DNA from: Ornithinimicrobium sp. CNJ-824
GTDB taxonomy: Bacteria > Actinomycetota > Actinomycetes > Actinomycetales > Dermatophilaceae
Assembly (NCBI RefSeq): GCF_001942405.1
Contig: NZ_MKKA01000009.1
Location: forward strand, 2,453 to 66,452
DNA: 64,000 nucleotides
Reading direction: 5' to 3'
In this document: positions 1 through 64,000 of the stretch, in pieces
How the letters are laid out: each line of letters starts with the position of its first letter
Numbering within the stretch: the first letter of the stretch is position 1
Notes under the pieces: generated by a model
Databases searched by the model: none
Told to the model about the DNA's origin: nothing
What the model saw: the letters and a program-made list of their open reading frames with translations, nothing else
Made by a program: the position numbers and the translations under genes

Positions 1-1413
1 GGGGAAATGGGGCAAGCACTACTCCTGCTCTTACTCGTCGAGCCGGACTGGTTGAAAGATCTGCCTCTTGCCATTCCTTCGGTGCGACAAAGGTTGGGCA
101 GGCTATGTGTCGCAGCCATTCGCGGAGAAGGCCAGGGGGGAGGTGTTAGCAAATGGGCGGCGTCCGCACTCCTGAGAGCGGTGTCTAAAGAAGTGTTCCT
201 TGATTCTTTCGCTTTACTCTTCATGGCTTGTAATGAGCATGAGGTGCGCTGGGAGTTGATCCTGGGGATGCACACCTTATCCAGCCGTCCATACCACCAG
301 ACTCAAGGGGTACAATCTAGAATCGCCGCGGCGTGTCTTGATGCGCAGAGCCAGATTTTGCCACACGAAGAAGAGTCCGGTGCCATGATCGACACTTTGC
401 AGAGGATGGAGCGGTCAGCGAGGTCGCGCGAGCGTGCCGCGACGCGTCCGACCATGCAATCCGCGTGGCAGGCACTACGAAGAGATTATAGGGCACTTTT
501 TGCTCGTCATCCTGCCATCGCTGGGGATGCGCTCATTGTTGTTGACGCACTCGACGGGCCCAGTATCCGCGAACAAGGACGCATCGGTGGTTCGTGGAAG
601 CCGCCGGGCGGATGGGACAGTGTCCGTGCCGCTTGGCGAAACTGTTCTGACTATATCGGGACTCAGGTTGTACCCAATCTTCCCTTTGTACGTCCCATTA
701 TCGAAGTATACCTGGACATGGAGAATTCGTGGGGTATGCGCCGTAGGGCAGAGGTGTTGTTGGATTCTCATGAAATGTCGCTGCTGAAGCTACAAACTCT
801 GGACCGAGGTATGGAGGCGCTTGAGAACGACACGCTGGGCGAGCAAGATCGGAATGACTTGGCGGACCTATTCAGGGATTGGTTTGCCAGCGTATTGGAA
901 GCTCCCGTGGGACGTGGCCCTACCGGCGATGCTGAAGACGCGGCTTACCTCTACCGGGCGTTGGAGCGGTGCCCGGCGAATGTGGAAAAGGTCTGGGCTG
1001 AAGCCCGGACGAGGCTCATTGCGGAAGGTACTGAACCGGTTTTCGCGGGAGCCTCCATCCCCGCGGATATGGTGTTTTGCGACAGGATGGTACTGCGTGA
1101 TGCGCTGGTCCACGTTATGGAGAACGTCTACTCAACGAGGCACAGAGGGAGGCGACGCGAGCGGCGGGTTATCGAGGTGTCTCACAAGGTGGCCAAAGGG
1201 CAGCTTGTGCTCGAGATCAAAAATACCGGTACAGAGGAGGCGGAGTATCCTGGCCAAGGCATGAGTCGCTTCGATGGTTTGCTCGGGAATTTTGGGGGCT
1301 CGCTGAAAGGGTCACCCAGCGATGGAAGGCCGTTTACATACGTAGCTACACTCGTTCTGCCGTTGTGGAACGGAGTGCAGGAGGAATATAATGAAGACGC
1401 TAGTAATCGTTGA
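1..1413 (+). CDS. Soluble histidine-kinase-like ATPase, candidate DtcA-type sensor of a Detocs-like system (5' end may lie outside the window)
   Basis: The first ATG is at 7, but the frame is open to the window edge, so the true start may be upstream. The product is at least 468 residues. The last ~110 residues look like a GHKL/HATPase_c fold: an N-box-like segment (LRDALVHVMENVYS, ~residues 362-375), then LEIKNTG as the G1-box, and a Gly-rich stretch (LLGNFGGSLKG) before a final hydrophobic strand. No membrane segment is visible, so this is a cytosolic kinase or sensor. The ~350-residue N-terminal part is helical and unrecognised, and I could not assign a phosphoacceptor His. The gene overlaps the next one by 23 bases, so they are translationally coupled. 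Together with the downstream receiver-phosphorylase it fits a defensive two-component system (inference). Base composition is lower in GC than the chromosome after 4331. Confidence 0.6.
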   Translation, partial: GEMGQALLLLLLVEPDWLKDLPLAIPSVRQRLGRLCVAAIRGEGQGGGVSKWAASALLRAVSKEVFLDSFALLFMACNEHEVRWELILGMHTLSSRPYHQTQGVQSRIAAACLDAQSQILPHEEESGAMIDTLQRMERSARSRERAATRPTMQSAWQALRRDYRALFARHPAIAGDALIVVDALDGPSIREQGRIGGSWKPPGGWDSVRAAWRNCSDYIGTQVVPNLPFVRPIIEVYLDMENSWGMRRRAEVLLDSHEMSLLKLQTLDRGMEALENDTLGEQDRNDLADLFRDWFASVLEAPVGRGPTGDAEDAAYLYRALERCPANVEKVWAEARTRLIAEGTEPVFAGASIPADMVFCDRMVLRDALVHVMENVYSTRHRGRRRERRVIEVSHKVAKGQLVLEIKNTGTEEAEYPGQGMSRFDGLLGNFGGSLKGSPSDGRPFTYVATLVLPLWNGVQEEYNEDASNR

Positions 1414-1955
1414 CGACAAAGACGATGCGCGACAGATTTACGCGCGAAACTTGAAACTACAGTTGGCACCGCTCTTGGGGGGGTATTGATGTCAAGGAGT
1501 TTGATCAGCCCTTAGACGCAATCGAATATCTTATGGGGCCGAACAATCCAGCGGACATTGTGGTCGTTGACATGTTCTTTCCGCCGGAGGACGACCCTGG
1601 GGCAGCTGCGGAGGATCATGTACCGCGGGGCCTCGACGTCATTCAAGTGGGTCATCGCCGAGGCGCGGTAGTTGTCGGCTTGTCCATCGGGAATGTTAAT
1701 CGTTTTCCGGACCTTGAAAATGACGCCAAGAACGCTGGTGCTCACCTCTTTGCTTACAGGCAAAAGATACAGGATCCGACGAAATATGGATGGGCTCACT
1801 TCTCTCAAGATATTGCTGACCTGGTTGACGTTCAGTATAGGGTGGGCGACGACCGTGCCTCTGGTGTTTCCGCATCAAGCGACCACATTCTGGTCTTTGT
1901 TGCGTTGGCGGCGGAACTGGATGTTCTAAAAGGTCGATGGGGGGTTGCAGAATAG
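1391..1955 (+). CDS. Response-regulator receiver domain, N-terminal part of a receiver-nucleoside phosphorylase fusion (frameshifted)
   Basis: ATG at 1391 begins MKTLVIVDDKDDARQIY, the usual receiver start with the acidic DD pair. After ~31 codons the frame breaks in a G7 run (1477-1483). Dropping one G joins it to a frame reading GIDVKEFDQPLDAIEYL and then IVVVDMFFPPEDD, where VVVDMFFPP is the expected phosphoacceptor Asp strand. The receiver continues to ~1860 and then runs into DHILVFVALAAELDVLKG, which is the first strand and helix of a nucleoside-phosphorylase fold. The receiver is therefore fused to the phosphorylase domain encoded from 1945. A second break (G6 run, 1939-1944) again needs one G removed. 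As written, the ORF stops at 1489 and reopens. I infer one protein of ~410 residues, most like the DtcC effector of Detocs. Confidence 0.6.
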
Positions 1956-2637
1956 AATGGGGGATGCAACTTGGGACGGCAAGTTGCCTGGCTCAGGTCT
2001 CGCGGTTAGGGTTTTGCCGGGCCATGGACCAGGGCGTGTGCGATCAGCAGTTACGGTAATGCACTATCTGCACACAGTGGATACGGAGAATCTACTATCT
2101 GTTTGGGTTGTCGGCATCGCTGGCGGCTTCGAGGAGCAAGATGTGGCGCTAGGGGACGTGCTTGTGCCGGACGTTGTGGTTGATCTGGGCACACGAAAGT
2201 TGCTTGGAGACGAACCGCCGGAATTTCGGCTACAGCCTTCTCCAGTGAACGGCAAACTTCTTCATTTTCTTCGTTCTGGCGACTTCGATGACGCTCTTTG
2301 GTACCAATCCGTTTCAGATTTGCCGCTTTACCCGCAGAGGGTCCGGCCGTCGCTAAAGATGGGGGAGGGTATCGTTTGCGCTGATGAAGTCGTGGCAAGT
2401 GACGAGTGGCGCCAAGAACTCATTGAGGCTTGGCCGAAGGTGACGGGTGTCGAGATGGAGGCTGGGGGCGTTGCGGCCGCTCTATTGCAGACTGCTACCG
2501 CTCGCCCCTTTTGCGTGGTAAGGGGGGTGTCGGACCACGCCGATCCACTGAAGTCTGATACCTCTTGGCGTGTCCATGCGATGAACGCCGCGGCTATCTT
2601 GGTCGAGTTGTCCGCCGTGGCTGTAAGCCGGGAATGA
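1945..2637 (+). CDS. Nucleoside phosphorylase/ATP-nucleosidase-like effector domain (C-terminal part of the receiver fusion)
   Basis: This is a PNP/UDP-phosphorylase superfamily domain. Hallmarks are VVGIAGGFEEQDVALGDVLVPD (nucleoside/phosphate-binding loop and following strand, ~residues 53-74), VEMEAGGVAAALLQTA (the Met-Glu purine/ribose-binding segment) and VVRGVSDHADPLKSDTSW (catalytic Asp loop), then a closing helix. The ORF opens at a TTG, which is unlikely to be a true start. Its missing first strand (ILVFVALAAELDVLKG) is encoded just upstream in the frame that precedes it, so this is the C-terminal half of the fusion starting at 1391. Related domains in Detocs, and in some CBASS and AVAST systems, are known to cleave ATP to adenine and ribose triphosphate on infection. 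The same activity here is inferred from architecture. A housekeeping MTA/SAH nucleosidase is less likely because of the receiver fusion and kinase partner. Confidence 0.7.
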   Translation: MQNRMGDATWDGKLPGSGLAVRVLPGHGPGRVRSAVTVMHYLHTVDTENLLSVWVVGIAGGFEEQDVALGDVLVPDVVVDLGTRKLLGDEPPEFRLQPSPVNGKLLHFLRSGDFDDALWYQSVSDLPLYPQRVRPSLKMGEGIVCADEVVASDEWRQELIEAWPKVTGVEMEAGGVAAALLQTATARPFCVVRGVSDHADPLKSDTSWRVHAMNAAAILVELSAVAVSRE

Positions 2638-2713
2638 TCGAGGTCCCTTGAGGGATAACCAGCTTTGTGAGCTAGGCCGGTGTGGAGGGAGGGCCCGGCG
2701 GCGCACCCAGTGC

Positions 2714-2757
2714 GTTTGACCGGCGGGTGCAGACGCATGATTCTGCGGTCATCTAGT
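2714..2757. repeat. Left copy of a ~44-bp imperfect direct repeat flanking the ISL3 element
   Basis: This reads gtttgaccggcgggtgcaga and onward, and is clearly related to 3973-4016 (gttttgacggcgggcgcaga and onward) in the same orientation. On the minus strand both copies can encode HASAPA followed by a similar short peptide, so they may be remnants of the same duplicated coding end. The right copy directly abuts the IS terminal repeat; the left copy is separated from the IS by ~17 bases. Confidence 0.5.
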
Positions 2758-2774
2758 ATCGCTCTCGTCTTGAG

Positions 2775-3972
2775 GATCTTCACCATGCAGGGTGTAGTTG
2801 GGGTCTGAATCCGCCGACCTCCAGGAGCGCTCTTGCGATGTAGTGGGTGAGGTACGGAATCCCAGGGCAGGCCGCGTAGGTGCTCGAGACCTCCCTTCAC
2901 GGTCTCGGTAAGCCATTGCTCGTGCGGGCCGCTCGAAGTAGGCCAGGACATCACAGACGCGTCTGGCCAGGGTTGCGGCCGAGCTTGCGCAGCCGATCAG
3001 CGGCCTGGGTGCGCCGTCGGTCGGTGAGGGCGTCGATCACCGAGCGCATCCCGATGTGGCCGCCTGCGCGGTCGGGGTCACGGTAGGCGGAGATCATGCG
3101 CTGGTAGATGCCCCAGGGCAGCTCGACCTGCAGGTGCTCATCGCTGGCGAAGAGCCGCTTTGTCGAAGCGCTCCTGCTGGCGTTCGGTGAGCAGGTCGGC
3201 TCCGGTGTGCAGGGTCCGCCGCGCGGCGGAGAAGGGGTCGTCCTTGCGGCTCCGGTGCCCAGCTCGGGAGGGCCCGGTCTCGTCGCGGACCGGGATGAGG
3301 TCGATGACAGGGTGCCGTACTTGTCTCCCTTCCTGGTGTGCCGCCAGACGTGCTCATCCGCGCCGATCACGGGGACACCGTTGAGGCGGCCCGGGTCGGC
3401 GATGGGCCGCCGTTGTCCTTCGGCCAGGACTGCCTCGTTGGCGGTGTTCCAGGAGACGGCGAGTCCTTCGGCGACGCGTGCTATGGACCGGTGCTGGGTC
3501 ACGATGCCGACCAGTGCCCACCGCGGTCCGACGCGGGAGGTCTTCGCGCGCGGCTCGGCCGGGGCGGTGGTGTCCTGGCGCCACACGGACCCACTCTTTG
3601 CACCGGTACCGGCGCAGGGTGACCAGCAGGGTCGTGGGGCGCCACCCGAACGGTTCGTGCGCCCAGCTCTCGGGTCACCGTGTCGCGCGGGACGCCCTGG
3701 CAGTCGCACCGCCGGACCAGTCGTCCGGTCCGGTTTGACGACCCGGCAGGCGAACACCGCACGATCAGGTTCGAGAGCTGGCCAGTGACTTCCACCTGGC
3801 CGTTGACACCCAGGCGGGTGCAGGTGGTCAGGTAAGGGCGCGTGAAGGTAGCGTCAGGCACGTCGAGGTCTGTCGGATGGGTGGTGTGAGAACTTCCATC
3901 ACCAGAAGACCTCGACACCTACCCCCGGACCGGCGCGCCAGCGCGCACTACACCCTCATTTGTGAAAGGCCC
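2775..3972 (-). mobile_element. Degenerate ISL3-family insertion sequence
   Basis: Imperfect terminal inverted repeats bound the element. The left end (2775-2798) contains TTCAC then GGGTGTAGT. The right end (3947-3972), read from outside on the minus strand, contains TTTCAC then GGGTGTAGT with the same 6-base spacing. These match the terminal pattern I associate with actinobacterial ISL3 elements. The length of ~1.2 kb is shorter than the usual ~1.3-1.5 kb, in keeping with an internal deletion in the transposase. The element lies inside the lower-GC island, just inboard of the tRNA-derived attachment site. No clean target duplication was seen at the ends. Confidence 0.65.
2780..3870 (-). pseudogene. 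ISL3-family transposase, multiply frameshifted and internally deleted
   Basis: Pieces in several minus-strand frames line up with one ISL3 transposase. The N-terminal part reads DATFTRPYLTT, then the zinc-binding segment with RRCDCQGVPRDTVTREL. A middle part reads RVGPRWALVGIVTQHRS, SWNTANEAVLAEGQR and DEHVWRHTRKGDKYGT (family hallmark). The C-terminal part reads LFASDEHLQVELPWGIYQRM and ends in HYIARALLEVGGFRPQLHP with a stop at 2780-2782. Between GDKYGT and the RRTLHTGADLL-like segment, the stretch normally holding further catalytic residues is missing. At least four frame changes are needed. The gene cannot make active transposase. Unlike the single indels elsewhere in the window, this one is truly decayed. 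Confidence 0.75.
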
Positions 3973-4283
3973 GTTTTGACGGCGGGCGCAGATGCGTGAG
4001 CCTGCAGCTCACCGAAGACCACTCCCGTTCTAGCGCGCCGCGACGAACGCGCCGAGCAACGATCCCTGAGGGACCCGGCGGCCCGGGCGGCCTGCCCTTG
4101 ACCGGTGGAATCATGGGTGGCAGCAGCACTCATCGCAGGCTCCTCCTCAAGCAGATCGACGAGACAACTATTCCGACCGTACCCCAGAAAAGTACTGCAG
4201 TGGGGTACGCAATCGGCGCGATCCGGTGTGCTCTGCAACGCCCTGAACTGCAGGAATGGGTTCTCGCGTGCCCCAGACGTGGA
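3973..4283. other. Non-coding end of the island between the IS and the tRNA fragment
   Basis: No convincing gene. It begins with the right copy of the ~44-bp direct repeat (3973-4016), which abuts the IS end. A short minus-strand ORF here (to 4238) has no recognisable domain. The A/T content rises around 4160-4210. No integrase gene is present on this side, so if the island encodes one it lies left of the window. Confidence 0.5.
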
Positions 4284-4330
4284 CTTTGCAAGCAGGGGGT
4301 TAGGGGTTCGAGTCCCCTCGCCTCCACCCA
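4284..4330 (+). repeat. tRNA-Ala(TGC) 3'-half fragment: island attachment site (att)
   Basis: This stretch starts inside an anticodon loop with TGC, continues with the 3' anticodon stem (GCAGG), then a T-arm (AGGGG-TTCGAGT-CCCCT), the 3' acceptor strand CGCCTCC and discriminator A at 4326. The matching 5' half (GGAGGCG, D-arm) is absent upstream; similarity to a tRNA stops abruptly at ~4284. A strong terminator follows at once (4335-4367), as expected for the native 3' flank of the tRNA gene. The simplest reading is that an element integrated in the anticodon loop. The functional tRNA-Ala was rebuilt at its far end, outside the window, and this duplicated 3' half marks the near end. Confidence 0.75.
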
Positions 4331-4334
4331 GGTC

Positions 4335-4367
4335 AGAGGCCCTTCCCGGGATCCGGGAGGGGCCTCT
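4335..4367 (+). terminator. Rho-independent-type hairpin of the original tRNA-Ala locus
   Basis: A 15-bp stem (agaggcccttcccgg / ccgggaggggcctct, one G-T pair) closes a 3-base loop. It lies 8 bases beyond the tRNA-Ala 3' fragment. It could also serve the converging minus-strand gene that ends at 4375. Confidence 0.7.
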
Positions 4368-4374
4368 GTCGTGG

Positions 4375-4887
4375 TCAGCTATCGCCCACCACGGTCAGGC
4401 CCGACCCGCCACCGCCCACCAGGGTGAACGGTGCGTCGCGGGACGTCACCGGCAGGCTGACTACGCCTCCGTCCGGGACGACCCGCACACCGAGCAGGAA
4501 CGCCGTCACCCGCAGGTGCAGACGACCATCAGCACCGCAGCCCAGGACGGCCGGACCTCTGGCCGGTCCCCGCGCAAGGTGCGGGACGGCATCGGGGTAG
4601 GGGTCGTCATACGCCTGCGCCCGTCCCTCGTGCGCCTCGAACAGCTGCTCCACCTCGGACCACGACCTCGCCCGCACCGACCCGGCCACGGCCGCGACCA
4701 CACCGTCGAGGGTGGACGCCACGGTCGCTGCACCCGTCCGGCCGGTCACCGTCCACCCGTGGGGGCCGCCGGTCACCCGGACGCCGTGGCCGACCGAGGT
4801 GAGCAACCGCGCGACGTCCCCGCGCCGGCGCGGGCCGGACACGAAGGGCGTCGCCCAGTCCGTGGCCGACCCGCAGGCGCCGCACAC
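4375..4887 (-). CDS. Hypothetical protein with N-terminal CxxC
   Basis: 170 residues with ATG at 4887, 18 bases after the deacetylase stop, so probably last in an asparaginase-deacetylase-this gene operon. The start, MCGACGSATDW, has a CxxC that could be half of a zinc ribbon, but I see no second pair. The rest is a mixed alpha/beta sequence with no membrane segment and no motif I recognise; a Gly-rich stretch (LVGGGGSGLTVVGDS) ends the protein. The composition is that of the host chromosome. Function unknown. The call rests on codon bias and operon position. Confidence 0.55.
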   Translation of the reverse strand: MCGACGSATDWATPFVSGPRRRGDVARLLTSVGHGVRVTGGPHGWTVTGRTGAATVASTLDGVVAAVAGSVRARSWSEVEQLFEAHEGRAQAYDDPYPDAVPHLARGPARGPAVLGCGADGRLHLRVTAFLLGVRVVPDGGVVSLPVTSRDAPFTLVGGGGSGLTVVGDS

Positions 4888-4905
4888 CTGAACCGACCTC
4901 CGGCC

Positions 4906-5784
4906 TCAGCCGCGAGGGAACCGCTGCTTGAAGTCCTCGGCGATGGTGTTGAACTGGGCCCACTCCACGGCGTCGTGCTGGTTGATGTGCTCGATGAGGC
5001 GCTCGAGCATGAGCAGCACCTGCGGCCGTCCGGACACATCCGGGTGCACGGTCATCGTGAACACCCCGTAGTCCATCTCCCGGTAGACCCAGTCGAACTG
5101 GTCGCGCCACAGCTGCTCGATGTCCCGCGGGCTGACGAAGCCATGGCTGTTGGGGCTGGCCTTGATGAACATCATCGGCGGCAGGTCGTCGAGGTACCAG
5201 TTGGCCGGGATCTCCACCAGGTCCGTCTCCTCGCCACGTACCAGCGGCTTCATCCAGTCGCGGGCGTCCTTGTCGTAGTCGATCTTGGTCCAGGAGTCGC
5301 CGACCCGGACGTAGTACGGCTCGAAGTCGCGGTGCATGAGCGAGTGGTCGTAGGTGATGCCGCGGTCCAGCAGCAGCTCGTTGGTGATCGGGGAGAACTC
5401 CCACCACGGCGCCACGTAACCCGTGGGCCGTCGGCCCGCACGCCGCTCGATCAGGTCGATGCAGTAGTCGAGGATCTCGGTCTCCTGCTCGCGGCTCATC
5501 GCGATCGGGTTCTCGTGGCTGTAGCCGTGCGCCCCGATCTCGTGGCCGGCTGCGACGACCTCGTCGAACTCCTCCGGGAAGGTCTCGATCGAGTGCCCCG
5601 GCCAGAACCACGTCGACGGCAGGTCGTAGCGCTCCAGCAGCCGCCGCATTCGCGGCACCCCGACCTCCCCGGCGAACATGCCGCGGGAGATGTCGCACGG
5701 GGAGTCCTCCCCGCCGTAGGAGCCCAGCCACCCCCCGACGGCGTCGACGTCGATGCCCAGGGCCACGTAGATCTTCTTGCTCAT
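4906..5784 (-). CDS. Polysaccharide deacetylase family protein (NodB homology, HpPgdA/PuuE-like)
   Basis: 292 residues. NodB-type metal-dependent deacetylase: LGIDVDA (~residues 8-14) supplies the catalytic/metal Asp pair and [10 protein letters not shown] (~86-95) the metal-binding Hxxx[15 protein letters not shown] and [11 protein letters not shown] are segments of the family branch containing Helicobacter PgdA and the allantoinase-like PuuE proteins, rather than secreted chitin deacetylases. No signal peptide is present, so it acts in the cytoplasm, probably on an N-acyl or cyclic amide substrate. A good ribosome site (GAGAGGTAG) lies just before the ATG. Upstream is an L-asparaginase in the same orientation, 50 bases away, which suggests shared nitrogen scavenging (inference). 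Confidence 0.8.
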
Positions 5785-5834
5785 TGCCAGCTACCTCTCT
5801 GTCGGTTGCGGTGTGCAGGATCGTCGGAGCCAGG

Positions 5835-6830
5835 TCAGGCGTAGCGGTCCACGAGCTCCTGGGTGACCTTCTCGCCCGTGGATCGCAGCGCGGCCAGCAG
5901 CAGCCGTGCGTGGAACAGCGGCAGCGCCCCCATGGAGAGAGCGCCGGCGTCGAGCAGGTCACGGGCGCCGCCGTTGCCGTAGAGCGGCGCGACTGGACCC
6001 TCGGCGACGCGGGTCGAGACGCCCACGGTCACCCCCTGCGCCACCGACTCGGTCACCCACCGCAGCAGCGCGTGGTTGCCGTTGCCCGCCCCTGTGCCGG
6101 CCAGGACGACCGCCTCGGCGCCCGCCTCGACCGCGGCCCGGGCCAGGGCGGCGTCGGCCCCCGGGTGCAGGGTCACGACGTCCACCCGCGTCGTGTCGAA
6201 CCGGGCCGTCAAGGACAACGGCGAGGTATGCCGCACGGGCCGGGCGTGCAGGCGGACTCCGTCCTCCCCCACGGTCCCCAGCGGCCCCCCGTCGGACACC
6301 GCGAACGGCTGCGGGGCCAGGGTGTGCGCCTTGCGGAACCGGCCGCCGGGCAGCGCCAGCCCCGCGAAGACCAGCAGCGGGCCCATCCCCTCCGCATGCG
6401 GGTCGGCAGCGACCACCACGGCGTCCCGCAGGTTTCGCGGCCCGTCGGTGTCGGCGTGGTCGGCCGACCGCTGGGCGCCGGTGAGCACGACGGGCTTGTC
6501 GCTGCGCTGGCACAGGGACAGCAGGAACCCGGTCTCCTCGACCGTGTCCGTGCCGTGGGTGACGACCACCCCGTCGACGTCGTCGCGGGCGACCGCGGCG
6601 GCGACCGCCTCGACGACCTGCCGCAGGTGCCGGTGCTCCAGCAGGTAGGACCCGAGCGTGAACACGTCGTCGGTCTCCACCTCGACGCCCTCGGGGGCCA
6701 GCTCGCCGAGCAGGTCCCGGGCGGTAAGGCTGGCCACGGCGCCTGACCCGTCCGCGCTCGTGGAGGCGATCGTGCCGCCCGTGCCCAGCACGAGCACCCG
6801 CCGGGGTCCGCCACGGCTCCGATCGGTCAT
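5835..6830 (-). CDS. L-asparaginase
   Basis: 331 residues. It hydrolyses L-asparagine to aspartate and ammonia. Both catalytic threonine motifs are present: GTGGTIAST near the N-terminus (~residues 16-24) and THGTDTVEE at ~95-103, with the Thr-Asp pair. The C-terminal lobe contains AGTGAGNGNHALL. No signal peptide is visible, so it is probably cytoplasmic. The much longer open frame upstream is a shadow of mscS. I chose ATG at 6830 because it is preceded by AGGAGTGG and begins at the first conserved strand (RRVLVLGTGGT). It is first in an apparent operon with the deacetylase at 5784-4906, and divergent from the MscS gene. Confidence 0.9.
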   Translation of the reverse strand: MTDRSRGGPRRVLVLGTGGTIASTSADGSGAVASLTARDLLGELAPEGVEVETDDVFTLGSYLLEHRHLRQVVEAVAAAVARDDVDGVVVTHGTDTVEETGFLLSLCQRSDKPVVLTGAQRSADHADTDGPRNLRDAVVVAADPHAEGMGPLLVFAGLALPGGRFRKAHTLAPQPFAVSDGGPLGTVGEDGVRLHARPVRHTSPLSLTARFDTTRVDVVTLHPGADAALARAAVEAGAEAVVLAGTGAGNGNHALLRWVTESVAQGVTVGVSTRVAEGPVAPLYGNGGARDLLDAGALSMGALPLFHARLLLAALRSTGEKVTQELVDRYA

Positions 6831-6941
6831 CCGCACCACTCCTGCTCTGTCCAGCACGCTAGCAGCGGGCCCCGGACCACGGAGCGTGGGTGAACCTGGC
6901 TGAGCCTCCCCCGGGCCGTCGCCTGTGAGACATTCGTTCCC

Positions 6942-7763
6942 ATGTCGGACCTGAACGGCCTGCTGGAGGACCTCGGCCCCGCCTGGTCCGGCGCGCTCGT
7001 GTTCGTCGTCACCGTCCTCCTCAGCCTGGTCATCCATCGCCTGCTGACCCGGGGGATCGACGGTGCCGACGGGCAGCGCCACACCGGTCGTCAGGTCGGC
7101 CGCTTCGCCAGCGTGGCCGTCTTCGTCCTCGGCAGCCTGTGGGCGCTGCGGGTGAGCGGCCTGGAGGTGGGGCCGCTGCTGGGGGCGATGGGCGTCGGTG
7201 GCATCGCGGTGGCCTTCGCCGCCCAGGACCTGCTGCAGAACTTCCTCGCCGGTCTGCTCATCCAGGCCCGCCGGCCCTTCAAGGTGGGGGACCAGATCAC
7301 CAGCCTCGACTACGAGGGCACCGTGCTGGACATCGACCTGCGCGCCACGCGGCTGCGCACCTACGACGGTCTCGACGTGGTCCTGCCCAACGCCGAGGTG
7401 CTGCGCCACCCGATCGTCAACCACACCCGGACGCCGTTGCGTCGCACCACGCTGGTGGTCGGGGTGGCCTACGACACCGACCTGGCGCTCGCGCAACGGG
7501 TGCTGATCGAGTCGCTCGCCGGTCTGGACGAGCTGCAGGCCACCCCCACCCCCAAGGCCTGGGCCCAGGAGTTCGGGGAGAGCGCCATCACGTTCGCGGT
7601 GATGTTCTGGCACGCCTCGGACATGGCGTCCACCTGGGCCGCCCGCAGCGCGGCGGCGATGGCGGTCAAGCGTGGGCTCGACCGGGCAGGGGTCCAGATC
7701 CCGTTCCCCCAGCGGGTGGTGCGACACGTCACGCCCCAGGAGGGTCAGGACGCGCCCGGGTGA
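6942..7763 (+). CDS. Mechanosensitive ion channel, MscS family
   Basis: 273 residues. Three membrane helices precede the hallmark pore helix and beta domain. TM segments lie at ~15-37 and ~53-72, and the pore segment is GAMGVGGIAVAFAAQDLLQNFLAGLLI (~residues 84-110). This leads into RPFKVGDQI and GTVLDIDLRATRLRTYDGLDVVLPNA, the classic MscS beta-domain sequence. The C-terminal cytoplasmic alpha/beta domain is complete and the length is near that of E. coli MscS (286). It opens under membrane tension to release solutes during hypo-osmotic shock. It stands alone, divergent from asparaginase and convergent with PEP carboxylase. Confidence 0.9.
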   Translation: MSDLNGLLEDLGPAWSGALVFVVTVLLSLVIHRLLTRGIDGADGQRHTGRQVGRFASVAVFVLGSLWALRVSGLEVGPLLGAMGVGGIAVAFAAQDLLQNFLAGLLIQARRPFKVGDQITSLDYEGTVLDIDLRATRLRTYDGLDVVLPNAEVLRHPIVNHTRTPLRRTTLVVGVAYDTDLALAQRVLIESLAGLDELQATPTPKAWAQEFGESAITFAVMFWHASDMASTWAARSAAAMAVKRGLDRAGVQIPFPQRVVRHVTPQEGQDAPG

Positions 7764-7818
7764 GGACCGGTGGGGATTCAGGTACCAGGCATGTGGTGCC
7801 AGTAGTCCCCGCCCGGCC

Positions 7819-10488
7819 TCAGCCGGTGTTCTGCAGACCGGCGGCCATGCCGCTGATGGTCAGCAGGAGCGCGCGGTGCCAGGGCCGCCCCTCCTGCGTG
7901 TCCGCGCCGGTGGCATCGAGCTCCTCGAGGCAGCGCAGCTGCACCCGGCTCAGGGCGTCGATGAGCGGCTGTCGTCGTTCGACAGCCGTCCTCAGGTGGG
8001 GCTTGTGCTCCAGGAGGGTGGTCTGGCCGAGCACGTCCAGCACCTGCTCGCGCGTGCGTCGCATCTCGGCCAGGATGGTCGCCGTCAGCTCCGGGCGGCC
8101 GGCGCGGTCCAGGAACTCCCCGGCCAGCTCCTCGTGGCTCTTGGCCAGGCTCATCTCGGCCACGTCCAGCATCGAGGACAGGACGGGCCACTCCCGGTAG
8201 GCGGCGCGCAGCGCGTCCCGGTCCGTCTCGGCCGCGAGGGCGGTCCCGAGGCCGTACCAGCCGGGCAGGTTCACCCGGGTCATCGACCACGCAAAGACCC
8301 ACGGGATCGCCCGCAGGTCGGCCAGGCTCCGACCAGACCCGGCCCCGCGACGGGCGGGACGGGAGCCCAGCCGCAGGTCCCCCAGGACGTCCAGGGGGCT
8401 GGCCTCGGCCACGAGGTCGGCGATCCCGCCGGTGTCCATGAGGTCGCGGTAGGCGGTCCTGCTGGCCAGCTCGAGCCGCTCGCCCAGGGCGGCGTGGCGC
8501 TCCCCGGCCCGCTCGCGCCGACGCACGACGTCGGGTGAGTCAGCGAGGAGCACCGCGGAGGCCATGCGTTCGAGGTGCTGCTGGGCCAGCCGCACGTCGG
8601 CGTAGCGTGCGTAGATCACCTCCCCCTGCTCGGTCACCTTGAGCCGACCGTCGACCGAGCCGGTGGGCTGGGCGGTGATGGCGCGGTGCAGCGGCCCGCC
8701 ACCGCGCCCCAAGGAGCCTCCGCGCCCGTGGAAGATGGTCAGCTCGACGTCGTGCCGTGCGGCCCAGCTCACCAGCTGCTGCTGGGACCGGTGCAGGGTC
8801 AGCGTCGCGGCCGCGGGGCCGATGTCCTTGGCGCTGTCCGAGTAGCCCATCATCACCTCGACCCGGCGGTCGCGCTCCTCAAGCCACGAGCGGGTGGACG
8901 GCAGCGCCAGCCACTCCTCCAGGGTGCTGCCGGCGGCCCGAAGGTCCTCACCCGTCTCGAAGAGCGGGACCACGTCCAGGCGCAGCGGCCTGTCCCCCAC
9001 GGCCAGCCGGGCCAGGGCCCGCACCGCCACGAGGTGGTCGGCGCCCTGGCTGAACGACACGATGTAGCGTCCGCAGCATCGCACCCCCCAGCGATGCTGC
9101 AGCCAGGACATGACCCGCAGCGTGTCCAGCACCTCGCGCGTGGCCGGGGACAGCTCCGGGAGGGCGATCGGCCACCCGTGCCGGGCCAGGGCGTCCAGGA
9201 CCTGCGGGTCGCGGGCGGCCCGCTCCGGCTCATCCACGGGGCGTCCGTCGACCGTGGCGCCGTGGGTCCGGACGTGACCGAGCAGCTCGACCAGGGCCTG
9301 CACGTGCACCCCGCTGTGCTGACGCACCTCGAGCTCGGCCAGGTGGAACCCGAAGGTCTGCACCAGCCACACCAGGTGCAGCAGCTCCCCGTCCGCGGCC
9401 CTGCGGTCACCCGCGTCGCGGAGGGAGGTGCGGACCAGGGCCAGGTCTGCCAGCAGCTCCTCGGGGTCGGTGTATGCCGTGCTTGCCGCGCCCTGGGCGG
9501 TGGCCTCCAGCCGATGGGCGACGACGAGCAGCTTCTGCCGGTGGGGCTCCGAGGGGGAGTCCTTGGCGATCCCGGCGAAGTCGCCCGGAAGGGCAACGGC
9601 GTCGTTGGCGAGCGCCTCCCGGAGCGCGGCGGACGGCGGGGTCCCCTCCTCGTCCATCGTCAGGGTGCGGGCCACCCGCTCGACGTTGGCCTGCAGCGTC
9701 CGCAGCGCCACGCCCGCCTGCGCCTCCATCGTGGCCCGGGTGACCTCGGCCGTCACGTGGGGGTTGCCGTCGCGGTCGCCGCCGACCCATGACCCGTAGC
9801 GCACGAGGGAGGGCAGCTCCTGGTCGACGGGCCCCTCGTCCTGGGCGGCCAACGCCGCCTCCACCGCCCGCTGGAAACGCGGAAGGGCACGGAAGACCGT
9901 GGTGTCGAAGATGGACAGCACCGTGCTGACCTCGTCGACGGGTTGGGGGCGGGTCGTGCGGAGGGTCGAGGTGCGGTGCAGGATGTCGATGTCCTCGAGC
10001 ATGCGCCGACGGGCGAACGCCCGCTCGGCCGGCCCCGAGGTCGGGTCGGCGTGCCGGTCGAGCTGCTCGGCGAGGCGGCGCAGCGCGGTGGTCACCGCGC
10101 GACGCCGCGCCTCGGTGGGGTGGGCCGTGAGCACGGGGTGGAGGCACATCCGCGCGAACCGGTCACGGGCCTGGGGTCCCACACTCCCCACCGTCGGACC
10201 GACGTCGCCGGTGTCGACCGACCCCCCGTGCTCGCCGTCCTCGGTGCGGAGCGAGCGGGCGCGGTGACGCTCGTCGGCCAGGTTGGTCAGATGCAGTCGG
10301 ACGGTGGCCGCGCGACTGACGGCGGCGACCTGGTCCGGCCCCCGGGGAGGAGCGAGGTCCCCGTCGTCGGACCCGTCCGGATCCTGGAACCGTCGCAGGA
10401 CCTCGACCAGGTCACCCTGCCCCGCCTCCTGCAGCACCTGTTCGTGCAGCTCGGTCAGCAGGTCGAGGTCGTTGGCCAGGTGCCGCAT
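7819..10488 (-). CDS. ppc: Phosphoenolpyruvate carboxylase
   Basis: About 889 residues. It carboxylates phosphoenolpyruvate to oxaloacetate for anaplerosis. Motifs in order: LTAHPTEARRRAV (catalytic His), HRTSTLRTTRPQPVDE, VGGDRDGNPHVTAEV, GYSDSAKDIGPAAA (normally GYSDSGKDAG), the catalytic glycine loop FHGRGGSLGRGGGP, and the invariant C-terminus ending QNTG. The length matches the family. I prefer ATG at 10488 (MRHLANDL); the frame also has a TTG three codons upstream. It is monocistronic, convergent with the MscS gene. No frameshift was seen in this long gene. Confidence 0.95.
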   Translation of the reverse strand: MRHLANDLDLLTELHEQVLQEAGQGDLVEVLRRFQDPDGSDDGDLAPPRGPDQVAAVSRAATVRLHLTNLADERHRARSLRTEDGEHGGSVDTGDVGPTVGSVGPQARDRFARMCLHPVLTAHPTEARRRAVTTALRRLAEQLDRHADPTSGPAERAFARRRMLEDIDILHRTSTLRTTRPQPVDEVSTVLSIFDTTVFRALPRFQRAVEAALAAQDEGPVDQELPSLVRYGSWVGGDRDGNPHVTAEVTRATMEAQAGVALRTLQANVERVARTLTMDEEGTPPSAALREALANDAVALPGDFAGIAKDSPSEPHRQKLLVVAHRLEATAQGAASTAYTDPEELLADLALVRTSLRDAGDRRAADGELLHLVWLVQTFGFHLAELEVRQHSGVHVQALVELLGHVRTHGATVDGRPVDEPERAARDPQVLDALARHGWPIALPELSPATREVLDTLRVMSWLQHRWGVRCCGRYIVSFSQGADHLVAVRALARLAVGDRPLRLDVVPLFETGEDLRAAGSTLEEWLALPSTRSWLEERDRRVEVMMGYSDSAKDIGPAAATLTLHRSQQQLVSWAARHDVELTIFHGRGGSLGRGGGPLHRAITAQPTGSVDGRLKVTEQGEVIYARYADVRLAQQHLERMASAVLLADSPDVVRRRERAGERHAALGERLELASRTAYRDLMDTGGIADLVAEASPLDVLGDLRLGSRPARRGAGSGRSLADLRAIPWVFAWSMTRVNLPGWYGLGTALAAETDRDALRAAYREWPVLSSMLDVAEMSLAKSHEELAGEFLDRAGRPELTATILAEMRRTREQVLDVLGQTTLLEHKPHLRTAVERRQPLIDALSRVQLRCLEELDATGADTQEGRPWHRALLLTISGMAAGLQNTG

Positions 10489-10531
10489 GCCGACCAACGT
10501 ACCGGCCAGGGCGGGTCGTCGTCCGGCAGGG

Positions 10532-11059
10532 TCACGCCGCCAGCAGCAGCGCGAGCGCCGCGGTGTCCACGTCCGACCCCGGGTCGACGTTGGCCCGGCT
10601 GGTCATCCGGGTGACGTGACCCTGGGCGTCCGCCTCGACCCACGCGGCCCGGTGGTCCAGACCCAGGTCGGGCAGGCCGGGCAGGAGGAGGCAGCCGGAG
10701 GCGGTGGCGTACTCCGGCACCGACGCCAGCGTCGAGCCGGGCGGGTGGAGCACCGCCAGACCAGGGGGCGGGTGCGCGGCATACCGCCCGGGGACCATCT
10801 GCCCCAGGTCGCCGACCTGCACCTCGGCCATCACCAGGCCGACCGCGTGATCGGCACCCTCGGGCGGCTCCTCGATGACCCGGAAGACCGTGCTGCCGCC
10901 GAGGAGCCCCGGCACCGCCGCCATCTGCACCGCGAGCAGCAGGAAGTTGGTCCACTCCAGGGTGTCGTCCGGCCACCGGTTGGAGATGACGAAGCCTGCC
11001 AGCGAGCCGTCCTTGGTGCACGGCGCCACCTCGACGGGCGGCACCTCCCGATCCGACAC
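10532..11059 (-). CDS. Hypothetical protein
   Basis: 175 residues, ATG at 11059. No membrane segment, signal peptide or recognised catalytic motif. It has the codon bias of its neighbours and a clear stop 44 bases before the start of ppc on the same strand, so the two could be cotranscribed. Alternating hydrophobic and charged stretches (TNFLLLAVQMAAVPGLLG, VGLVMAEVQVGDLG) suggest a compact globular alpha/beta protein. I do not recognise the family. Confidence 0.5.
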   Translation of the reverse strand: MSDREVPPVEVAPCTKDGSLAGFVISNRWPDDTLEWTNFLLLAVQMAAVPGLLGGSTVFRVIEEPPEGADHAVGLVMAEVQVGDLGQMVPGRYAAHPPPGLAVLHPPGSTLASVPEYATASGCLLLPGLPDLGLDHRAAWVEADAQGHVTRMTSRANVDPGSDVDTAALALLLAA

Positions 11060-11175
11060 GACGACCTCCTCAGGAACCTCGTGTGATGCAGGTCACTGCT
11101 TGGTCCTTCCAAGAGTGCCACGCCCGAGGGTCGGGGGGAAGCACCGGCAGGTCACGATGCGGTCGCGCCGCCTCC

Positions 11176-11727
11176 TCAGAGGAACTGCGCCGGGTCGAAC
11201 TCCTCGATCGGGATGATCCGCATCCGCGGCAGCGTGGAGTTGAACGCCCGCGTGTCGTGCTCGAGGTCGTAGAACTCCATCCCGCGGTGCACCAGGTCGG
11301 TGAACCCCGAGTTGCGGAACTCCTCGAACGCCACCAGCCCGACCCGCCGCGTGCCGTCGAGCAGCGGCTCGACCGAGGCGAGGAAGTCGCCGTCGTGGGA
11401 GACGAGCATGACGTCGTCCTCGCGCTCGGCGAGCGCGTCCAGCGTGCGCTGGATGGCGATGTCGACGATCTTCTCCTCGGCCGACCCGGACAGCGGCACC
11501 GGCGTGTAGCCCAGCGCCCGCAGCGCCTGGACGAAGGACATCGGCAGGCCCGAGCTGGCGTTGAGGAAGAACAGCCCCTTGGCCGGGTTGCCCCAGGTGT
11601 CCTGGACGAAGCTCAGCAGCCGGTCCCACCGCGGACGCTCCTCCGGGTGGGGCCGACGCCCCAGGATGCTGTTGCCGAGGGTGGCGTCGATGTTCTCGCC
11701 GTCCACCAGCAGGTACGAGGTGCTCAT
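11176..11727 (-). CDS. NYN domain (PIN-like) putative ribonuclease
   Basis: 183 residues. It begins with the NYN/LabA signature STSYLLVDGENIDATLG, with the conserved Asp-x-Glu-Asn. Further acidic residues expected for the PIN-like active site are in SAEEKIVDIAIQRTLDAL and MLVSHDGDFL (the SxDxDF motif), and the last strand is RVGLVAF. PIN-like folds bind divalent metal and usually cleave RNA; the substrate here is unknown. The start ATG has an excellent ribosome site (AGGAGAG, 11729-11736). A T/A-rich stretch at 11740-11790, unusual in this chromosome, separates it from the esterase on the same strand and may hold its promoter or a regulatory signal. Confidence 0.85.
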   Translation of the reverse strand: MSTSYLLVDGENIDATLGNSILGRRPHPEERPRWDRLLSFVQDTWGNPAKGLFFLNASSGLPMSFVQALRALGYTPVPLSGSAEEKIVDIAIQRTLDALAEREDDVMLVSHDGDFLASVEPLLDGTRRVGLVAFEEFRNSGFTDLVHRGMEFYDLEHDTRAFNSTLPRMRIIPIEEFDPAQFL

Positions 11728-11789
11728 CTCTCTCCTAGGTTGATATCGGTTGATCTACGAAAAACACGAGATAGTCCTATCGTCCACGA

Positions 11790-12980
11790 TCATTCGTAGA
11801 CGAGCTTCTGCGGGCCGGGGAAGATCCAGGACAGCCCGTCGCGCAGCCGGTCGCGCCAGTTCTCCCACGAGTGCCCGTCGCGGGACTCCACATACCGCAC
11901 CTGCGCCCCGGTGGACTCGAAGACAGGCACCATCGACCGGTTCGGCACGATGAGCGGCTCGTAGACCCCGCAGGTGATCATCATCCGGTCGGCCACCCGG
12001 CGCGGCCGCTCCCGGTAGCGGTTCATGAACTTCACGACCGGGTCGAACGCCGGCCCGCCGCCGTGGTCGGAGCCGATGTCGGTGAAGACGAACGAGCCCG
12101 ACTGCAGGAACAGGTTGCCCCACGTGTCGGGGCTGCGGAACGCCGTCGACAGCGAGGCCACCGCCCCGAAGCTGGCGCCCATGAGCGCCCGCGCGTCCGA
12201 CCGCCGCACGACCGGCAGCTCCTCCTCCAGCGCCGGGAGCAGCTCGCGGGTGACGTGCCGGGCGTGGGGCGCGTGGTTGGGATACTCCCTGAGCCGGTCG
12301 CCGGGGTTGGAGAAGAGGACGATCGTCTCGGCCATGTCGAGGTGGTGGATGAGGTTGTCCAGGACCGTCTTCATCGCCGCGTAGGTGATGTAGTCGTCCC
12401 CGTCGTGCACGACGAGCAACGGGTAGGAGCTGGACCGCCGGAACCGGGCGGGCAGGTAGACCCGGTTGTGCGTGGTCCGTCGCAGCGCCTTCGACGGCAG
12501 GTCCCAGTCGATCAGCTCCCCCGGCCGCGACTCCGGCTGGGGCAGCACCCACGTCGGGGTCTCGTAGCCGGCCGCCTGGCAGACGCTGGAGCTGCCGACC
12601 GGGGAGTGCGCGACGTGCGGGTTGAGCGGGTCGTTGACCGCCTCGACGGCCGCGCCCTGCCGCACCTCGAGCTGGTACTCCACCCGCGAGTGCGCCGGCA
12701 GCTCGATGGTGACGTACCACAGCGGGTCGCCGTCGAGCACGTCCAGCCGCTTCATCGGCACGTGCTGGGGCTGGTTGACGATCCGGTGCAGCACCGCGAC
12801 GGCGTCGGCCCGGCCCCGGTAGAGGAAGGTGCTCCGCGGTCCCTCGACGACGGGCACCTCGTGCTCGGCGAGGAACTCCTCGACCTCGGCGTCGGTCAGC
12901 GGGGCCCGTTCCCGCAGGCGGTTGATGGCCAGCTTGCCCTTCGGGCGCGGCGCGATCGGGTATGGCGTGGGCAGGCTCAC
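11790..12980 (-). CDS. Esterase family protein (enterochelin esterase-like), third gene of an ATP-grasp operon
   Basis: About 396 residues from GTG at 12980. That start overlaps the upstream stop by 4 bases and follows GGAGGGAG. The first ~130 residues resemble the beta-sandwich that precedes the catalytic domain in Fes/IroD-type esterases (STFLYRGRADAVAVLHRI, DPLWYVTIELPAHSRVEYQL). The alpha/beta-hydrolase part has YPLLVVHDGDDYI, the nucleophile elbow ALMGASFGAVASL (~residue 270) and a late His in SRDGHSWENWRDRL. This is a cytoplasmic serine esterase or peptidase. Its partners are an ATP-grasp ligase and a cyanophycinase-like protein, so it may hydrolyse or trim a ligase product. The siderophore role of its relatives need not apply. 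Confidence 0.8.
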   Translation of the reverse strand: MSLPTPYPIAPRPKGKLAINRLRERAPLTDAEVEEFLAEHEVPVVEGPRSTFLYRGRADAVAVLHRIVNQPQHVPMKRLDVLDGDPLWYVTIELPAHSRVEYQLEVRQGAAVEAVNDPLNPHVAHSPVGSSSVCQAAGYETPTWVLPQPESRPGELIDWDLPSKALRRTTHNRVYLPARFRRSSSYPLLVVHDGDDYITYAAMKTVLDNLIHHLDMAETIVLFSNPGDRLREYPNHAPHARHVTRELLPALEEELPVVRRSDARALMGASFGAVASLSTAFRSPDTWGNLFLQSGSFVFTDIGSDHGGGPAFDPVVKFMNRYRERPRRVADRMMITCGVYEPLIVPNRSMVPVFESTGAQVRYVESRDGHSWENWRDRLRDGLSWIFPGPQKLVYE

Positions 12981-14020
12981 GCTGCTCCCTCCAGGTCGTG
13001 GGGCAGACCGTCGGTGCCCAGGACCCGGGCCCCCGCGGGCAGCCGGCCGTCGGCGGTGAGCGTGACCTGGGCCCGCTCCTCCAGCAGCAGCGCGGTCCAC
13101 GGGGCCGTCCGGGCGGCCAGCATCCGCATCCGGTCCTGGTCGCGCATCAGCAGCCGCTCCCGCGGCGAGGGCAGGGCCACGACGCCCCGGGTCAGCGCCA
13201 GCCCGTTCATCAGCAGCTCGGAGACGCCGGGGGCGGCGACCGGGTCGTCGTAGAAGAGCAGCACCCGCTCGCTGAGGGCCATCGCGCCGGCCCCCCAGGC
13301 GATGATCGGCCGCAGCAGCCGCGGGGCCGGCCCGAAGTCCGGCCCGCCGCTGCGGTCGAACGGCGTGCTGGGCTCGACGTCGGGCGGCGTGGCCAGCGCG
13401 GGACCGAGGTTGAACAGGTGCAGGGCCCCCAGCAGCACCCCCACGTGCCCGCCGGTGACCACGACCGCCTCGGTGTCGGCGACGAGCCGGCCGACGTGGA
13501 ACCGGGCGGTGACGACCGCGTCGCGGTGGTGCGGCTCCCAGCGGGCGTAGAACTCGTGGTTGAGGTCGCCCACGCGCTCGAGGTGCCGCACGTCCATCTC
13601 GCGCATGATCGACAGGACGTCCTCGACGGCCAGCTCCACGACCCGGGGGTCACGGGGGGTGTGCTGCCGGATCCGCCGCAGGGCCTCGACGGCCTGCTCG
13701 AGCCCGATGAGGTAGAGCTCCTGCATCTCGGTGTGCACCAGCCGGCGGCGCCGGTCGGCCTCGGCCAGCTCGGGGTCGGCCTCCCAGACCTCCTGCATGA
13801 GCTGCCACAGCCCGAGGTTGACGCACCGGTGCCCCAGCTGCTCGGCGAGGAGCGCGTCGTCGGCCTCGCGGTCGCGCCACCCGGTGGTGATCGTGGCGAA
13901 CCGGCGCCCCGCCAGGCCGAGGTCGGCCACGACCTGCCCGATCCGGGGGTTGCGCTGCGGTCCGAGCAGGGTGATCCGAGGGTCGGCGGTCAGGTCCTCC
14001 GGGACCGGGTCAGCCGGCAT
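12977..14020 (-). CDS. Type 1 glutamine amidotransferase-like / peptidase S51-like protein of an ATP-grasp operon
   Basis: 347 residues, overlapping the ATP-grasp gene by 11 bases at its start and the esterase by 4 at its end. An early Rossmann-like strand (RITLLGPQRNPR) is followed by a long helical insert. VVVTGGHVGVLLGALHLFNL (~residues 188-207) recalls the turn of cyanophycinase/dipeptidase-E type folds, where a nucleophile normally sits in GGxxx. Here no Ser or Cys stands at the expected position, so catalysis is uncertain. The C-terminal part contains PIIAWGAGAMALSERVLLFYDD, again like the S51/GATase fold. Role unknown. Tight coupling with the ligase suggests it handles the same amide-bonded product. 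Confidence 0.6.
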   Translation of the reverse strand: MPADPVPEDLTADPRITLLGPQRNPRIGQVVADLGLAGRRFATITTGWRDREADDALLAEQLGHRCVNLGLWQLMQEVWEADPELAEADRRRRLVHTEMQELYLIGLEQAVEALRRIRQHTPRDPRVVELAVEDVLSIMREMDVRHLERVGDLNHEFYARWEPHHRDAVVTARFHVGRLVADTEAVVVTGGHVGVLLGALHLFNLGPALATPPDVEPSTPFDRSGGPDFGPAPRLLRPIIAWGAGAMALSERVLLFYDDPVAAPGVSELLMNGLALTRGVVALPSPRERLLMRDQDRMRMLAARTAPWTALLLEERAQVTLTADGRLPAGARVLGTDGLPHDLEGAA

Positions 14021-15227
14021 GGACCTGCACGACGCGCCCCACCTCGTCGAGCATGAACCGCAGGTGGTCGTAGTCGGGGTGCTTCATCCGGACCCACGCG
14101 TTGGCCATAAAGCCGGCCTCCACCGGCTGGGTGCCGGTGCCGGCCACCGGGACGTTGGCGTCGATGATCCACCGTCCGAACCGGTTCTCGACCTCCTCCA
14201 GCCCGGTGTAGCCGCTGATCACCCCGTCCTGGTCGGGCCGCAGCGCGACGATCCCGGCGGAGTGGCTGCGCGAGGGCTGCTGGCTGATGCGACCGTGCAC
14301 GACCGCCTCGGCCCACGCGGCATACACGTCCATGTCGTTGGCGGCGTTGTAGAGGTCCCAGCAGCCCACGCCGGGCGGGCGGCAGCCGATCTCGCTGAAG
14401 ACCAGGCCCTTGGGCCCGTGGAACCACTCCATGTGCGTGGCGGAGGTGCCGATCCCCAGGGCGGCGTTGACCCGGGTGCCCATCTCGCGCATCTCGTCGT
14501 AGAGGCCGCCGCCGTCGACCCGGTTGGTCGCCACGAACTGCGGGGAGATCCAGCGTGTGCGCATCGCCTCCAGCACGTTGGGGTAGTAGTGCGAGGCGAA
14601 GTCCAGCTCGATCTGGCCGTCGATGCTGACCGTGTCGTAGAACCCCTCGTGGCCCTCGATGAACTCCTCGACGGCGATCGAGCTGTAGTGCCCCATGGAG
14701 TCCAGGGCCGCCGCGAGCTGGCTGTCGTCGTCGACCCGGCGCGTGTCGGCGGCCCCGGCGGCGTCGCGGGGCTTGAGGATGATCGGGTAGCCGTGCTCCC
14801 GGGCGAAGTCCCACACCTGCTGGGCGTCGTCGGCGCCGACCGTGGCCGCGGTGCGCACCCCGGCCCGGCGCAGCGCCTCCTTCATCGAGGGCTTGTCGCG
14901 GCACAGCCAGGTCGTGCGCACCGACGTGCCCGGGATGCCGAGGGCCTCCCGCACCTGGGCGGCGACCATCTGGTGGGACTCGATCGTCGACTCCAGCCGG
15001 TCGACCCAGACCATGCCCTGCACCCGGCGGACCGCCTCGGTCATCTGGTGCAGGTCGGTCACCGAGCCCACCTGCTCGTAGTGGACCATCCAGTCCTTGA
15101 GCTGGTCGTCCAGGTAGTCCAGCGGCGTCTCCCCGATGCCGATGACGGTGGCGCCCGTCCCGGCGAGGGCCCGGGGGAACTCGCGCTGGTTGCGCGGGAA
15201 GTGCGGCTCGACGAAGACGATGTTCAC
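14010..15227 (-). CDS. ATP-grasp domain carboxylate-amine ligase
   Basis: 405 residues, first gene of the three-gene operon. The N-terminal Rossmann-type domain (MNIVFVEPHFPRNQREFPRAL) precedes an ATP-grasp core. CRDKPSMKEALRRAGVRTA leads into the ATP lid, YPIILKPRDAAGAADTRRV supplies the nucleotide-binding Lys, IAVEEFIEGHEGFYDTVS is the adenine-binding hinge, and FSEIGCRPPGVGCWDLYNAAN supplies metal-binding Glu/Asn. This is the architecture of carnosine-synthase or biotin-carboxylase-like ligases that join a carboxylate to an amine via an acyl phosphate. The substrate cannot be told from sequence. No carrier protein or NRPS is nearby, so a small peptide or amino-acid conjugate is the likeliest product. 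Confidence 0.85.
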   Translation of the reverse strand: MNIVFVEPHFPRNQREFPRALAGTGATVIGIGETPLDYLDDQLKDWMVHYEQVGSVTDLHQMTEAVRRVQGMVWVDRLESTIESHQMVAAQVREALGIPGTSVRTTWLCRDKPSMKEALRRAGVRTAATVGADDAQQVWDFAREHGYPIILKPRDAAGAADTRRVDDDSQLAAALDSMGHYSSIAVEEFIEGHEGFYDTVSIDGQIELDFASHYYPNVLEAMRTRWISPQFVATNRVDGGGLYDEMREMGTRVNAALGIGTSATHMEWFHGPKGLVFSEIGCRPPGVGCWDLYNAANDMDVYAAWAEAVVHGRISQQPSRSHSAGIVALRPDQDGVISGYTGLEEVENRFGRWIIDANVPVAGTGTQPVEAGFMANAWVRMKHPDYDHLRFMLDEVGRVVQVHAG

Positions 15228-15282
15228 GAGGTCGAGCCTGCCACATCGGGGACCGCGGGGAGAGGTATGCGGCCGCGCCGCG

Positions 15283-17568
15283 TCAGTCCTTCTGCGCGCC
15301 GCGGGCGAGCTCGTCGAACGCCCGGGCCACCACCTCGGCGTAGACGTGCATCCCCTCGATGTCCGGGTGGACCTGGTCGGACTGCAGCACCTGCGGCTGC
15401 TGGCTGATCGTGCCGTTCCAGTCGCCGACGACCGCGTTCGGGTGCTCGGCGACGACCTCGCGGATCGTCTCGTTGGAGGAGTCGACGAAGGAGCTGCGCA
15501 CGTAGAGGTCCATGACGACCACGTTGCGCTCCGGCCCGAACGCCTCGAGCGCCGCCCGCAGGGCCTTCCCGTCGACGCCGGCGTTGGTGCCCAGGTGGAG
15601 GACGACGTTGTCGCGGACGGTGCCGGCGGCCACCGACTCCTCGATGACGGCCAGGGTGTCGTGCCACTGCCGGTTGGACCGGGCCTCGTAGGCGACGCCC
15701 GGGAAGCGGTAGGTCAGCCCGTCGGCGCTGGTGACGACGAGGGAGTCGCCGATCGCGGTGATCTCCTCCCCCGCCGGGACGAGCAGGTCGTCGGCGTCGG
15801 GGGCGAAGGACGAGCCGTTGACCACCACGGCACCCTCGGAGAGCTCGGCGTCGGCCGGCTCCTCCTTGTCGCCGTCCTTGTCGTCCTTCGCCGCGGCCTT
15901 GTCGGTGTCCTTGTCCTTGTCCCCGGAGTCCTTCTCGTCCTTCGCGCCGTCCTTCGCGTCGGACCCGTCCTTGGCGGCATCCTTCGCTGCGGCCCCCGCG
16001 TCCCCGGCCGTCCCCAGGGCCTGGCCGGCGACGATCCCGGTGTCGCCGGCGTCCAGGTCGGCCGCGCCCCCGTCCGCAGCCGCGTCGTCCCCGCCGTCGG
16101 CAGCACCGCCGGTGACCCCGAGCCGGGCCTCGGACTCCTCGATCTGCTGCTGGGTCTGCGACTTCTCCGGGGCGGTGGCCACGGCGACCGCCGTGAGCAG
16201 CACCATGGCCGCCAGCGCCCCGGCGACGATCCGCGGCGTCCGGCTGGTCTCCCAGGGCGTGCGCACCCACCGGGTCGCCCGTCGGATCGAGCGCCGGAAG
16301 CCGTGCTTGCGCACCGGCCGCTCGACGAGCCGCAGCGAGAGCTCGGTCATGACCAGGGTCAGCGCCAGCGCCCCGCCGAGCACGACCCAGCCGCGGGTGG
16401 TGCCGACGGCGTAGGGGAAGACCGCGCCGACGATCATCAGGACCGGCCAGTGCCACAGGTAGATGCCGTACGACCGTTCACCGATCCACCGCAGCGGCGC
16501 CAGCTCCATCGTCGAGCGCCACAGGCCGTCGGACTCCAGCAGGGCGGCCACGAGCACGACGGTCGCCAGCGAGGCGAGGAGGAAGCCGCCCCGGAACGTC
16601 AGCGCCGAGCCCTCGTCCATCCACCGCAGCTGCGCCCCCAGCACGACCAGGGCCCCGAGCACGGCCGCCCACCGCCAGCGACGCCATACCGCGCTGCGCA
16701 GCCCGGCCCGGTGGGTCGGGTCGGCCCACGCGATCGCCAGGGCGGCCCCGGCCATCAGCCCCATGAGGTGGGTGTCGGTGCCGTAGTAGACGCGGGTGGC
16801 GTCCTCGGTGGGCGACCACAGGACCGCCATGGCGATCGTCGACGCCAGCCCCACCCCGCCGACGAGGTAGAGCCGCTGCCGGGTCGTCCGGGTCAGCGCC
16901 AGCCCGACCGCCAGCACGAGCGGCCAGAGCAGGTAGAACTGCTCCTCCACGGCCAGCGACCAGAAGTTGATGAAGAGGATCGGCGAGGTGCTGTGGAAGT
17001 AGCTGGCCCCCGCGCCGATCTCCAGCCAGTTGGTCGTGAAGGTCAGCGCCCCGAGCGCCTGGCGGCCGATGCCCACGAGCAGGTCGCCGCCGACCATCCG
17101 CGCCGCGGTGACGCTGACGAGGACGACGAGGACGAGGGCGGGCAGGAGGCGTCGGGCGCGGCGCTTCCAGAAGTTCAGCAGGTCCAGCCTGCCGCGGCGG
17201 GCGACGTCGCGCAGGAGCAGCGTGGTGATGAGGAAGCCGGAGACGACGAAGAAGACGTCGACGCCGAGGTAGCCCCCGGGCAGGGTCGTCGGCAGGAAGT
17301 GGAACAGCAGCACCGAGACGATGGCGATCGCGCGCAGGCCGTCCAGCCCGGGGATGTAGCCCGGCCGGGGCGAGACGCCCTCGGGCCCGCGGCGCCGGCC
17401 GCTGCGGCCGCGCCCCTTCGCGCTGCTCGTGCGCCCGGAGCCGGTCCGGGTCCGCGAGGAGGGGTATGCCGTGCGCGCCGGCTGGGCGCGCAGCGCCTCG
17501 GGGCCGCGCGGAGCGGGGGGTGTCGGTACGACCTCGGTCTCGTCGGGCAGGTGCGCGGGCAGGGACAT
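15283..17568 (-). CDS. Membrane acyltransferase (OafA/YrhL type) with C-terminal SGNH-like domain
   Basis: 761 residues. The basic N-terminal ~65 residues are cytoplasmic. Ten or so membrane helices of acyltransferase family 3 follow, with GLDGLRAIAIVSVLLFHF (catalytic His), GGYLGVDVFFVVSGFLITTLLL, FWSLAVEEQFYLLWPLVL and RSYGIYLWHWPVLMIVGAVF. After the last helix (~residue 480) comes a linker very rich in Lys/Asp/Ala (~530-600), then an extracytoplasmic SGNH-like domain: ITAIGDSLVV, NVVLHLGTNAG and a late DQVHPDIEGM giving Asp-x-x-His. Such proteins O-acetylate cell-wall or surface glycans. The target is unknown. A terminator and repeat lie upstream (17817-17852 and 17782-17817). Confidence 0.9.
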   Translation of the reverse strand: MSLPAHLPDETEVVPTPPAPRGPEALRAQPARTAYPSSRTRTGSGRTSSAKGRGRSGRRRGPEGVSPRPGYIPGLDGLRAIAIVSVLLFHFLPTTLPGGYLGVDVFFVVSGFLITTLLLRDVARRGRLDLLNFWKRRARRLLPALVLVVLVSVTAARMVGGDLLVGIGRQALGALTFTTNWLEIGAGASYFHSTSPILFINFWSLAVEEQFYLLWPLVLAVGLALTRTTRQRLYLVGGVGLASTIAMAVLWSPTEDATRVYYGTDTHLMGLMAGAALAIAWADPTHRAGLRSAVWRRWRWAAVLGALVVLGAQLRWMDEGSALTFRGGFLLASLATVVLVAALLESDGLWRSTMELAPLRWIGERSYGIYLWHWPVLMIVGAVFPYAVGTTRGWVVLGGALALTLVMTELSLRLVERPVRKHGFRRSIRRATRWVRTPWETSRTPRIVAGALAAMVLLTAVAVATAPEKSQTQQQIEESEARLGVTGGAADGGDDAAADGGAADLDAGDTGIVAGQALGTAGDAGAAAKDAAKDGSDAKDGAKDEKDSGDKDKDTDKAAAKDDKDGDKEEPADAELSEGAVVVNGSSFAPDADDLLVPAGEEITAIGDSLVVTSADGLTYRFPGVAYEARSNRQWHDTLAVIEESVAAGTVRDNVVLHLGTNAGVDGKALRAALEAFGPERNVVVMDLYVRSSFVDSSNETIREVVAEHPNAVVGDWNGTISQQPQVLQSDQVHPDIEGMHVYAEVVARAFDELARGAQKD

Positions 17569-17781
17569 CGGCCGCCCACCTCCTCACGACCACGGGGCGG
17601 GGCGGTCGCTGCCTCCGGACGGCAGGACCTGCTCCCCGAGCTGCGGCGGTCGGACCCAGCGTAGGTTCGCACCACACCCGTCACTCCGCTATCGCCCGGT
17701 GTGTCGCAGGGTCGGGCACGGGGTCGTTCTGCAACGGGCACAGGTGCTGGTGCCGGCCTCGAGGTGCGGCGTGACGAGGTA

Positions 17782-17817
17782 TGGCCCCCGGGAGGGCCGG
17801 AAGTGGTCGGGCGACGA
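17782..17817 (+). repeat. Copy of a dispersed GGCCC-hairpin intergenic repeat
   Basis: Reads tggcccccgggagggccgga followed by agtggtcgggcgac. The same order (TGGCCC, short purine-rich loop, GGGGCC, a few bases, GTCG, GCGAG-like end) occurs in intergenic copies at 21166, 33795, 60935, 61007 and 62126. Confidence 0.5.
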
Positions 17818-17852
17818 CCGAGGGCGCCCTCCTGGTGGAGGACGCCCTCGGT
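17817..17852 (-). terminator. Hairpin terminator downstream of the Ala-rich membrane protein gene
   Basis: The arms accgagggcg..ccctcc and ggagg..cgccctcggt pair around a TGGT loop (~16 bp, one bulge). It lies ~35 bases beyond the stop of the gene ending at 17888 on the minus strand. Confidence 0.6.
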
Positions 17853-17887
17853 CGTGGTGCTGGTGCCGTCGGCCGGCAGGCCGTTCG

Positions 17888-19492
17888 TCAGATGCCGGTG
17901 GACCGGTCGTCGTAGCGGCGCTCCGCCTCGGGGCGGTCGAGCGGCGGCTGGGCCGGGTCGGCGTCCACGTCGGGGCCGGTGCCCAGGCCGGCACGGTCGT
18001 CGGCGTCGGACCGGTCGATGGCGCCCGACCAGGTGGCGCTGTCAGCCTCGTCGCGGGCCTCGGCCTCCTCGTGGGCGACCGAGTCGTCGGCAGGGTCCGA
18101 ACCGGTCCCGCTCCCGTGGGCGACCGGCTCGCCGTGGTGCTTCCGGGCGGACGCGATCTCCTCGGTCGGGGACTCACCGGGGGTCTGCTCGTCGGTGGTC
18201 GTCGGCTCGTCGGTGGCGAGCTCGTCGATCTCCTCCGAGTCGAGCATGCGCGGTTGCTCGTAGGACCCGCTGTCGGACGTGGTCCCGGTGGTGGTGCCGG
18301 TGGTGGCAGCGGCCGTGCCGGCCGCTCCCGCCCCGGCGGCGCTGCCGACCCCGAAGCTCTGCGAGCTGGGGGTGGTGGCGCCGCCCGACACATCGGCAGT
18401 GCCCGTGGTCGACGTGGCGGGGGCGTAGGCGCCGGCCACCTCGGGCGTCGTGCCGGAGCTGGTGGGGGTGCGGCTCGCCCACGGGTCGGCGCCGCCGGCC
18501 TGCGAGGCCCACGGGTCCTTGGCCGGAGCCTTCTCCTGCTCGCCGAGCCACCAGGCCAGGGCCGCACCGGCGGCGGCCAGCAGACCGAGGGCGATGAGCA
18601 CGCCGCCCTTCTTCTTGCGCTTCTTGGGCGAGCCCGTGACGGCGGCGGCCAGGCCCTCCTCCTGGGTCAGCACCCGGTCCTTGCCCGCCTGGACGTCGCC
18701 CAGCATGGCCTGGATCTTGGGGAGCAGCTCCTCGTTGATCACGTCGCGCAGGTGGTCCACGCGCGGTCCGACGGCGGCGACCCCCTCCTGCGCACGGGGC
18801 ACGGCGGCGTCGATGCCGTGGTCGATCCCCAGGACCGCGCGGTCCCGGCTCTCCTCGGCCCTCTCGCGGGCGGCGGCCGCGAGGGCGGCCAGCATCGCGG
18901 CGCTGGCCCCGGCCTTCTCCTTGGCGTCCGCGGTGAGCGGAGCGGTGCGCTCGGCGAGGTGTCCGGCGCGCTCCCGCGCGCTGTCGGCCAGGTAGCTGCT
19001 GCGCTCGCGGGTCTCCTCGGCGAGGTGGCTGGCCCCGGACCGGGCCCCGACGGCGGCGGTGCCGGCCAGCGCGGCAAGACGTCCGGCGGACTTCTCCGCC
19101 TTCTTGTTCGCCTTCCTGGCCTTCTTGCCGGCGACCTTGCTCGCCTTCCCGGCCCGCTCGCGGGCGTCCTTGGTCAGCTTGCTGGTCGAGCGGTCGGCGG
19201 CGGCCAGCCCCAGGTCGGTGGCCTTGCGGCCGTGCTCGGCGGCCCTGGAGGCGGCCTTGGCGGCCTCCTCGCGGTCGTGGGTGGCGGCCTTGAGCGCCTT
19301 GGCGCGGGCCTTCTGGGCGTGCTTGCGACCCTTGCTGTCGTCCTTGGGGGCGGTCGCCTCGGCCAGGGTCGCCAGCACGGCGGCACCGAGGTTGCGGGCC
19401 CCCGTGGCGGCGATGCTGCCAGCCTCCCCGGCGTCGGATCTGGCCTTGGCGGCCTGGGCGGACGCACGCTCGGCGTCGGTCTTGAAGAACAC
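17888..19492 (-). CDS. Ala/Lys-rich single-pass membrane protein of unknown function
   Basis: About 534 residues from GTG at 19492, chosen because GGAGGAG sits just upstream (19499-19505); the longer open frame is a shadow of the isomerase. Residues 1-~290 are a long amphipathic Ala/Lys/Arg/Glu-rich helical region, similar in composition to LEA or apolipophorin-like segments (ARERAGKASKVAGKKARKAN). A basic cluster (SPKKRKKKGG) then precedes a single membrane helix (VLIALGLLAAAGAALAWWLG, ~305-325). A Ser/Thr/Gly/Asp-rich, acidic, probably disordered tail follows. The basic flank suggests the helical part is cytoplasmic. It is divergent from the isomerase gene beside the cell-wall kinase block. 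No known function is recognised. Confidence 0.75.
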   Translation of the reverse strand: MFFKTDAERASAQAAKARSDAGEAGSIAATGARNLGAAVLATLAEATAPKDDSKGRKHAQKARAKALKAATHDREEAAKAASRAAEHGRKATDLGLAAADRSTSKLTKDARERAGKASKVAGKKARKANKKAEKSAGRLAALAGTAAVGARSGASHLAEETRERSSYLADSARERAGHLAERTAPLTADAKEKAGASAAMLAALAAAARERAEESRDRAVLGIDHGIDAAVPRAQEGVAAVGPRVDHLRDVINEELLPKIQAMLGDVQAGKDRVLTQEEGLAAAVTGSPKKRKKKGGVLIALGLLAAAGAALAWWLGEQEKAPAKDPWASQAGGADPWASRTPTSSGTTPEVAGAYAPATSTTGTADVSGGATTPSSQSFGVGSAAGAGAAGTAAATTGTTTGTTSDSGSYEQPRMLDSEEIDELATDEPTTTDEQTPGESPTEEIASARKHHGEPVAHGSGTGSDPADDSVAHEEAEARDEADSATWSGAIDRSDADDRAGLGTGPDVDADPAQPPLDRPEAERRYDDRSTGI

Positions 19493-19609
19493 GACTGCTC
19501 CTCCTTCGGTTGTCTGCCTCCCATCCTGCACCGTCGCCGGACACAACTCCACCGGGGGTGGGTCGCCACGGGACCGGGGGCGTCGGAGCCTCGTGCGAGA
19601 CTGTCCGCC

Positions 19610-20127
19610 ATGAACGTCACGCTGCACACCAACCACGGCGACATCAACCTGACCCTCTTCGAGAACGCGGCGCCGAAGACGGTCGCCAACTTCGTCGGAC
19701 TGGCCACGGGCGAGAAGGAGTACAAGGACGACGCCGGGCGCACCAGCCCGCAGCCGTTCTACGACGGCCTGACCTTCCACCGGATCATCCCCAACTTCAT
19801 GATCCAGGGCGGCTGCCCCATGGGCGAAGGCATCGGCGGACCGGGCTACACCTTCGACGACGAGATCAGCCCCGACCACAACTTCAACCAGCCCTACATG
19901 CTCGCCATGGCCAACGCCGGCAAGCGCATGGGCAAGGGGACCAACGGGTCGCAGTTCTTCATCACCGTGGACTCCACCACCTGGCTGCAGGGCAAGCACA
20001 CGATCTTCGGCGAGGTCGCCGACCAGCCTCGCGCGACGTCGTGGACGCCATCGCCGCCGTCGAGACCGGCCGCAACGACAAGCCGGTCGAGCCCGTCGTC
20101 ATCGAGCGCGTCAGCGTCGAGCGCTGA
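19610..20127 (+). CDS. Peptidyl-prolyl cis-trans isomerase, cyclophilin type (one frameshift near 20026)
   Basis: About 172 residues. It catalyses proline isomerisation. ATG at 19610 opens MNVTLHTNHGDINLTLFE. Cyclophilin motifs follow: FYDGLTFHRIIPNFMIQGG (catalytic Arg), MANAGKRMGKGTNGSQFFIT (GSQFFI) and GKHTIFGEV. The frame breaks after EVADQ; restoring one G near 20026 (cag-gcc) gives DQASRDVVDAIAAVETGR and the normal end RVSVER at 20127. No signal peptide, so cytoplasmic. Position and type match the ppiA gene found near the replication origin in actinobacteria. The break is probably a sequencing error. Confidence 0.88.
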
Positions 20128-20143
20128 CCCGACCCCGCGGCAC

Positions 20144-21114
20144 GTGAGCTCCCCGCCCCCGCCGGGCCCCGACCCCTCGGACCCCCGTCCGGCCACCGGC
20201 CCCGGTGACGGCGCGGGGCCGCATACCCCCGGGTCCGGTGGGGCGGCGGACCCGCCCACGTGCCCACGCCACCCGGACCGGGTCTCCTACGTCAGCTGCC
20301 AGCGGTGCGGGCGCCCCACCTGCCCCGACTGCCAGCGGCCGGCCGCCGTCGGCATCCAGTGCGTCGACTGCGTCAAGGAGGGTGCGCGCTCCACCCCCAC
20401 GCCGCGCACCCGGTTCGCGCCCGCGTCGCCGACGGCCCGCCCGTCGTCACCTGGACGATCCTCGGCCTCTGCGTCGCGGTGTACCTCGGGCAGCGTCTCG
20501 TGCCCGGGCTGACCCGCGACCTGTCCTTCGTCGGCGTGCTGGCCGGCAGCGAGCCGTGGCGGTTCATCACCTCCGCCTTCGTGCACTCGCCGACCTCGCT
20601 GCTGCACATCGTGTTCAACATGTACATCCTGTACGCCTTCGGGCCCACCCTCGAGGGTGCTCTCGGCCGGGTCCGGTTCCTGCTGGTCTACCTGCTCAGC
20701 GCCGTCGGCGGGTCCATCGGCGTGCTGCTGCTCAGCCCGCTCGAGCCGGGATGGTTCGTGCAGGTGGTGGGCGCCTCCGGGGCGATCTTCGGCCTGCTGC
20801 TCCTCTACGTCGTGCTGCTGGTGCGGCAGGGCCAGGTGCCCACCGCGCTCCTGGTGATGATCGGGATCAACCTCGCGCTGCCGTTCTTCGTCAGCGGCAT
20901 CGCCTGGGAGGCCCACGTCGGAGGGGCGGTCACCGGGGCCGCGCTGGGCGGCCTGCTGCTGCTGACCTCGGCCCCCGGGCGGGACAAGGAGGCCGTGCGT
21001 CGACGCGCGATGTTCTGGCCGGGTCTGGTCGGCCTGGCCGCCGTGCTGCTGGGGCTCGGGGTCTTCCGGATCGTCCAGGTGCTCGGCGCCGGGGCGTTCA
21101 TGCTGACCGGCTGA
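20144..21114 (+). CDS. Rhomboid family intramembrane serine protease with N-terminal zinc finger (one frameshift near 20417)
   Basis: GTG at 20144 begins a Pro-rich tail, then a B-box-like zinc finger: CPRHPDRVSYVSCQRCGRPTC, then CPDCQRPAAVGIQCVDC. The frame then breaks; one missing base near 20417 joins it to RVADGPPVVTWTILGLCVAV and six membrane helices. Rhomboid features are a helix with HIVFNMYILYAFG (His-x-x-x-Asn), GASGAIFGLL (catalytic Ser, ~TM4) and AHVGGAVTGAALG (catalytic His). The length of ~320 residues fits the actinobacterial zinc-finger rhomboids. Rhomboids cut membrane proteins within the bilayer; the substrate is unknown. It lies 17 bases after the isomerase gene, as in other actinobacterial origin regions. 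Confidence 0.88.
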
Positions 21115-21165
21115 GAGTCGTTCCGCAGGGGGCCCGCCGATCCGTCGGGTCCGCCCGACGGCTTC

Positions 21166-21200
21166 GGGCCCCTGGCGGGGCCACGATCGGTCGCGCGAGG
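21166..21200 (+). repeat. Copy of the dispersed GGCCC-hairpin intergenic repeat
   Basis: Reads gggcccctggcggggccacg then atcggtcgcgcgagg. It lies between the rhomboid stop and the DnaA-box pair, and shares the GGCCC / GGGGCC / GTCGCGCGAG order with the copies near 61 kb. Confidence 0.5.
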
Positions 21201-21258
21201 TGGCCGGTCGGATCAGCCGATCAGCCGGGGCGATCGGCCGTGCACAGGCCCCCGGTAG

Positions 21259-21322
21259 TTATCCACAGAAAAGAATGACAACGGTGTGATTCATCCCCAA
21301 TGTGTGGACAGCCTGTGGATAA
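21259..21322. promoter_or_regulatory. Pair of inverted consensus DnaA boxes
   Basis: TTATCCACA at 21259-21267 is a perfect consensus DnaA box, and TGTGGATAA at 21314-21322 is the same box inverted. A partial TGTGGACA lies between them at 21303. The local sequence is unusually A/T-rich for this chromosome. Two full boxes are too few for an origin, and no dnaA gene is in the window. The site could titrate DnaA or control the flanking crgA/DUF881 genes. It fits the origin-proximal gene order. Confidence 0.6.
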
Positions 21323-21355
21323 CTCGGCGGGGTGTTCGGCCGGCGGACCGGACCG

Positions 21356-21619
21356 TCAGCGCCACCGGGTGGCCATGACGAAGCCCGCCATGATCAGGCC
21401 CATGCCGATCGCGAGGTTCCAGTAGCCGATCGCCGCGATCGGCCACATCCCGGACGTGACGTAGAAGGTGGCCACCCACAGCACGCCGACGATCATCAGC
21501 CCGCTCATGAGCGGGACGAACCAGGGCGGGTTCGACGCGGGGGCCTTGCTCTGGGTGTTGAGCTCGGTGGCCCGGCGGGCGCGCTCCCTGGCGCCCTCTC
21601 GGCCTCGGGACTCGGGCAC
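21356..21619 (-). CDS. crgA: Cell division protein CrgA
   Basis: 87 residues. A charged N-terminus (RGREGARERARRATELNTQS) precedes ASNPPWFVPLMSGLMIVGVLWVATFYV (first membrane helix) and YWNLAIGMGLIMAGFVMATRWR (second), the exact layout of CrgA. The PPWFVP and the short Arg-ending C-terminus are family marks. CrgA sits in the septal membrane, recruits PBPs and modulates FtsZ/FtsI in actinobacteria. It is divergent from the DUF881 gene and next to the kinase/PBP block, as in Mycobacterium. Confidence 0.93.
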   Translation of the reverse strand: MPESRGREGARERARRATELNTQSKAPASNPPWFVPLMSGLMIVGVLWVATFYVTSGMWPIAAIGYWNLAIGMGLIMAGFVMATRWR

Positions 21620-21675
21620 GGGGTCTCCTTCGTCGGTTCGGGTGACGGTCAGGATACGCGGATACGCTGGTGGGG

Positions 21676-22477
21676 ATGAGCAGCGCGAGCGGGGAGCCGG
21701 ACGAGCGACCGGTCACGTCCCGACGTCCGACCCGGACCGTCGGCGTGACCGTCATGTTCCTGCTCGCCGGGCTCCTCTTCGGCACGAGCGCCTCGCTCGC
21801 CCGCGAGCGCCCCCCCCGTGGGCAGCGTCAACGACCTCCCGGGCCTCATCACCGCCCGCGACTCCCAGGTGCGCGAGCTGACCGAGCAGGCCGAGGAGCT
21901 GCGCGAGGAGGTCTCCGTGCTCCAGGCGGCCGTCGACACCAGCCAGACCCGCCAGCTCAACCGGGCCGCCGACACGCTGGCCCCGGCCGTCGGCCTCGGT
22001 CCCGTCGAAGGCCCGGCCGTGCAGGTGACCCTGGACGACGCGGGCTACAGCCTCGACACCCTGCCCGAGGGCTACTCGGTCGACGACGTCGTCGTCCACC
22101 AGCAGGACCTCCAGGGCGTCATCAACGCCCTGTGGGCCGGCGGGGCCGAGGCGATGATGGTGCAGGACCAGCGGGTCATCGCCACCAGCTCGGTCCAGTG
22201 CGTCGGCAACACGCTCTACCTGCAGGGCAGGGTCTACTCCCCGCCCTACACCGTCACCGCCGTCGGCGACCCCGACGCCATGCTGGCGGCGCTGGAGCAG
22301 GACCCGACGGTCAGCACCTACCGCGACTGGGCCGAGCTCATCGGGCTGGGGTACACCGTCACCGAGCTGGGGAGCATGGAGATGCCCGCCTACGCCGGCA
22401 GCCTGCGACCCCAGTACGCCACCCCGGTGGAGCTGCCCGGCGAGGTCGAGGAGATCGACAGCCTCCGCAACGACTGA
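21676..22477 (+). CDS. DUF881 family protein, septum-region coiled-coil membrane protein (frameshift in C8 run)
   Basis: ATG at 21676 gives a basic N-terminus and one membrane helix (TVGVTVMFLLAGLLFGTSASLA). The frame then breaks in a C8 run (21810-21817); removing one C continues as PRGSVNDLPGLITARDSQV. A coiled coil (VRELTEQAEELREEVSVLQA) and the DUF881 domain follow (PAVQVTLDDAGYS, NALWAGGAEAMMVQDQRVI, STSVQC-like motif, PPYTVTAVGDPDAM). The total of ~266 residues is normal for the family. DUF881 proteins lie beside crgA in many actinobacteria and are thought to act at the division or cell-wall site. No enzymatic role is known. Confidence 0.88.
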
Positions 22478-22522
22478 CGTCGCGGACGTCCGGGGACGTC
22501 CGTGAACGGCAGGAGACGGCCC

Positions 22523-24703
22523 TCAGTCCCGCTGACCCGGCGGCACGATGGGCGGTCCGGCCCCGTCCGGCGGGTCGGTCGGCTCGACCGGCGGGTCCGG
22601 CTCGTCGGTCGGCGGGTCGGTGGTGGGCTCGGTGTCCGTCGGCGCGGGCGTGCTCGGATCGGGCTCGTCCGTCGGGTCGTCCGTCGGCTCGGGCTCCGGC
22701 GTGGGCTCGGAGGTGACGGTCCGCTCGACGGTCTGGGTCTCCACGAGGACGGGCTCGGCGGCCACGACCAGCACGATTTCCTCGCCCTGGTCGACGAGCT
22801 CGCCCTCCTCGACGGACTGCTCCAGGACCGTCCCCGGGTCGGCCTCGGCCGTCCGGCGGTTCTCGAAGGTGTAGGCCAGGTTCTGCCGGTTGAGGGCCAC
22901 CGCCGCCTCGTCGCTGGACAGACCGACGACGTCGGGCACCTCGACCTGGCCGCTGGCGACCGTCAGCACGATCTCGCGGTCGGGCTCGACCTCGTCACCG
23001 GGCTCCGGCTCGGTGCTGACGACGTGGCCCTCCTCGACGTCGGGGTCGTGGACCTCCTCGGCCTCCGCGCGGACGTTGGTGAACCCCTCCCGCTCGAGCA
23101 GGTCGCGGGCCGCCTGCTCCTCCATGTCGAGCAGGTCGGGGACCTCGATGGCCTCCGGCCCTGCCGAGACCGCGATGAGCACCTCCGAGCCTTCCTCGAG
23201 CTGGCCGCTGGGCGGGTCCTGCTCGATGACCTCGTCGACGGGGGCGTCGCTGTTGCGCTCCTCGGAGTCCACCGTGAAGCCCAGCCCCGTGAGCGTGGTC
23301 CGGGCCTCCGGCTCGGTCATCCCGACGGTGTCGACGACCGTGACCAGGACCGGCTCCTCCTCGGACCCGGGTCCCACGACCTGCCACAGCACCCAGGACA
23401 TCCCGGCCACGGCCAATAGCGCGAGGACGCCGAGCAGGAGGGCGGCGCCGCGGTGGCGCCGCTCGCGGACCGGCATCTCGTCGGTGCGCTCGTAGCGGTC
23501 GTCGTCCGAGGCGTAGGCGCTCGACGCGCGGTTCCACCGGCCCGGGTCCGTGGCGTCGCCCCCGTCGCGGGGAGGACCGCCCGCGGCGCCACCCCCCGAG
23601 GCGGACGCGGACGCCATACCCGCCCCGGCGGCGGCGCCCGCAGCCCCGGCTCCCCACCGCCGGGTGTCGTCCCCCTCGGCGGGCCGGACGACCTGGGTGT
23701 CCTCGTCGCCGGAGCCGGCGTCGCCCCGGCGGGCGCGGGCGGCCGCGGCGGCACCCGCCCCGGCGATCCCCAGCGCGCGGGCGTAGCTGGCCTGCGCCCC
23801 CGAGGAGATGGGCTCGTCGGCCCGCGCGCGGTTGAGGTCGGCGCGGAACTCCCCGGCCGTCTGGTAGCGCTCGTCCCGGTCCTTCTCGAGGGCGTGCAGG
23901 GTGATCGCGTCCAGTGCCTGGGGCAGGCTGCGCTCGTGGGTGGACGGGGCCTGGGGGGCCTCGCCGAGGTGCTGGTAGACCAGCGAGACGGGGTCGCCCT
24001 GGAACGGCGTCCGGCCCGCGAGCAGCTCGTAGAGCAGGCAGCCCACGGAGTAGAGGTCGGACCGGCCGTCGACGTCGAGCCCCTGGGCCTGCTCGGGGGA
24101 CAGGTAGCGCGCCGTGCCCATGACCGCCTGCGTCTGGGTCATCGTGGCGGCGGTGTCGGCGAGGGCCCGGGCGATGCCGAAGTCCATGACCTTCACCGCC
24201 CCGGCCTCGGTGACCATGACGTTGGCCGGCTTGATGTCGCGGTGGACCAGCCCGCGGTCGTGGGCGTACTCCATCGCGGCCAGCACCGCCGCGGTGATCC
24301 GCGCGGCCTCGTCGGGGTCCAGCACCCGGTGCTCGTTGATCAGCTCGCGCAGCGTGCGGCCCTCGACGAACTCCATGACGATGTAGGGCACGTGGACGGC
24401 GGCACCGCCGCCCGCCTCGTGCACCGTCTCCTCGCCGGAGTCGAAGACGCCGACGATCGAGGGGTGGTTCAGGCCCGCGGCGGCCTGGGCCTCGCGGCGG
24501 AAGCGGGCGAGGAAGGAGGAGTCCCGGGCCAGGTCCGTGCGCAGGATCTTGATGGCCACGGTGCGGCCGAGGCGCAGGTCGTGGCCCACGTGGACGTCGG
24601 CCATGCCGCCGCGGCCGACCAGGTCGCCGATCTCGTAGCGTCCGCCGAGGACGCGCGGCTCGGGCCCCGACGGTGGGGTCGTCGGCCGGGTGGGGTCGGT
24701 CAT
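22523..24703 (-). CDS. pknB: Serine/threonine protein kinase PknB with three PASTA domains
   Basis: 726 residues, ATG at 24703 overlapping the pbpA stop by 4 bases. The kinase domain (~20-290) has LVGRGGMADVHVG (P-loop), AIKIL (Lys), VHRDIKPANVMV, MDFGIA and GTARYLSPEQ. A 120-residue Ala/Gly-rich low-complexity linker leads to one membrane helix (ALLLGVLALLAVAGMSWVLW, ~445). Three extracytoplasmic PASTA repeats follow (starting near VTVVDTVGMTEPEA, AIEVPDLLDMEEQ and VEVPDVVGLSSDEA), then a Pro/Thr/Glu-rich tail. It senses muropeptide/lipid II and phosphorylates cell-wall and division proteins; PstP reverses this. Three PASTA units rather than the four of mycobacteria. No separate pknA is present in this block. 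Confidence 0.95.
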   Translation of the reverse strand: MTDPTRPTTPPSGPEPRVLGGRYEIGDLVGRGGMADVHVGHDLRLGRTVAIKILRTDLARDSSFLARFRREAQAAAGLNHPSIVGVFDSGEETVHEAGGGAAVHVPYIVMEFVEGRTLRELINEHRVLDPDEAARITAAVLAAMEYAHDRGLVHRDIKPANVMVTEAGAVKVMDFGIARALADTAATMTQTQAVMGTARYLSPEQAQGLDVDGRSDLYSVGCLLYELLAGRTPFQGDPVSLVYQHLGEAPQAPSTHERSLPQALDAITLHALEKDRDERYQTAGEFRADLNRARADEPISSGAQASYARALGIAGAGAAAAARARRGDAGSGDEDTQVVRPAEGDDTRRWGAGAAGAAAGAGMASASASGGGAAGGPPRDGGDATDPGRWNRASSAYASDDDRYERTDEMPVRERRHRGAALLLGVLALLAVAGMSWVLWQVVGPGSEEEPVLVTVVDTVGMTEPEARTTLTGLGFTVDSEERNSDAPVDEVIEQDPPSGQLEEGSEVLIAVSAGPEAIEVPDLLDMEEQAARDLLEREGFTNVRAEAEEVHDPDVEEGHVVSTEPEPGDEVEPDREIVLTVASGQVEVPDVVGLSSDEAAVALNRQNLAYTFENRRTAEADPGTVLEQSVEEGELVDQGEEIVLVVAAEPVLVETQTVERTVTSEPTPEPEPTDDPTDEPDPSTPAPTDTEPTTDPPTDEPDPPVEPTDPPDGAGPPIVPPGQRD

Positions 24704-26155
24704 GGGCTCACTCCTGCCTCGAGCATGGCCTGGGCGATGGGTGCGGCCACCCGGCCGCCGGTCTCGCCCGTCCAGTTGTCGGTCGCCGACTCCACGACGA
24801 CGGCGACGGCGATCTGCGGGTCGTCGGCCGGCGCGAACCCGGTGAACCACGCGTGCGCGGCGCCGCTGTCGCCGAACTCCGCCGTGCCGGTCTTGCCGGC
24901 CACGGACACCCCGGGCACGGCGGCCAGCTGGCCCGACCCCTGCTCGACGACGGAGACCATCATGTCGGTCAGCTCCTGTGCGGTGGCGTCGGAGACGGCC
25001 CGGGACAGCGCCCGCGGGTCGGTCTGCTCGGCCACCTCCAGGTCGCGGTTGCGGACGGTGTCGACGAGGTAGGGGTCCATCACCACGCCGTCGTTGGCGA
25101 TCCCCGCGGAGATCATCGCCACCTGCAGCGGCGTGACCCGCACCTCGTGCTGCCCGATCCCGGTCAGCGCCGTCTGCGCGTCGTCGGGGTCCTCGGGGTA
25201 TGTCGAGGGCGTGGCGGTCATGGGGACCTGCAGCGTCTGCCCGAAGCCGAACTCCTCGGCCTGCTCGCGCAGGGCGTCGGCGCCGAGCTCGCCGGCCAGC
25301 CAGGCGAAGGAGGTGTTGCAGGAGACCTGCACCGACCGGGCCAGGCTGGGGGTGCCTCCGGGTGGCAGGCCGCGCCGCCGAAGTTGGGCAGGTCGGTCGT
25401 CGTCCCCGGCAGGGTGTAGGTCAGCCCGCCCTCCAGCTCGCTGTCGGGGGTGAACTCCCCGCTCTCCAGCGCGGCCGCCGCCACGACCAGCTTGAAGGTC
25501 GAGCCCGGGGGGTAGAGGTCGCCGGCGAGCGCCCGGTTGACCAGCGGCCGGGACGGGTCCTGCGAGAGCTCCTCGTAGGCCTGCTCGACCGCGTTGAGCT
25601 GGTGGCTGGACAGCGCGTTGGGGTCGAAGGCGGGCCGGCTCACCATCGCCAGGACCGCCCCGGTCGCGGGGTCGATGGCCACCGCGGCGCCGCGCTGGTC
25701 GCCCAGCGCCTCGGCGGCGGCCGCCTGCACCTGGGGGTCGATCGTCAGCTCCAGGGAGGCGCCCTGCGGCGGGCGACCGGTGACGACGTCGACCAGCCGC
25801 TGGTAGAAGAGGCTGTCGTCGGTGCCCGCGAGCACGCCGTTGCGGGCCCGCTCCAGCCCCAGGCCCGCGCCGTAGATGAAGGACCAGTAGCCGGTGACGT
25901 GCGCATAGCGGGTGGCCTGGTCGTAGCGGCGCTCCCACTCCAGGTCGTCGTCGGTGGCCACGACCGCGCCACGGCGTCGCCGTCGACGAGGATCGCCCCG
26001 CGCTCGCGGCTGTAGGTGTCGATGAGGGTGCGGCGGTTGTTCGGCCGCTCGCGCAGGTCGTCGGCCTGGACGAACTGGATCCAGGTCGAGGCGAGCAGGA
26101 GGGCGGTGAACATGGCCAGGACGACGTAGGCCAGGCGGCGGATGGGGGTGTTCAT
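24700..26155 (-). CDS. pbpA: Penicillin-binding protein PbpA, class B transpeptidase (two frameshifts)
   Basis: ATG at 26155 opens MNTPIRRLAYVVLAMFTALLLASTWIQF, a single membrane anchor. The dimerisation region reads DDLRERPNNRRTLIDTYSRERGAILVDGDA. The frame breaks near 25960 and resumes VATDDDLEWERRYD. The transpeptidase part has PPGSTFKLVVAAA (SxxK), a second break near 25362, then SVQVSCNTSFAW (SxN) and VAGKTGTAEF (KTG). Each break is repaired by one added base. The total of ~485 residues matches actinobacterial PbpA. It cross-links peptidoglycan during growth and septation together with RodA and is controlled by the PknB/PstP pair. The start overlaps the rodA stop (ATGA). Since this gene is normally required, the breaks are probably assembly errors. 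Confidence 0.9.
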
Positions 26156-27537
26156 CGGGTGCGGACCTCCCCGCGGGGATGGGTCAGGTCCTTCGTCGGG
26201 TCCTGGCGGCGCTCGGAGACGGGGCGGCGGGCGTGGTCGCTGACCCGCATGAGCAGGGCGACGATGATCCAGTTGGCCAGCAGCGAGGACCCACCGGCGG
26301 ACAGGAACGGCGTGGTCAGCCCGGTGAGGGGGATGACCCGGGTGATCCCGCCGACGACGACGAAAACCTGCAGGGCCACGGTGAACGACAGGCCCGCGGC
26401 GAGCAGCTTGCCGAACCCCTCGCGGGCGCCGATGGCCGTGCGCAGCCCGCGCTCGGCGAGCAGCGCGTAGAGGGTCAGCAGCGCGAACAGGCCCACCATG
26501 CCCAGCTCCTCGCCGAACGCCGCGACGATGTAGTCGCTGTTGGCGAAGTAGGTGATGTAGGGATAGCCCTCCCCCAGGCCGGTGCCGAAGATCCCCCCGT
26601 GCCCCAGCCCCATCAGCCCCTTGGCCACCTGGTCGGACTGGCCGGGGGCGAACGGGTCGAGCCACAGCGTCACCCGCGCCTGCACGTGGCCGAAGACCTG
26701 CCAGGCCAGGAACGCGCCGCCGACGAACAGGCTCATCCCGATGACGATCCAGCTGATCCGCTCGGTCGCCACGTAGAGCATCGCCACGAACAGCCCGAAG
26801 AACAACAGCGAGGAGCCCAGGTCGCGCTGCAGGACGAGGATCATCACCGACAGGCCCCAGGCCACGAGGATCGGGCCCAGGTCCCGGGCGCGCGGCAGCT
26901 GCAGGCCGAGGAAGCGCCGGCCCACGAGGGAGAGCGCGTCCCGCGTGCTCACCAGGTAGCCGGCGAAGAAGATCGTCAGCATGATCTTGGCGAGCTCGCC
27001 GGGCTGCAGGCTCAGCGGACCCAGGCGCACCCACAGCCGCGAGCCGTTGATCTCCTGGCCCACGACCGGCAGCATCGGCAGCAGCAGGAGCAGGAAGCCG
27101 GCGGCCATGGCCAGGTAGGTGTAGCGCCGCAGCAGCCGGTGGTCGCGCACGGCCACGAGGGTGGCGGCCGCGGCGAGCACGGCCAGGCCGGTCCACACCA
27201 GCTGCCGGGCGGCCACCTCCGAGCCGGTGCCGACGTCGATCCGGTGGATCATCACCAGCCCCAGCCCGTTGAGGAGGGTCGCCAGCGGGAGCAGGAGCGG
27301 GTCGGCATACCGGGCGCGCCAGCGGAGCACGAGGTGCAGGGCCAGCACGATGCCGGCGTAGGTGCCCAGGTGCCACCAGACCAGCTGCGGGACCTCGCCG
27401 ACGGTCGCTAGCTGGACGTTGACGTAGGCCAGCCCGACGACGACCAGCGCGAACAGGGTCAGCAGGAGCTCGACGGTCCGGCCGCTGCGCACCCGCAGGC
27501 TGGTGACGGTCGAGGGCGTGGGGGCGGTGGCGCTCAC
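26152..27537 (-). CDS. rodA: FtsW/RodA/SpoVE family peptidoglycan glycosyltransferase
   Basis: About 461 residues from GTG at 27537, which overlaps the pstP stop by 4 bases; an ATG two codons upstream is also possible. About twelve membrane helices. SEDS signatures: WVRLGPLSLQPGELAKIMLTIFFAGYL, LQRDLGSSLLFFGLF (catalytic Asp region), GLGHGGIFGTGLGEGYPYITYFANSDYI and TGLTTPFLSAGGSSLLANWI. It polymerises lipid II glycan strands with PbpA as partner. The gene order pstP-rodA-pbpA-pknB (minus strand) is the conserved actinobacterial operon. Confidence 0.94.
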   Translation of the reverse strand: MSATAPTPSTVTSLRVRSGRTVELLLTLFALVVVGLAYVNVQLATVGEVPQLVWWHLGTYAGIVLALHLVLRWRARYADPLLLPLATLLNGLGLVMIHRIDVGTGSEVAARQLVWTGLAVLAAAATLVAVRDHRLLRRYTYLAMAAGFLLLLLPMLPVVGQEINGSRLWVRLGPLSLQPGELAKIMLTIFFAGYLVSTRDALSLVGRRFLGLQLPRARDLGPILVAWGLSVMILVLQRDLGSSLLFFGLFVAMLYVATERISWIVIGMSLFVGGAFLAWQVFGHVQARVTLWLDPFAPGQSDQVAKGLMGLGHGGIFGTGLGEGYPYITYFANSDYIVAAFGEELGMVGLFALLTLYALLAERGLRTAIGAREGFGKLLAAGLSFTVALQVFVVVGGITRVIPLTGLTTPFLSAGGSSLLANWIIVALLMRVSDHARRPVSERRQDPTKDLTHPRGEVRTR

Positions 27538-28967
27538 GGGCATCCCTCCGGCCACAGCACCTGCACGGTCGGCCGCGCGTCGTCGGTGGCGGCGGCCGTG
27601 TCCGGTGCGACGATCCCGCTGCCCAGGCCCACGCCGGTGTCCAGCCGCCGGCCGAGGGGGGCGGTATGCAGCGTGCCGGGGGCGAGCGTCACCGCCACGG
27701 CGTCGTCGGGCACCTCGGTGGTCACCGACCCGTCGGGCAGGGTGACGACCGGCACGCAGTCCGCACCGGCCAGGGCCCGCAGCTCGGCCACGATCGTGTC
27801 CGCGCCCGCCCGGTCGTCGGCGGACAGGGTGCGGCGGACCTGGTCCTGGTAGAAGGTCGGCAGGGCCTCGACCGCCAGGTCGGTGCGCTCCTCGGTGTGG
27901 CTGAGGTCCAGCGGGCCCAGGTCCTGGGAGACGCCGCGGAAGATCGTCACGCGGCCGGCCTCCTCGCCGACGAAGTACTGCTGCTGGCTCCACGTCCACG
28001 CGCCCCAGCCGACGAAGCCGACGACGAGCAGGGCGGCGGTGGCCACCAGCGCGCGGCGCAGCCAGCGCACCCACGGCCCGGCCGGCTCCTCCTCCGCCAG
28101 GACCGGCGACTCCGCCGACGCCCCGGAGGCCTCCCGGCTGAGCATGGCCGCCTTCTCGGCCGGCGTGAGCTGGCTGATGACCTGCGCGCCGCGGCGCTCG
28201 CTGGCGGCGCCGACGACCTGCGGCTTGGTCGTGCCGGCCCCGGCGTGGACGACGTCGGCGACCACGACGGTGACGTTGTCGCGGGCCGCCGCGCGCAGGG
28301 CCACCTGGACGAGCTGGTCGGCCACCTGGCCGGGCGTCCGGTCGGTCTGGCCGAGCAGCTCGGCGATCGTGTCCTCCGCGACGTAGTCCGAGAGGCCGTC
28401 GCTGCACAGCAGCAGCCGGTCGCCGGTGTGCAGCTCGCGCAGCGACAGGTCGGGGGCGTCCTCCTCGCGGCCGGTGAGCACCCGGGTGACCAGCGACCGC
28501 TGCGGGTGGTGGCGGGCCTCGTCCTTGCTGATCCGCCCCTCGTCGAGCAGCTTCTGGACGAACGAGTGGTCCTTGGTGATCCGGGTCAGCCGGCCCTTGC
28601 GCAGCAGGTAGGCCCGCGAGTCGCCGATGTTGGCCACGGCGAGCTTGGTGCCCACGCGCATCATCGCGATGCAGGTGGTGCCCATGCCGTCGGAGTCGGG
28701 GTAGACGTCCATGACGTCGGCCAGCCGCCCGTTGGCCTCCTCGATCGCCCGCTCGAGGATGTCGAGGGCGTCGTCGGCCCCGTGCGACTCCCCGTCGAGG
28801 TGCACCAGCTCGCCGACGACGAGGGAGGAGGCCACGTCCCCGGCCGCGTGCCCGCCCATGCCGTCGCACAGCACCAGCAGCTCGGGCCCGGCGTAGGCGG
28901 AGTCCTCGTTGCGGGACTTGCTGCCGAGCCCGAGGTTGCTGCGGGCGGCGTAGCGGAAGGCGACCAT
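27534..28967 (-). CDS. pstP: PP2C family protein phosphatase PstP
   Basis: 477 residues. The catalytic domain (~1-245) has RSNLGLGSKSRNEDS, LLVLCDGMGGHAAGDVAS (metal-binding DGMGG), GMGTTCIAMMR, ANIGDSRAYLLR, LLLCSDGLSDYV and RDNVTVVVADV, all PP2C motifs. A juxtamembrane linker and one membrane helix (ALVATAALLVVGFVGWGAWTW, ~315) lead to an extracytoplasmic domain of ~140 residues. It dephosphorylates PknB and its substrates and tunes cell-wall synthesis. It lies 12 bases after fhaB. Confidence 0.94.
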   Translation of the reverse strand: MVAFRYAARSNLGLGSKSRNEDSAYAGPELLVLCDGMGGHAAGDVASSLVVGELVHLDGESHGADDALDILERAIEEANGRLADVMDVYPDSDGMGTTCIAMMRVGTKLAVANIGDSRAYLLRKGRLTRITKDHSFVQKLLDEGRISKDEARHHPQRSLVTRVLTGREEDAPDLSLRELHTGDRLLLCSDGLSDYVAEDTIAELLGQTDRTPGQVADQLVQVALRAAARDNVTVVVADVVHAGAGTTKPQVVGAASERRGAQVISQLTPAEKAAMLSREASGASAESPVLAEEEPAGPWVRWLRRALVATAALLVVGFVGWGAWTWSQQQYFVGEEAGRVTIFRGVSQDLGPLDLSHTEERTDLAVEALPTFYQDQVRRTLSADDRAGADTIVAELRALAGADCVPVVTLPDGSVTTEVPDDAVAVTLAPGTLHTAPLGRRLDTGVGLGSGIVAPDTAAATDDARPTVQVLWPEGCP

Positions 28968-28979
28968 GGGGACCGGGGG

Positions 28980-29450
28980 TCAGCGCCGCAGCTCGAGGAC
29001 GGTCTGGCCGATCCGGATCTGCGAGCCGGGCTCCAGCCGGGCGCCGGTCGTGATCCGCGCGCCGTCGACGAGGGTGCCGTTGGTCGAGCCCAGGTCGTCG
29101 GCGTACCACGCGTCGGCGCCCGGGTAGACGCGCAGGTGGCGCCCGGAGGCGTAGTCGTCGGTCAGCACCAGGGAGCACTCCGGGTTGCGCCCCACGAGCA
29201 GCCCGGACTCGTGCAGCGGCACGGAGGTCCCGCGCAGGCTGCCCTCGGTGACGACCACGTGCGTGGGGGTCTCCTTGCGGCGCTGCCGGCGCTCGCCGCG
29301 CGACTCCTTGCGGGCCGGCCGGCCGGCGGTGCGGGAGAGCACCCGCGTGCCGTAGAGGTCGCTGCGCAGGGCGCCGACGACCGAGAAGACGAACGCCCAC
29401 AGCAGCACGATGACCCCGAGGCGGACGAGGTTGAGGGTCAGCTCACCCAT
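28980..29450 (-). CDS. fhaB: FHA domain protein FhaB (FipA-like)
   Basis: 156 residues. An N-terminal membrane helix (LNLVRLGVIVLLWAFVFSVVGAL) is followed by a basic linker containing KETPTHVVVTEG, the conserved Thr-containing segment, then an FHA fold: LLVGRNPECSLVLTDDYASGRHLRV and DDLGSTNGTLVDGARI with the phosphothreonine-binding Arg, Ser and Asn. It binds phosphorylated partners of PknB at the septum. The start abuts the fhaA stop. Confidence 0.92.
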   Translation of the reverse strand: MGELTLNLVRLGVIVLLWAFVFSVVGALRSDLYGTRVLSRTAGRPARKESRGERRQRRKETPTHVVVTEGSLRGTSVPLHESGLLVGRNPECSLVLTDDYASGRHLRVYPGADAWYADDLGSTNGTLVDGARITTGARLEPGSQIRIGQTVLELRR

Positions 29451-30341
29451 TCACCCCTCCAGCCGGAAGACCACGGTCGAGCGGCCCATGGTCATCCGGT
29501 CGCCGTCGCGCAGCTCCTCGGAGCCGACCTGGTCGCCGTTGAGGTAGGTGCCGTTGGTCGAGCCGAGGTCGCGCAGCACCACCTGCAGGTGGGGTCCGTC
29601 GTGGGTGATCCGCACCTCCGCGTGGCGCCGGGAGACACCGGGGTCGTCGAGCACCACGTCCGCGGTGGTGTGGTCCCGCCCCAGGGTCGTGACCGCGGCG
29701 GTGAGGGGTATGCGGCGCCCGTCCACCTCGAGCGAGGGCCGGGGTCGCCGGGGGCGGGACGGCCGGCTGGGGGCCGGCGCCGGCTCGTGGCTGAACTGGG
29801 CGGTGCGGCCCTCGTCGCGGCTCTCGTCGTGGCTCTCGTCACGAGCGTCGTCGCGGCCCTCGCCCCCAGGTCGCCGGGGTGCTGGTGACGGACCGGCGGA
29901 CGCGGCGGCATATCCCTGGTCGGGGGAGGGGGCGGACCGCCCGCGGTCCTCGCCGCGGGCGCCGGCCCGCCCGTCCTTGGCGGCGGGGCGCACGCGGAAG
30001 ATGCCGGTCTCCAGGTCCTCGCCGGCGACGAGACGGACCTCGAAGGGGCCGGGGGCGACGTAGCGCTGGGCGTCCGCGTGGTCCTCCGCGGCGGCGACCA
30101 GCTCGTCGGTCAGCGCCCGCTCGTAGGAGCTGAGGCGCTCGTGGTCGGACTCGGCCAGCTCGATGGTGAAGACGTTGGGGACCATGGTGCGGCCCGGTCC
30201 CAGCACGGCGGCGCGGTCGTCCATCGCCCCACGCATGGCCGAGGCGATCTCCACGGGCTGGACCTCGGCCTTGAAGACCCGGGCGAAGGGCTGCTTGACG
30301 GCGCGCTCGAGCCCCCGCTCGAGCCGGTCGAAGACTCCCAC
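29451..30341 (-). CDS. fhaA: FHA domain protein FhaA with DUF3662 domain
   Basis: About 296 residues from GTG at 30341 (GGAGAGG just upstream). It begins MGVFDRLERGLERAVKQPFARVFKAEVQP, the DUF3662 start found in all FhaA orthologues. The DUF3662 domain runs to ~120 (PNVFTIELAESDHERL, APGPFEVRLV). A disordered Arg/Asp/Glu/Pro linker follows (~130-205), then a C-terminal FHA domain (TTLGRDHTTADVVLDDPGVSRRHAEV, RDLGSTNGTYLNG). In mycobacteria FhaA binds the phosphorylated pseudokinase of MviN and regulates lipid II export. It is first gene of the seven-gene block; its promoter should lie at 30342-30539. Confidence 0.93.
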   Translation of the reverse strand: MGVFDRLERGLERAVKQPFARVFKAEVQPVEIASAMRGAMDDRAAVLGPGRTMVPNVFTIELAESDHERLSSYERALTDELVAAAEDHADAQRYVAPGPFEVRLVAGEDLETGIFRVRPAAKDGRAGARGEDRGRSAPSPDQGYAAASAGPSPAPRRPGGEGRDDARDESHDESRDEGRTAQFSHEPAPAPSRPSRPRRPRPSLEVDGRRIPLTAAVTTLGRDHTTADVVLDDPGVSRRHAEVRITHDGPHLQVVLRDLGSTNGTYLNGDQVGSEELRDGDRMTMGRSTVVFRLEG

Positions 30342-30539
30342 GGCCTCTCCTCGTCTGGTCGGTACGGTCGGTCGCGGCGGCAGACGCCGCCCGTGCGATC
30401 GTACTGTCCAGGTCTGGGGACGGGCTGGACCCGCGGGTCGGTGGCCTGTTCGGGAGACCGGCCGCCGGTCGGCGCCCGGCGGAGGCCCGGGAGGAATTTC
30501 GGGGCGCCTCCGCCTGCGTGCTACTGTTGCTCGGCACTC

Positions 30540-30626
30540 GCGCGAGTGGCGGAATAGGCAGACGCGCACGGTTCAGGTCCGTGTGCCCGAAAGGGCGTGG
30601 GGGTTCAACTCCCCCCTCGCGCACCA
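30540..30626 (+). tRNA. tRNA-Leu (anticodon CAG)
   Basis: 87 bases with the acceptor stem GCGCGAG/CTCGCGC, D-arm, anticodon loop TTCAGGT (CAG), a long class II variable arm (TGCCCGAAAGGGCG), T-arm GGGGG-TTCAACT-CCCCC, and an encoded CCA end. It is divergent from fhaA, the same neighbour relation as in mycobacteria. Confidence 0.95.
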
Positions 30627-30630
30627 GCAT

Positions 30631-30664
30631 GAAGCCCCCCGGACCTCCAGGTCCGGGGGGCTTC
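30631..30664 (+). terminator. tRNA-Leu terminator
   Basis: A perfect 16-bp stem (gaagccccccggacct / aggtccggggggcttc) with a 2-base centre, 4 bases after the tRNA CCA. It also lies at the end of the convergent SRPBCC gene and may act in both directions. Confidence 0.8.
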
Positions 30665-30706
30665 GTCGTGCCGGCCCCGGGTGGACGCGGGGCGCGCGGC
30701 GTCGGC

Positions 30707-31192
30707 TCAGGCCGCCAGCAGGCCGTCGATCTGGTCGATCGCCAGCCGCGACCCCTCGACGACGCCCATGTCGAGGACCTGCTGCAGGGCCTCCGCGGAG
30801 TCGTAGGTCGAGACGTACACCGCCCGGGTGCCGCCGTCGACCTCCTCGAAGGTGTAGACGTTGTGCGAGACCGGGGCCGTGTCGACCGGGTTCAGCTCGG
30901 CGTCGGCGAAGCCGTCGTCGAAGGTGAGCCGGTACGCGGCGTCGACCTCGGTAATCTGCCACCACCCGCCGTACCGCTGCCCGTCGGGGGCGGTCATGTA
31001 GTAGGTGCAGCGGGTGCCGGGCGTCAGCTCGTGCTCGACGAAGGTCGCCGGGTGGGTCGGCGGGCCCCACACCTGCTCCAGCTGGCGCGGGTCGGCATAC
31101 ACCTGCCAGACCCTCTCCACGGGGGCGGCGAACTCGGCGGTGATGGTCAGCGTGCGGGTGTCCATGTCCTGGGTGACGTCGGTGACAGGCAT
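30707..31192 (-). CDS. SRPBCC (AHSA1-like) domain protein
   Basis: 161 residues, ATG at 31192. LTITAEFAAPVERVWQVYADPRQLEQVWGPPTHPATFVEH is the typical START/SRPBCC opening, followed by YYMTAPDGQRYGGWWQITEVDAAYRLTFDD and a C-terminal helix (SAEALQQVLDMGVVEGSRLAIDQI). The family binds small hydrophobic ligands in a helix-grip cavity. The ligand is unknown. The gene follows the ArsR-type regulator with a 1-base gap, a common pairing in which the repressor controls a small AHSA1 operon. Confidence 0.85.
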   Translation of the reverse strand: MPVTDVTQDMDTRTLTITAEFAAPVERVWQVYADPRQLEQVWGPPTHPATFVEHELTPGTRCTYYMTAPDGQRYGGWWQITEVDAAYRLTFDDGFADAELNPVDTAPVSHNVYTFEEVDGGTRAVYVSTYDSAEALQQVLDMGVVEGSRLAIDQIDGLLAA

Positions 31193-31193
31193 G

Positions 31194-31520
31194 TCAGTTC
31201 TCCTCGAGCAGTGCGTCGATGCGGTCGATGCGGCCCCGCCAGATCCCCTCGAGCTCGGTGAGCATCGAGGCGACCGACCGGACCGCCTCCACGTCGCCGC
31301 TGGCCAGCTGCTCGCGGCCACGGCGACGCTTGGTGAGCAGGCCGGCGCACTCCAGCACGGCGACGTGCTTCTGGACCGCGGCGAAGCTCATGTCGTAGCT
31401 CGCCGCCAGGGAGGAGACGGAGTGCTCGCCGGCCAGCACGCGACGCAGGATGTCGCGCCGCGTCCGGTCGGCGAGCGCGTGGAACAGGGCGTCCGCCCGG
31501 TCCTCGCTCGTCCCGTCCAT
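31194..31520 (-). CDS. ArsR/SmtB family transcriptional regulator
   Basis: 108 residues from ATG at 31520 (an alternative ATG at 31532 lies inside the operator palindrome). The winged helix-turn-helix reads ADALFHALADRTRRDILRRVL, SVSSLAASYDMSFAAVQKHVAVLECAGLLTKRRRGRE. There is no Cys-based metal site, so it is probably a non-metal branch. It is operonic with the SRPBCC gene. A perfect inverted repeat (31530-31551) lies directly upstream, which suggests autorepression. No ribosome site precedes the ATG, so the mRNA may be leaderless. Confidence 0.88.
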   Translation of the reverse strand: MDGTSEDRADALFHALADRTRRDILRRVLAGEHSVSSLAASYDMSFAAVQKHVAVLECAGLLTKRRRGREQLASGDVEAVRSVASMLTELEGIWRGRIDRIDALLEEN

Positions 31521-31529
31521 GAGAACCAA

Positions 31530-31551
31530 CATACAACTAATCAGTTGTATG
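31530..31551 (-). promoter_or_regulatory. Palindromic operator of the ArsR-SRPBCC operon
   Basis: CATACAACT-aatc-AGTTGTATG is a perfect 9-bp inverted repeat with a 4-base spacer, A/T-rich in a G/C-rich chromosome, 10 bases upstream of the ArsR start. Size and position fit an ArsR-family dimer site. Confidence 0.7.
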
Positions 31552-31554
31552 TTG

Positions 31555-32471
31555 TCAAGGTCGGGTGCCGTCGACGAGGTCGGCCACGACGCATCCGGCG
31601 GCCATCGACCCGGCCGCCAGCGCCTGCACGACCGACGGGACGGGGGCCTCCAGGGCGGCCACGTGCGCCAGGTCGCCCGCGGCGTAGACCCCCGGACGGC
31701 TGGTCCGGCCGTGCTCGTCGACCCGCACCCCGCCGGAGGGGTTGAGCACCAGGCCGAGCTGCTCGGCGAAGGGCGTGGCCTGCACCGCGGTCGTCGCCAC
31801 GAAGATGCCCGCGACCACCACCGGCTCACCCTCGGCGAGGACGACGCGCACCTGGTCCCCCACGCGCTCGAGGCGGCGCACCCGCTCCGACCGGACGGAC
31901 GCGCCGGGGTCCTCCGGCAGCTCCGTGCCGTCGGTCAGCACGACCACCTCGGAGGCCACGGGCCGCATGATGCCCGCCGTGTGCGCCGCCGCGTCGGCGC
32001 CGAGCACCGCGACCGGTCGCCCCGCCATCTCGTGCCCGTGGCAGAAGGGACACTGGACCACGAGGCTCCCCCACAGCTCCGCCAGCCCGGGGACCTGCGG
32101 CAGCTCGTCGCGCATCCCGGTCGCGAGCACCACCCGCCGGGTGTGCAGCCGCCCGCCGTCCTCGAGCTCGACCATGAGGCGGGGTCGCCGTCGCCGTCCT
32201 CGGTGACGTCGCGCACCCGGAGCGCCCGGCCGTCCAGCACCTGCACGGTGGGGTATCCGGCGAGCTCCTCCCGCGCGATCCGGCGGAACTCCGCGGGCGG
32301 GGTGCCGTCGCGGGTGGCCAGGTTGTGCAGGTGTCCGGCGGACGCGTTGCGGCCCTCCCCCTCGTCCACGAGGACCACCTGCCGGTGCACCCGGCCCAGC
32401 GTGAGGGTGGCCTGCAGGCCGGCGGGGCCGCCGCCGACCACCACCACCTCGGACGTCGACGGCACGGTCAT
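31555..32471 (-). CDS. NAD(P)/FAD-dependent oxidoreductase, thioredoxin-reductase-like (one frameshift near 32181)
   Basis: About 305 residues. ATG at 32471 gives EVVVVGGGPAGLQATLTLGR (FAD Rossmann motif) and GHLHNLATRDGTPP. The frame breaks in the cggggtc stretch at ~32181; one added base restores PRLMVELEDGGRL. Then come VVLATGMRDELP, VVQCPFCHGHEMAG (a CxxC at the usual thioredoxin-reductase place) and the C-terminal FAD motif GVYAAGDLAHV. Proteins of this short type are found with ArsR or redox genes in actinobacteria. The electron acceptor is unknown. It is followed, 34 bases on, by the ArsR operon on the same strand but separated by the operator. Confidence 0.85.
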
Positions 32472-32587
32472 GTCGGTGCTCCTGGCATCTCGTCGGGGTG
32501 CGGACCCACCGGACTGTAGGGCCGGGCGGCGGGCGGCGCCTCCCGGACCGGTGAACGGCGGGCCGGGGCCTGCGCGACACTGGGGGT

Positions 32588-33618
32588 ATGACGTACACGC
32601 CCGACCCGACCCGTTACGACACGATGCACTACCGCCGGGTGGGCCGTTCCGGCCTCCAGCTGCCGGCCGTCAGCCTGGGCCTGTGGCACAACTTCGGCGA
32701 CGACGTGACCTTCGACCGGCAGGAGCAGGTGCTGCGGAAGGCCTTCGACCTGGGCATCACCCACCTCGACCTGGCCAACAACTACGGGCCTCCCTACGGG
32801 GCGACGGAGGAGAACGTCGGCCGTCACCTGCGCCGCAGCTTCGCCGGGCTGCGGGACGAGCTGGTCATCTCGACCAAGGCGGGCTGGGACATGTGGCCCG
32901 GCCCCTACGGCCAGGTCGGCGGCTCGCGCAAGTACCTCGTCGCCAGCCTCGACCAGTCGCTGCGGCGGACCGGGCTGGACTACGTCGACATCTTCTACCA
33001 CCACCGCCCCGACCCGGAGACGCCGCTGGAGGAGACGATGGGGGCGCTCGACGCGATCGTGCGGTCGGGCAAGGCGCTCTACGTCGCATCTCCAGCTACT
33101 CCAGCGAGGACACCCGCCGGGCCGCGGCCATCCTCGAGGACCTGGGCACCCCGCTGCTCATCCACCAGCCGTCCTACTCGATGCTCAACCGCTGGACCGA
33201 GGAGGACGCCCTCCTCGACACCCTCGACGAGGTCGGCGCCGGCTGCATCGCCTTCTCGCCGCTGGCCCAGGGCATGCTCACCGACAAGTACCTGCATGGC
33301 ATCCCCGAGGGGTCCCGCGCCACCGAGGGCAAGAGCCTGTCGACCGACCTCATCACCGACGAGACCGTCGAGCACCTCCGTGCGCTGGACGAGATCGCCT
33401 CCGGGCGCGGCCAGACGCTGGCCCAGATGGCGCTGGCGTGGACGCTGCGCGACGAGCGGATGAGCTCGGTGCTCATCGGCGCCAGCAGCCCCGGGCAGCT
33501 CGAGCAGAACGTCGGCGCCCTCGACCGGATCAGCTTCGACGAGGACGAGCTGGCCCTCATCGACCAGCACGCGGTCGACTCCGGCATCGACCTGTGGCGG
33601 GGGGCCCGCCTGGGCTGA
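32588..33618 (+). CDS. Aldo/keto reductase, YghZ/Gpr-like (one frameshift near 33085)
   Basis: About 343 residues. NADPH-dependent carbonyl reductase. MHYRRVGRSGLQLPAVSLGLWHNFGDD is typical of the YghZ (L-glyceraldehyde 3-phosphate reductase) branch. LDLANNYGPPYG contains the catalytic Asp and Tyr, and VISTKAGWDMWPGPYG the Lys. The frame breaks in KALYV; one G restores VGISSYSSEDT. Then come HQPSYSMLNRW, GCIAFSPLAQGMLTDKY and SSVLIGASSPGQLEQN (cofactor-binding). It is divergent from the flavoprotein gene. It probably detoxifies aldehydes or methylglyoxal (family knowledge). Confidence 0.9.
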
Positions 33619-33794
33619 GGCCGGCCGTCGGCCCCTCGGCCCCTCGGCGCTCCGGGGCGGGAGGTGGTCACCCCACCGTGTCAGGGTCGCTCGTGCGCCC
33701 GACGGTCAGGCGTTCCCGACGGTCAGGCATTCCCAGAGCCCTGACCCGGTCGCTGCATGACGGACGACGGCGGCCGCGTCTCGTACGTCGGGTT

Positions 33795-33829
33795 GAGGCC
33801 CTGGTGGGGGCCACAACTCGTCAGGTCGG
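33795..33829 (+). repeat. Copy of the dispersed GGCCC-hairpin intergenic repeat
   Basis: Reads gaggccctggtgggggccac then aactcgtcaggtcgg. It is the most diverged of the six copies but has the same order, and lies between the aldo/keto reductase and lipase genes, just beyond the lipase stop. The rest of 33619-33843 holds no supported gene. Confidence 0.4.
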
Positions 33830-33843
33830 GCCGACGGCGGCCC

Positions 33844-35163
33844 TCAGGCGCTGTGGCGGAGGCGGTCGAGCGGCAGGTGCATGGCCGGCAGGTGGACCGT
33901 GGGCAGGTGCACGGCCGGACGCGGGACGGCCGGCAGGTGCACCGTCGGCAGGTGCACAGACCGCAGCCGGGACCGCCCGGCCAGCGCCCTCTCGGTGGCG
34001 GACCCGTCGTCCGCCTCGCCGGTCGCGACGGCGTCGGCCGGGGCCTCCGGGACGGCCAGCACCTCGTCGAACCACTCCCGGGTCAGGCCGACCGCCACCA
34101 GGGCCGTGCCCTTGTGGTCGACCGCGCCGACGTGGACGACCTGGGCCCGTCCGCCGTGCGTGCGCACCAGGGCGGCGGCCCGGTGGGCGTCCTCGGCCGG
34201 GGCGTCGACGTCCTGGCCGCCGACGTAGAACCGCACGGGGGCCGCCGTCGCCACGTCCCCGACGCTGTTCTCCGCCAGCCGCCGGGGGAACCAGCCCTCG
34301 CCCGCACCGACGAGGTCGTCCACCGTCTCGCGGGTGAGCAGGTGGGCGGGGTCGCGGGGCAGCGCCAGCTCGACCTCCATCGAGCTGCGCCGCCCGTCGA
34401 GCAGGATCGGCAGCCGCCGTGCCCAGCGCTCGCGGACGATCGAGGCCAGCGGCTGCCCGTAGACCCGGGCGTAGGAGGTGGCCAGCGCCGCGAGGTAGGT
34501 CGTGTGGTGGGCCGACCTCCCCGAGAGGACCGCCGGCCCGACGGTCTCGGCCAGCCGGTGGGCCCCGGCCACCGACGCCACCGCGGCCACCTCGAACGGC
34601 TGCGGCGTCCGCGTCAGCTTCCCCAGCGCGGCCAGCGAGGCGTGGCCGCCCTGGGAGAACCCCAGCAGCGCGACCCGGTCGGGCACCGCCGTCCCGACCT
34701 CGGCGAGCACGCGTGGCAGCACGGCCAGCAGGTCGACGACGGCCCGGCCCTCGGTCTCGGCGTGCAGGTAGGGGTGCGGCCCCGGCGAGCTGCCCATCCC
34801 CAGGTAGTCCGGTGCCACGAAGACGTAGCCGGCGCCGGCGAAGGCCAGCGAGGCCATCACGCCCTCGAGCTTGTGGGGGGCGGAGGGCACGTGCAGCCGG
34901 TGGGTCTGGGTGGCGTGCTGGTAGGAGACGACCGCGTGCGGACGCACCCCCTCCGGGGTGGCGACCAGGCCGGAGGCCACCGTCGGCCGCCCGTCCACCC
35001 CGGTCGTCGCGTAGATGACGCGGTGCAGCCGGACCCCGTGCCGCGCGCCGAGGCTGGCCAGCCCGAGCGCGCGCAGCGCCAGCCGGGCCGCGGGCTGCGG
35101 GTAGCGGCGCAGCTGCGACACGACGGGCAGGCCGACCTCGCTGTCGGCCGCGACGATCCCCAT
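33844..35163 (-). CDS. Lipase family alpha/beta hydrolase with a C-terminal HLP repeat tail
   Basis: 439 residues. Secretory-lipase-like alpha/beta hydrolase: AVVSYQHATQTHRLHVPSA, GYVFVAPDYLGMGSSPGPHPYL, the nucleophile elbow RVALLGFSQGGHASLAALG (GFSQGG, ~residue 170), an Asp in VRFYVGGQDVDAPAEDA and a late His in VVHVGAVDHKG. No clear signal peptide at the ATG used (MGIVAADSEVG). After the catalytic domain the last ~40 residues repeat the tripeptide HLP: five VHLP/MHLP units and one RPAVHLP. I know no lipase with such a tail. The upstream gene on the other strand is the B12-binding protein, divergent by 95 bases. Confidence 0.85.
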   Translation of the reverse strand: MGIVAADSEVGLPVVSQLRRYPQPAARLALRALGLASLGARHGVRLHRVIYATTGVDGRPTVASGLVATPEGVRPHAVVSYQHATQTHRLHVPSAPHKLEGVMASLAFAGAGYVFVAPDYLGMGSSPGPHPYLHAETEGRAVVDLLAVLPRVLAEVGTAVPDRVALLGFSQGGHASLAALGKLTRTPQPFEVAAVASVAGAHRLAETVGPAVLSGRSAHHTTYLAALATSYARVYGQPLASIVRERWARRLPILLDGRRSSMEVELALPRDPAHLLTRETVDDLVGAGEGWFPRRLAENSVGDVATAAPVRFYVGGQDVDAPAEDAHRAAALVRTHGGRAQVVHVGAVDHKGTALVAVGLTREWFDEVLAVPEAPADAVATGEADDGSATERALAGRSRLRSVHLPTVHLPAVPRPAVHLPTVHLPAMHLPLDRLRHSA

Positions 35164-35258
35164 GGCACTCCCCTGCGTCGAGATGATCCTTCAGGGTGAC
35201 CCCGGTCACACCCCGTGTCAAGGGCGGCACCGTCCCCGCGACGTGGGACGATGGACGG

Positions 35259-35909
35259 ATGCCCACCCCCGACGCGCGTACCGAGCTCTTCGCCGCGCTG
35301 GTGGGGCTCGACGACGACGCGGCCCAGGACGTCCTGCGCCGGGAGCGGGAGCGGCTGGGGCTGGACCGGCTGGTCGGCGACCTCGTCGTCCCCGTCATGC
35401 GGCAGGTCGGGCTCGGCTGGGAGCGGGGCGAGGTCTCGGTGGCCCAGGAGCACCTGGCGACCCAGCTCGTCCGGTCGGCGCTGGACCGGATGGCCGACGG
35501 CTGGGGGAGCGGCGACGGGCCGCAGGCGTGGCTCGCCTGCCCGCCGCGGGAGCTGCACGACCTGCCGCTGCTGGCCTACGGGCTGCTCCTGCGCGAGCGC
35601 AGGTGGCGGGTCCGCTTCTTCGGGGCCAGCACGCCGCTGCACGACCTGCGCCGCGCCCTGCGTGTGCACCGGCCCGAGGTGGTCGTCGTCTCCGGCGACG
35701 ACCCGGCCCGCCTGCGGGCCAGCCGGGTGGCCCTCGACCTCATCGCCGGGGACGCGGTCCTGGCCCTCGGCGGACGGGCCGCCGAGCTCGCCGGCGCCGA
35801 CCTGCCCGGCACGGTGCTGCCGCCGGACCTGGTCGTCGCGGCCGACCGGCTGGCCGAGGTGCTCACCGAGGCGCAGGCCGGCCCGGCGGAGCTGCTCGGG
35901 ACGGCCTGA
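35259..35909 (+). CDS. Cobalamin-binding protein, LitR/CarH-like sensor domain without a DNA-binding domain
   Basis: 216 residues from ATG at 35259. It has the two-part B12-binding fold of CarH/LitR photoreceptors and corrinoid proteins. The helical cap contains VGLGWERGEVSVAQEHLATQ (the W-x9-EH motif that lies over the cobalamin). The Rossmann part has CPPRELHDLPLLAYGLLLRE (an ExHD version of the DxHxxG cobalt-ligand loop), RFFGASTPLHDL and VVVVSGDD. No MerR-type helix-turn-helix precedes it, unlike LitR. It sits 5' of a carotenoid-modification region, the kind of locus LitR/CarH controls by light. It may sense light or B12 through a partner protein (inference). Confidence 0.8.
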   Translation: MPTPDARTELFAALVGLDDDAAQDVLRRERERLGLDRLVGDLVVPVMRQVGLGWERGEVSVAQEHLATQLVRSALDRMADGWGSGDGPQAWLACPPRELHDLPLLAYGLLLRERRWRVRFFGASTPLHDLRRALRVHRPEVVVVSGDDPARLRASRVALDLIAGDAVLALGGRAAELAGADLPGTVLPPDLVVAADRLAEVLTEAQAGPAELLGTA

Positions 35910-35969
35910 GCCGACCGACCCTCCCCGCTCCGGCTTGCCCCCGGGGCCGCCGGGGGGCACGGTGGGGCC

Positions 35970-36347
35970 ATGAGCGAACACACCCCCGAGCACGAGCGCG
36001 ACCGCGACGACGACGGTTTCGGCACGGTCGACCGCACCGAGGAGCAGGCGGAGCGCGCCCAGGTCGACCTCGACCAGCCGGAGTCCACCGACGACGTGCC
36101 GTGGAGCCCGCCGACCAGCCAGCCGATCCACTCCGAGTTCGACGACGACCCGGAGGAGGAGACCATCGACCAGCGGATCGCCCAGGAGGTGCCCGAGCAG
36201 GGGACGGCCTACGGGGCGCCCGAGCCCGGCGGCGTCCTCGGCGGCGCCGACGACCCGGCCGGCACCACGGGGCCACCCGTCGGCGGCGACGACCCCGACG
36301 CCATCCCCGCCGAGCGGGACGTGCTGGGCACCGAGTCCGGTCTCTGA
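35970..36347 (+). CDS. DUF5709 family protein
   Basis: 125 residues, very acidic and Pro/Gly-rich with no hydrophobic core, so probably disordered. The segment EETIDQRIAQEVPE (~residues 62-75) is the core of the DUF5709 family, small actinobacterial proteins of unknown role. ATG at 35970. It lies between the B12-binding gene and the carotenoid genes, 60 bases downstream of the former, and could share its transcript. Confidence 0.75.
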   Translation: MSEHTPEHERDRDDDGFGTVDRTEEQAERAQVDLDQPESTDDVPWSPPTSQPIHSEFDDDPEEETIDQRIAQEVPEQGTAYGAPEPGGVLGGADDPAGTTGPPVGGDDPDAIPAERDVLGTESGL

Positions 36348-36389
36348 CGAGATATCACGGAATCTCGCCATAGACCTAGAATTCTCTAG
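36348..36389 (+). promoter_or_regulatory. A/T-rich double palindrome upstream of the glycosyltransferase genes
   Basis: Two inverted repeats lie in the only A/T-rich stretch of this region: CGAGAT-8 nt-ATCTCG (36348-36367) and CTAGA-attc-TCTAG (36376-36389). They lie 40-80 bases before the first carotenoid-type gene and are a candidate promoter/operator. Which regulator binds is unknown. Confidence 0.5.
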
Positions 36390-36429
36390 AGAGCGCGATC
36401 GACACCGTCCCCACGGAGGCGACCGGGCA

Positions 36430-37682
36430 CCGCACGTCCTCCTGCTGGCGCTGGGCACTCGTGGCGACGTCGAGCCGTTCGCCCGCCTGGGGCAGGCGCT
36501 CCGCGCCGAGGGGTATGCCGTCACCGCGGCCGTCCTCGAGGACGGCGCCGCCCGGATGCGGTGGGCCGGGGTCGAGCCGGTCGTCGTCGGGCCGACGGCC
36601 GACCGGACCATGTGGTCGCCCTCGCCGGCCGTCCGGCGGTCCGCGCACCTCAACCCCGGGCTGATGTACCTCCAGATGCGCCGCGCCCTCACCGCCCGGG
36701 CCGCCACCCTGGCCGACGGCATCGCGCCGCTGCTGCGCGGTGCCGACCCCGTCGTCTCCGGCCTCCCCACGGCCCGCCTGGTCCCCCTGCTCCAGGCCCG
36801 GGGCGTCCCGGCCCGGCTGGCGCTCATGGCACCCCTCACCCCCCACCCCGCGGGCACCTCGGCCTGGTCCCACACGGTCACCGAGCTGCTCCCCTCCGTG
36901 CTCGAGTCGGCCCGGCAGCGGATGCTGTGGCGGATGACCACCGGCCTGTCCGCGGCGCTCGCCGACGAGGTCGCGCGCCGGCTGACGCCCACCGCGCCCG
37001 CCACCCCTGACGCTCCCGCCGCGCCCGCGGCATACCGCGCGCCCGCCCTCCTGGCGACCAGCGCCGCGCTCGACCCCGACCCTGCCCCCGACGTGCAGCA
37101 GGTCGCTGGTGGGCCGACCCCGCACCGGTCGCGTCGCTGCCGACCGACCTCGAGGAGCACCTCCGCCGGCACCCGGGCGGCCTGCTGCTCGCGCTCGGCA
37201 GCATGCCCGCCGACCGGCCCGACCAGCTCGTCGACCGGCTCGCCGGGGTGGCCCGACGGCTGGGTCGGCCGGCCGTCGTCCAGGTGGCCGGGGCCCGGCC
37301 CGGTCCGCGCGACGGCGCGTTCGTCGTCGGGGAGGTCGACCACCGGGCGCTGCTGCCGCACGTCGTGGCGGCCGCCCACCACGGCGGGGCGGGCACCACC
37401 CACGCCGTGGCCGCCGCCGGGCTGCCCCAGGTCGTCGTCCCGCACCTGGGCGACCAGGCCCACTTCGCCCGGCAGGTCCACCGGGCCGGTCTGGGGCCGG
37501 CGCCCCTGCGTCCGGTGCTGGCCACCCCGCGCACGGTGGCCGACCGGCTGCACGAGGCGCTCACCGCGCCGCGCTACGCCGCCCGCGCCCGCGCCGCCGC
37601 CGCCGTGATGGCGGCCGAGGACGGGCTCGCGACGACGGTGCGGGTCGTCGGCCGGATGACGCAGGTCGGCACGCACGGCTGA
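36430..37682 (+). CDS. Glycosyltransferase, UGT/MGT (GT1) family (start unclear; one frameshift near 37104)
   Basis: The conserved opening HVLLLALGTRGDVEPFARLGQAL is encoded from ~36433, but no ATG, GTG or TTG precedes it in frame back to the A/T-rich region. The start may be non-canonical, lost to an indel, or near GGAGGC at 36415. It continues GYAVTAAVLEDGAARMRWAGVEPVV. The frame breaks in DVQQV; one G near 37104 restores GRWWADPAPVASLPTDLEEHL. The C-terminal half has LLLALGSMPAD and the donor-binding HVVAAAHHGGAGTTHAVAAAGLPQVVVPHLGDQ. It transfers a sugar from a nucleotide donor, here probably to a carotenoid or sterol-like acceptor (context). A second GT1 gene follows by 21 bases. Confidence 0.82.
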
Positions 37683-37702
37683 CCGACCCCGACAATGGTC
37701 GG

Positions 37703-39031
37703 GTGAGGGGACCCAGAGTGCTGGCGCTGAGCAGCCCGATCTACGCGCACACGCTCAACGCCGTGCCCTTCCTCGAGGGCCTGACCGCCCGCGGGGCCGA
37801 GGTGCACCACGGGGTTGCCACCCCCTGGGTCGGGTCGCTGGCCGTCGCCGCGCCCGACGGCTCGGTGCACGACACCGGCCCCGTGCCGCCGTTCAGCCCG
37901 CCCGGGGGACGCGTCCGCGACGTCTCCGCGCGCTACGCCTGGCTGGTCGCCGACGCCGTCACCCGCGTGCGCACGGTCGTGCGCCTCGTCGAGGAGGTCC
38001 GCCCCGACGTCGTGCTGACCGACTCCCTCGGCCACGCCGGCGCGCTGGCCGCCGAACGGCTCGGCGTGCCGTGGGTCAGCTTCGGCGACGGCCCCCTGCA
38101 CTTCCCGGACGCGCTGACCCCGCCCTTCGGCGCCGGCCTGCCCTACCGCACGCCCCAGCCGTGGGTGTGGCGCAACACCGTCGTCCAGGTCGCCAGCCGC
38201 CGCGTGGTCATGGCGCGGGCGCAGCAGGGGTATGCCGCGCTCCGCGCCTCCCTGGGGCTGCCGCGCCGCGACGTCCCCGTCCTCGAGGCGAGCCTGTCGC
38301 CGCTGCTGCACCTGCACTGCGGGGCCCCCGAGCTGGAGTACCCCCGCGCCGACCTGCCCGACCACGTCCACTTCGTCGGGGCCCTGCGCCCGCCGGGGCC
38401 GACCGGCTGGCGTCGGCCGGACTGGTGGGACGAGGTGGTCGCCGGCCACGACGGCTCGGTCGTCCTGGCCACCCAGGGCACGCTGCGCGACGACCCGGCC
38501 GAGGTGCTGGCCCCTACCCTGGCCGCGCTGCGCGCCACCGGCCGGGCGGGCGTGCTGACCACCGGCTCGGGCGACCCGGCCCGCCTCGGCGGCCCCGGCG
38601 TGGTGCCGGACCGCCTGGCAGGAGGGCCCCCGCGGCACGGCGACGGGGCCGGTGGTGCCCGGGGCCCGGTGGCCGTGGAGCGGTTCGTCCCCTACTCGGC
38701 GGTGCTGCCGCACGCCGGGGTCTTCGTCACCAACGGCGGCTGGACCGGGGTCCTGCTCGCCCTGGCCCACGGCGTCCCGGTCCTGCAGGTGGGCAGCACC
38801 GAGGAGAAGGCCGACATCGGCCGGCGCGTCGAGTGGGCCGGCGCCGGCCTCCACCTCGGCGGCTCCCGCCCCCGGCCCCGGGCGCTGGCCCGCGCGCTCG
38901 CGCGGGCGGAGGGCACGGCATACCGGGCCGGGGCCCGCCGGGTCGCCGCGTCCCTGGCCACGCGCGACCCCGGGCGGGACGGGGCCGAGCTGGTGCTGGG
39001 CCTGCTGGGTCAGGGTTGGACGAACGGATAG
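37703..39031 (+). CDS. Glycosyltransferase, GT1 (UGT/MGT) family
   Basis: 442 residues from GTG at 37703. N-terminal RVLALSSPIYAHTLNAVPFLEGLTARGAEV is the macrolide glycosyltransferase-type acceptor domain. DVVLTDSLGHAGALAAERLGVPWVSFG follows. The C-terminal nucleotide-sugar domain has VVLATQGTL, ERFVPYSAVLPHAGVFVTNGGWTGVLLALAHGVPVLQVG and EKADIGRRVEWAGAGL. The usual HGG is here TNGG. The acceptor is not determined; its place between another GT1 and the IDI-GGPPS gene suggests a carotenoid glycoside. It is separated by 53 bases from the next gene. Confidence 0.85.
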   Translation: MRGPRVLALSSPIYAHTLNAVPFLEGLTARGAEVHHGVATPWVGSLAVAAPDGSVHDTGPVPPFSPPGGRVRDVSARYAWLVADAVTRVRTVVRLVEEVRPDVVLTDSLGHAGALAAERLGVPWVSFGDGPLHFPDALTPPFGAGLPYRTPQPWVWRNTVVQVASRRVVMARAQQGYAALRASLGLPRRDVPVLEASLSPLLHLHCGAPELEYPRADLPDHVHFVGALRPPGPTGWRRPDWWDEVVAGHDGSVVLATQGTLRDDPAEVLAPTLAALRATGRAGVLTTGSGDPARLGGPGVVPDRLAGGPPRHGDGAGGARGPVAVERFVPYSAVLPHAGVFVTNGGWTGVLLALAHGVPVLQVGSTEEKADIGRRVEWAGAGLHLGGSRPRPRALARALARAEGTAYRAGARRVAASLATRDPGRDGAELVLGLLGQGWTNG

Positions 39032-39084
39032 AGTCGAGTCCCGGGCGCTCGCCCGGGGAGGGCGACGGTGAGGATGCTTTCTCG

Positions 39085-40740
39085 GTGAGCACGACGACGA
39101 CGGACCGCGACTACGACCGGGTCGTGCTGGTCGACGACGACGGCACGGAGATCGGCACCGCCTCACGGACGCAGGTGCACGGCACGGACACGCCGCTGCA
39201 CCGGGCCTTCTCGCTCTACCTCTTCGACGACCGCGGCCGGGTCCTCATCACCCGCCGCGCCCTCGACAAGCTCACCTGGCCGGGCGTGTGGACCAACGCC
39301 TGCTGCGGCCACCCCCGCCCCGGGGAGGCGCTGGGCGACGCCGTCCGCCGCCGCCTGGGCGAGGAGCTCGGCCTGCAGGTCGAGGACCTCCAGCTCGTGC
39401 TCCCGGACTTCCGCTACCGCGCCGTCGACGCCAGCGGCATCGTCGAGCACGAGCTGTGCCCCGTGCTCGTGGGCCGGGTCGTCGGCGACGTGCGGCCCGA
39501 CCCCGCCGAGGTGTGCGAGCACGCCTGGGTGGCCTGGTCCGACCTGGTCACGGCGATGCGCGCCACGCCCCAGGTCTACAGCCCCTGGTCGACCCTCCAG
39601 GTCCCCGAGCTGGACGGCGAGCGCCCACGGCTGCCGGTCGGCCCGGCCCCCGACCGCGCCGGGGGGACCGGCGCCGCCGCGACCCTGGACCGGGTGGACG
39701 CGCTGCTGCGCGACGAGAGCGCCTGGGTGGATCAGGTATGGAGCAGACTGGCCCCCGCAGGCCCGCCCGACCTGCTCGGGGCCGAGGTGGGCGACCTGCC
39801 GACCTGGCTGCACGCCCTGCTGGCCGGCGGCGGCAAGCGGATCCGGCCGCAGATGTGCCACTGGGGCTTCGTGGCCTCGGGCGGCGAGATCGGCAGCCGC
39901 GGCCACGGCCATGTCGTGCGCGCGGCCGCCGCCCTGGAGACCCTGCACCTGTTCGCCCTCGTCCACGACGACGTCATGGACCAGTCGGCCGAGCGCCGGG
40001 GCCGGGCGGCCGCCCACGTCGTCGCCGCGGAGGCCTTCCGCCGGGGCGGTGGGCACGGCGACGCCGACCGGTTCGGCGAGAACATCGCCGTGCTGCTCGG
40101 CGACCTGGCCCACTGCGAGGCCGACCGGATGGTGCACCCGCTGCCCAGCGAGATGCGCGACTACTGGTACGAGCTCAACCTCGAGCTCATCGTCGGCCAG
40201 CGGGCGGACCTGACCGGGGCCGCCGCCCGCCGCACCGACCTGCCGCACGCGGAGGCGGTGGCCGCGCTGAAGTCGGGCTCCTACACGATCGAGCGGTCGC
40301 TGCAGCTGGGGGCCCTGGCCGCCACGGCCGACCCCGGGCAGCGCGCCGCGCTGGCCACGTACGGCCGGCACCTGGGCCGGGCGTTCGCCTGGCGCGACGA
40401 CGTGCTCGGCGTGTGGGGCGACCACCACGTCACCGGCAAGCCCTCCGGCGACGACCTGCGCGAGGGCAAGACCACGCTCATCTGGGTGCTCGGCGCCGAG
40501 CGGCTCACCGGGGAGGCCGCCGCCGCGATGGAGCGGGTCGGCACGCCGGAGGCCCGCCCGGGCGACGTCCGGCTCATGCAGGAGGCCCTGGTCGAGGCCG
40601 GCATCCGGCAGGAGCTGGAGGACCGGATCGCCGAGGAGCTGGCCGCGGCCGAGGACGTGCTCGTCGACGCCCCGCTCACGCCCGAGGGCGTCGACGGGCT
40701 GCGAGCCACCGCGCGGGCGATCGCCTGGCGCGACGTCTGA
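39085..40740 (+). CDS. Bifunctional isopentenyl-diphosphate delta-isomerase / geranylgeranyl diphosphate synthase fusion
   Basis: 551 residues in one uninterrupted frame from GTG at 39085. Residues ~1-180 are a type I IDI: PLHRAFSLYLFDDRGRVLITRR, WTNACCGHPRPGE (catalytic Cys), EELGL and IVEHELCPVLVG (catalytic Glu), YSPWS. After a short Pro/Gly/Ala linker (~182-200), residues ~200-551 are a trans-prenyltransferase: LLAGGGKRIRPQM, LVHDDVMDQSAERRG (first Asp-rich motif), KSGSYTIERSLQLG, WRDDVLGVWGD (second motif) and GKPSGDDLREGKTTL. It would isomerise IPP to DMAPP and condense them to GGPP (C20), the carotenoid precursor. The last 65 bases overlap the convergent P450 gene. Confidence 0.88.
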   Translation: MSTTTTDRDYDRVVLVDDDGTEIGTASRTQVHGTDTPLHRAFSLYLFDDRGRVLITRRALDKLTWPGVWTNACCGHPRPGEALGDAVRRRLGEELGLQVEDLQLVLPDFRYRAVDASGIVEHELCPVLVGRVVGDVRPDPAEVCEHAWVAWSDLVTAMRATPQVYSPWSTLQVPELDGERPRLPVGPAPDRAGGTGAAATLDRVDALLRDESAWVDQVWSRLAPAGPPDLLGAEVGDLPTWLHALLAGGGKRIRPQMCHWGFVASGGEIGSRGHGHVVRAAAALETLHLFALVHDDVMDQSAERRGRAAAHVVAAEAFRRGGGHGDADRFGENIAVLLGDLAHCEADRMVHPLPSEMRDYWYELNLELIVGQRADLTGAAARRTDLPHAEAVAALKSGSYTIERSLQLGALAATADPGQRAALATYGRHLGRAFAWRDDVLGVWGDHHVTGKPSGDDLREGKTTLIWVLGAERLTGEAAAAMERVGTPEARPGDVRLMQEALVEAGIRQELEDRIAEELAAAEDVLVDAPLTPEGVDGLRATARAIAWRDV

Positions 40741-41944
40741 GGCGGCCGTCCCCCTCGCCGAGGGCCAGCCGCATGCCCCGCAGCCAGTAGCCCTCGATGA
40801 GGTGGTCCCAGCCCAGCTCGGGCTCGGCCACGATCCGGGGCGCCCGGGCCAGCAGGCGCCGCAGGAGCACGTCCGACTCGAGGATCGCCAGCGGCTGGCC
40901 GGGGCACTTGTGCGCCCCGTCGCCGAAGGAGAGCACGGAGTCGTTGACCCCGGCGGGCAGCGACCGGCCCGGGCACAGGTCCAGCGGGTCCTCGCCCACG
41001 ACGTGCGGGTCGGCGTTCGCCGGGCGCACGCAGACGTCGACGAGGTCGCCCTCGCCGATCGTCCACGACTCCTCCCCGTCGCTGATCCGCACCGGCTGGT
41101 GGACCCGGCGGTAGAAGTGCCCGACGACCGGCTCGAGCCGGATGATCTCGTGCAGGATCGCGAACCGCTCCTCCTGGCCGGCGACGAGGTAGCGCTCCCG
41201 CAGCGCGTCGTGCCGCAGCAGGTGCCAGGCGGCCATGACGACGAACTCGCGGGTCGTCACCATCCCGGCGGTGCCGTAGGTGACGCACTCCACGAGCACC
41301 CCGGTCGTGGAGTAGCCCTCGTCGAGCAGGTGGCTGATGACGTCCGGCCGGCGCTGCCGGCGGCGCTCCCGCAGGGCAGGACGGACGTCGGCGAGGTAGA
41401 ACCGGGCGACCGGCACCAGCCCGTTGACGGCGGCCCTGGCCCACTGCCGCGGGGTCCGGCCCAGGTCGTCGCGGGTGATGTCGAACGGCGGCTGGTTGAA
41501 GAACGACTCGAGGCGCCGGGCCATCCGCGGCACCGACGACTCGGTCAGCCCGACGACCTCGGCGGTCACCTCGACGGTGTAGAGCAGCGCCAGCTCGTCG
41601 AGCATGCACCCGCCGGCCGCCTCCGCCTCGTCGAGCAGCCGGTCGGCGCACTCCTCCATGAGGTCGGTGTAGCGCTCGCCGACGACCTTCGGCGCGAAGA
41701 ACCGGGCGACCTTGCGCCGCTGGTCGTCGTGCTGCGGCCCGTCGGAGACGAGGATCGGGTGGTGGTCGAGGTAGCCCTGCGGGATCGCCTCGGCGGTGAA
41801 CCCGGCCTGGGTCGTGGCCTCCCGCGCCCGCAGCACCTGGCGGGCTGCCTCCAGCGACCGGATCCGCCAGACGTGGCCCTCGCGCTCGACCCGCGGCGTG
41901 CTCGCCTCGCCCGCCTTGACGGCCCGGCGCCGGTCGGGGCTCAT
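40676..41944 (-). CDS. Cytochrome P450
   Basis: 422 residues, ATG at 41944 overlapping the crtU-like stop by 4 bases. The heme-Cys loop SFGDGAHKCPGQPLA is canonical. The K-helix ILHEIIRLEPV supplies ExxR. The I-helix reads YGTAGMVTTREFVV: the usual acid before the oxygen-activating Thr (AG-x-[DE]-T) is Val, which is uncommon. PILVSDGPQHDDQRRKVARFFAP is the C-helix with Arg/His heme contacts. It has no membrane anchor, as in soluble actinobacterial P450s, and so needs separate ferredoxin partners. Operon with a CrtU-like desaturase and a methyltransferase suggests it hydroxylates an aryl carotenoid (inference). Its 3' end overlaps the IDI-GGPPS gene. Confidence 0.88.
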   Translation of the reverse strand: MSPDRRRAVKAGEASTPRVEREGHVWRIRSLEAARQVLRAREATTQAGFTAEAIPQGYLDHHPILVSDGPQHDDQRRKVARFFAPKVVGERYTDLMEECADRLLDEAEAAGGCMLDELALLYTVEVTAEVVGLTESSVPRMARRLESFFNQPPFDITRDDLGRTPRQWARAAVNGLVPVARFYLADVRPALRERRRQRRPDVISHLLDEGYSTTGVLVECVTYGTAGMVTTREFVVMAAWHLLRHDALRERYLVAGQEERFAILHEIIRLEPVVGHFYRRVHQPVRISDGEESWTIGEGDLVDVCVRPANADPHVVGEDPLDLCPGRSLPAGVNDSVLSFGDGAHKCPGQPLAILESDVLLRRLLARAPRIVAEPELGWDHLIEGYWLRGMRLALGEGDGRLRRRARRSPARWLAARRRPRA

Positions 41945-43557
41945 CGGCGCCGGAGCCCGGGCACCCGGGCCGCGCCCCTCCGCAGCGCCGCCGGCACGTG
42001 CGGCCGCCGGCGCAGGATCCCCTCCAGCGGCACCGTCCACACGTCCTCGCCCCGCACGCCCCACCCCTGCAGCAGGTGGTTGGCGGCGAGCACACCGGTC
42101 ACGGCCGCGCGCTCCATGAGCGCGATCGGCCAGTCGACCCGCAGCCCGTCGCCGGCCAGGGCCAGCCCGGGGTAGGGCGTGTCCACGGTCAGCCGCTGCC
42201 GCCAGGGGCCGGTGCCGACGAGTCCGCAGTCGTCCTCGACGAGCAGCTCCTCGTGCACGACGCCCAGCTCGGCGGTCTCGGGGTAGACCTCGTGCAGCGA
42301 GGCCAGCAGCCGGGCCCGGACGCGGATCTCGTCCAGCCCGCCGCGTCCCTCCCCGGCGACGTCGGGGTCGCGGGCGGGGTCCACGGCATACCCATGCAGC
42401 TCGACGACCGACCCGCCGTGCTCGGCCGACCAGTCCGCCGCGCCCTGCTCGAAGCGCTCGAGCACGGTGACGTTGTCGAGCAGGTCGTAGCCGCTCGTGC
42501 CCAGGAAGGCCTCCCGCGACGGTGCGACGAGCCCGTCGAACCACAGCCGCACGACGACGAACGGCGGGGCGTTGCGCCCGTCCGCCACCCGCCCGTGCCA
42601 TGCCTGCTGCGCCCGGCCGAGCGTGCGGTCCGACGACACCGGCAGGTCGGCGGCCAGGGCGCGGGTCGCCCGCGGGTCGGTCGCCAGCACGACGGCGTCG
42701 GCGGCGAGCTCCTCGGAGCCGGCGCGCACGCGCCATACCCCGTCCTCGCCGGGGGCGAGCCCCTCCACCCGGGTGCCGGTGCGCACGTCGACCCCGAGAC
42801 CGGCCAGGTAGCGCCCCAGCGGCGCCCACAGGGCGGTGTCGTAGTCGTCGTCGGGCACGTCGAAGAGCAGGCCCTCGGAGGAGCCGGTGAAGTAGCTGTG
42901 GAACATCCCGACCAGCTCGCCGGCGCCGAACTCGCTGGGATGGGCGAAGAACGAGCGGGCGAACACCTCCAGCGCCAGGTGCCGGGCGCCCTCGGGGAAG
43001 CGCAGCCGGTCGAGGAAGTCCTGCGCGGACTCCCCGTCGTAGCGCTCGTGGCTCTCCGGGTAGGAGACGTTGACCAGCTCCAGCGCGCTGGGGATGTGCA
43101 CCGACGGCAGCGCCGAGACCGGGAAGGTGGGGCTGCGGAGCACGAAGGTGACGAGGTTGGCCGGCGGGGTCGCGGGCAGCTTGGCGAAGCTGTCGGTCAG
43201 CCCGTCGCCGCGGCGCAACGGGTAGTCGGGCACCGGGACGAGGTGGTCCAGCCCGGGGTCGGCGCGGCGCAGGAGGGCGCGGAGCGTGTAGTACTGCCGG
43301 AAGAAGGCGTGGAAGCCGCGGCTCATCGTCCGCCCGTCCTCCGTGGGCCACGCGCGCACCCGGCCGCCCAGCTGCTCGCAGGCCTCGACGAGGGTGACCC
43401 GGGCGCCCCGCTCGGCGAGCACGACGGCGGCGGCGATCCCGGCGATGCCGCCGCCCACGACGACCACGTGCCGGTCGTCGTCCAGGCGGGGCGCGCCGTC
43501 GGGGGCCGGGTGGTGGACCGCGTGCGGGTCGCGGCCGGGAGGGGTGCGGTCGGTCAT
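41941..43557 (-). CDS. crtU: FAD-dependent carotenoid desaturase/methylase, CrtU-like
   Basis: 538 residues. The N-terminal FAD motif is VVVVGGGIAGIAAAVVLAERGARVTLVEA. GRTMSRGFHAFFRQYYTLRALLRRADP and LLFDVPDDDYDTALWAPLGRYLAGLG are, as I recall, close to Streptomyces CrtU, the beta-carotene desaturase/methyltransferase that forms the aromatic rings of isorenieratene. The C-terminal FAD segment is PGLALAGDGLRVDWPIALMERAAVTGVLAANHLL. Length is normal for CrtU (~510-540). It is operonic with the methyltransferase (28 bases upstream) and the P450 (overlap). A phytoene-desaturase role is less likely. Confidence 0.75.
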   Translation of the reverse strand: MTDRTPPGRDPHAVHHPAPDGAPRLDDDRHVVVVGGGIAGIAAAVVLAERGARVTLVEACEQLGGRVRAWPTEDGRTMSRGFHAFFRQYYTLRALLRRADPGLDHLVPVPDYPLRRGDGLTDSFAKLPATPPANLVTFVLRSPTFPVSALPSVHIPSALELVNVSYPESHERYDGESAQDFLDRLRFPEGARHLALEVFARSFFAHPSEFGAGELVGMFHSYFTGSSEGLLFDVPDDDYDTALWAPLGRYLAGLGVDVRTGTRVEGLAPGEDGVWRVRAGSEELAADAVVLATDPRATRALAADLPVSSDRTLGRAQQAWHGRVADGRNAPPFVVVRLWFDGLVAPSREAFLGTSGYDLLDNVTVLERFEQGAADWSAEHGGSVVELHGYAVDPARDPDVAGEGRGGLDEIRVRARLLASLHEVYPETAELGVVHEELLVEDDCGLVGTGPWRQRLTVDTPYPGLALAGDGLRVDWPIALMERAAVTGVLAANHLLQGWGVRGEDVWTVPLEGILRRRPHVPAALRRGAARVPGLRRR

Positions 43558-43585
43558 GGGGGGCTCCCTGGGTCGGGTCGCGGGC

Positions 43586-44329
43586 TCAGCCGGGTCGGCG
43601 GGCGAGCACGGTGTGCAGGATGCCGCGCTGCCAGCCGCCGGCGGTGGACCAGGCCACGTCGGTGAACCCGGCGCGGGTCAGCCGGCCGGTCAGCTCGGCG
43701 GTGCTGTCGTTGTCGAGGACGCTGCGCCACAGGTAGCGGTAGATCGTCGGGTTGCCGCGGACCACGACCGCCAGCGGCATGACGACGCCCCAGCACACGA
43801 GGGTCCACACGGCGCCGGCGACCCGGTCGCCCTTGACGTGGTAGTCCTGCAGCGCGACCCACCCCCCGGGGCGTACCTGCTCTCCGATGGCGCGGACCAC
43901 GTCGTCGCGCTGGTCCTCGGGCACGTTGCGCAGCAGGTATGCCGCGAACGCGCCGTCCGCGGGCCCGTCCAGCTCGCGCGCGGCGACCTCGGGCAGGTCC
44001 TGGGCGACGGCGTGGACGAACCGGACGCCGTCCGGCCAGTCCTTGGCGCGGGCCTGGGCCAGCATGCCCTCCGAGGCGTCCAGCCCGACGACCCGGGCGT
44101 CCTGGCCGGCCGCCTGCAGGAGGGCCTCGGTGGACAGCCCCGACCCGCAGCCCAGGTCCCACAGGGTGGGCGGACGGTCGGACGTGCCGGTGCCCCGCAG
44201 CCGGTCGACCAGGCCCCTGGCCGCGTCGCGCAGCGCCCGGTGGTAGCCGGGGTTGAGCCGGGTCAGCAGGTCGTAGCGGTCGGCCGCCCGGTCGAACTGC
44301 TCGGCCAGCTGCGTCGCCGCGGCCCTCAC
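43586..44329 (-). CDS. SAM-dependent methyltransferase, CrtT-like
   Basis: 247 residues from GTG at 44329, which begins at the first conserved helix (AATQLAEQFDRAADRYDLLTRLNPGYH). Class I methyltransferase: LWDLGCGSGLSTEALL (SAM motif I), RVVGLDASEGMLAQAR, AYLLRNVPEDQRDDVV and VRPGGWVALQDYHV. The opening resembles UbiE/CrtT-type enzymes. Streptomyces aryl-carotenoid clusters carry a crtT methyltransferase directly beside crtU, as here. It is first gene of the crtT-crtU-P450 operon; its promoter should lie in 44330-44469, shared with the divergent ABC transporter. Confidence 0.75.
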   Translation of the reverse strand: MRAAATQLAEQFDRAADRYDLLTRLNPGYHRALRDAARGLVDRLRGTGTSDRPPTLWDLGCGSGLSTEALLQAAGQDARVVGLDASEGMLAQARAKDWPDGVRFVHAVAQDLPEVAARELDGPADGAFAAYLLRNVPEDQRDDVVRAIGEQVRPGGWVALQDYHVKGDRVAGAVWTLVCWGVVMPLAVVVRGNPTIYRYLWRSVLDNDSTAELTGRLTRAGFTDVAWSTAGGWQRGILHTVLARRPG

Positions 44330-44469
44330 CGGCCGGGCACGATCAGGAAGGGGATGCGGTCCACGCCGCCAGCCTAGTCGCGGGCGTCCACCGCCCCGTG
44401 ACGGGTCGCACGGCCAGGACGGGACGTCTGTCACTGTCCTGGCGTGACCGTCGGGCATAGCGTGGCGTC

Positions 44470-45465
44470 ATGACCACCTCCTCGCCGGGCACCGCGGCCC
44501 CCGTCCGCCCGGACCAGACCCGGACCTCGGCCCCGGTCCTGCAGGTCGACGGCCTCGTCCGGGCCTACGGCGACCTGCGGGCCGTCGACGGCGTCTCCCT
44601 GCGGGTCGACCCCGGCGAGACGTTCGGGCTGCTCGGGCCCAACGGCGCGGGCAAGACGACCACGATCCTCATGATCGCGGGCCTCCTGCGCCCCGACGCC
44701 GGCAGCGTCCACGTCGCCGGCACCGACATGGCGGCCGACCCGATCCGGGCCAAGGGCCACCTGGGCCTGGTGCCCCAGGAGCTGGCGATCTACCCCGAGC
44801 TGTCCGCCCGCGACAACCTGCGCTTCTTCGGCCGGCTCCAGGGGCTGCGCGGCACCCGGCTGAAGACCCGGGTCGAGGAGGTGCTCGAGCTGGTCGGCCT
44901 GGAGGACCGGTCCAAGAAGCCGAGCAAGACCTTCTCCGGCGGCATGAAGCGCCGGCTCAACATCGGCATCGGCCTGCTGCACGAGCCCACGCTGCTCATC
45001 CTCGACGAGCCCACGGTCGGGGTGGACCCGCAGTCGCGTCACGCGATCCTCGAGTCGGTCGCCACGCTCACCGACGCGGGGATGGCCGTGCTCTACACGA
45101 CGCACTACATGGAGGAGGCGGAGCGCCTCTGCGACCGGATCGCCGTCATGGACGAGGGGCGCGTCCAGGCCCAGGGCACCCGCGACGAGCTCGTCGAACT
45201 GGTCGGGGACGCCGACCTCGTCGTGCTGGCCGGCGGGGGCGCGCTGGAGGCCGCCGAGGCCGCCGTCGAGGTCCTGCCCGCCGTGCAGCGGGTGACCCGC
45301 GACGCCGAGGGCCTGCGGCTGACCGTGCGCGGGGCACCGACGGCGATCACCGGCATCGTCACCGCAGCCACCGACGCCGGGATGAGCCTGCACGACGTGC
45401 AGATCACCCGCCCCGACCTGGAGTCGGTCTTCCTGCACCTCACCGGCCGGGCGCTGAGGGACTGA
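44470..45465 (+). CDS. ABC transporter ATP-binding protein (ABC-2 type exporter)
   Basis: 331 residues. Complete nucleotide-binding domain: GLLGPNGAGKTTTILMI (Walker A), VPQELAIYPELSARDNLRFF (Q-loop), KTFSGGMKRRLNIGIGLL (signature), LLILDEPTVGVDPQSR (Walker B) and TTHYMEEAERLCD (H-loop). The C-terminal ~90 residues are the small accessory domain common in drug/antibiotic exporters of the DrrA type. It is first of three coupled genes; two permeases follow with a 5-base gap and a 4-base overlap. The substrate is unknown. Confidence 0.92.
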   Translation: MTTSSPGTAAPVRPDQTRTSAPVLQVDGLVRAYGDLRAVDGVSLRVDPGETFGLLGPNGAGKTTTILMIAGLLRPDAGSVHVAGTDMAADPIRAKGHLGLVPQELAIYPELSARDNLRFFGRLQGLRGTRLKTRVEEVLELVGLEDRSKKPSKTFSGGMKRRLNIGIGLLHEPTLLILDEPTVGVDPQSRHAILESVATLTDAGMAVLYTTHYMEEAERLCDRIAVMDEGRVQAQGTRDELVELVGDADLVVLAGGGALEAAEAAVEVLPAVQRVTRDAEGLRLTVRGAPTAITGIVTAATDAGMSLHDVQITRPDLESVFLHLTGRALRD

Positions 45466-45470
45466 CGCGC

Positions 45471-46735
45471 GTGCGCGCCCTCCTCGTCCTCGTCGCGCAC
45501 GACCTGCGCCAGCACCTGCGTGACCGGTCGATGGTCCTCTTCGCCGTCGTCATCCCGCTGGCGCTGTCGGCGGTCTTCAGCCTGGCGTTCTCGGGCGTGG
45601 ACGACCCGCAGCTGGAGCCGGTCACGGCGGCGGTCTCGGTGCCCGAGGGCGACGAGGCGGCCGCCGCCGTCCCGCAGACGCTGGCCGGCCTGGCCGAGGC
45701 GGGGATCGACGTCACCGTGCTCGAGGTCCCCGCCGACGAGGTCACCGCCGCCGTCACCTCCGGCCAGGCCCAGGTCGGGATCACCCTGCCGCAGGGGTAT
45801 GCCGCCGCGCTCGCCGACGGGACCGGCGCCACCGTGGAGGTCGAGGTGGGCGAGGACGCCGGCCTGGCCGGCCAGGTGGTCGTCGGGGTGGTCAGCAGCA
45901 CCGTCCAGGCGATGGGCCGCGACGCCACGGCCGTCGCCGCCGGGGCCGAGCTGGGCCTGGACGGGCAGCAGCTGGAGGCGCTCGTGGCCCAGCTGTCGGG
46001 GGGTGGGTCGGGGGCCGGGGGTCCGTCCGAGGCCGAGGCGAGCGCGGCCGACGGTGCCGCAGGGACAGCCGAGGGCGCCGAGGACGGGCTCGCGACGGGC
46101 GGGGCCGCCTGGACGGTGCGGGGGGTCGCCGGCGGTCAGCTGTCGCTGTCGGCCGGGATCGTGGCCGGGCAGGCCGGGATGTTCCTCTTCTTCACCGTCG
46201 GCTTCGCCGTGCTGACGATGCTCACCGAACGGGAGTGGGGGACGCTGGCGCGGGTGCGCTCCGCCCCGATCCGGCCGTGGCTGGTGCCGCTGGCCAAGGC
46301 GGTCGTGGCGGTCCTGCTCGGCACGGCGTCCACGACGGTGCTGCTCGTCGCCGGGTCGCTGTTCCTCGAGAACGTGGCCTTCGGGTCCTGGCCCGTGGTC
46401 CTCGTCCTCGTCGTGGCGGTGGTGGCCGCGGCGACGTCGGTCATGGCCCTCATCCTCAAGCTGGCCGGCACCGCCGAGCAGGCCAGCCTCATGCTCTCGG
46501 TCGTGGCCATCTCGCTCGGCGTCGTCGGCGGGACCTTCTTCCGGGTGCCGACGAGGGGCTCCTGGGCCAGGTGCTCGCGCTCAACCCGGTCGCGGCGCTC
46601 GGCCGCGGGCTGAGCATCACCGCCGGAGGCGGCGGGGTCGCCGACCTCGGCCCGGTCCTGCTGACCCTGGTCGGCTTCATCGCCGCCCTGCTGCTGCTCG
46701 CCCGGGTCGTCCCGGGCCGGAAGGACCCGCTGTGA
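45471..46735 (+). CDS. ABC-2 type permease (one frameshift near 46550)
   Basis: About 421 residues, GTG at 45471. A first membrane helix near the N-terminus (SMVLFAVVIPLALSAVFSLAF) is followed by a large extracellular domain (~35-215) with a Gly/Ala/Glu-rich loop, then five C-terminal helices including FFTVGFAVLTMLTEREWGTL (the ABC-2 motif with ERExGT) and SLMLSVVAISLGVVGGTFF. The frame breaks after FRVP; one G near 46550 restores DEGLLGQVLALNPVAALGRG and the last helix. It forms a heterodimeric channel with the next permease. Confidence 0.87.
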
Positions 46736-47892
46736 GCGCCGTCGTCGCCATCGCCGTCCACGAGCTCAAGCGGTTCCTGGCCGACCGGTTCAACCTGTTC
46801 TTCGTCCTCGTGCTGCCGATGATCCTCGTCGTCGTGCTGGGCCTGCAGGCCACCTCTCAGTCGGCCAGCTCGGTCGGCGTCGTGGACGGGGCCGCCGGGG
46901 ACGGGGCGGCCACCCTGACCACCGTCCTCGTCGACCAGCTGGAGGCGGCCGGGCTGGAGGCCACGGCATACCCCGACGAGGAGGAGCTGGGGGATGCCGT
47001 GACCGAGGGGGCCCTCGACGTCGGGGTGGTCGTGCGCTCGGCCGAGCCCGTCGCCCTGGAGATGGTCGCCCCCGGTGAGGAGGCGCCCCCGGGGCTGGAC
47101 CAGCTGGTGCAGGGGGCGGCCGACTCGGCGGTCGTCGAGCTGGGCCGCCGGCAGGCGCTGGCCGGTGCGGCCGACGGCGTCTCGCCCGACGACGTCGCGG
47201 CGGCGCTGGCGCGGGCCGAGGAGCAGCGCGACCCCGTGACGGTGGACGTGCGCTCCACCGACCCGGTGATGCAGGAGTTCGCCTCGATGGGCCGCTTCGA
47301 CATCGGCGCCGGCGGGCAGCTGCTGCTCTTCGTCTTCCTCAACACCCTCACGGCGGCCAGCGCGACCATCCAGGCGAGGCGCAGCGGGGCGCTGCGGCGG
47401 GTCATGGCGGCCCCGGTGAGCGCCCGGCAGGTGGTGGCCGGGCAGGCGCTCGGACGGTTCGTCGTGGCGGTGTTCCAGGGCGTCTACATCATGGCGGCCA
47501 GCTCGCTGCTCTTCGGCGTCGAGTGGGGCAACCTCGCGGTGGTCTCCGTCGTGGTCGCGGTGTTCGGCCTGGTCGCGGCCGGCGTCGCGATGCTCATCGG
47601 CGTGCTGATGGACGGCGAGGGCGTGGCCAGCGGGGTCGCGGTCGGCGTCGGCCTGGTGCTCGCGGCGCTGGGCGGCTCGATGGTGCCGCTGGAGTTCTTC
47701 CCCGAGACGATGCGCCGGTTCGCCTACCTCACGCCGCACGCCTGGGCCTACGAGGCGATCGCCGAGGTCCAGCGCCGCGGCGGGGGCCTGGTCGACGTGC
47801 TGCCGCAGGTCGGGGTGCTGGCCGGGATGGCCGCGGTCGTGCTCGCCCTCGGCACTTGGGCGCTGCGCCGGAGCCTCGGCCGCGTGATGTGA
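46732..47892 (+). CDS. ABC-2 type permease
   Basis: 386 residues, GTG at 46732 overlapping the upstream stop by 4 bases. Same layout as its partner: an N-terminal helix (LFFVLVLPMILVVVLGL), a ~170-residue external domain, then LLLFVFLNTLTAASATIQARRSGALRRVMAAPVSA and four more helices ending with HAWAYEAIAEV before the last one (YhgE/DrrB-like). It completes an ATP-driven exporter with the genes at 44470 and 45471. Confidence 0.9.
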   Translation: MSAVVAIAVHELKRFLADRFNLFFVLVLPMILVVVLGLQATSQSASSVGVVDGAAGDGAATLTTVLVDQLEAAGLEATAYPDEEELGDAVTEGALDVGVVVRSAEPVALEMVAPGEEAPPGLDQLVQGAADSAVVELGRRQALAGAADGVSPDDVAAALARAEEQRDPVTVDVRSTDPVMQEFASMGRFDIGAGGQLLLFVFLNTLTAASATIQARRSGALRRVMAAPVSARQVVAGQALGRFVVAVFQGVYIMAASSLLFGVEWGNLAVVSVVVAVFGLVAAGVAMLIGVLMDGEGVASGVAVGVGLVLAALGGSMVPLEFFPETMRRFAYLTPHAWAYEAIAEVQRRGGGLVDVLPQVGVLAGMAAVVLALGTWALRRSLGRVM

Positions 47893-47927
47893 GGGGTGGG
47901 CCGCCCGGCGCCCCCGGCAGCGTGGAG

Positions 47928-47955
47928 GATCGTGGTCGTCCTGACGACCACGATC
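47928..47955 (+). terminator. Terminator hairpin of the ABC-2 exporter operon
   Basis: A perfect 10-bp inverted repeat (gatcgtggtc / gaccacgatc) with an 8-base loop, 36 bases after the permease stop. Confidence 0.65.
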
Positions 47956-48051
47956 GGTCAGCCTGCCGGTTCCAGGGCCTCTGACGGCTCAGGGGCCCCG
48001 AGGCGGGTGAGGATCGCGGAGGAGGGGGGACCGCCTCGCCGGCCGTACCAC

Positions 48052-48067
48052 ATACCCCCAGGGGTAT
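48052..48067 (+). promoter_or_regulatory. CsoR/CstR-type operator
   Basis: ATACCCCCAGGGGTAT is an almost perfect palindrome. It matches the G/C-tract operator type bound by CsoR/RcnR-family repressors (copper or persulfide sensors), with the outer TA steps intact. It ends 3 bases before the GGAGG ribosome site of the SLAC1/TehA gene, so bound repressor would block the transcript start. No csoR gene is in the window. Confidence 0.65.
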
Positions 48068-48076
48068 CATGGAGGC

Positions 48077-49072
48077 ATGGCCGACCGTTCCCTCGCCCAC
48101 CTGCCCGTGACCCTGTTCTCCGCCGTGATGGGTCTCGGGGGGACCGCGCTGGCCTGGCGCCGTGCGGCCCGCGTGTGGGAGCTGCCCGAATGGCCCTTCC
48201 TCACCTTCCTCGCGCTGGCCAGCGTCGCGTTCGTCGTCGTGGCCGTGGCGTACGTCGCCAAGTGGGCGTGGCACCCGCAGGCCGCCCGGGCCGAGCTGCG
48301 GCACCCGGTGAAGATGGCCTTCGCCCCCACGATCACCATCGCCGTCCTCATCCTGGCCACCGCCTACGCCGAGATCGCCCCGACCCTCGCCACCGTCCTG
48401 TGGTGGGTCGGCGCCGTCGGGCACCTGCTGGCCACCGTGCTCGTGCTCACCGCGTGGGCCGGGCGCGGGGACATCGGCGCCTCCCAGATCACGCCCGCCT
48501 GGTTCATCCCCGTCGTCGGCAACATCGTCACCCCGCTCGCGGCCGGGTCGGTCGGCTCGGTCGAACTGGCCTGGGTGGCGTTCGGGGTCGGCGTGCTCTT
48601 CTGGGTGGCCCTGCTGCCCCTCGTCCTGGAGCGCGTGCTCATCCACGCCGAGCCGCTGCCCGCCAAGCTGCTGCCCACGCTGGCCATCTTCGTCGCCCCG
48701 CCGGCCGTGGCCCTGCTGTCCTGGGAGGTGCTCACCGGCCGCGTCGACGACCCCTTCGGCCGCATCCTCCACGCCGCCGTCCTGGCGTTCGTCGCGGTCC
48801 TGGTCGCGCAGGCCGGCCGGCTGCACCGCATCCCCTTCGCGCTGCCCTACTGGGCCTACACCTTCCCGCTCGCCGCCGCCGCGGTCGCCACGACGGCCAT
48901 GGCCGGGGCCCGTCCAGGGTGGGGCTACGACCTGGTCGCCGGCGCCCTGCTCGCCCTCGTCACCGCGCTCGCGCTCTACGTGCTCGCGCTGACCCTGCGG
49001 GCGGCCGTCCGCGGTCAGATCTGCGTCCCCGAGGAGGCACCGCGGCCGGCTCCTGCCACGATGGCTCCGTGA
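48077..49072 (+). CDS. SLAC1/TehA family anion channel or transporter
   Basis: 331 residues with ATG at 48077 and GGAGG just upstream. Ten predicted membrane helices in the TehA/SLAC1 pattern: LAHLPVTLFSAVMGLGGTALAW, PVKMAFAPTITIAVLILATAY, ITPAWFIPVVGNIVTPLAAG, LPTLAIFVAPPAVALLSW and LPYWAYTFPLAAAAVATTAM. The Phe gating the pore in this family falls in the fifth or later odd helix, but I cannot fix its position. It exports anions (sulfite, chloride, nitrate or dicarboxylates in various members). The CsoR/CstR-type operator in front suggests control by copper or sulfur stress, fitting a sulfite-efflux type role (inference). The stop overlaps the next start. Confidence 0.85.
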   Translation: MADRSLAHLPVTLFSAVMGLGGTALAWRRAARVWELPEWPFLTFLALASVAFVVVAVAYVAKWAWHPQAARAELRHPVKMAFAPTITIAVLILATAYAEIAPTLATVLWWVGAVGHLLATVLVLTAWAGRGDIGASQITPAWFIPVVGNIVTPLAAGSVGSVELAWVAFGVGVLFWVALLPLVLERVLIHAEPLPAKLLPTLAIFVAPPAVALLSWEVLTGRVDDPFGRILHAAVLAFVAVLVAQAGRLHRIPFALPYWAYTFPLAAAAVATTAMAGARPGWGYDLVAGALLALVTALALYVLALTLRAAVRGQICVPEEAPRPAPATMAP

Positions 49073-49821
49073 GCTCCTTCGACGAGCACCTCCAGGACTG
49101 GCGGTCCTACACCGCCGAGCCCTGGAACCGGGTCAGGTATGCCGTCGTGCGCGACGTGCTCGCCGCCCACCTGGGGGACGTGGGGACCGGGGCCCCGCGG
49201 CTCGACGTGCTCGACGTCGGCGGCGCGGACGGGCTGGACGCCGCCCCCCTGCAGCGGCTGGGGCACCGGGTGACCGTGCTCGACCCGGCCGAGGGGATGC
49301 TGGCGCTGGCGCGGGAGCGGGGCCTGCGGACCGAGGTCGGCGGGCTGGACGACCTGGGCGGCCGGCCGGCCGTCGACGCCGTCCTGTGCCACTACGTGCT
49401 GCAGTACCGCCCCGACCCGGCCGCGGACCTGCGCCGGCTCGTGCGCGTGCTCCGGCCGGACGGCCTGCTGACGGTGGTGCTGCCGAACCCGGACCACCGG
49501 GTGCTGACCACCTTCCTGCGACAGGGGCCGGACGCGGCGCTGGCCGAGCTGGCGGCCACGAGGGCCCCGACGCTGACGTTCGGCACCGAGGTCGCCAAGA
49601 TCGCCCTGCCCCGGCTGGAGCGCTGGGTGGCCGACGCCGGGATGGAGGTCGTCGACGTCTTCGGCGGGCGGACCGTCGGCGACCTCATGCTCGACAACGG
49701 GCCCAAGGAGGACCCGGAGTTCTACGCGTCCTGGGAGCGGCTCGAGATCGCCCTGTCGCGCCGGGAGCCGTTCCGGCGGATGGGCCAGTTCTACGGGGTG
49801 GTCGCCCGCCGGGCCTGCTGA
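49069..49821 (+). CDS. Class I SAM-dependent methyltransferase
   Basis: 250 residues, GTG at 49069 overlapping the SLAC1 stop by 4 bases. LDVLDVGGADGLDAAPLQRLGHRVTVLDPAEGMLALARERG contains SAM motifs I and II; VLCHYVLQYRPDPAADLRRL and LRPDGLLTVVLPNPDH are motifs IV-VI. The opening FDEHLQDWRSYTAEPWNRVRYAVVRDVL resembles CmoM-like tRNA or small-molecule methyltransferases, but the substrate cannot be named. It is convergent with the heterodimeric ABC exporter; the stops are one base apart. Confidence 0.85.
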   Translation: MSSFDEHLQDWRSYTAEPWNRVRYAVVRDVLAAHLGDVGTGAPRLDVLDVGGADGLDAAPLQRLGHRVTVLDPAEGMLALARERGLRTEVGGLDDLGGRPAVDAVLCHYVLQYRPDPAADLRRLVRVLRPDGLLTVVLPNPDHRVLTTFLRQGPDAALAELAATRAPTLTFGTEVAKIALPRLERWVADAGMEVVDVFGGRTVGDLMLDNGPKEDPEFYASWERLEIALSRREPFRRMGQFYGVVARRAC

Positions 49822-49822
49822 C

Positions 49823-51807
49823 CTACGAGGCCGGGACCCGCACCTCGTCGACCTGGTCCACGTCCACCGCCGCCCCGCTGAACTGCGCGGCGTGCAGCCG
49901 GGCGTAGGCCCCCTCGGCCGCCAGCAGCTCCTCGTGGGTGCCCTGCTCGACGATGCGGCCGTGCTCCATGACGAGGATCAGGTCGGCGTCGCGGATCGTC
50001 GAGAGCCGGTGGGCGATGACGAAGCTGGTGCGGTCGGTCCGCAGCCGGGCCATCGCCTCCTGGACGAGCAGCTCGGTGCGGGTGTCGACCGAGCTGGTGG
50101 CTTCGTCCAGGATGAGCAGGGAGGGCTGGGAGACGAACGCCCGGGCGATGGTGATCAGCTGCTTCTCGCCGACGCTGATCGAGGAGCCCTCGTCGTCGAG
50201 GACGGTGGCGTAGCCGTCGGGCAGGTGCTGGACGAACCGGTCGACGTAGGCCGCCTCCGCCGCAGCCTGCACCTCCGCGTCGGTCGCCCCGGGCCGGCCG
50301 TAGGCGATGTTGTCGCGGATCGACCCCTCGAAGACCCAGGCGTCCTGGAGCACCATCCGATCCGGGCGCGCAGGTCGTGCCGGGTCATCGTGGTGATGTC
50401 CCGCCCGTCGAGGGTGATCCGGCCCCCGGCGAGCTCGTAGAACCGCAGGACCAGGTTGACCAGCGTCGTCTTCCCGGCCCCCGTCGGCCCCACGATCGCC
50501 ACCGTCTGTCCCGGCTCGGCGACGAGTGAGAGGCCCTCGATGAGGGGCTCCTGGCCGTAGGAGAAGTCGACGTCCTCGAAGACGATCCGGCCCCGCGGCG
50601 CGCTGACCGGGGCGGCGTCCACCGGGTCCGGCGTCTCGGTCGGTGCGTCCAGCAGCTCGAAGACCCGCTCGGCCGAGGCGACGCCGGACTGCAGCAGGTT
50701 GGCCATCGAGGCGACCTGGGTGACCGGCTGGGTGAACTGGCGGGAGTACTGGATGAACGCCTGCACGCTGCCCAGCGACAGGGTGCCGGTCGCCACCCGC
50801 AGCCCGCCGACGACCGCGACGAGCACGTAGCCGAGGTTCCCCACGAAGAACATCGCCGGCATGATGATGCCGCTGATGAACTGGGCCCGCCAGGTGACGT
50901 CGTAGAGCTCCTCGTTGGTGGCCCTCATGCGGGCGGTGACCTGCTCGCGCCGGCCGAAGACGGTGACCAGCTCGTGCCCGGTGAAGGCCTCCTCGATCTG
51001 CCCGTTGAGCGTCCCGGTGTGCTTCCACTGGGCCTTGAACAGCTTCTGCGAGCGCTTCGCCACGAGGATGGTCACGACCACGGACACCGGGATCGTGCCC
51101 AGCGCGATGAGGGTCAGCACGGGCGAGATCCACAGCATCATGCCCAGGATCGCGACCACCGTGACGGCGGCGCTGAGCAGCTGCCCGAAGGTCTGCTGCA
51201 GCGTCTGCTGCAGGTTGTCCAGGTCGTTGGTGACCCGGGAGAGGATCTCCCCGCGGGGCTGCCGGTCGAAGTAGGACAGCGGCAGCCGGTGCAGCTGGTC
51301 CTCGGACTCGGACCGCAGGTCGCGGACGGTCCACATAGAGATCCGGTTGACCAGTCGGACCGCGATCCAGGTCAGCAGCGCGGCGGCCAGGTAGAGGCCG
51401 ACCACCTGGGCGATGACGAGGGCCAGGGCGTCGAAGTCGATGCCCTGGCCGGGGACGAGGTGGGGCGTGCCCTCCACGAGGTCGGCGTAGGTCTCCTGCC
51501 CGTCGGCACGTAACCCGGCCGCGACGTCCTCGACCGACGCCCCGGCCGGCAGCCGGGACCCGATCCAGCCGCCGAAGACCAGGTCGGTCGCCCGGCCCAG
51601 GACCCGGGGGCCCAGCGTGCCGAGGACGACGCCCACCACGGTGAGCACGACCGACAGGCCGATGAGCAGCCGGTAGGGAGCCAGGCGGCGGGCCAGCCGG
51701 GCCGCCGACGCCCGGAAGTCGGACGGCTTCTCCACGGGGGCACCCATCCCGTGGGGGCCTCCGGGACGGGGTCCGCGCCGGACCTCGGGGCGTCGGTCCT
51801 CGCTCAC
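49823..51807 (-). CDS. ABC exporter half-transporter, membrane + ATPase (one frameshift near 50357)
   Basis: About 661 residues from GTG at 51807, overlapping the partner gene's stop by 4 bases. The long N-terminal extension is Arg/Gly/Pro-rich. Six membrane helices follow ([22 protein letters not shown] onward), with [26 protein letters not shown] as intracellular loop. The ATPase has [20 protein letters not shown] (Walker A). The frame then breaks in LRARIG; one G restores [20 protein letters not shown]. The signature is degenerate ([16 protein letters not shown]), then [16 protein letters not shown] and [11 protein letters not shown]. It pairs with 51804-53537 as a multidrug-type heterodimer. 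Confidence 0.88.
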
Positions 51808-53537
51808 GACGACGCCCCCGCCAGCTCCTGGGACCGGGCGATCTCCACGTAGGTCGGGCAGCTCGCCAGCAGCTCGTCGTGCGTCCCGGTGCCCACGACC
51901 CGCCCGGCGTCCAGGACGACGATCTGGTCGGCGTCGACGACGGTGGAGATGCGCTGGGCGACGACGACCACCGTGGCCTGCCGCGTGATGGGACGCAGGG
52001 CGGCCCGCAGCCGGGCGTCGGTGGACAGGTCGAGCGCCGAGAAGCTGTCGTCGAAGAGGTAGATGTCCGGCCGGGCGACCAGCGCCCGGGCGATGCACAG
52101 CCGCTGCCGCTGGCCGCCGGAGACGTTCGTCCCGCCCTGGGCCACCGGGTGGTCGATACCGTCCGACCAGGTGGAGACGAAGTCGGCGGCCTGGGCCACC
52201 CGCAGGGCCTCCCAGACCTGCTCGTCGGTGGCGTCCGGGTCGCCGAACCGCAGGTTGCTGGCGACCGTGCCGGAGAACAGGTAGGGGCGCTGCGGCACGA
52301 GGCCGACCCGCGCCCACAGGTCGTGGGGGGCCAGGTCGCGCACGTCGACGCCGTCCACCCGGACGGCCCCGCCGGTCACGTCGGCCAGGCGGGGGATGAG
52401 GCGCAGCAGCGTCGTCTTGCCCGCGCCGGTGCCCCCGACGATCGCGGTGGTCGTGCCGGGGCGGGCGGTGAAGGTGACGTCCCGCAGCACCGGCTCCTCC
52501 GCCCCCGGGTAGGTGAACGACACCCCGTCGAGGTGGACGGTGCCGTGCCGGGTCGGCGGCGTCGCCGGATCCTCGGGCCGGACCACGCTCGTCGCGGTGT
52601 CGAGCACCTCGCCGATCCGCTCGGCGGCCACGGAGGCGCGGGGGATCATCGTGGCGACCATCGTGGCCATCATGATCGACATGAGGATCTGGATGAGATA
52701 GCTGATGTAGGCGATGAGCGAGCCCACCTGCATCGCCCCCGACTCCACCCGCTGGGCGCCGAACCACACCACGCCGACGCTGGAGAGGTTCATCACGAGC
52801 ATGACGAAGGGGAACATCAGCGCCATCAGGTCCCCGACCCGCAGCCCGATCCGGGTGAGCTCGGTGTTGGTCGTCCGGAAGCGTGCCTTCTCGTCCTCCT
52901 CGCGGGTGAACGCCCGGACCACCCGGATGCCGCCGATCTGCTCGCGCATCACCCGGTTGACGGCGTCGAGCTGCTTCTGCTGCGCCCGGAAGAGCGGCAC
53001 CATGGCCCGGATGACCAGGCCCATCCCCGCGAGCAGGACCAGGACGGCCACGGCGATGAGCCAGGACAGGCCGACGTCCTGACGGATGGCCATGACCACC
53101 CCGCCCACCCCGGTGATCGGGGCGGCCACGAGCATGACCAGCGTCATGAAGGTCAGCATCTGGACCTGCTGCACGTCGTTGGTGCTGCGGGTGATCAGCG
53201 TCGGGGCTCCGAACTGGCCGAGCTCGCGGGAGGAGAACGACAGCACGGTGTCGAAGACCCCCGCGCGCAGGTCGCGCCCCACCCCCATCGCGGTCCGCGC
53301 GGCGCACCACACTGCGCCGATCTGGGAGACCACCTGCACGGCGCTCACCGCGAGCATGACCGCACCGACCCGCCAGATGTATGCCGTGTCCCCCCGGGCC
53401 ACGCCGTTGTCGATGATGTCGGCGTTCAACGCGGGCAGCCACAGACTGGCCAGGGTGGCCACCAGCTGCAGCACCAGGACCCCCACGACCAGTCCGAGGT
53501 AGGGCCGCAGCCGGCGGCGCAGGACTCGGATCAGCAC
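51804..53537 (-). CDS. ABC exporter half-transporter, membrane + ATPase
   Basis: About 577 residues from GTG at 53537, placed just before the first helix ([23 protein letters not shown]). Six membrane helices with [26 protein letters not shown] as the coupling region, then an ATPase: [20 protein letters not shown] (Walker A), [20 protein letters not shown] (canonical signature), [20 protein letters not shown] (Walker B with Asp in place of catalytic Glu) and [12 protein letters not shown] (H-loop Gln instead of His). So the catalytic dyad is degenerate here while the partner has the degenerate signature, the usual asymmetric heterodimer. An antibiotic or lipid substrate is likely but unproven. 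Confidence 0.9.
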
Positions 53538-53773
53538 AAGGTCGATTGTGCACCCCGGGTCTGTCGGTCCTCTCAGGTTCACTGCTCCCGTCTCACCCCT
53601 GAGGGGGTGGCGGCGAGGTGGCCGTGACGTCACTTTGCCGTTCCGTGACCTGTTCCGACCGATCGTTACCCAGTCGTAACCAAGGCACCATTCAGCCGAC
53701 GACCAGTCTTTGGCAGGCTCGGGGGCGGCGTGCGCCGACCGGCGTGCGTCTCGGCATCAAGGGAGATAGTCGC

Positions 53774-56700
53774 GTGAACTCAGCACCTCGAGGAAACAAT
53801 CCTCGCCGTGCTCTCGCGGGTGTCGTCGCCCTGACCATGACGGGGGCGCTCGCTGCTCCCCTGTCCGCGGCAGCCAACGACGACTACCTGGCCCCGGGAT
53901 CCCCGCGCCCGAGAGCAAGATCCAGGGCAGCACCATCAGTGGCGTGGAGATGGCGCCGCACGCCTTCTTCGTCCAGTTCGCCTCGGCGCCCACCAGCGAG
54001 GGTGGCTCGCTGCAGCAGATCCAGGCCGAGCGCAACCAGTTCCTGGCGGACGCCGAGCAGGCCGGGGTGGACGTCGAGGTCCGCGCCGAGTTCGACAGCC
54101 TGTGGAACGGCATCTCGGTCAACGCCATGGAGGACAAGCTCACCGAGCTGGCGTCCTCCCAGGTCGTGGAGGCCATCTTCCCGATCGCCGTGATGGACGC
54201 CCCGGAGGAGCCCGAGGCGACGACCATCGACCCGGAGATGTTCACCGCGCTTTCGATGACCGGTGCCGACGTCGCCCAGAGCGAGCTGGGTTACACCGGC
54301 AAGGGGATCAAGGTCGGCGTCATCGACACCGGCATCGACATCGACCACCCGGACCTGGGCGGCAACGGCGAGCCGGGCAGCACGCCCTTCCCGTCGGCCC
54401 GGGTGACGCATGGCTACGACTTCGTCGGCGACGCGTACAACGCCGACCCCAGTTCGGACGCCTACAGCCCCCAGCCCATCCCGGACGAGAACCCCGACGA
54501 CTGCCAGGGGCACGGGACGCACGTGGCCGGCATCGTCGGCGCGGACGGCACGGTCGACGGCGTCGCCCCTGACGTGACCTTCGGTGCCTACCGGGTGTTC
54601 GGCTGCGAGGGCTCCACCGACGCGACGTGATGCTCCGCGCGATGGAGCGCACCCTCGCCGACGGCATGGACGTGGTGAACCTGTCCATCGGCTCGGCGTT
54701 CTCCGCCTGGCAGGAGTACCCCACCGCCCAGGCGACCGATGCCCTGTCCCGTGAGGGCGTCATCGTCACCGCCTCCATCGGCAACAGCGGCGACAGCGGC
54801 CTGCACTCCGCCGGTGCCCCCGGCGTGGGCCACGACACCATCGGGGTCGGCTCGGTCGACAATGTGGCCTACCGGGCGAACATGTTCCTCGACGCCGACG
54901 GCGAGCCCGTCCCCTACAGCGAGGCCACCGGTGCGCCGGCGGCCCCGACCTCCGGCACCGAGGCCGTCGTCCCCGTCGGTGCGCCCGGTACCACCGAGGC
55001 CCAGGCCTGCACGGCTCTGCCGACAGACGTGGCTGCCGCGGTCGAGGGCAACATCGCCCTCATCCAGCGTGGCACGTGCACCTTCCACGCGAAGGCCGTC
55101 AACGCCATGAACGCCGGTGCCTCCGGCGTCATCATCTACAACAACGTGGCCGGTGCCTTCAGCCCCACCGTTGCGGGCGACCCCGCGGTGACCATCCCCG
55201 TGGTGGCCATCACGCGCGCCGACGGCGAGGCTCTCGACGACGACGCGGCGGCCGGCGACGGCACCACGTCCATCACGTGGACCGACGAGCAGGTCGAGGC
55301 GCCCAACCCGACCGGTGGCCTGATGAGCAGCTTCAGCTCCTACGGCACCACGGCCGACCTGACGTTCAAGCCGGACATCTCGGCGCCGGGCGGGTCGATC
55401 TACTCGACCTACCCGCTCGAGCAGCAGCCCTACGCCACGCTGTCGGGCACCTCCATGGCCGCCCCGCACGCAGCCGGTGCCGCCGCGCTTATGCTCGAGG
55501 CGAGCCCGGGTCTGCTGCACGACGAGCTGCTGCTTCGCCTGCAGAACACCTCCGAGGTCCTGGAGTGGAACCTGCTGTCCGGCTACGGCCCGGAGGTCGT
55601 GCACAAGCAAGGGTCGGGCATGATCCAGGTCGACGAGGCCATCCTGGCCGAGACCATCGCTGCACCCGGCATCATCCAGCTGGGCCAGCAGCTGTCCGGT
55701 GAGAGCTCCACGCAGGAGATCACCCTCACCAACACCGGGACCCTGACCAAGACGTTCACGGTCGAGCACGTCCCGACCGTCGCCACGGGAGGGACGGCCA
55801 ACGACTACGGCTTCTACCTCTCCTACGCCGACGTGGACGTGCCCGCGAGCGTGACCGTGCCGGCCGGTGGCACCGCCACCGTCCCGGTGACGATCACCTC
55901 GCCGGCGGAGGGTGTCACCTTCGGTGGGTACATCTCCTTCGACGACCCGGACGGCATCGACTACTCGGTCGCCTACGGCGGGTCCGCCTACGACCTGCAG
56001 GACGTCGAGGTCCTCGCCGACATGGTCGCCGAGGACGCGGAGGGCAACCTCGTGACCACCCTCGAGCTGCCCGCGCTGCTCGAGGTCGCCGAGTGCGACA
56101 CCTTCCTCGGGGTCGACTGCGTCGACGCGGACGGCAGCTACAACCTGGTCGACGAGGGCAACATCTACGAGATGGACGGCAACGACGTGCCGACCCTCGC
56201 GCTCCACTTCGAGCACCAGGCCCGCCACATGGAGTGGGAGGTCTACCGCGCGAACGTCGACGGCACCAAGGGTGCCTCGGTCGGCGTCGTCACTGAGGTG
56301 GACTACCTGGCCCGCTCCGGCAGCCGCAACGGCATCTCGGCGTGGACCTGGGACGGCAAGTACGTCGACTCCGACGGTGCCCGTCAGCGGGTGACGTCCG
56401 GGGACTACATCCTCGAGGTGCGGGTCACCAAGGCCAGCGCCTGGAACGACGACCGTGACCCGGGCGTCGAGACCTGGACCAGCCCGTACTTCACGGTGGC
56501 CTGGGAGGGTGACTCGACCGTCGACAGCCCGACCGTCACCCGGGCCCTGGGCCAGGACCGCTACTCCGTCGCCTCCGAGCTGGCGGTCGAGAACTTCGAC
56601 GCCGGCGTGGAGAAGGTCTACGTCGCCAACGGGTGGGTCCACGCGGACGCCCTGTCCGGTGGTGCCCTGGCCGCGGCGGACGACGCTCCGGTGCTGCTGA

Positions 56701-57428
56701 CCACGGACAAGGTCATCCCGGCCGCGACCCGCATGGCGCTGCAGACCCTGCAGCCCGAGCAGATCGTCGTCCTCGGCGGCACGACGACCATCACCCCGGC
56801 CCTGGCCGAGGCGTTGGCCGACTACGCCCCCGTGAAGCGGCTGGACGGTCTCAACCGCTACGCGCTCTCGGCGAACATCGCCGCCGAGTTCGACGCGGCC
56901 GACACCGTCTTCGTCGCCGGTGGCGAGGTCTACGCGGACGCACTGTCCGCCTCGGCCCCCGCGGGCATGATGGAGTCCCCGGTCATGCTGGTCCGTCCGA
57001 CCGGTGTCCCGGCGGAGGTCATCGACGAGCTGGAGCGGCTCTCGCCGGACCGGATCGTCGTCGTGGGTGGTCCGTCCACGGTGAGCGAGAACATCCTCAC
57101 CGACCTGGGTGCCTACGCCCCCGAGGTCGAGCGGATCGGCGGTGAGGACCGGTTCGCCGTGTCCGCCGGCGTCGCGCAGCGCTTCTACGACGCCCCCGTC
57201 GACCACGCGCTGGTGGCCACCGGCTGGAACTACCCGGACGCCCTGGCCGCCGGCCCGGTCGCCGCGAAGTACAACAGCCCGGTCCTGCTGGTCAAGACCG
57301 GCTCGGTCCCGGCCCCGATCCTGGAGGCCATCATCGACCTGCGGGTGCAGGAGATGACCATCGCCGGCGGTTACGTCTCGGTGGAGAAGGCCGTCGAGGA
57401 CCGGCTGAACGACATCGTCTACCCGTGA
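53774..57428 (+). CDS. Secreted S8 subtilase with PA domain and three cell-wall-binding repeats (two frameshifts)
   Basis: GTG at 53774 starts a Sec signal peptide (RRALAGVVALTMTGALAAPLSAAA). The frame breaks near 53893 (one C restores PGIPAPESKIQG) and near 54623 (one G restores DADVMLRAMERTLADGMD). An inhibitor_I9-like propeptide (APHAFFVQFAS onward) precedes the S8 core: VGVIDTGIDIDHPD (Asp), GHGTHVAGIVG (His) and SGTSMAAPHAAGAAALML (Ser). A PA domain is inserted before the Ser (ALIQRGTCTFHAKAVNAMNAGASGVIIYN). Fn3-like C-terminal domains lead to three CWB2 repeats near the end (ALGQDRYSVASELAVENF, LDGLNRYALSANIAAEF, IGGEDRFAVSAGVAQRF). The total of ~1,200 residues makes it a Vpr/C5a-like extracellular protease tethered to the wall. 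Confidence 0.88.
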
Positions 57429-57462
57429 GGTCCTGACCTCGCAGGACCGACGGTCCACGCAG

Positions 57463-57496
57463 GCGCCCCTCGCACCCGTCCGGGTGCGGGGGGCGC
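57463..57496 (+). terminator. Terminator of the subtilase gene
   Basis: A 16-bp stem (gcgcccctcgcacccg / cgggtgcggggggcgc, one mismatch) with a 2-base loop, 35 bases after the stop. The rest of 57497-57644 is comparatively A/T-rich and probably holds the cstA promoter. Confidence 0.75.
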
Positions 57497-57644
57497 TCGC
57501 ATGCGTACGACCACATACATCACACACGCCACACGCGTCACAACTGTGTAACGTTTCGTCGGATCGGGAACCCGGCCGTCGGAACGGTGCTAGGGGAGGG
57601 CTACGGTGCGAAGTGTCCCGTAACGCCCCCCAAAGGTGCCGCTC

Positions 57645-59438
57645 ATGAACTCCCTGGTCCTCGCCCTCATCGGTGTGGCGATGATCCTGGCGGGCTACTT
57701 CCTCTACTCGAAGTTCCTCGCAACCCGGATCTACGCCCTCGATGACTCGATCCCCACCCCCGCGCACACGTTGGAGGACGGCGTCGACTACGTCCCCACC
57801 AACAAGTACGTCCTGTGGGGCCACCACTTCACCTCGGTCGCCGGTGCGGCCCCCATCGTCGGCCCGGCCATCGCGGTCATCTGGGGATGGCTGCCCGCCT
57901 TCCTGTGGGTCACCATCGGCACCGTCTTCTTCGCCGGCATGCACGACATGGGCGCCCTGTGGGCCTCCATCCGCAACAAGGGCCAGTCGATCGGCGCGCT
58001 GTCCGGACGCTACATCGGCGCCCGCGGCCGCAACCTGTTCCTGGTCGTCATCTTCCTGCTGCTGCTGATGGTCAACGCGGCCTTCTCGGTCGTCATCGCC
58101 AACCTGCTGGTCTCCACCCCGACGGCCGTCATCCCGACCTGGGGTGCGCTCCTGGTTGCGCTGCTCGTCGGCCAGGCCATCTACCGCTTCAACTGGAACC
58201 TGCCGCTCGTCTCCGTCGTGGGTGTCGTCGCGCTCTACACCCTCATCCTGATCGGGAACAACATCCCGCTCTCGCTGCCGGAGACCGTGCTCGGGCTGCC
58301 CGAGCGCTCGGCGTGGATCCTCCTGCTGTTCATCTACGCCGGCATCGCCTCGTTGCTGCCCGTGTGGATGCTGCTCCAGCCGCGCGACTACATCAACGGC
58401 CTGCAGCTGTTCATCGCCCTGGGCATCCTCTACGGCTCGGTGCTCATCGCCCGGCCCGAGGTCGTCGCCCCGATGTACAACGCCTCCCCGCCGGAGGGCA
58501 CCCCCTCGCTCGTGCCGCTGCTCTTCGTCACCATCGCCTGCGGCGCCATCTCCGGCTTCCACGGCATGGTCAGCTCCGGCACCAGCTCCAAGCAGCTGGA
58601 CAAGGAGACCGACGCGCGCTTCGTCGGCTACTTCGGGGCCGTCGGCGAGGGCCTGCTGGCCCTCGGCTCGATCATCGCCACCACCGCCGGCTTCGCCACG
58701 CTCGCCGACTGGGAGGGCGTCTACCAGAAGTTCAACGACGGCGGCGTGGTCGCCTTCGTCCAGGGTGGTGCCGCGATCGTCGAGTCGGGCATCGGCCTGC
58801 CGCAGTCGCTCGCCGCGACCATCATGGCGACCACCGCGATCCTCTTCGCGGCCACCACGATGGACACCGGGGTGCGCCTGCAGCGCTTCGTCGTCCAGGA
58901 GATCGGCGAGCTCGCCGGGGTCTCCCTCACCAAGCTGGTGGCGACCGTCATCGCCGTGGGTGTCGCGCTCGCGCTCACCTTCGGTGCCGGTGCCGACGGC
59001 TCGGGCGGTCTGCTCATCTGGCCGCTCTTCGGCACGACCAACCAGCTGATGGCCGCGCTCACGCTGTCGATCCTGGCGATCATGCTCATGCGTCGCCGCC
59101 GCTCGGCGCTGCCGGCCCTCATCCCGCTGGCGTTCGTGGCCTTCATGACGCTCTACGCCGCGATCATCCAGCTCGGGACCCTGTGGGAGAGCAGGAACTG
59201 GCTGCTCCTCGTGATCGACATCGTCATCATCGTCGCGGCCGTCTGGGTCATCGTCGAGGCCATCCTGGCGATGCGCACCGCCCGGGACTACCCCGGTGAC
59301 GACGACGCCGAGCTGCGCGAGCTCAGCGTCGCGCAGATCGCCATCGGTCTGGACAGCCCGGCCCCCAGCGAGGACACCGACGCCGGTCACCACCACCAGC
59401 GCCACCGGGGCGACCCGCCGCCGCCCACACGCGACTGA
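57645..59438 (+). CDS. cstA: Carbon starvation protein CstA, peptide/pyruvate transporter family
   Basis: 597 residues from ATG at 57645 (AAAGG upstream; a GTG three codons earlier is possible). About 16 membrane helices. CstA marks: GYFLYSKFLATRIYALDDS, PTNKYVLWGHHFTSVAGAAPIVGPAIAVIWGWLPAFLWV, FFAGMHDMGALWASIRNKGQSIG, CGAISGFHGMVSSGTSSKQL, FAATTMDTGVRLQRFVVQEIG and FGTTNQLMAALTL. It has the shorter Gram-positive length. Family members import peptides or pyruvate. The C-terminal tail is His/Asp-rich (GHHHQRHRGD). The next gene encodes a small Cys-Cys-ending protein, as ybdD follows cstA in enterobacteria. Confidence 0.93.
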   Translation: MNSLVLALIGVAMILAGYFLYSKFLATRIYALDDSIPTPAHTLEDGVDYVPTNKYVLWGHHFTSVAGAAPIVGPAIAVIWGWLPAFLWVTIGTVFFAGMHDMGALWASIRNKGQSIGALSGRYIGARGRNLFLVVIFLLLLMVNAAFSVVIANLLVSTPTAVIPTWGALLVALLVGQAIYRFNWNLPLVSVVGVVALYTLILIGNNIPLSLPETVLGLPERSAWILLLFIYAGIASLLPVWMLLQPRDYINGLQLFIALGILYGSVLIARPEVVAPMYNASPPEGTPSLVPLLFVTIACGAISGFHGMVSSGTSSKQLDKETDARFVGYFGAVGEGLLALGSIIATTAGFATLADWEGVYQKFNDGGVVAFVQGGAAIVESGIGLPQSLAATIMATTAILFAATTMDTGVRLQRFVVQEIGELAGVSLTKLVATVIAVGVALALTFGAGADGSGGLLIWPLFGTTNQLMAALTLSILAIMLMRRRRSALPALIPLAFVAFMTLYAAIIQLGTLWESRNWLLLVIDIVIIVAAVWVIVEAILAMRTARDYPGDDDAELRELSVAQIAIGLDSPAPSEDTDAGHHHQRHRGDPPPPTRD

Positions 59439-59505
59439 CCGACCCGACCCCCCGGCCCGGGGCCTGCCCAGGCACCCGGCCGGGGGGACGGCATACGCTG
59501 GCACC

Positions 59506-59781
59506 ATGACCGACACCCCGCAGCCGCGCAGCCGCCTCGCGCAGGTGGCCGCGGGGCTGCGGGACTTCTACAGCGGGCCGTACCGACGGACCTTCGCCCG
59601 TGCCCGCCAGGACGAGGACGACCTGTTCATGGTCATCGTCATGGCCGAGGCGCTCGGGGTGCCCAACCCGGCGAGCTACTACACGGTCGAGCTGCTGCCG
59701 GTGGTCTACGAGCAGTTCCACGACTGGCACCGGCGGATGGGCATGGACCGCTCGCCGCTGGACCACTTCTCCTGCTGCTGA
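59506..59781 (+). CDS. Small protein ending in Cys-Cys (cory-CC-star family; YbdD-like partner of CstA)
   Basis: 91 residues from ATG at 59506. RLAQVAAGLRDFYSGPYRRTFARARQDEDDLFMVIVMAEALGVPNPASYYTVELLPVVYEQFHDWHRR is helical, and the protein ends DHFSCC immediately before the stop. I recall this as the actinobacterial cory-CC-star family. Enterobacterial YbdD/YjiX, encoded after CstA-type transporters, also ends in two cysteines, so this is likely the functional counterpart. No membrane helix. It lies 67 bases after cstA and 39 before an ArsA-like ATPase. The C-terminal pair could ligate metal, be lipidated or form a disulfide; its role is unknown. Confidence 0.8.
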   Translation: MTDTPQPRSRLAQVAAGLRDFYSGPYRRTFARARQDEDDLFMVIVMAEALGVPNPASYYTVELLPVVYEQFHDWHRRMGMDRSPLDHFSCC

Positions 59782-59820
59782 TCCGTCGGCCGGCACCGTC
59801 CCCTCGCCACTGAAGGACCC

Positions 59821-60861
59821 ATGAGCTCGCCCCTGACCGACCTGATCACGCACCGCGACGTCCTCTTCGTGGGGGGCAAGGGAGGTGTGGGCAAGACGGC
59901 CGTCGCCTCGGCGCTCGCGCTGGACAGCGCCCGGTCGGGCCGGCCCACGCTGGTGGTGTCCACCGACCCCGCGCACAACCTGGGGCACCTGTGGGGACGC
60001 CGGGTCGGGGACGACCCGGTCGAGCTGGCCCCGCTGCTGCGCGGCCTGGAGATCGACCCGGGCAGGACGACCGACGCGCACCTGGCGGCCGTGCGGCAGA
60101 CGATGCGCCGCCTGATGCCCGAGCACCTGCAGGGGGAGGTCGACAAGCACCTCGACCTGGCCCGCGACGCGCCGGGGACCCACGAGGCGGCCGTGCTGGA
60201 GCGGCTGGCGGAGGTGCTGGAGCAGCGCGACCGCGACGAGCTGGTCGTCGTCGACACCGCGCCCAGCGGGCACACGACCCGGCTCATCGCCCTGCCCGAG
60301 CTCATGCAGGCCTGGACCGAGGGGCTGCTGAGCCGGCAGGAGAGGTCGGCCCGGTTCGGCGCCGCGCTGCGGGGGCTGGAGGGTGACCGTGGCGAGCAGG
60401 CCGCCGCGGACGTGGTGGGGTTCGTGCCGCGCTACGGCGAGCAGCCGGGCGACCGCGGTGGTGACCGGCGGGCCCGGAGGGACGCCGAGATCCGGCGGGT
60501 GCTCGACCGCCGGCAGGAGCAGTTCCGGACCCTGCGCGAGCTGCTGCAGGACCGGGACCGGAGCGCGTTCGTCATCGTCCTCGCCGCCGAGCGGCTGCCG
60601 GTGCTGGAGACGGTCGAGCTTCACCAGCAGCTGACCCGTTCGCACATGCACGTGGCCGCGCTCGTGGTCAACAAGCGCTCGCCCGCCGACGCGGGCGACC
60701 TGCTGGCCGCCCGGAGGGCCGTGGAGGAGGGCTACCTGGCCCAGCTGGCCGACGAGCTGCCCGACCTCCCGGTGGTCGAGGTGCCGCTGCTGCCGGGCGA
60801 GGTGCTGGGCGAGGAGGGCCTGACGGAGCTGGCCCGCTGGCTGCGCGGCGCCCCGGCCTGA
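59821..60861 (+). CDS. ArsA/Get3-family ATPase
   Basis: 346 residues. DVLFVGGKGGVGKTAVASALAL is the deviant Walker A (GKGGVGKT), TLVVSTDPAHNLGHLWG is the switch I region with DPAHN, and LVVVDTAPSGHTTRLIALPE is switch II with DTAPSGHT. The single ATPase half is that of Get3-like rather than double ArsA proteins. There is no CxxC dimerisation pair and no arsenic genes nearby, so a role in arsenite export is unlikely. In actinobacteria this family accompanies the small CC-ending protein. It may handle or deliver that protein, or act with CstA (inference). Confidence 0.85.
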   Translation: MSSPLTDLITHRDVLFVGGKGGVGKTAVASALALDSARSGRPTLVVSTDPAHNLGHLWGRRVGDDPVELAPLLRGLEIDPGRTTDAHLAAVRQTMRRLMPEHLQGEVDKHLDLARDAPGTHEAAVLERLAEVLEQRDRDELVVVDTAPSGHTTRLIALPELMQAWTEGLLSRQERSARFGAALRGLEGDRGEQAAADVVGFVPRYGEQPGDRGGDRRARRDAEIRRVLDRRQEQFRTLRELLQDRDRSAFVIVLAAERLPVLETVELHQQLTRSHMHVAALVVNKRSPADAGDLLAARRAVEEGYLAQLADELPDLPVVEVPLLPGEVLGEEGLTELARWLRGAPA

Positions 60862-60934
60862 CGCGTCCGGTGCCCCCGGCCTGACGCGTCCGGCCGGTGC
60901 GGTCGGGGCGGCCGGTGTGGTCGTGCTGTCGGAC

Positions 60935-60976
60935 GGCGGGTTGTGGCCCTGGGAGGGGCCAGAGGTGGTCGCGCGA
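60935..60976 (+). repeat. Copy of the dispersed GGCCC-hairpin intergenic repeat
   Basis: Reads gcgggttgtggccctgggag then gggccagaggtggtcgcgcgag. It is nearly identical to the copy at 61007. The GGCCC and GGGGCC arms can pair. Confidence 0.65.
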
Positions 60977-61006
60977 GCGGGATGTCCTCCGGCCGGTGGG
61001 CTCGTG

Positions 61007-61050
61007 CGGCGGGTTGTGGCCCTGGGAGGGGCCACGAGTCGTCGACCGAG
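61007..61050 (+). repeat. Copy of the dispersed GGCCC-hairpin intergenic repeat
   Basis: Reads gcgggttgtggccctgggag then gggccacgagtcgtcgaccgag. The first 24 bases are identical to the copy 72 bases upstream; the tail differs. Confidence 0.65.
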
Positions 61051-61172
61051 CTGAGCCCGCCCGGTGAGCCCCGCCCGGTCCCCGCTCGGTGCCCGCCGAG
61101 CGACCCCCCCGGTGAGCCCCGCCCTGTGGATGACCGGGATCACCAGACCCGCACGCTGGGCAGGATCGGGCC

Positions 61173-62123
61173 ATGCTGCCCCGGCCAGCCGTCGCCAACC
61201 GTCAGCACGGGGTCGTCACGCGGGCCCAGGCGCTGGCCGCGGGCATGACCGCCAAGCAGGTCCGGTGGCGGCTGCACCGCGGGGACTGGCAGCCGGTGCA
61301 CCGGGGCGTCTACCTGACCACCACCGGCACGATCACCTGGCAGGCGCGTGCATGGGCCGCCCTGCTGCGGTGCGGCGACGGGGCCTGCCTGGCGATGGAC
61401 GCAGCGGCCCACGTCTGGCGGTTGACCACGCTCGAGCCGGCCACCATCACGGTCGGCGTGCCCGAGGGCCGGCACCCCACCCCCGTCGAGGGGGTGGAGG
61501 TGACCCGGCGGCGGCGACTGCGGACGAGAACGGTCGACGGGTTCCCCGTCACACGGCTGGCCCAGACGGTCATCGACCTGGCCGACCGGCGGAACGGCAC
61601 GCTCGACGACGCGGTGGCCCTGGCCGCGCGGGCCTGCCAGCGCCGGTCCGCGACCCAGGCGGCCCTGCTCGAGGAGCTGTCGGAGCGTCGGGCGCACCGA
61701 TGGGGGCGAGAGCTGCGGCTGGCGTTCGGCGAGATCGGCGAGGGGGCCGAGAGCCTCCCGGAGGTCTGGTACGTCACCCGCGTCCAGGAGCCCCACGGGC
61801 TGCCGGCCTTCGAGCGGCAGGCCCAGGAGGAGGACAGCACACGCACGGACCTCAAGAACCGCCAGTACGGCGTCAACCTCGAGGTCGACGGCCTGGTCTG
61901 GCACGCGGGGGAGCGGTTCCACGGCGACCGTCGGCGCGACCGCCGGGCCGCGGCGCGGGGCGAGGTGACCCTGCGGATGACCTACCTGGAGCTGGACCAG
62001 ACGCCATGCGACCTGGCGGTCGACGTGGCCCGGACGTTGGCCGCCCGGGGGTGGACGGGGACGCTGACACCCTGCGGGCCGGACTGCCCGGCGCACGCGG
62101 CGCTGTCGCCGCCGGTGGCGTGA
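61173..62123 (+). CDS. AbiEi antitoxin-domain protein with C-terminal endonuclease-like (DUF559-type) domain
   Basis: 316 residues. The N-terminal winged helix reads NRQHGVVTRAQALAAGMTAKQVRWRLHRGDWQPVHRGVYLTT, the AbiEi_4-type domain used as antitoxin/repressor in type IV toxin-antitoxin systems. The middle part reads PVTRLAQTVIDLADR. The C-terminal part has QYGVNLEVDGLVWHAGERFHGDRRRDRRAAARGEVTLRMTYLEL, in which E-x-D and a following basic run resemble the restriction-endonuclease fold of DUF559/Vsr proteins. Such fusions are very common, often many per genome, in Micrococcales. No AbiEii toxin is adjacent, so a classical TA role is not supported. Repeat copies flank it on both sides. Confidence 0.8.
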   Translation: MLPRPAVANRQHGVVTRAQALAAGMTAKQVRWRLHRGDWQPVHRGVYLTTTGTITWQARAWAALLRCGDGACLAMDAAAHVWRLTTLEPATITVGVPEGRHPTPVEGVEVTRRRRLRTRTVDGFPVTRLAQTVIDLADRRNGTLDDAVALAARACQRRSATQAALLEELSERRAHRWGRELRLAFGEIGEGAESLPEVWYVTRVQEPHGLPAFERQAQEEDSTRTDLKNRQYGVNLEVDGLVWHAGERFHGDRRRDRRAAARGEVTLRMTYLELDQTPCDLAVDVARTLAARGWTGTLTPCGPDCPAHAALSPPVA

Positions 62124-62125
62124 CC

Positions 62126-62167
62126 GATTGTGGCCCGGTGAGGGGCCAGAGATCGTCGTGCGAGCCG
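62126..62167 (+). repeat. Copy of the dispersed GGCCC-hairpin intergenic repeat
   Basis: Reads gattgtggcccggtgagggg then ccagagatcgtcgtgcgagccg, 3 bases after the AbiEi-like stop. Related to the two copies at 60935 and 61007. Confidence 0.6.
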
Positions 62168-62212
62168 ACGGGGGCCACCGCCCAGCACCTGACCGCACGA
62201 GATGACGGGGGT

Positions 62213-62261
62213 GGTGCCCGGGTGCCCGGGTGCTGGGTGCCTGGGTGCCCGGGTGCCTGCA
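62213..62261. repeat. Short tandem repeat of GGGTGCC(C/T)
   Basis: About six near-tandem units of 7-9 bases (gggtgcccgggtgctgggtg and similar) between the AbiEi-like gene and the hydrolase. Units are too short and irregular for a CRISPR. It could be slippage-prone. Confidence 0.6.
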
Positions 62262-62316
62262 CGGCATACCCCACCCCGGTGTCCATGCCGGGGACGACGA
62301 AGCGTAGTTTCGGATC

Positions 62317-63120
62317 ATGATCGTCAACGAAGACACCTCGGTCGACACCGCACACGAAGTGGGCCGCGGCCCGCGCACCGTCATCTGCCTGCCGGGTTGG
62401 TTCGGCTCGTCGTCGGGCTGGGGCCCGGGCTTCCTCGACGCGCTGGACACCGAGCGCTTCCGCTACGAGTTCATGGACTACCGCGGCTACGGGGAACGGC
62501 GTGGGTCCGGCGGCCCCTACACGATCGACCAGATCGCGGCGGACGTCCTCGAGCTCGCCGACGACCTCGGCGTGCAGACGTTCTCCCTCGTCGGCCACTC
62601 GATGGGTGGCAGCGCGATCCAGCGGGTGCTGGCCCTGGCCCCCGACCGGGTGGAGGCGATCGTCGGCATCAACCCGGTCCCTGCGTCCGGGACGCCGTTC
62701 GACGAGGAGGGGCGCCAGCTCTTCGACAGCGCCGCCGCCGACGACACCGCCCGCGAGACCATCGTCGACCTGACCACCGGCAACCGGCTCTCCGCCTGGT
62801 GGATCGACCGCATCGTGCGGCACAGCCGCGGGCACAGCGACGAGGAGGCCTTCGGTGCCTACCTCTCCGCGTGGGCCGACACCGACCACGCGGCCGACGT
62901 GCCGGTGGACCGGGTCCCGGCGCTCGCCGTCGTCGGTGAGCACGACCCCGCCGTGACCGAGGAGGGCGTGCGGCAGACCTGGGCCCGGCTGCACCCGAGC
63001 TCGACCGTGGTCGTCGTGCGCAACGCGGGCCACTACCCCATGTACGAGACCCCCGTGCGCCTGGCCACGATCCTGGAGGAGTTCCTCGAGACGCACTCGG
63101 TGGCGGCCGGCAAGGACTGA
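62317..63120 (+). CDS. Alpha/beta hydrolase
   Basis: 267 residues, ATG at 62317. Catalytic triad: TVICLPGWFGSSSGWGPGF (oxyanion region), SLVGHSMGGSAIQRVLALAP (Ser in GHSMGG, ~residue 94), AVVGEHDPAVTEE (Asp, ~209) and VVVRNAGHYPMYETP (His, ~237). It is short and cytoplasmic, without signal or lid insert beyond ~60 residues. The branch resembles esterases/C-C hydrolases of the 3-oxoadipate enol-lactonase type; the substrate cannot be assigned. A hairpin terminator follows at 63134. Confidence 0.88.
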   Translation: MIVNEDTSVDTAHEVGRGPRTVICLPGWFGSSSGWGPGFLDALDTERFRYEFMDYRGYGERRGSGGPYTIDQIAADVLELADDLGVQTFSLVGHSMGGSAIQRVLALAPDRVEAIVGINPVPASGTPFDEEGRQLFDSAAADDTARETIVDLTTGNRLSAWWIDRIVRHSRGHSDEEAFGAYLSAWADTDHAADVPVDRVPALAVVGEHDPAVTEEGVRQTWARLHPSSTVVVVRNAGHYPMYETPVRLATILEEFLETHSVAAGKD

Positions 63121-63133
63121 GCGCAGCGCCGCG

Positions 63134-63160
63134 GACCGGCTCCCGTATGCGGAGCCGGTC
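63134..63160 (+). terminator. Terminator of the alpha/beta hydrolase gene
   Basis: A perfect 10-bp stem (gaccggctcc / ggagccggtc) with a 7-base loop, 14 bases after the stop. The remaining ~300 bases to 63460 hold no supported gene; 63380-63460 is less G/C-rich and probably contains the ligase promoter. Confidence 0.7.
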
Positions 63161-63460
63161 ACGCCGTCGTCGGACCCGAGCGAGGGCACCCAGGAGGGCG
63201 CGCCCCGCCCGTGACGAAGAGGCGCGCCCTCTCGCACGGACGTCCGTCCCCCGACTCGACGGGGCCGCAGCCTGGGTGAGTGCCACGCCCCGGCGACGTC
63301 CGTGCCGACCATGCGCGGGGAAGGGGCGGGGATGAAGGGTGGTGCACCACCCGCCTCCGCGTCAGGCCGTGCCACGACGCTACTGCGGAACAGGCAAAGG
63401 CAGGGTATGGAGTTGGTCAACGTTCGGTCATGATCGTCCGGTCTGGGGCACACTGCTGCC

Positions 63461-64000
63461 ATGCGGCTGTCCCGGGTGATCGAGACCTCCGCCGCCGTCG
63501 CCGCCACCCGGTCGCGGCTGGCCAAGGTCGACGAGCTCGCACGCACGCTGCGCGAGGCGGCGGGGGTCACCGCCCGCGAGGAGGACCGTGCGTCGGACGA
63601 CCCCCCGCCCGGCGACACCCCACCCGCCGACCTCCCGCCCGCCGACCGGGAACGCCTGGTCCGCATCACCGCCGACTACCTCGCCGGCACCCTGCCGCAG
63701 CGCACCGTCGGCGTCGGCTACCGGGGGCTGCGCGACCTGCCCGCCCCCGCCGAGGAGCCCGACCTGAAGGTCCTCGAGGTCGACGAGCTGCTCACCCGGA
63801 TGGCCGGCCTCGCCGGGCCCGGGTCGGCGGCCGCCCGCTCGGCCGCGGTCGCCGCGCTGTTCGGCCGCGCCACCGCCGACGAGCAGCGTTGGCTCGTCGG
63901 GCTGATCACCGGCGAGCTGCGCCAGGGAGCCTCCGACGGGGTCCTCCTGCCCGCGGTGGCCCGGGCCGCCGACGTGCCCGAGACCCTCGTCCGCCGCGCC
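63461..64000 (+). CDS. ATP-dependent DNA ligase, N-terminal part (runs off the window)
   Basis: 180 codons are seen from ATG at 63461 with no stop before the window edge. MRLSRVIETSAAVAATRSRLAKVDELARTLREA, then LVRITADYLAGTLPQRTVGVGYRGL and VAALFGRATADEQRWLVGLITGELRQGASDGVLLPAVARAADV are the helical N-terminal domain of LigB-type ATP-dependent ligases (~510 residues in full). The adenylation domain with the KxDG lysine lies beyond the window. Such ligases are accessory to NAD-dependent LigA and act in DNA repair. Confidence 0.88.
   Translation, partial: MRLSRVIETSAAVAATRSRLAKVDELARTLREAAGVTAREEDRASDDPPPGDTPPADLPPADRERLVRITADYLAGTLPQRTVGVGYRGLRDLPAPAEEPDLKVLEVDELLTRMAGLAGPGSAAARSAAVAALFGRATADEQRWLVGLITGELRQGASDGVLLPAVARAADVPETLVRRA

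Follow-up and report, generated by a model that had tools for sequence, protein, structure and literature searches.

A putative Detocs-like two-component operon as right-end cargo of an integrative mobilizable element in Ornithinimicrobium sp. CNJ-824

We analysed a stretch of 64,000 nucleotides from Ornithinimicrobium sp. CNJ-824 (the window), which corresponds to positions 2453-66452 of contig C9 (NZ_MKKA01000009.1) in an assembly of 3.45 Mb and 62 contigs. Its left end carries a kinase-like gene (1-1413, forward strand), followed on the same strand by a gene in three pieces (1391-1489, 1476-1955 and 1933-2637) that reads as a putative receiver domain joined to a nucleoside-phosphorylase (PNP) domain. 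This gene order resembles that of Detocs, in which a kinase (DtcA) is accompanied by a receiver protein that acts as a buffer (DtcB) and by a receiver-PNP fusion (DtcC), and the kinase switches on an ATP-destroying enzyme. Positions 1-2637 have a GC content of 56.3%, compared with 73.7% to the right of position 4330, and the second codon position has the lowest GC in each of the four pieces (1-1413, 1391-1489, 1476-1955 and 1933-2637).

The kinase frame is open to the window edge and ends in a TGA stop at 1411-1413. A run of 248 N at C9:2205-2452, either an assembly gap or a masked stretch, ends directly before window base 1, and since this base is the first one after the run, the N-terminus of the kinase is absent from the data; the initial annotation, which had called it unrecognised, is corrected on this point. 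In the HATPase-like C-terminus we identified by eye an N-box (1102-1137), a G1-like box with Asn in place of Asp (1213-1230) and a G2-like box (1252-1272). This GHKL part has no family assignment from Pfam, NCBIfam or PADLOC. Against a profile built from 17 HATPase domains of the same genome, the kinase C-terminus gave an E-value of 0.0068, and none of 200 shuffles reached its score; the corresponding GHKL end of DtcA from a reference Detocs locus (L117) scores no better against that profile (hhalign E 0.024). The AF2 model of the kinase, built without relatives, has a mean pLDDT of 45 and is unusable. Weak profile scores, motifs and gene order thus tentatively suggest a GHKL-type kinase. Its 3' end overlaps the receiver-like gene by 23 nt, and the ATG of the latter at 1391 is preceded by AGGAGGAA. 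The open frame and its overlap with the next gene are as first described; the GHKL assignment is weaker than first worded.

The candidate receiver begins in the piece at 1391-1489, which overlaps the kinase stop and contains an acidic pair (DD, 1412-1417), and continues in another frame at 1476-1955. The latter piece holds the presumed phospho-Asp codon (1569-1571, in VVVDMFF) and, towards its end, the start of the PNP domain with the presumed catalytic Glu codon (1914-1916). The fusion spans two frame breaks, located at or near a G7 at 1477, the sole G7 of the window, and a G6 at 1939, and we searched the pieces separately. Pfam, NCBIfam and PADLOC likewise give no family for the receiver part. 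A model of Detocs DtcB/DtcC receivers matched the main piece at an E-value of 7e-4 and the first piece at 0.015 (in a search of 4 sequences), and, in a comparison of the main piece with the genome's own ordinary receivers, one of 200 shuffles outscored the real sequence. The AF2 model of the receiver piece, again built without relatives, has a mean pLDDT of 42 and is likewise unusable. Weak profile scores, motifs and the order of the pieces hint at a receiver, and phase variation at the G7 is possible. The earlier claim that a receiver is fused to a PNP domain after repair of two G-run frameshifts therefore stands for the breaks near the G7 and G6 and for the PNP domain, which profiles recognise, and is weaker for the receiver. 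Since the pieces are collinear with DtcC, we do not consider the receiver and PNP frames to be unrelated genes, an outcome the initial annotation had raised against itself.

The PNP/MTAN-fold domain (1933-2637, forward strand) is recognised by Pfam PF01048 (E 1.2e-12) and by the PADLOC models PDC-M60C (E 4e-13) and PN-superfamily effector (E 9.1e-10), which makes its fold family firm. The piece contains VEMEAGG at 2449-2469, the catalytic Asp codon at 2533-2535 and an effector-type Lys codon at 2551-2553. Some of the sequence scores point to a 5'-methylthioadenosine/S-adenosylhomocysteine (MTA/SAH) nucleosidase (MTAN): the NCBIfam model for this enzyme gives a better E-value (3.9e-15; 56 bits, below its cut-off of 169) than PDC-M60C, and 22 of 23 PDB matches are MTAN-type nucleosidases (best E 3.4e-7). 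A tree of 93 rows, by contrast, splits 40 effector-type from 52 MTAN-type rows (99/97, with a bootstrap that had not settled) and puts the window PNP on the effector side; its branch is long (3.28), and by path its nearest rows are L039 and L037 and not the DtcC clade. Trees alone are indecisive, because a 25-row tree supports its grouping with DtcC at only 23/4 and does not reject a grouping with MTANs (p-AU 0.09). A second feature is a Lys within 9 residues after an [SVA]D motif, present in 33/40 effector-type rows and 2/52 MTAN-type rows, where the groups are those drawn from the 93-row tree and one gene is counted twice (L066 and L112). Six of the seven effector-type rows scored as lacking this Lys have no stretch readable by the motif search (four of them DtcC), and one truly lacks it. 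The window motif reads SDHADPLKSD and so carries the effector-type Lys. Best matches to housekeeping MTA/SAH nucleosidases with no receiver fusion in homologues, which had been named beforehand as speaking against a Detocs-like reading, are in part what the NCBIfam and PDB scores return, whereas the larger tree and the Lys place the domain apart from the MTAN clade. The PNP is probably of the defence-effector type.

To the left of the N-run, C9:1-2204 carries further frames on the strand of the operon. A frame at C9:1-819, which has no Pfam match, overlaps by ATGA a second frame, which runs from 816 to 2204 with a break near a C7 at 1100. Pieces of this upstream gene match phosphoribosyltransferases weakly (Pfam E 0.16, NCBIfam E 0.026-0.21) near two loop-like motifs, VVLATGVIASGFT and VLVDWGAVTARTI, in which, by our own reading, the acidic residues of the PRPP loop are replaced; smaller cuts of the pieces have no Pfam match even at E≤10. 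The gene is possibly a tandem phosphoribosyltransferase-like one. Together with the N-run and the kinase frame it would span about 1,016 residues if the length of the run is right, and by the printed N count the two genes lie in different frames. Extending the contig leftwards, as had been proposed in order to find DtcB and the missing kinase end, therefore yielded same-strand frames, with the kinase N-terminus falling in the N-run; no receiver was matched in the upstream pieces by Pfam, NCBIfam or PADLOC, the N-run and contig end hiding sequence here. Separately, a short frame within C9:3-197 (L004:3-197) that contains HFPGTMVQIILLR and has no Pfam match looks like the end of another GHKL protein.

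The operon lies at the edge of a mobile element. On its right, a probable remnant of an ISL3-type insertion sequence (3546-3966, reverse strand) is 82% identical over 425 nt to L161:1524-1939; its assignment to ISL3 is our reading of a wider ORF (2951-3757) that has no Pfam match. A conserved element end follows at 4176-4283 (forward strand; 83-92% identity to element ends in L165, L171, L162 and L164) and adjoins the att site at 4284-4348 (forward strand). This site, made up of the 3' half of tRNA-Ala(TGC) and some 20 nt more, duplicates part of contig C62, where the tRNA-Ala is intact, with one indel between the copies. The assembly has two copies of the 24-base tRNA end, one at window position 4305 and one on C62, the latter closing the intact tRNA-Ala(TGC). 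ARAGORN detects no complete tRNA around 4.3 kb, so the tRNA att site that had been proposed consists of the 3' part alone. The C62 genes adjoining the intact tRNA include an integrase, a TrwC relaxase and an ISL3 transposase. The integrase is split into two frames (92% identical to that of a sister element over 426 residues, then 83% over 86), and there is no G/C run of ≥5 at the split. Both the left end of C9 and the right end of C62 are contig ends, and we infer that they are the two ends of one element. The att repeat, the integrase, the relaxase and the use of the same site in relatives make an integrative mobilizable element at tRNA-Ala(TGC) well supported, and, with the lower GC, agree with the earlier view of horizontal transfer at an island edge. 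In the same genome, the tRNA-Ala lies about 6.5 kb from a frame that we read as gyrB-like from a HATPase match.

TrwC-relaxase elements have integrated repeatedly at this tRNA in the genus, as seen around L161-L166, L170 and L171. The tRNA end is found, at ≤1 mismatch, in 10 of 18 genus genomes (own included), five of which have 2-3 copies, and relaxases at 78-85% identity adjoin the site in four genomes (G1294, G1303, G1309 and G1293). Three sampled sister elements (L161, L163 and L165) carry different defence-type cargo: all 8 proteins picked from them for looking like defence genes match PADLOC models at E≤1e-3, among them type I RM subunits, a HEC-06/DUF262-type protein, a PD-T4-6-like kinase, an Mrr-type protein, PDC-M03A (HipA by Pfam) and a DRT UG22-type reverse transcriptase (L163:13519-15174, E 1.6e-124). 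The ORF survey covered L161, L163, L165 and L170, leaving L162, L164, L166 and L171 aside. In the stretches surrounding tRNA-Ala (L141-L171, long in 7 genomes and short in others), tblastn at E≤1e-3 gave no relative of the kinase, the main receiver piece, the PNP or the upstream gene. As for other cargo of the element itself, two of its proteins on C62 have no PADLOC or Pfam match. A low-GC gene pair there (L139:6393-8521, one member NTPase-like by eye, no match to either database) is possibly further cargo. The deacetylase adjoining att, which we sought in relatives to show an empty site, is poorly conserved (matched in 9 of 28, own included).

We compared the operon with Detocs, a phage-defence system treated in PMC11249213. 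In the reference loci, DtcB lies between the kinase and DtcC in 8/8, and receiver precedes PNP in 8/8; at L117 the kinase, receiver and receiver-PNP proteins have 961, 148 and 389 residues and match PDC-M60A, B and C. PDC-M60C is a receiver-PNP profile whose full length fits the L117 DtcC and whose first 64 positions fit ordinary-looking receivers, and in the class of Thiohalocapsa it is matched over positions 1-400 in 1 of 369 genomes. The operon shares with Detocs a kinase-like gene followed by a putative receiver-PNP fusion, a PNP effector and a location on mobile DNA. It differs in four respects: its kinase is not detectably homologous to DtcA, it has no DtcB between kinase and effector, its PNP is not placed in the DtcC clade, and a possible phosphoribosyltransferase-like gene lies upstream. 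With its N-terminus missing from the query, the kinase has no PADLOC match, PDC-M60A included, at E≤1 and none of significance to an alignment of seven DtcA (hhalign probability 0.1%, hmmsearch E 0.3); the upstream pieces gave nothing significant against the same alignment by either program. The overlap of the kinase and receiver-PNP genes leaves DtcB without its usual slot. By its layout the operon would work like Detocs; the features examined do not make it a Detocs member, since both the DtcA-homologous kinase and the intervening DtcB fail. This agrees with the initial annotation, which had described the layout of Detocs with a kinase partner, seen no DtcB-like protein and allowed for a variant; of the profile comparisons it proposed, the one with DtcA was negative and the one with the DtcC-like PDC-M60C positive.

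The kinase was found in 1 of 198 genomes of the order and the upstream gene in 1 of 396 genomes of the phylum, in both cases the genome of origin. Plasmids contained no match to the kinase, the upstream gene, the PNP or the main receiver piece, phages none to the kinase, and viral contigs none to the kinase, the PNP alignment, one DtcC or the upstream gene. A search of the class with the PNP returned 3 of 394 genomes at E≤1e-9, own included, and the three PNP frames in the other two genomes show no receiver by reading. Among at least 66 genomic-contig loci, none has a PNP frame with a recognisable receiver, as judged with a model that scores the window receiver weakly. When 7,884 ORFs of the loci examined (own-operon loci left out) were searched by phmmer with the kinase, the main receiver piece and the upstream pieces, nothing fell below E 0.065. 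Searches of open-licence papers gave no description of the arrangement, a Detocs-related variant seen here in one instance. In the part of the DefensePredictor paper (PMC13092281) that concerns them, HATPase, REC and purine phosphorylase domains are predicted to serve defence; these are the same kinds of domain, and their arrangement is not stated there.

Our favoured explanation, held with moderate confidence, is that the operon forms the effector half of a Detocs-like two-component module for defence, which the integrative mobilizable element in tRNA-Ala carries as right-end cargo and which is broken in the copy as assembled. A soluble sensor kinase, perhaps with the upstream phosphoribosyltransferase-like domains either fused or separate, would detect infection and transfer a phosphate to the receiver-PNP protein, on its receiver Asp. 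The PNP domain, thereby set free, would remove the base of ATP or dATP, arresting the infected cell ahead of phage production. Because no stand-alone DtcB occupies the place it has in Detocs, any damping would come from elsewhere or be absent. A more speculative version, which we regard as improbable, makes the sensor a tandem degenerate phosphoribosyltransferase-like module that would read nucleotide pools disturbed by infection and drive the receiver-PNP protein directly without DtcB, maybe as part of one polypeptide of about 1,000 residues across the N-run.

Given the frame breaks in the receiver-PNP and upstream genes, the copy is either inactive or mis-sequenced, and the strongest competitor to our explanation takes them as real: a once-working Detocs-like cargo would have decayed within the element, beside an insertion-sequence remnant. 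We give this substantial weight, if less than an even chance. The integrase of the element is also split, away from any G/C run of ≥5, and homopolymer error is not obviously general, as 40 of 42 window G/C runs of ≥6 lie inside frames of ≥200 residues, a weak control because GC-rich DNA yields long open frames by chance. On the other hand, the operon breaks coincide with the sole G7 of the window, a G6 and, left of the window, a C7, next to both an N-run and a contig end, a place where the assembly is perhaps poorest; the second-position GC minimum persists in every piece, and the residues presumed to be catalytic are retained.

A genuine but strongly diverged Detocs, with a kinase beyond profile detection and DtcB in the N-run or off the contig, is fairly unlikely. 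The combined length of upstream gene, N-run and kinase frame is near the size of DtcA (961-1106 residues in 7 references), and the GHKL end of the L117 DtcA proved equally hard to detect; against this stand the absence of a significant DtcA match in the kinase or upstream pieces, the gene overlap that leaves no usual place for DtcB, and an upstream gene out of frame with the kinase by the printed N count. We think it very improbable that the locus is an ordinary two-component system beside, or fused to, a housekeeping MTA/SAH nucleosidase. The NCBIfam and PDB matches and the p-AU value described above would fit such an enzyme, whereas the Lys signature, the split in the 93-row tree and the position as low-GC cargo in an element family that carries defence genes argue for an effector. 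If the Detocs-like module is real, receiver-PNP effectors would be paired with more than one kinase lineage, the DtcB buffer would be dispensable, and the locus would allow a test of how self-harm is avoided in phosphorelay immunity. The locus further points to tRNA-Ala as an integration site in an actinobacterial genus, used by related mobilizable elements with different defence systems.

Other PNP effectors among the loci include a SAVED-PNP beside a CBASS cyclase (L124), a SLOG-PNP (L039; the SLOG label is our own reading, PADLOC ThsA E 0.0019), an HNH-PNP (L128), L037 and L038. These differ from the window operon in having no recognised receiver and other partners. L037, L038, L039 and L128 share the EME, Asp and Lys of the window PNP, and L037 and L039 are closest to it among the matches listed, at 33-36% identity. 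In L128, a stretch of NZ_KY000035.1, the effector-type PNP is held by a gene annotated as an HNH endonuclease (2692-4029); a second gene (4301-6756), cut by the end of the stretch, matches the alignment of DtcA proteins (E 1.9e-58), and the annotation shows no receiver gene separating the two. This HNH-PNP and DtcA-like pair is possibly a relative of Detocs with another layout.
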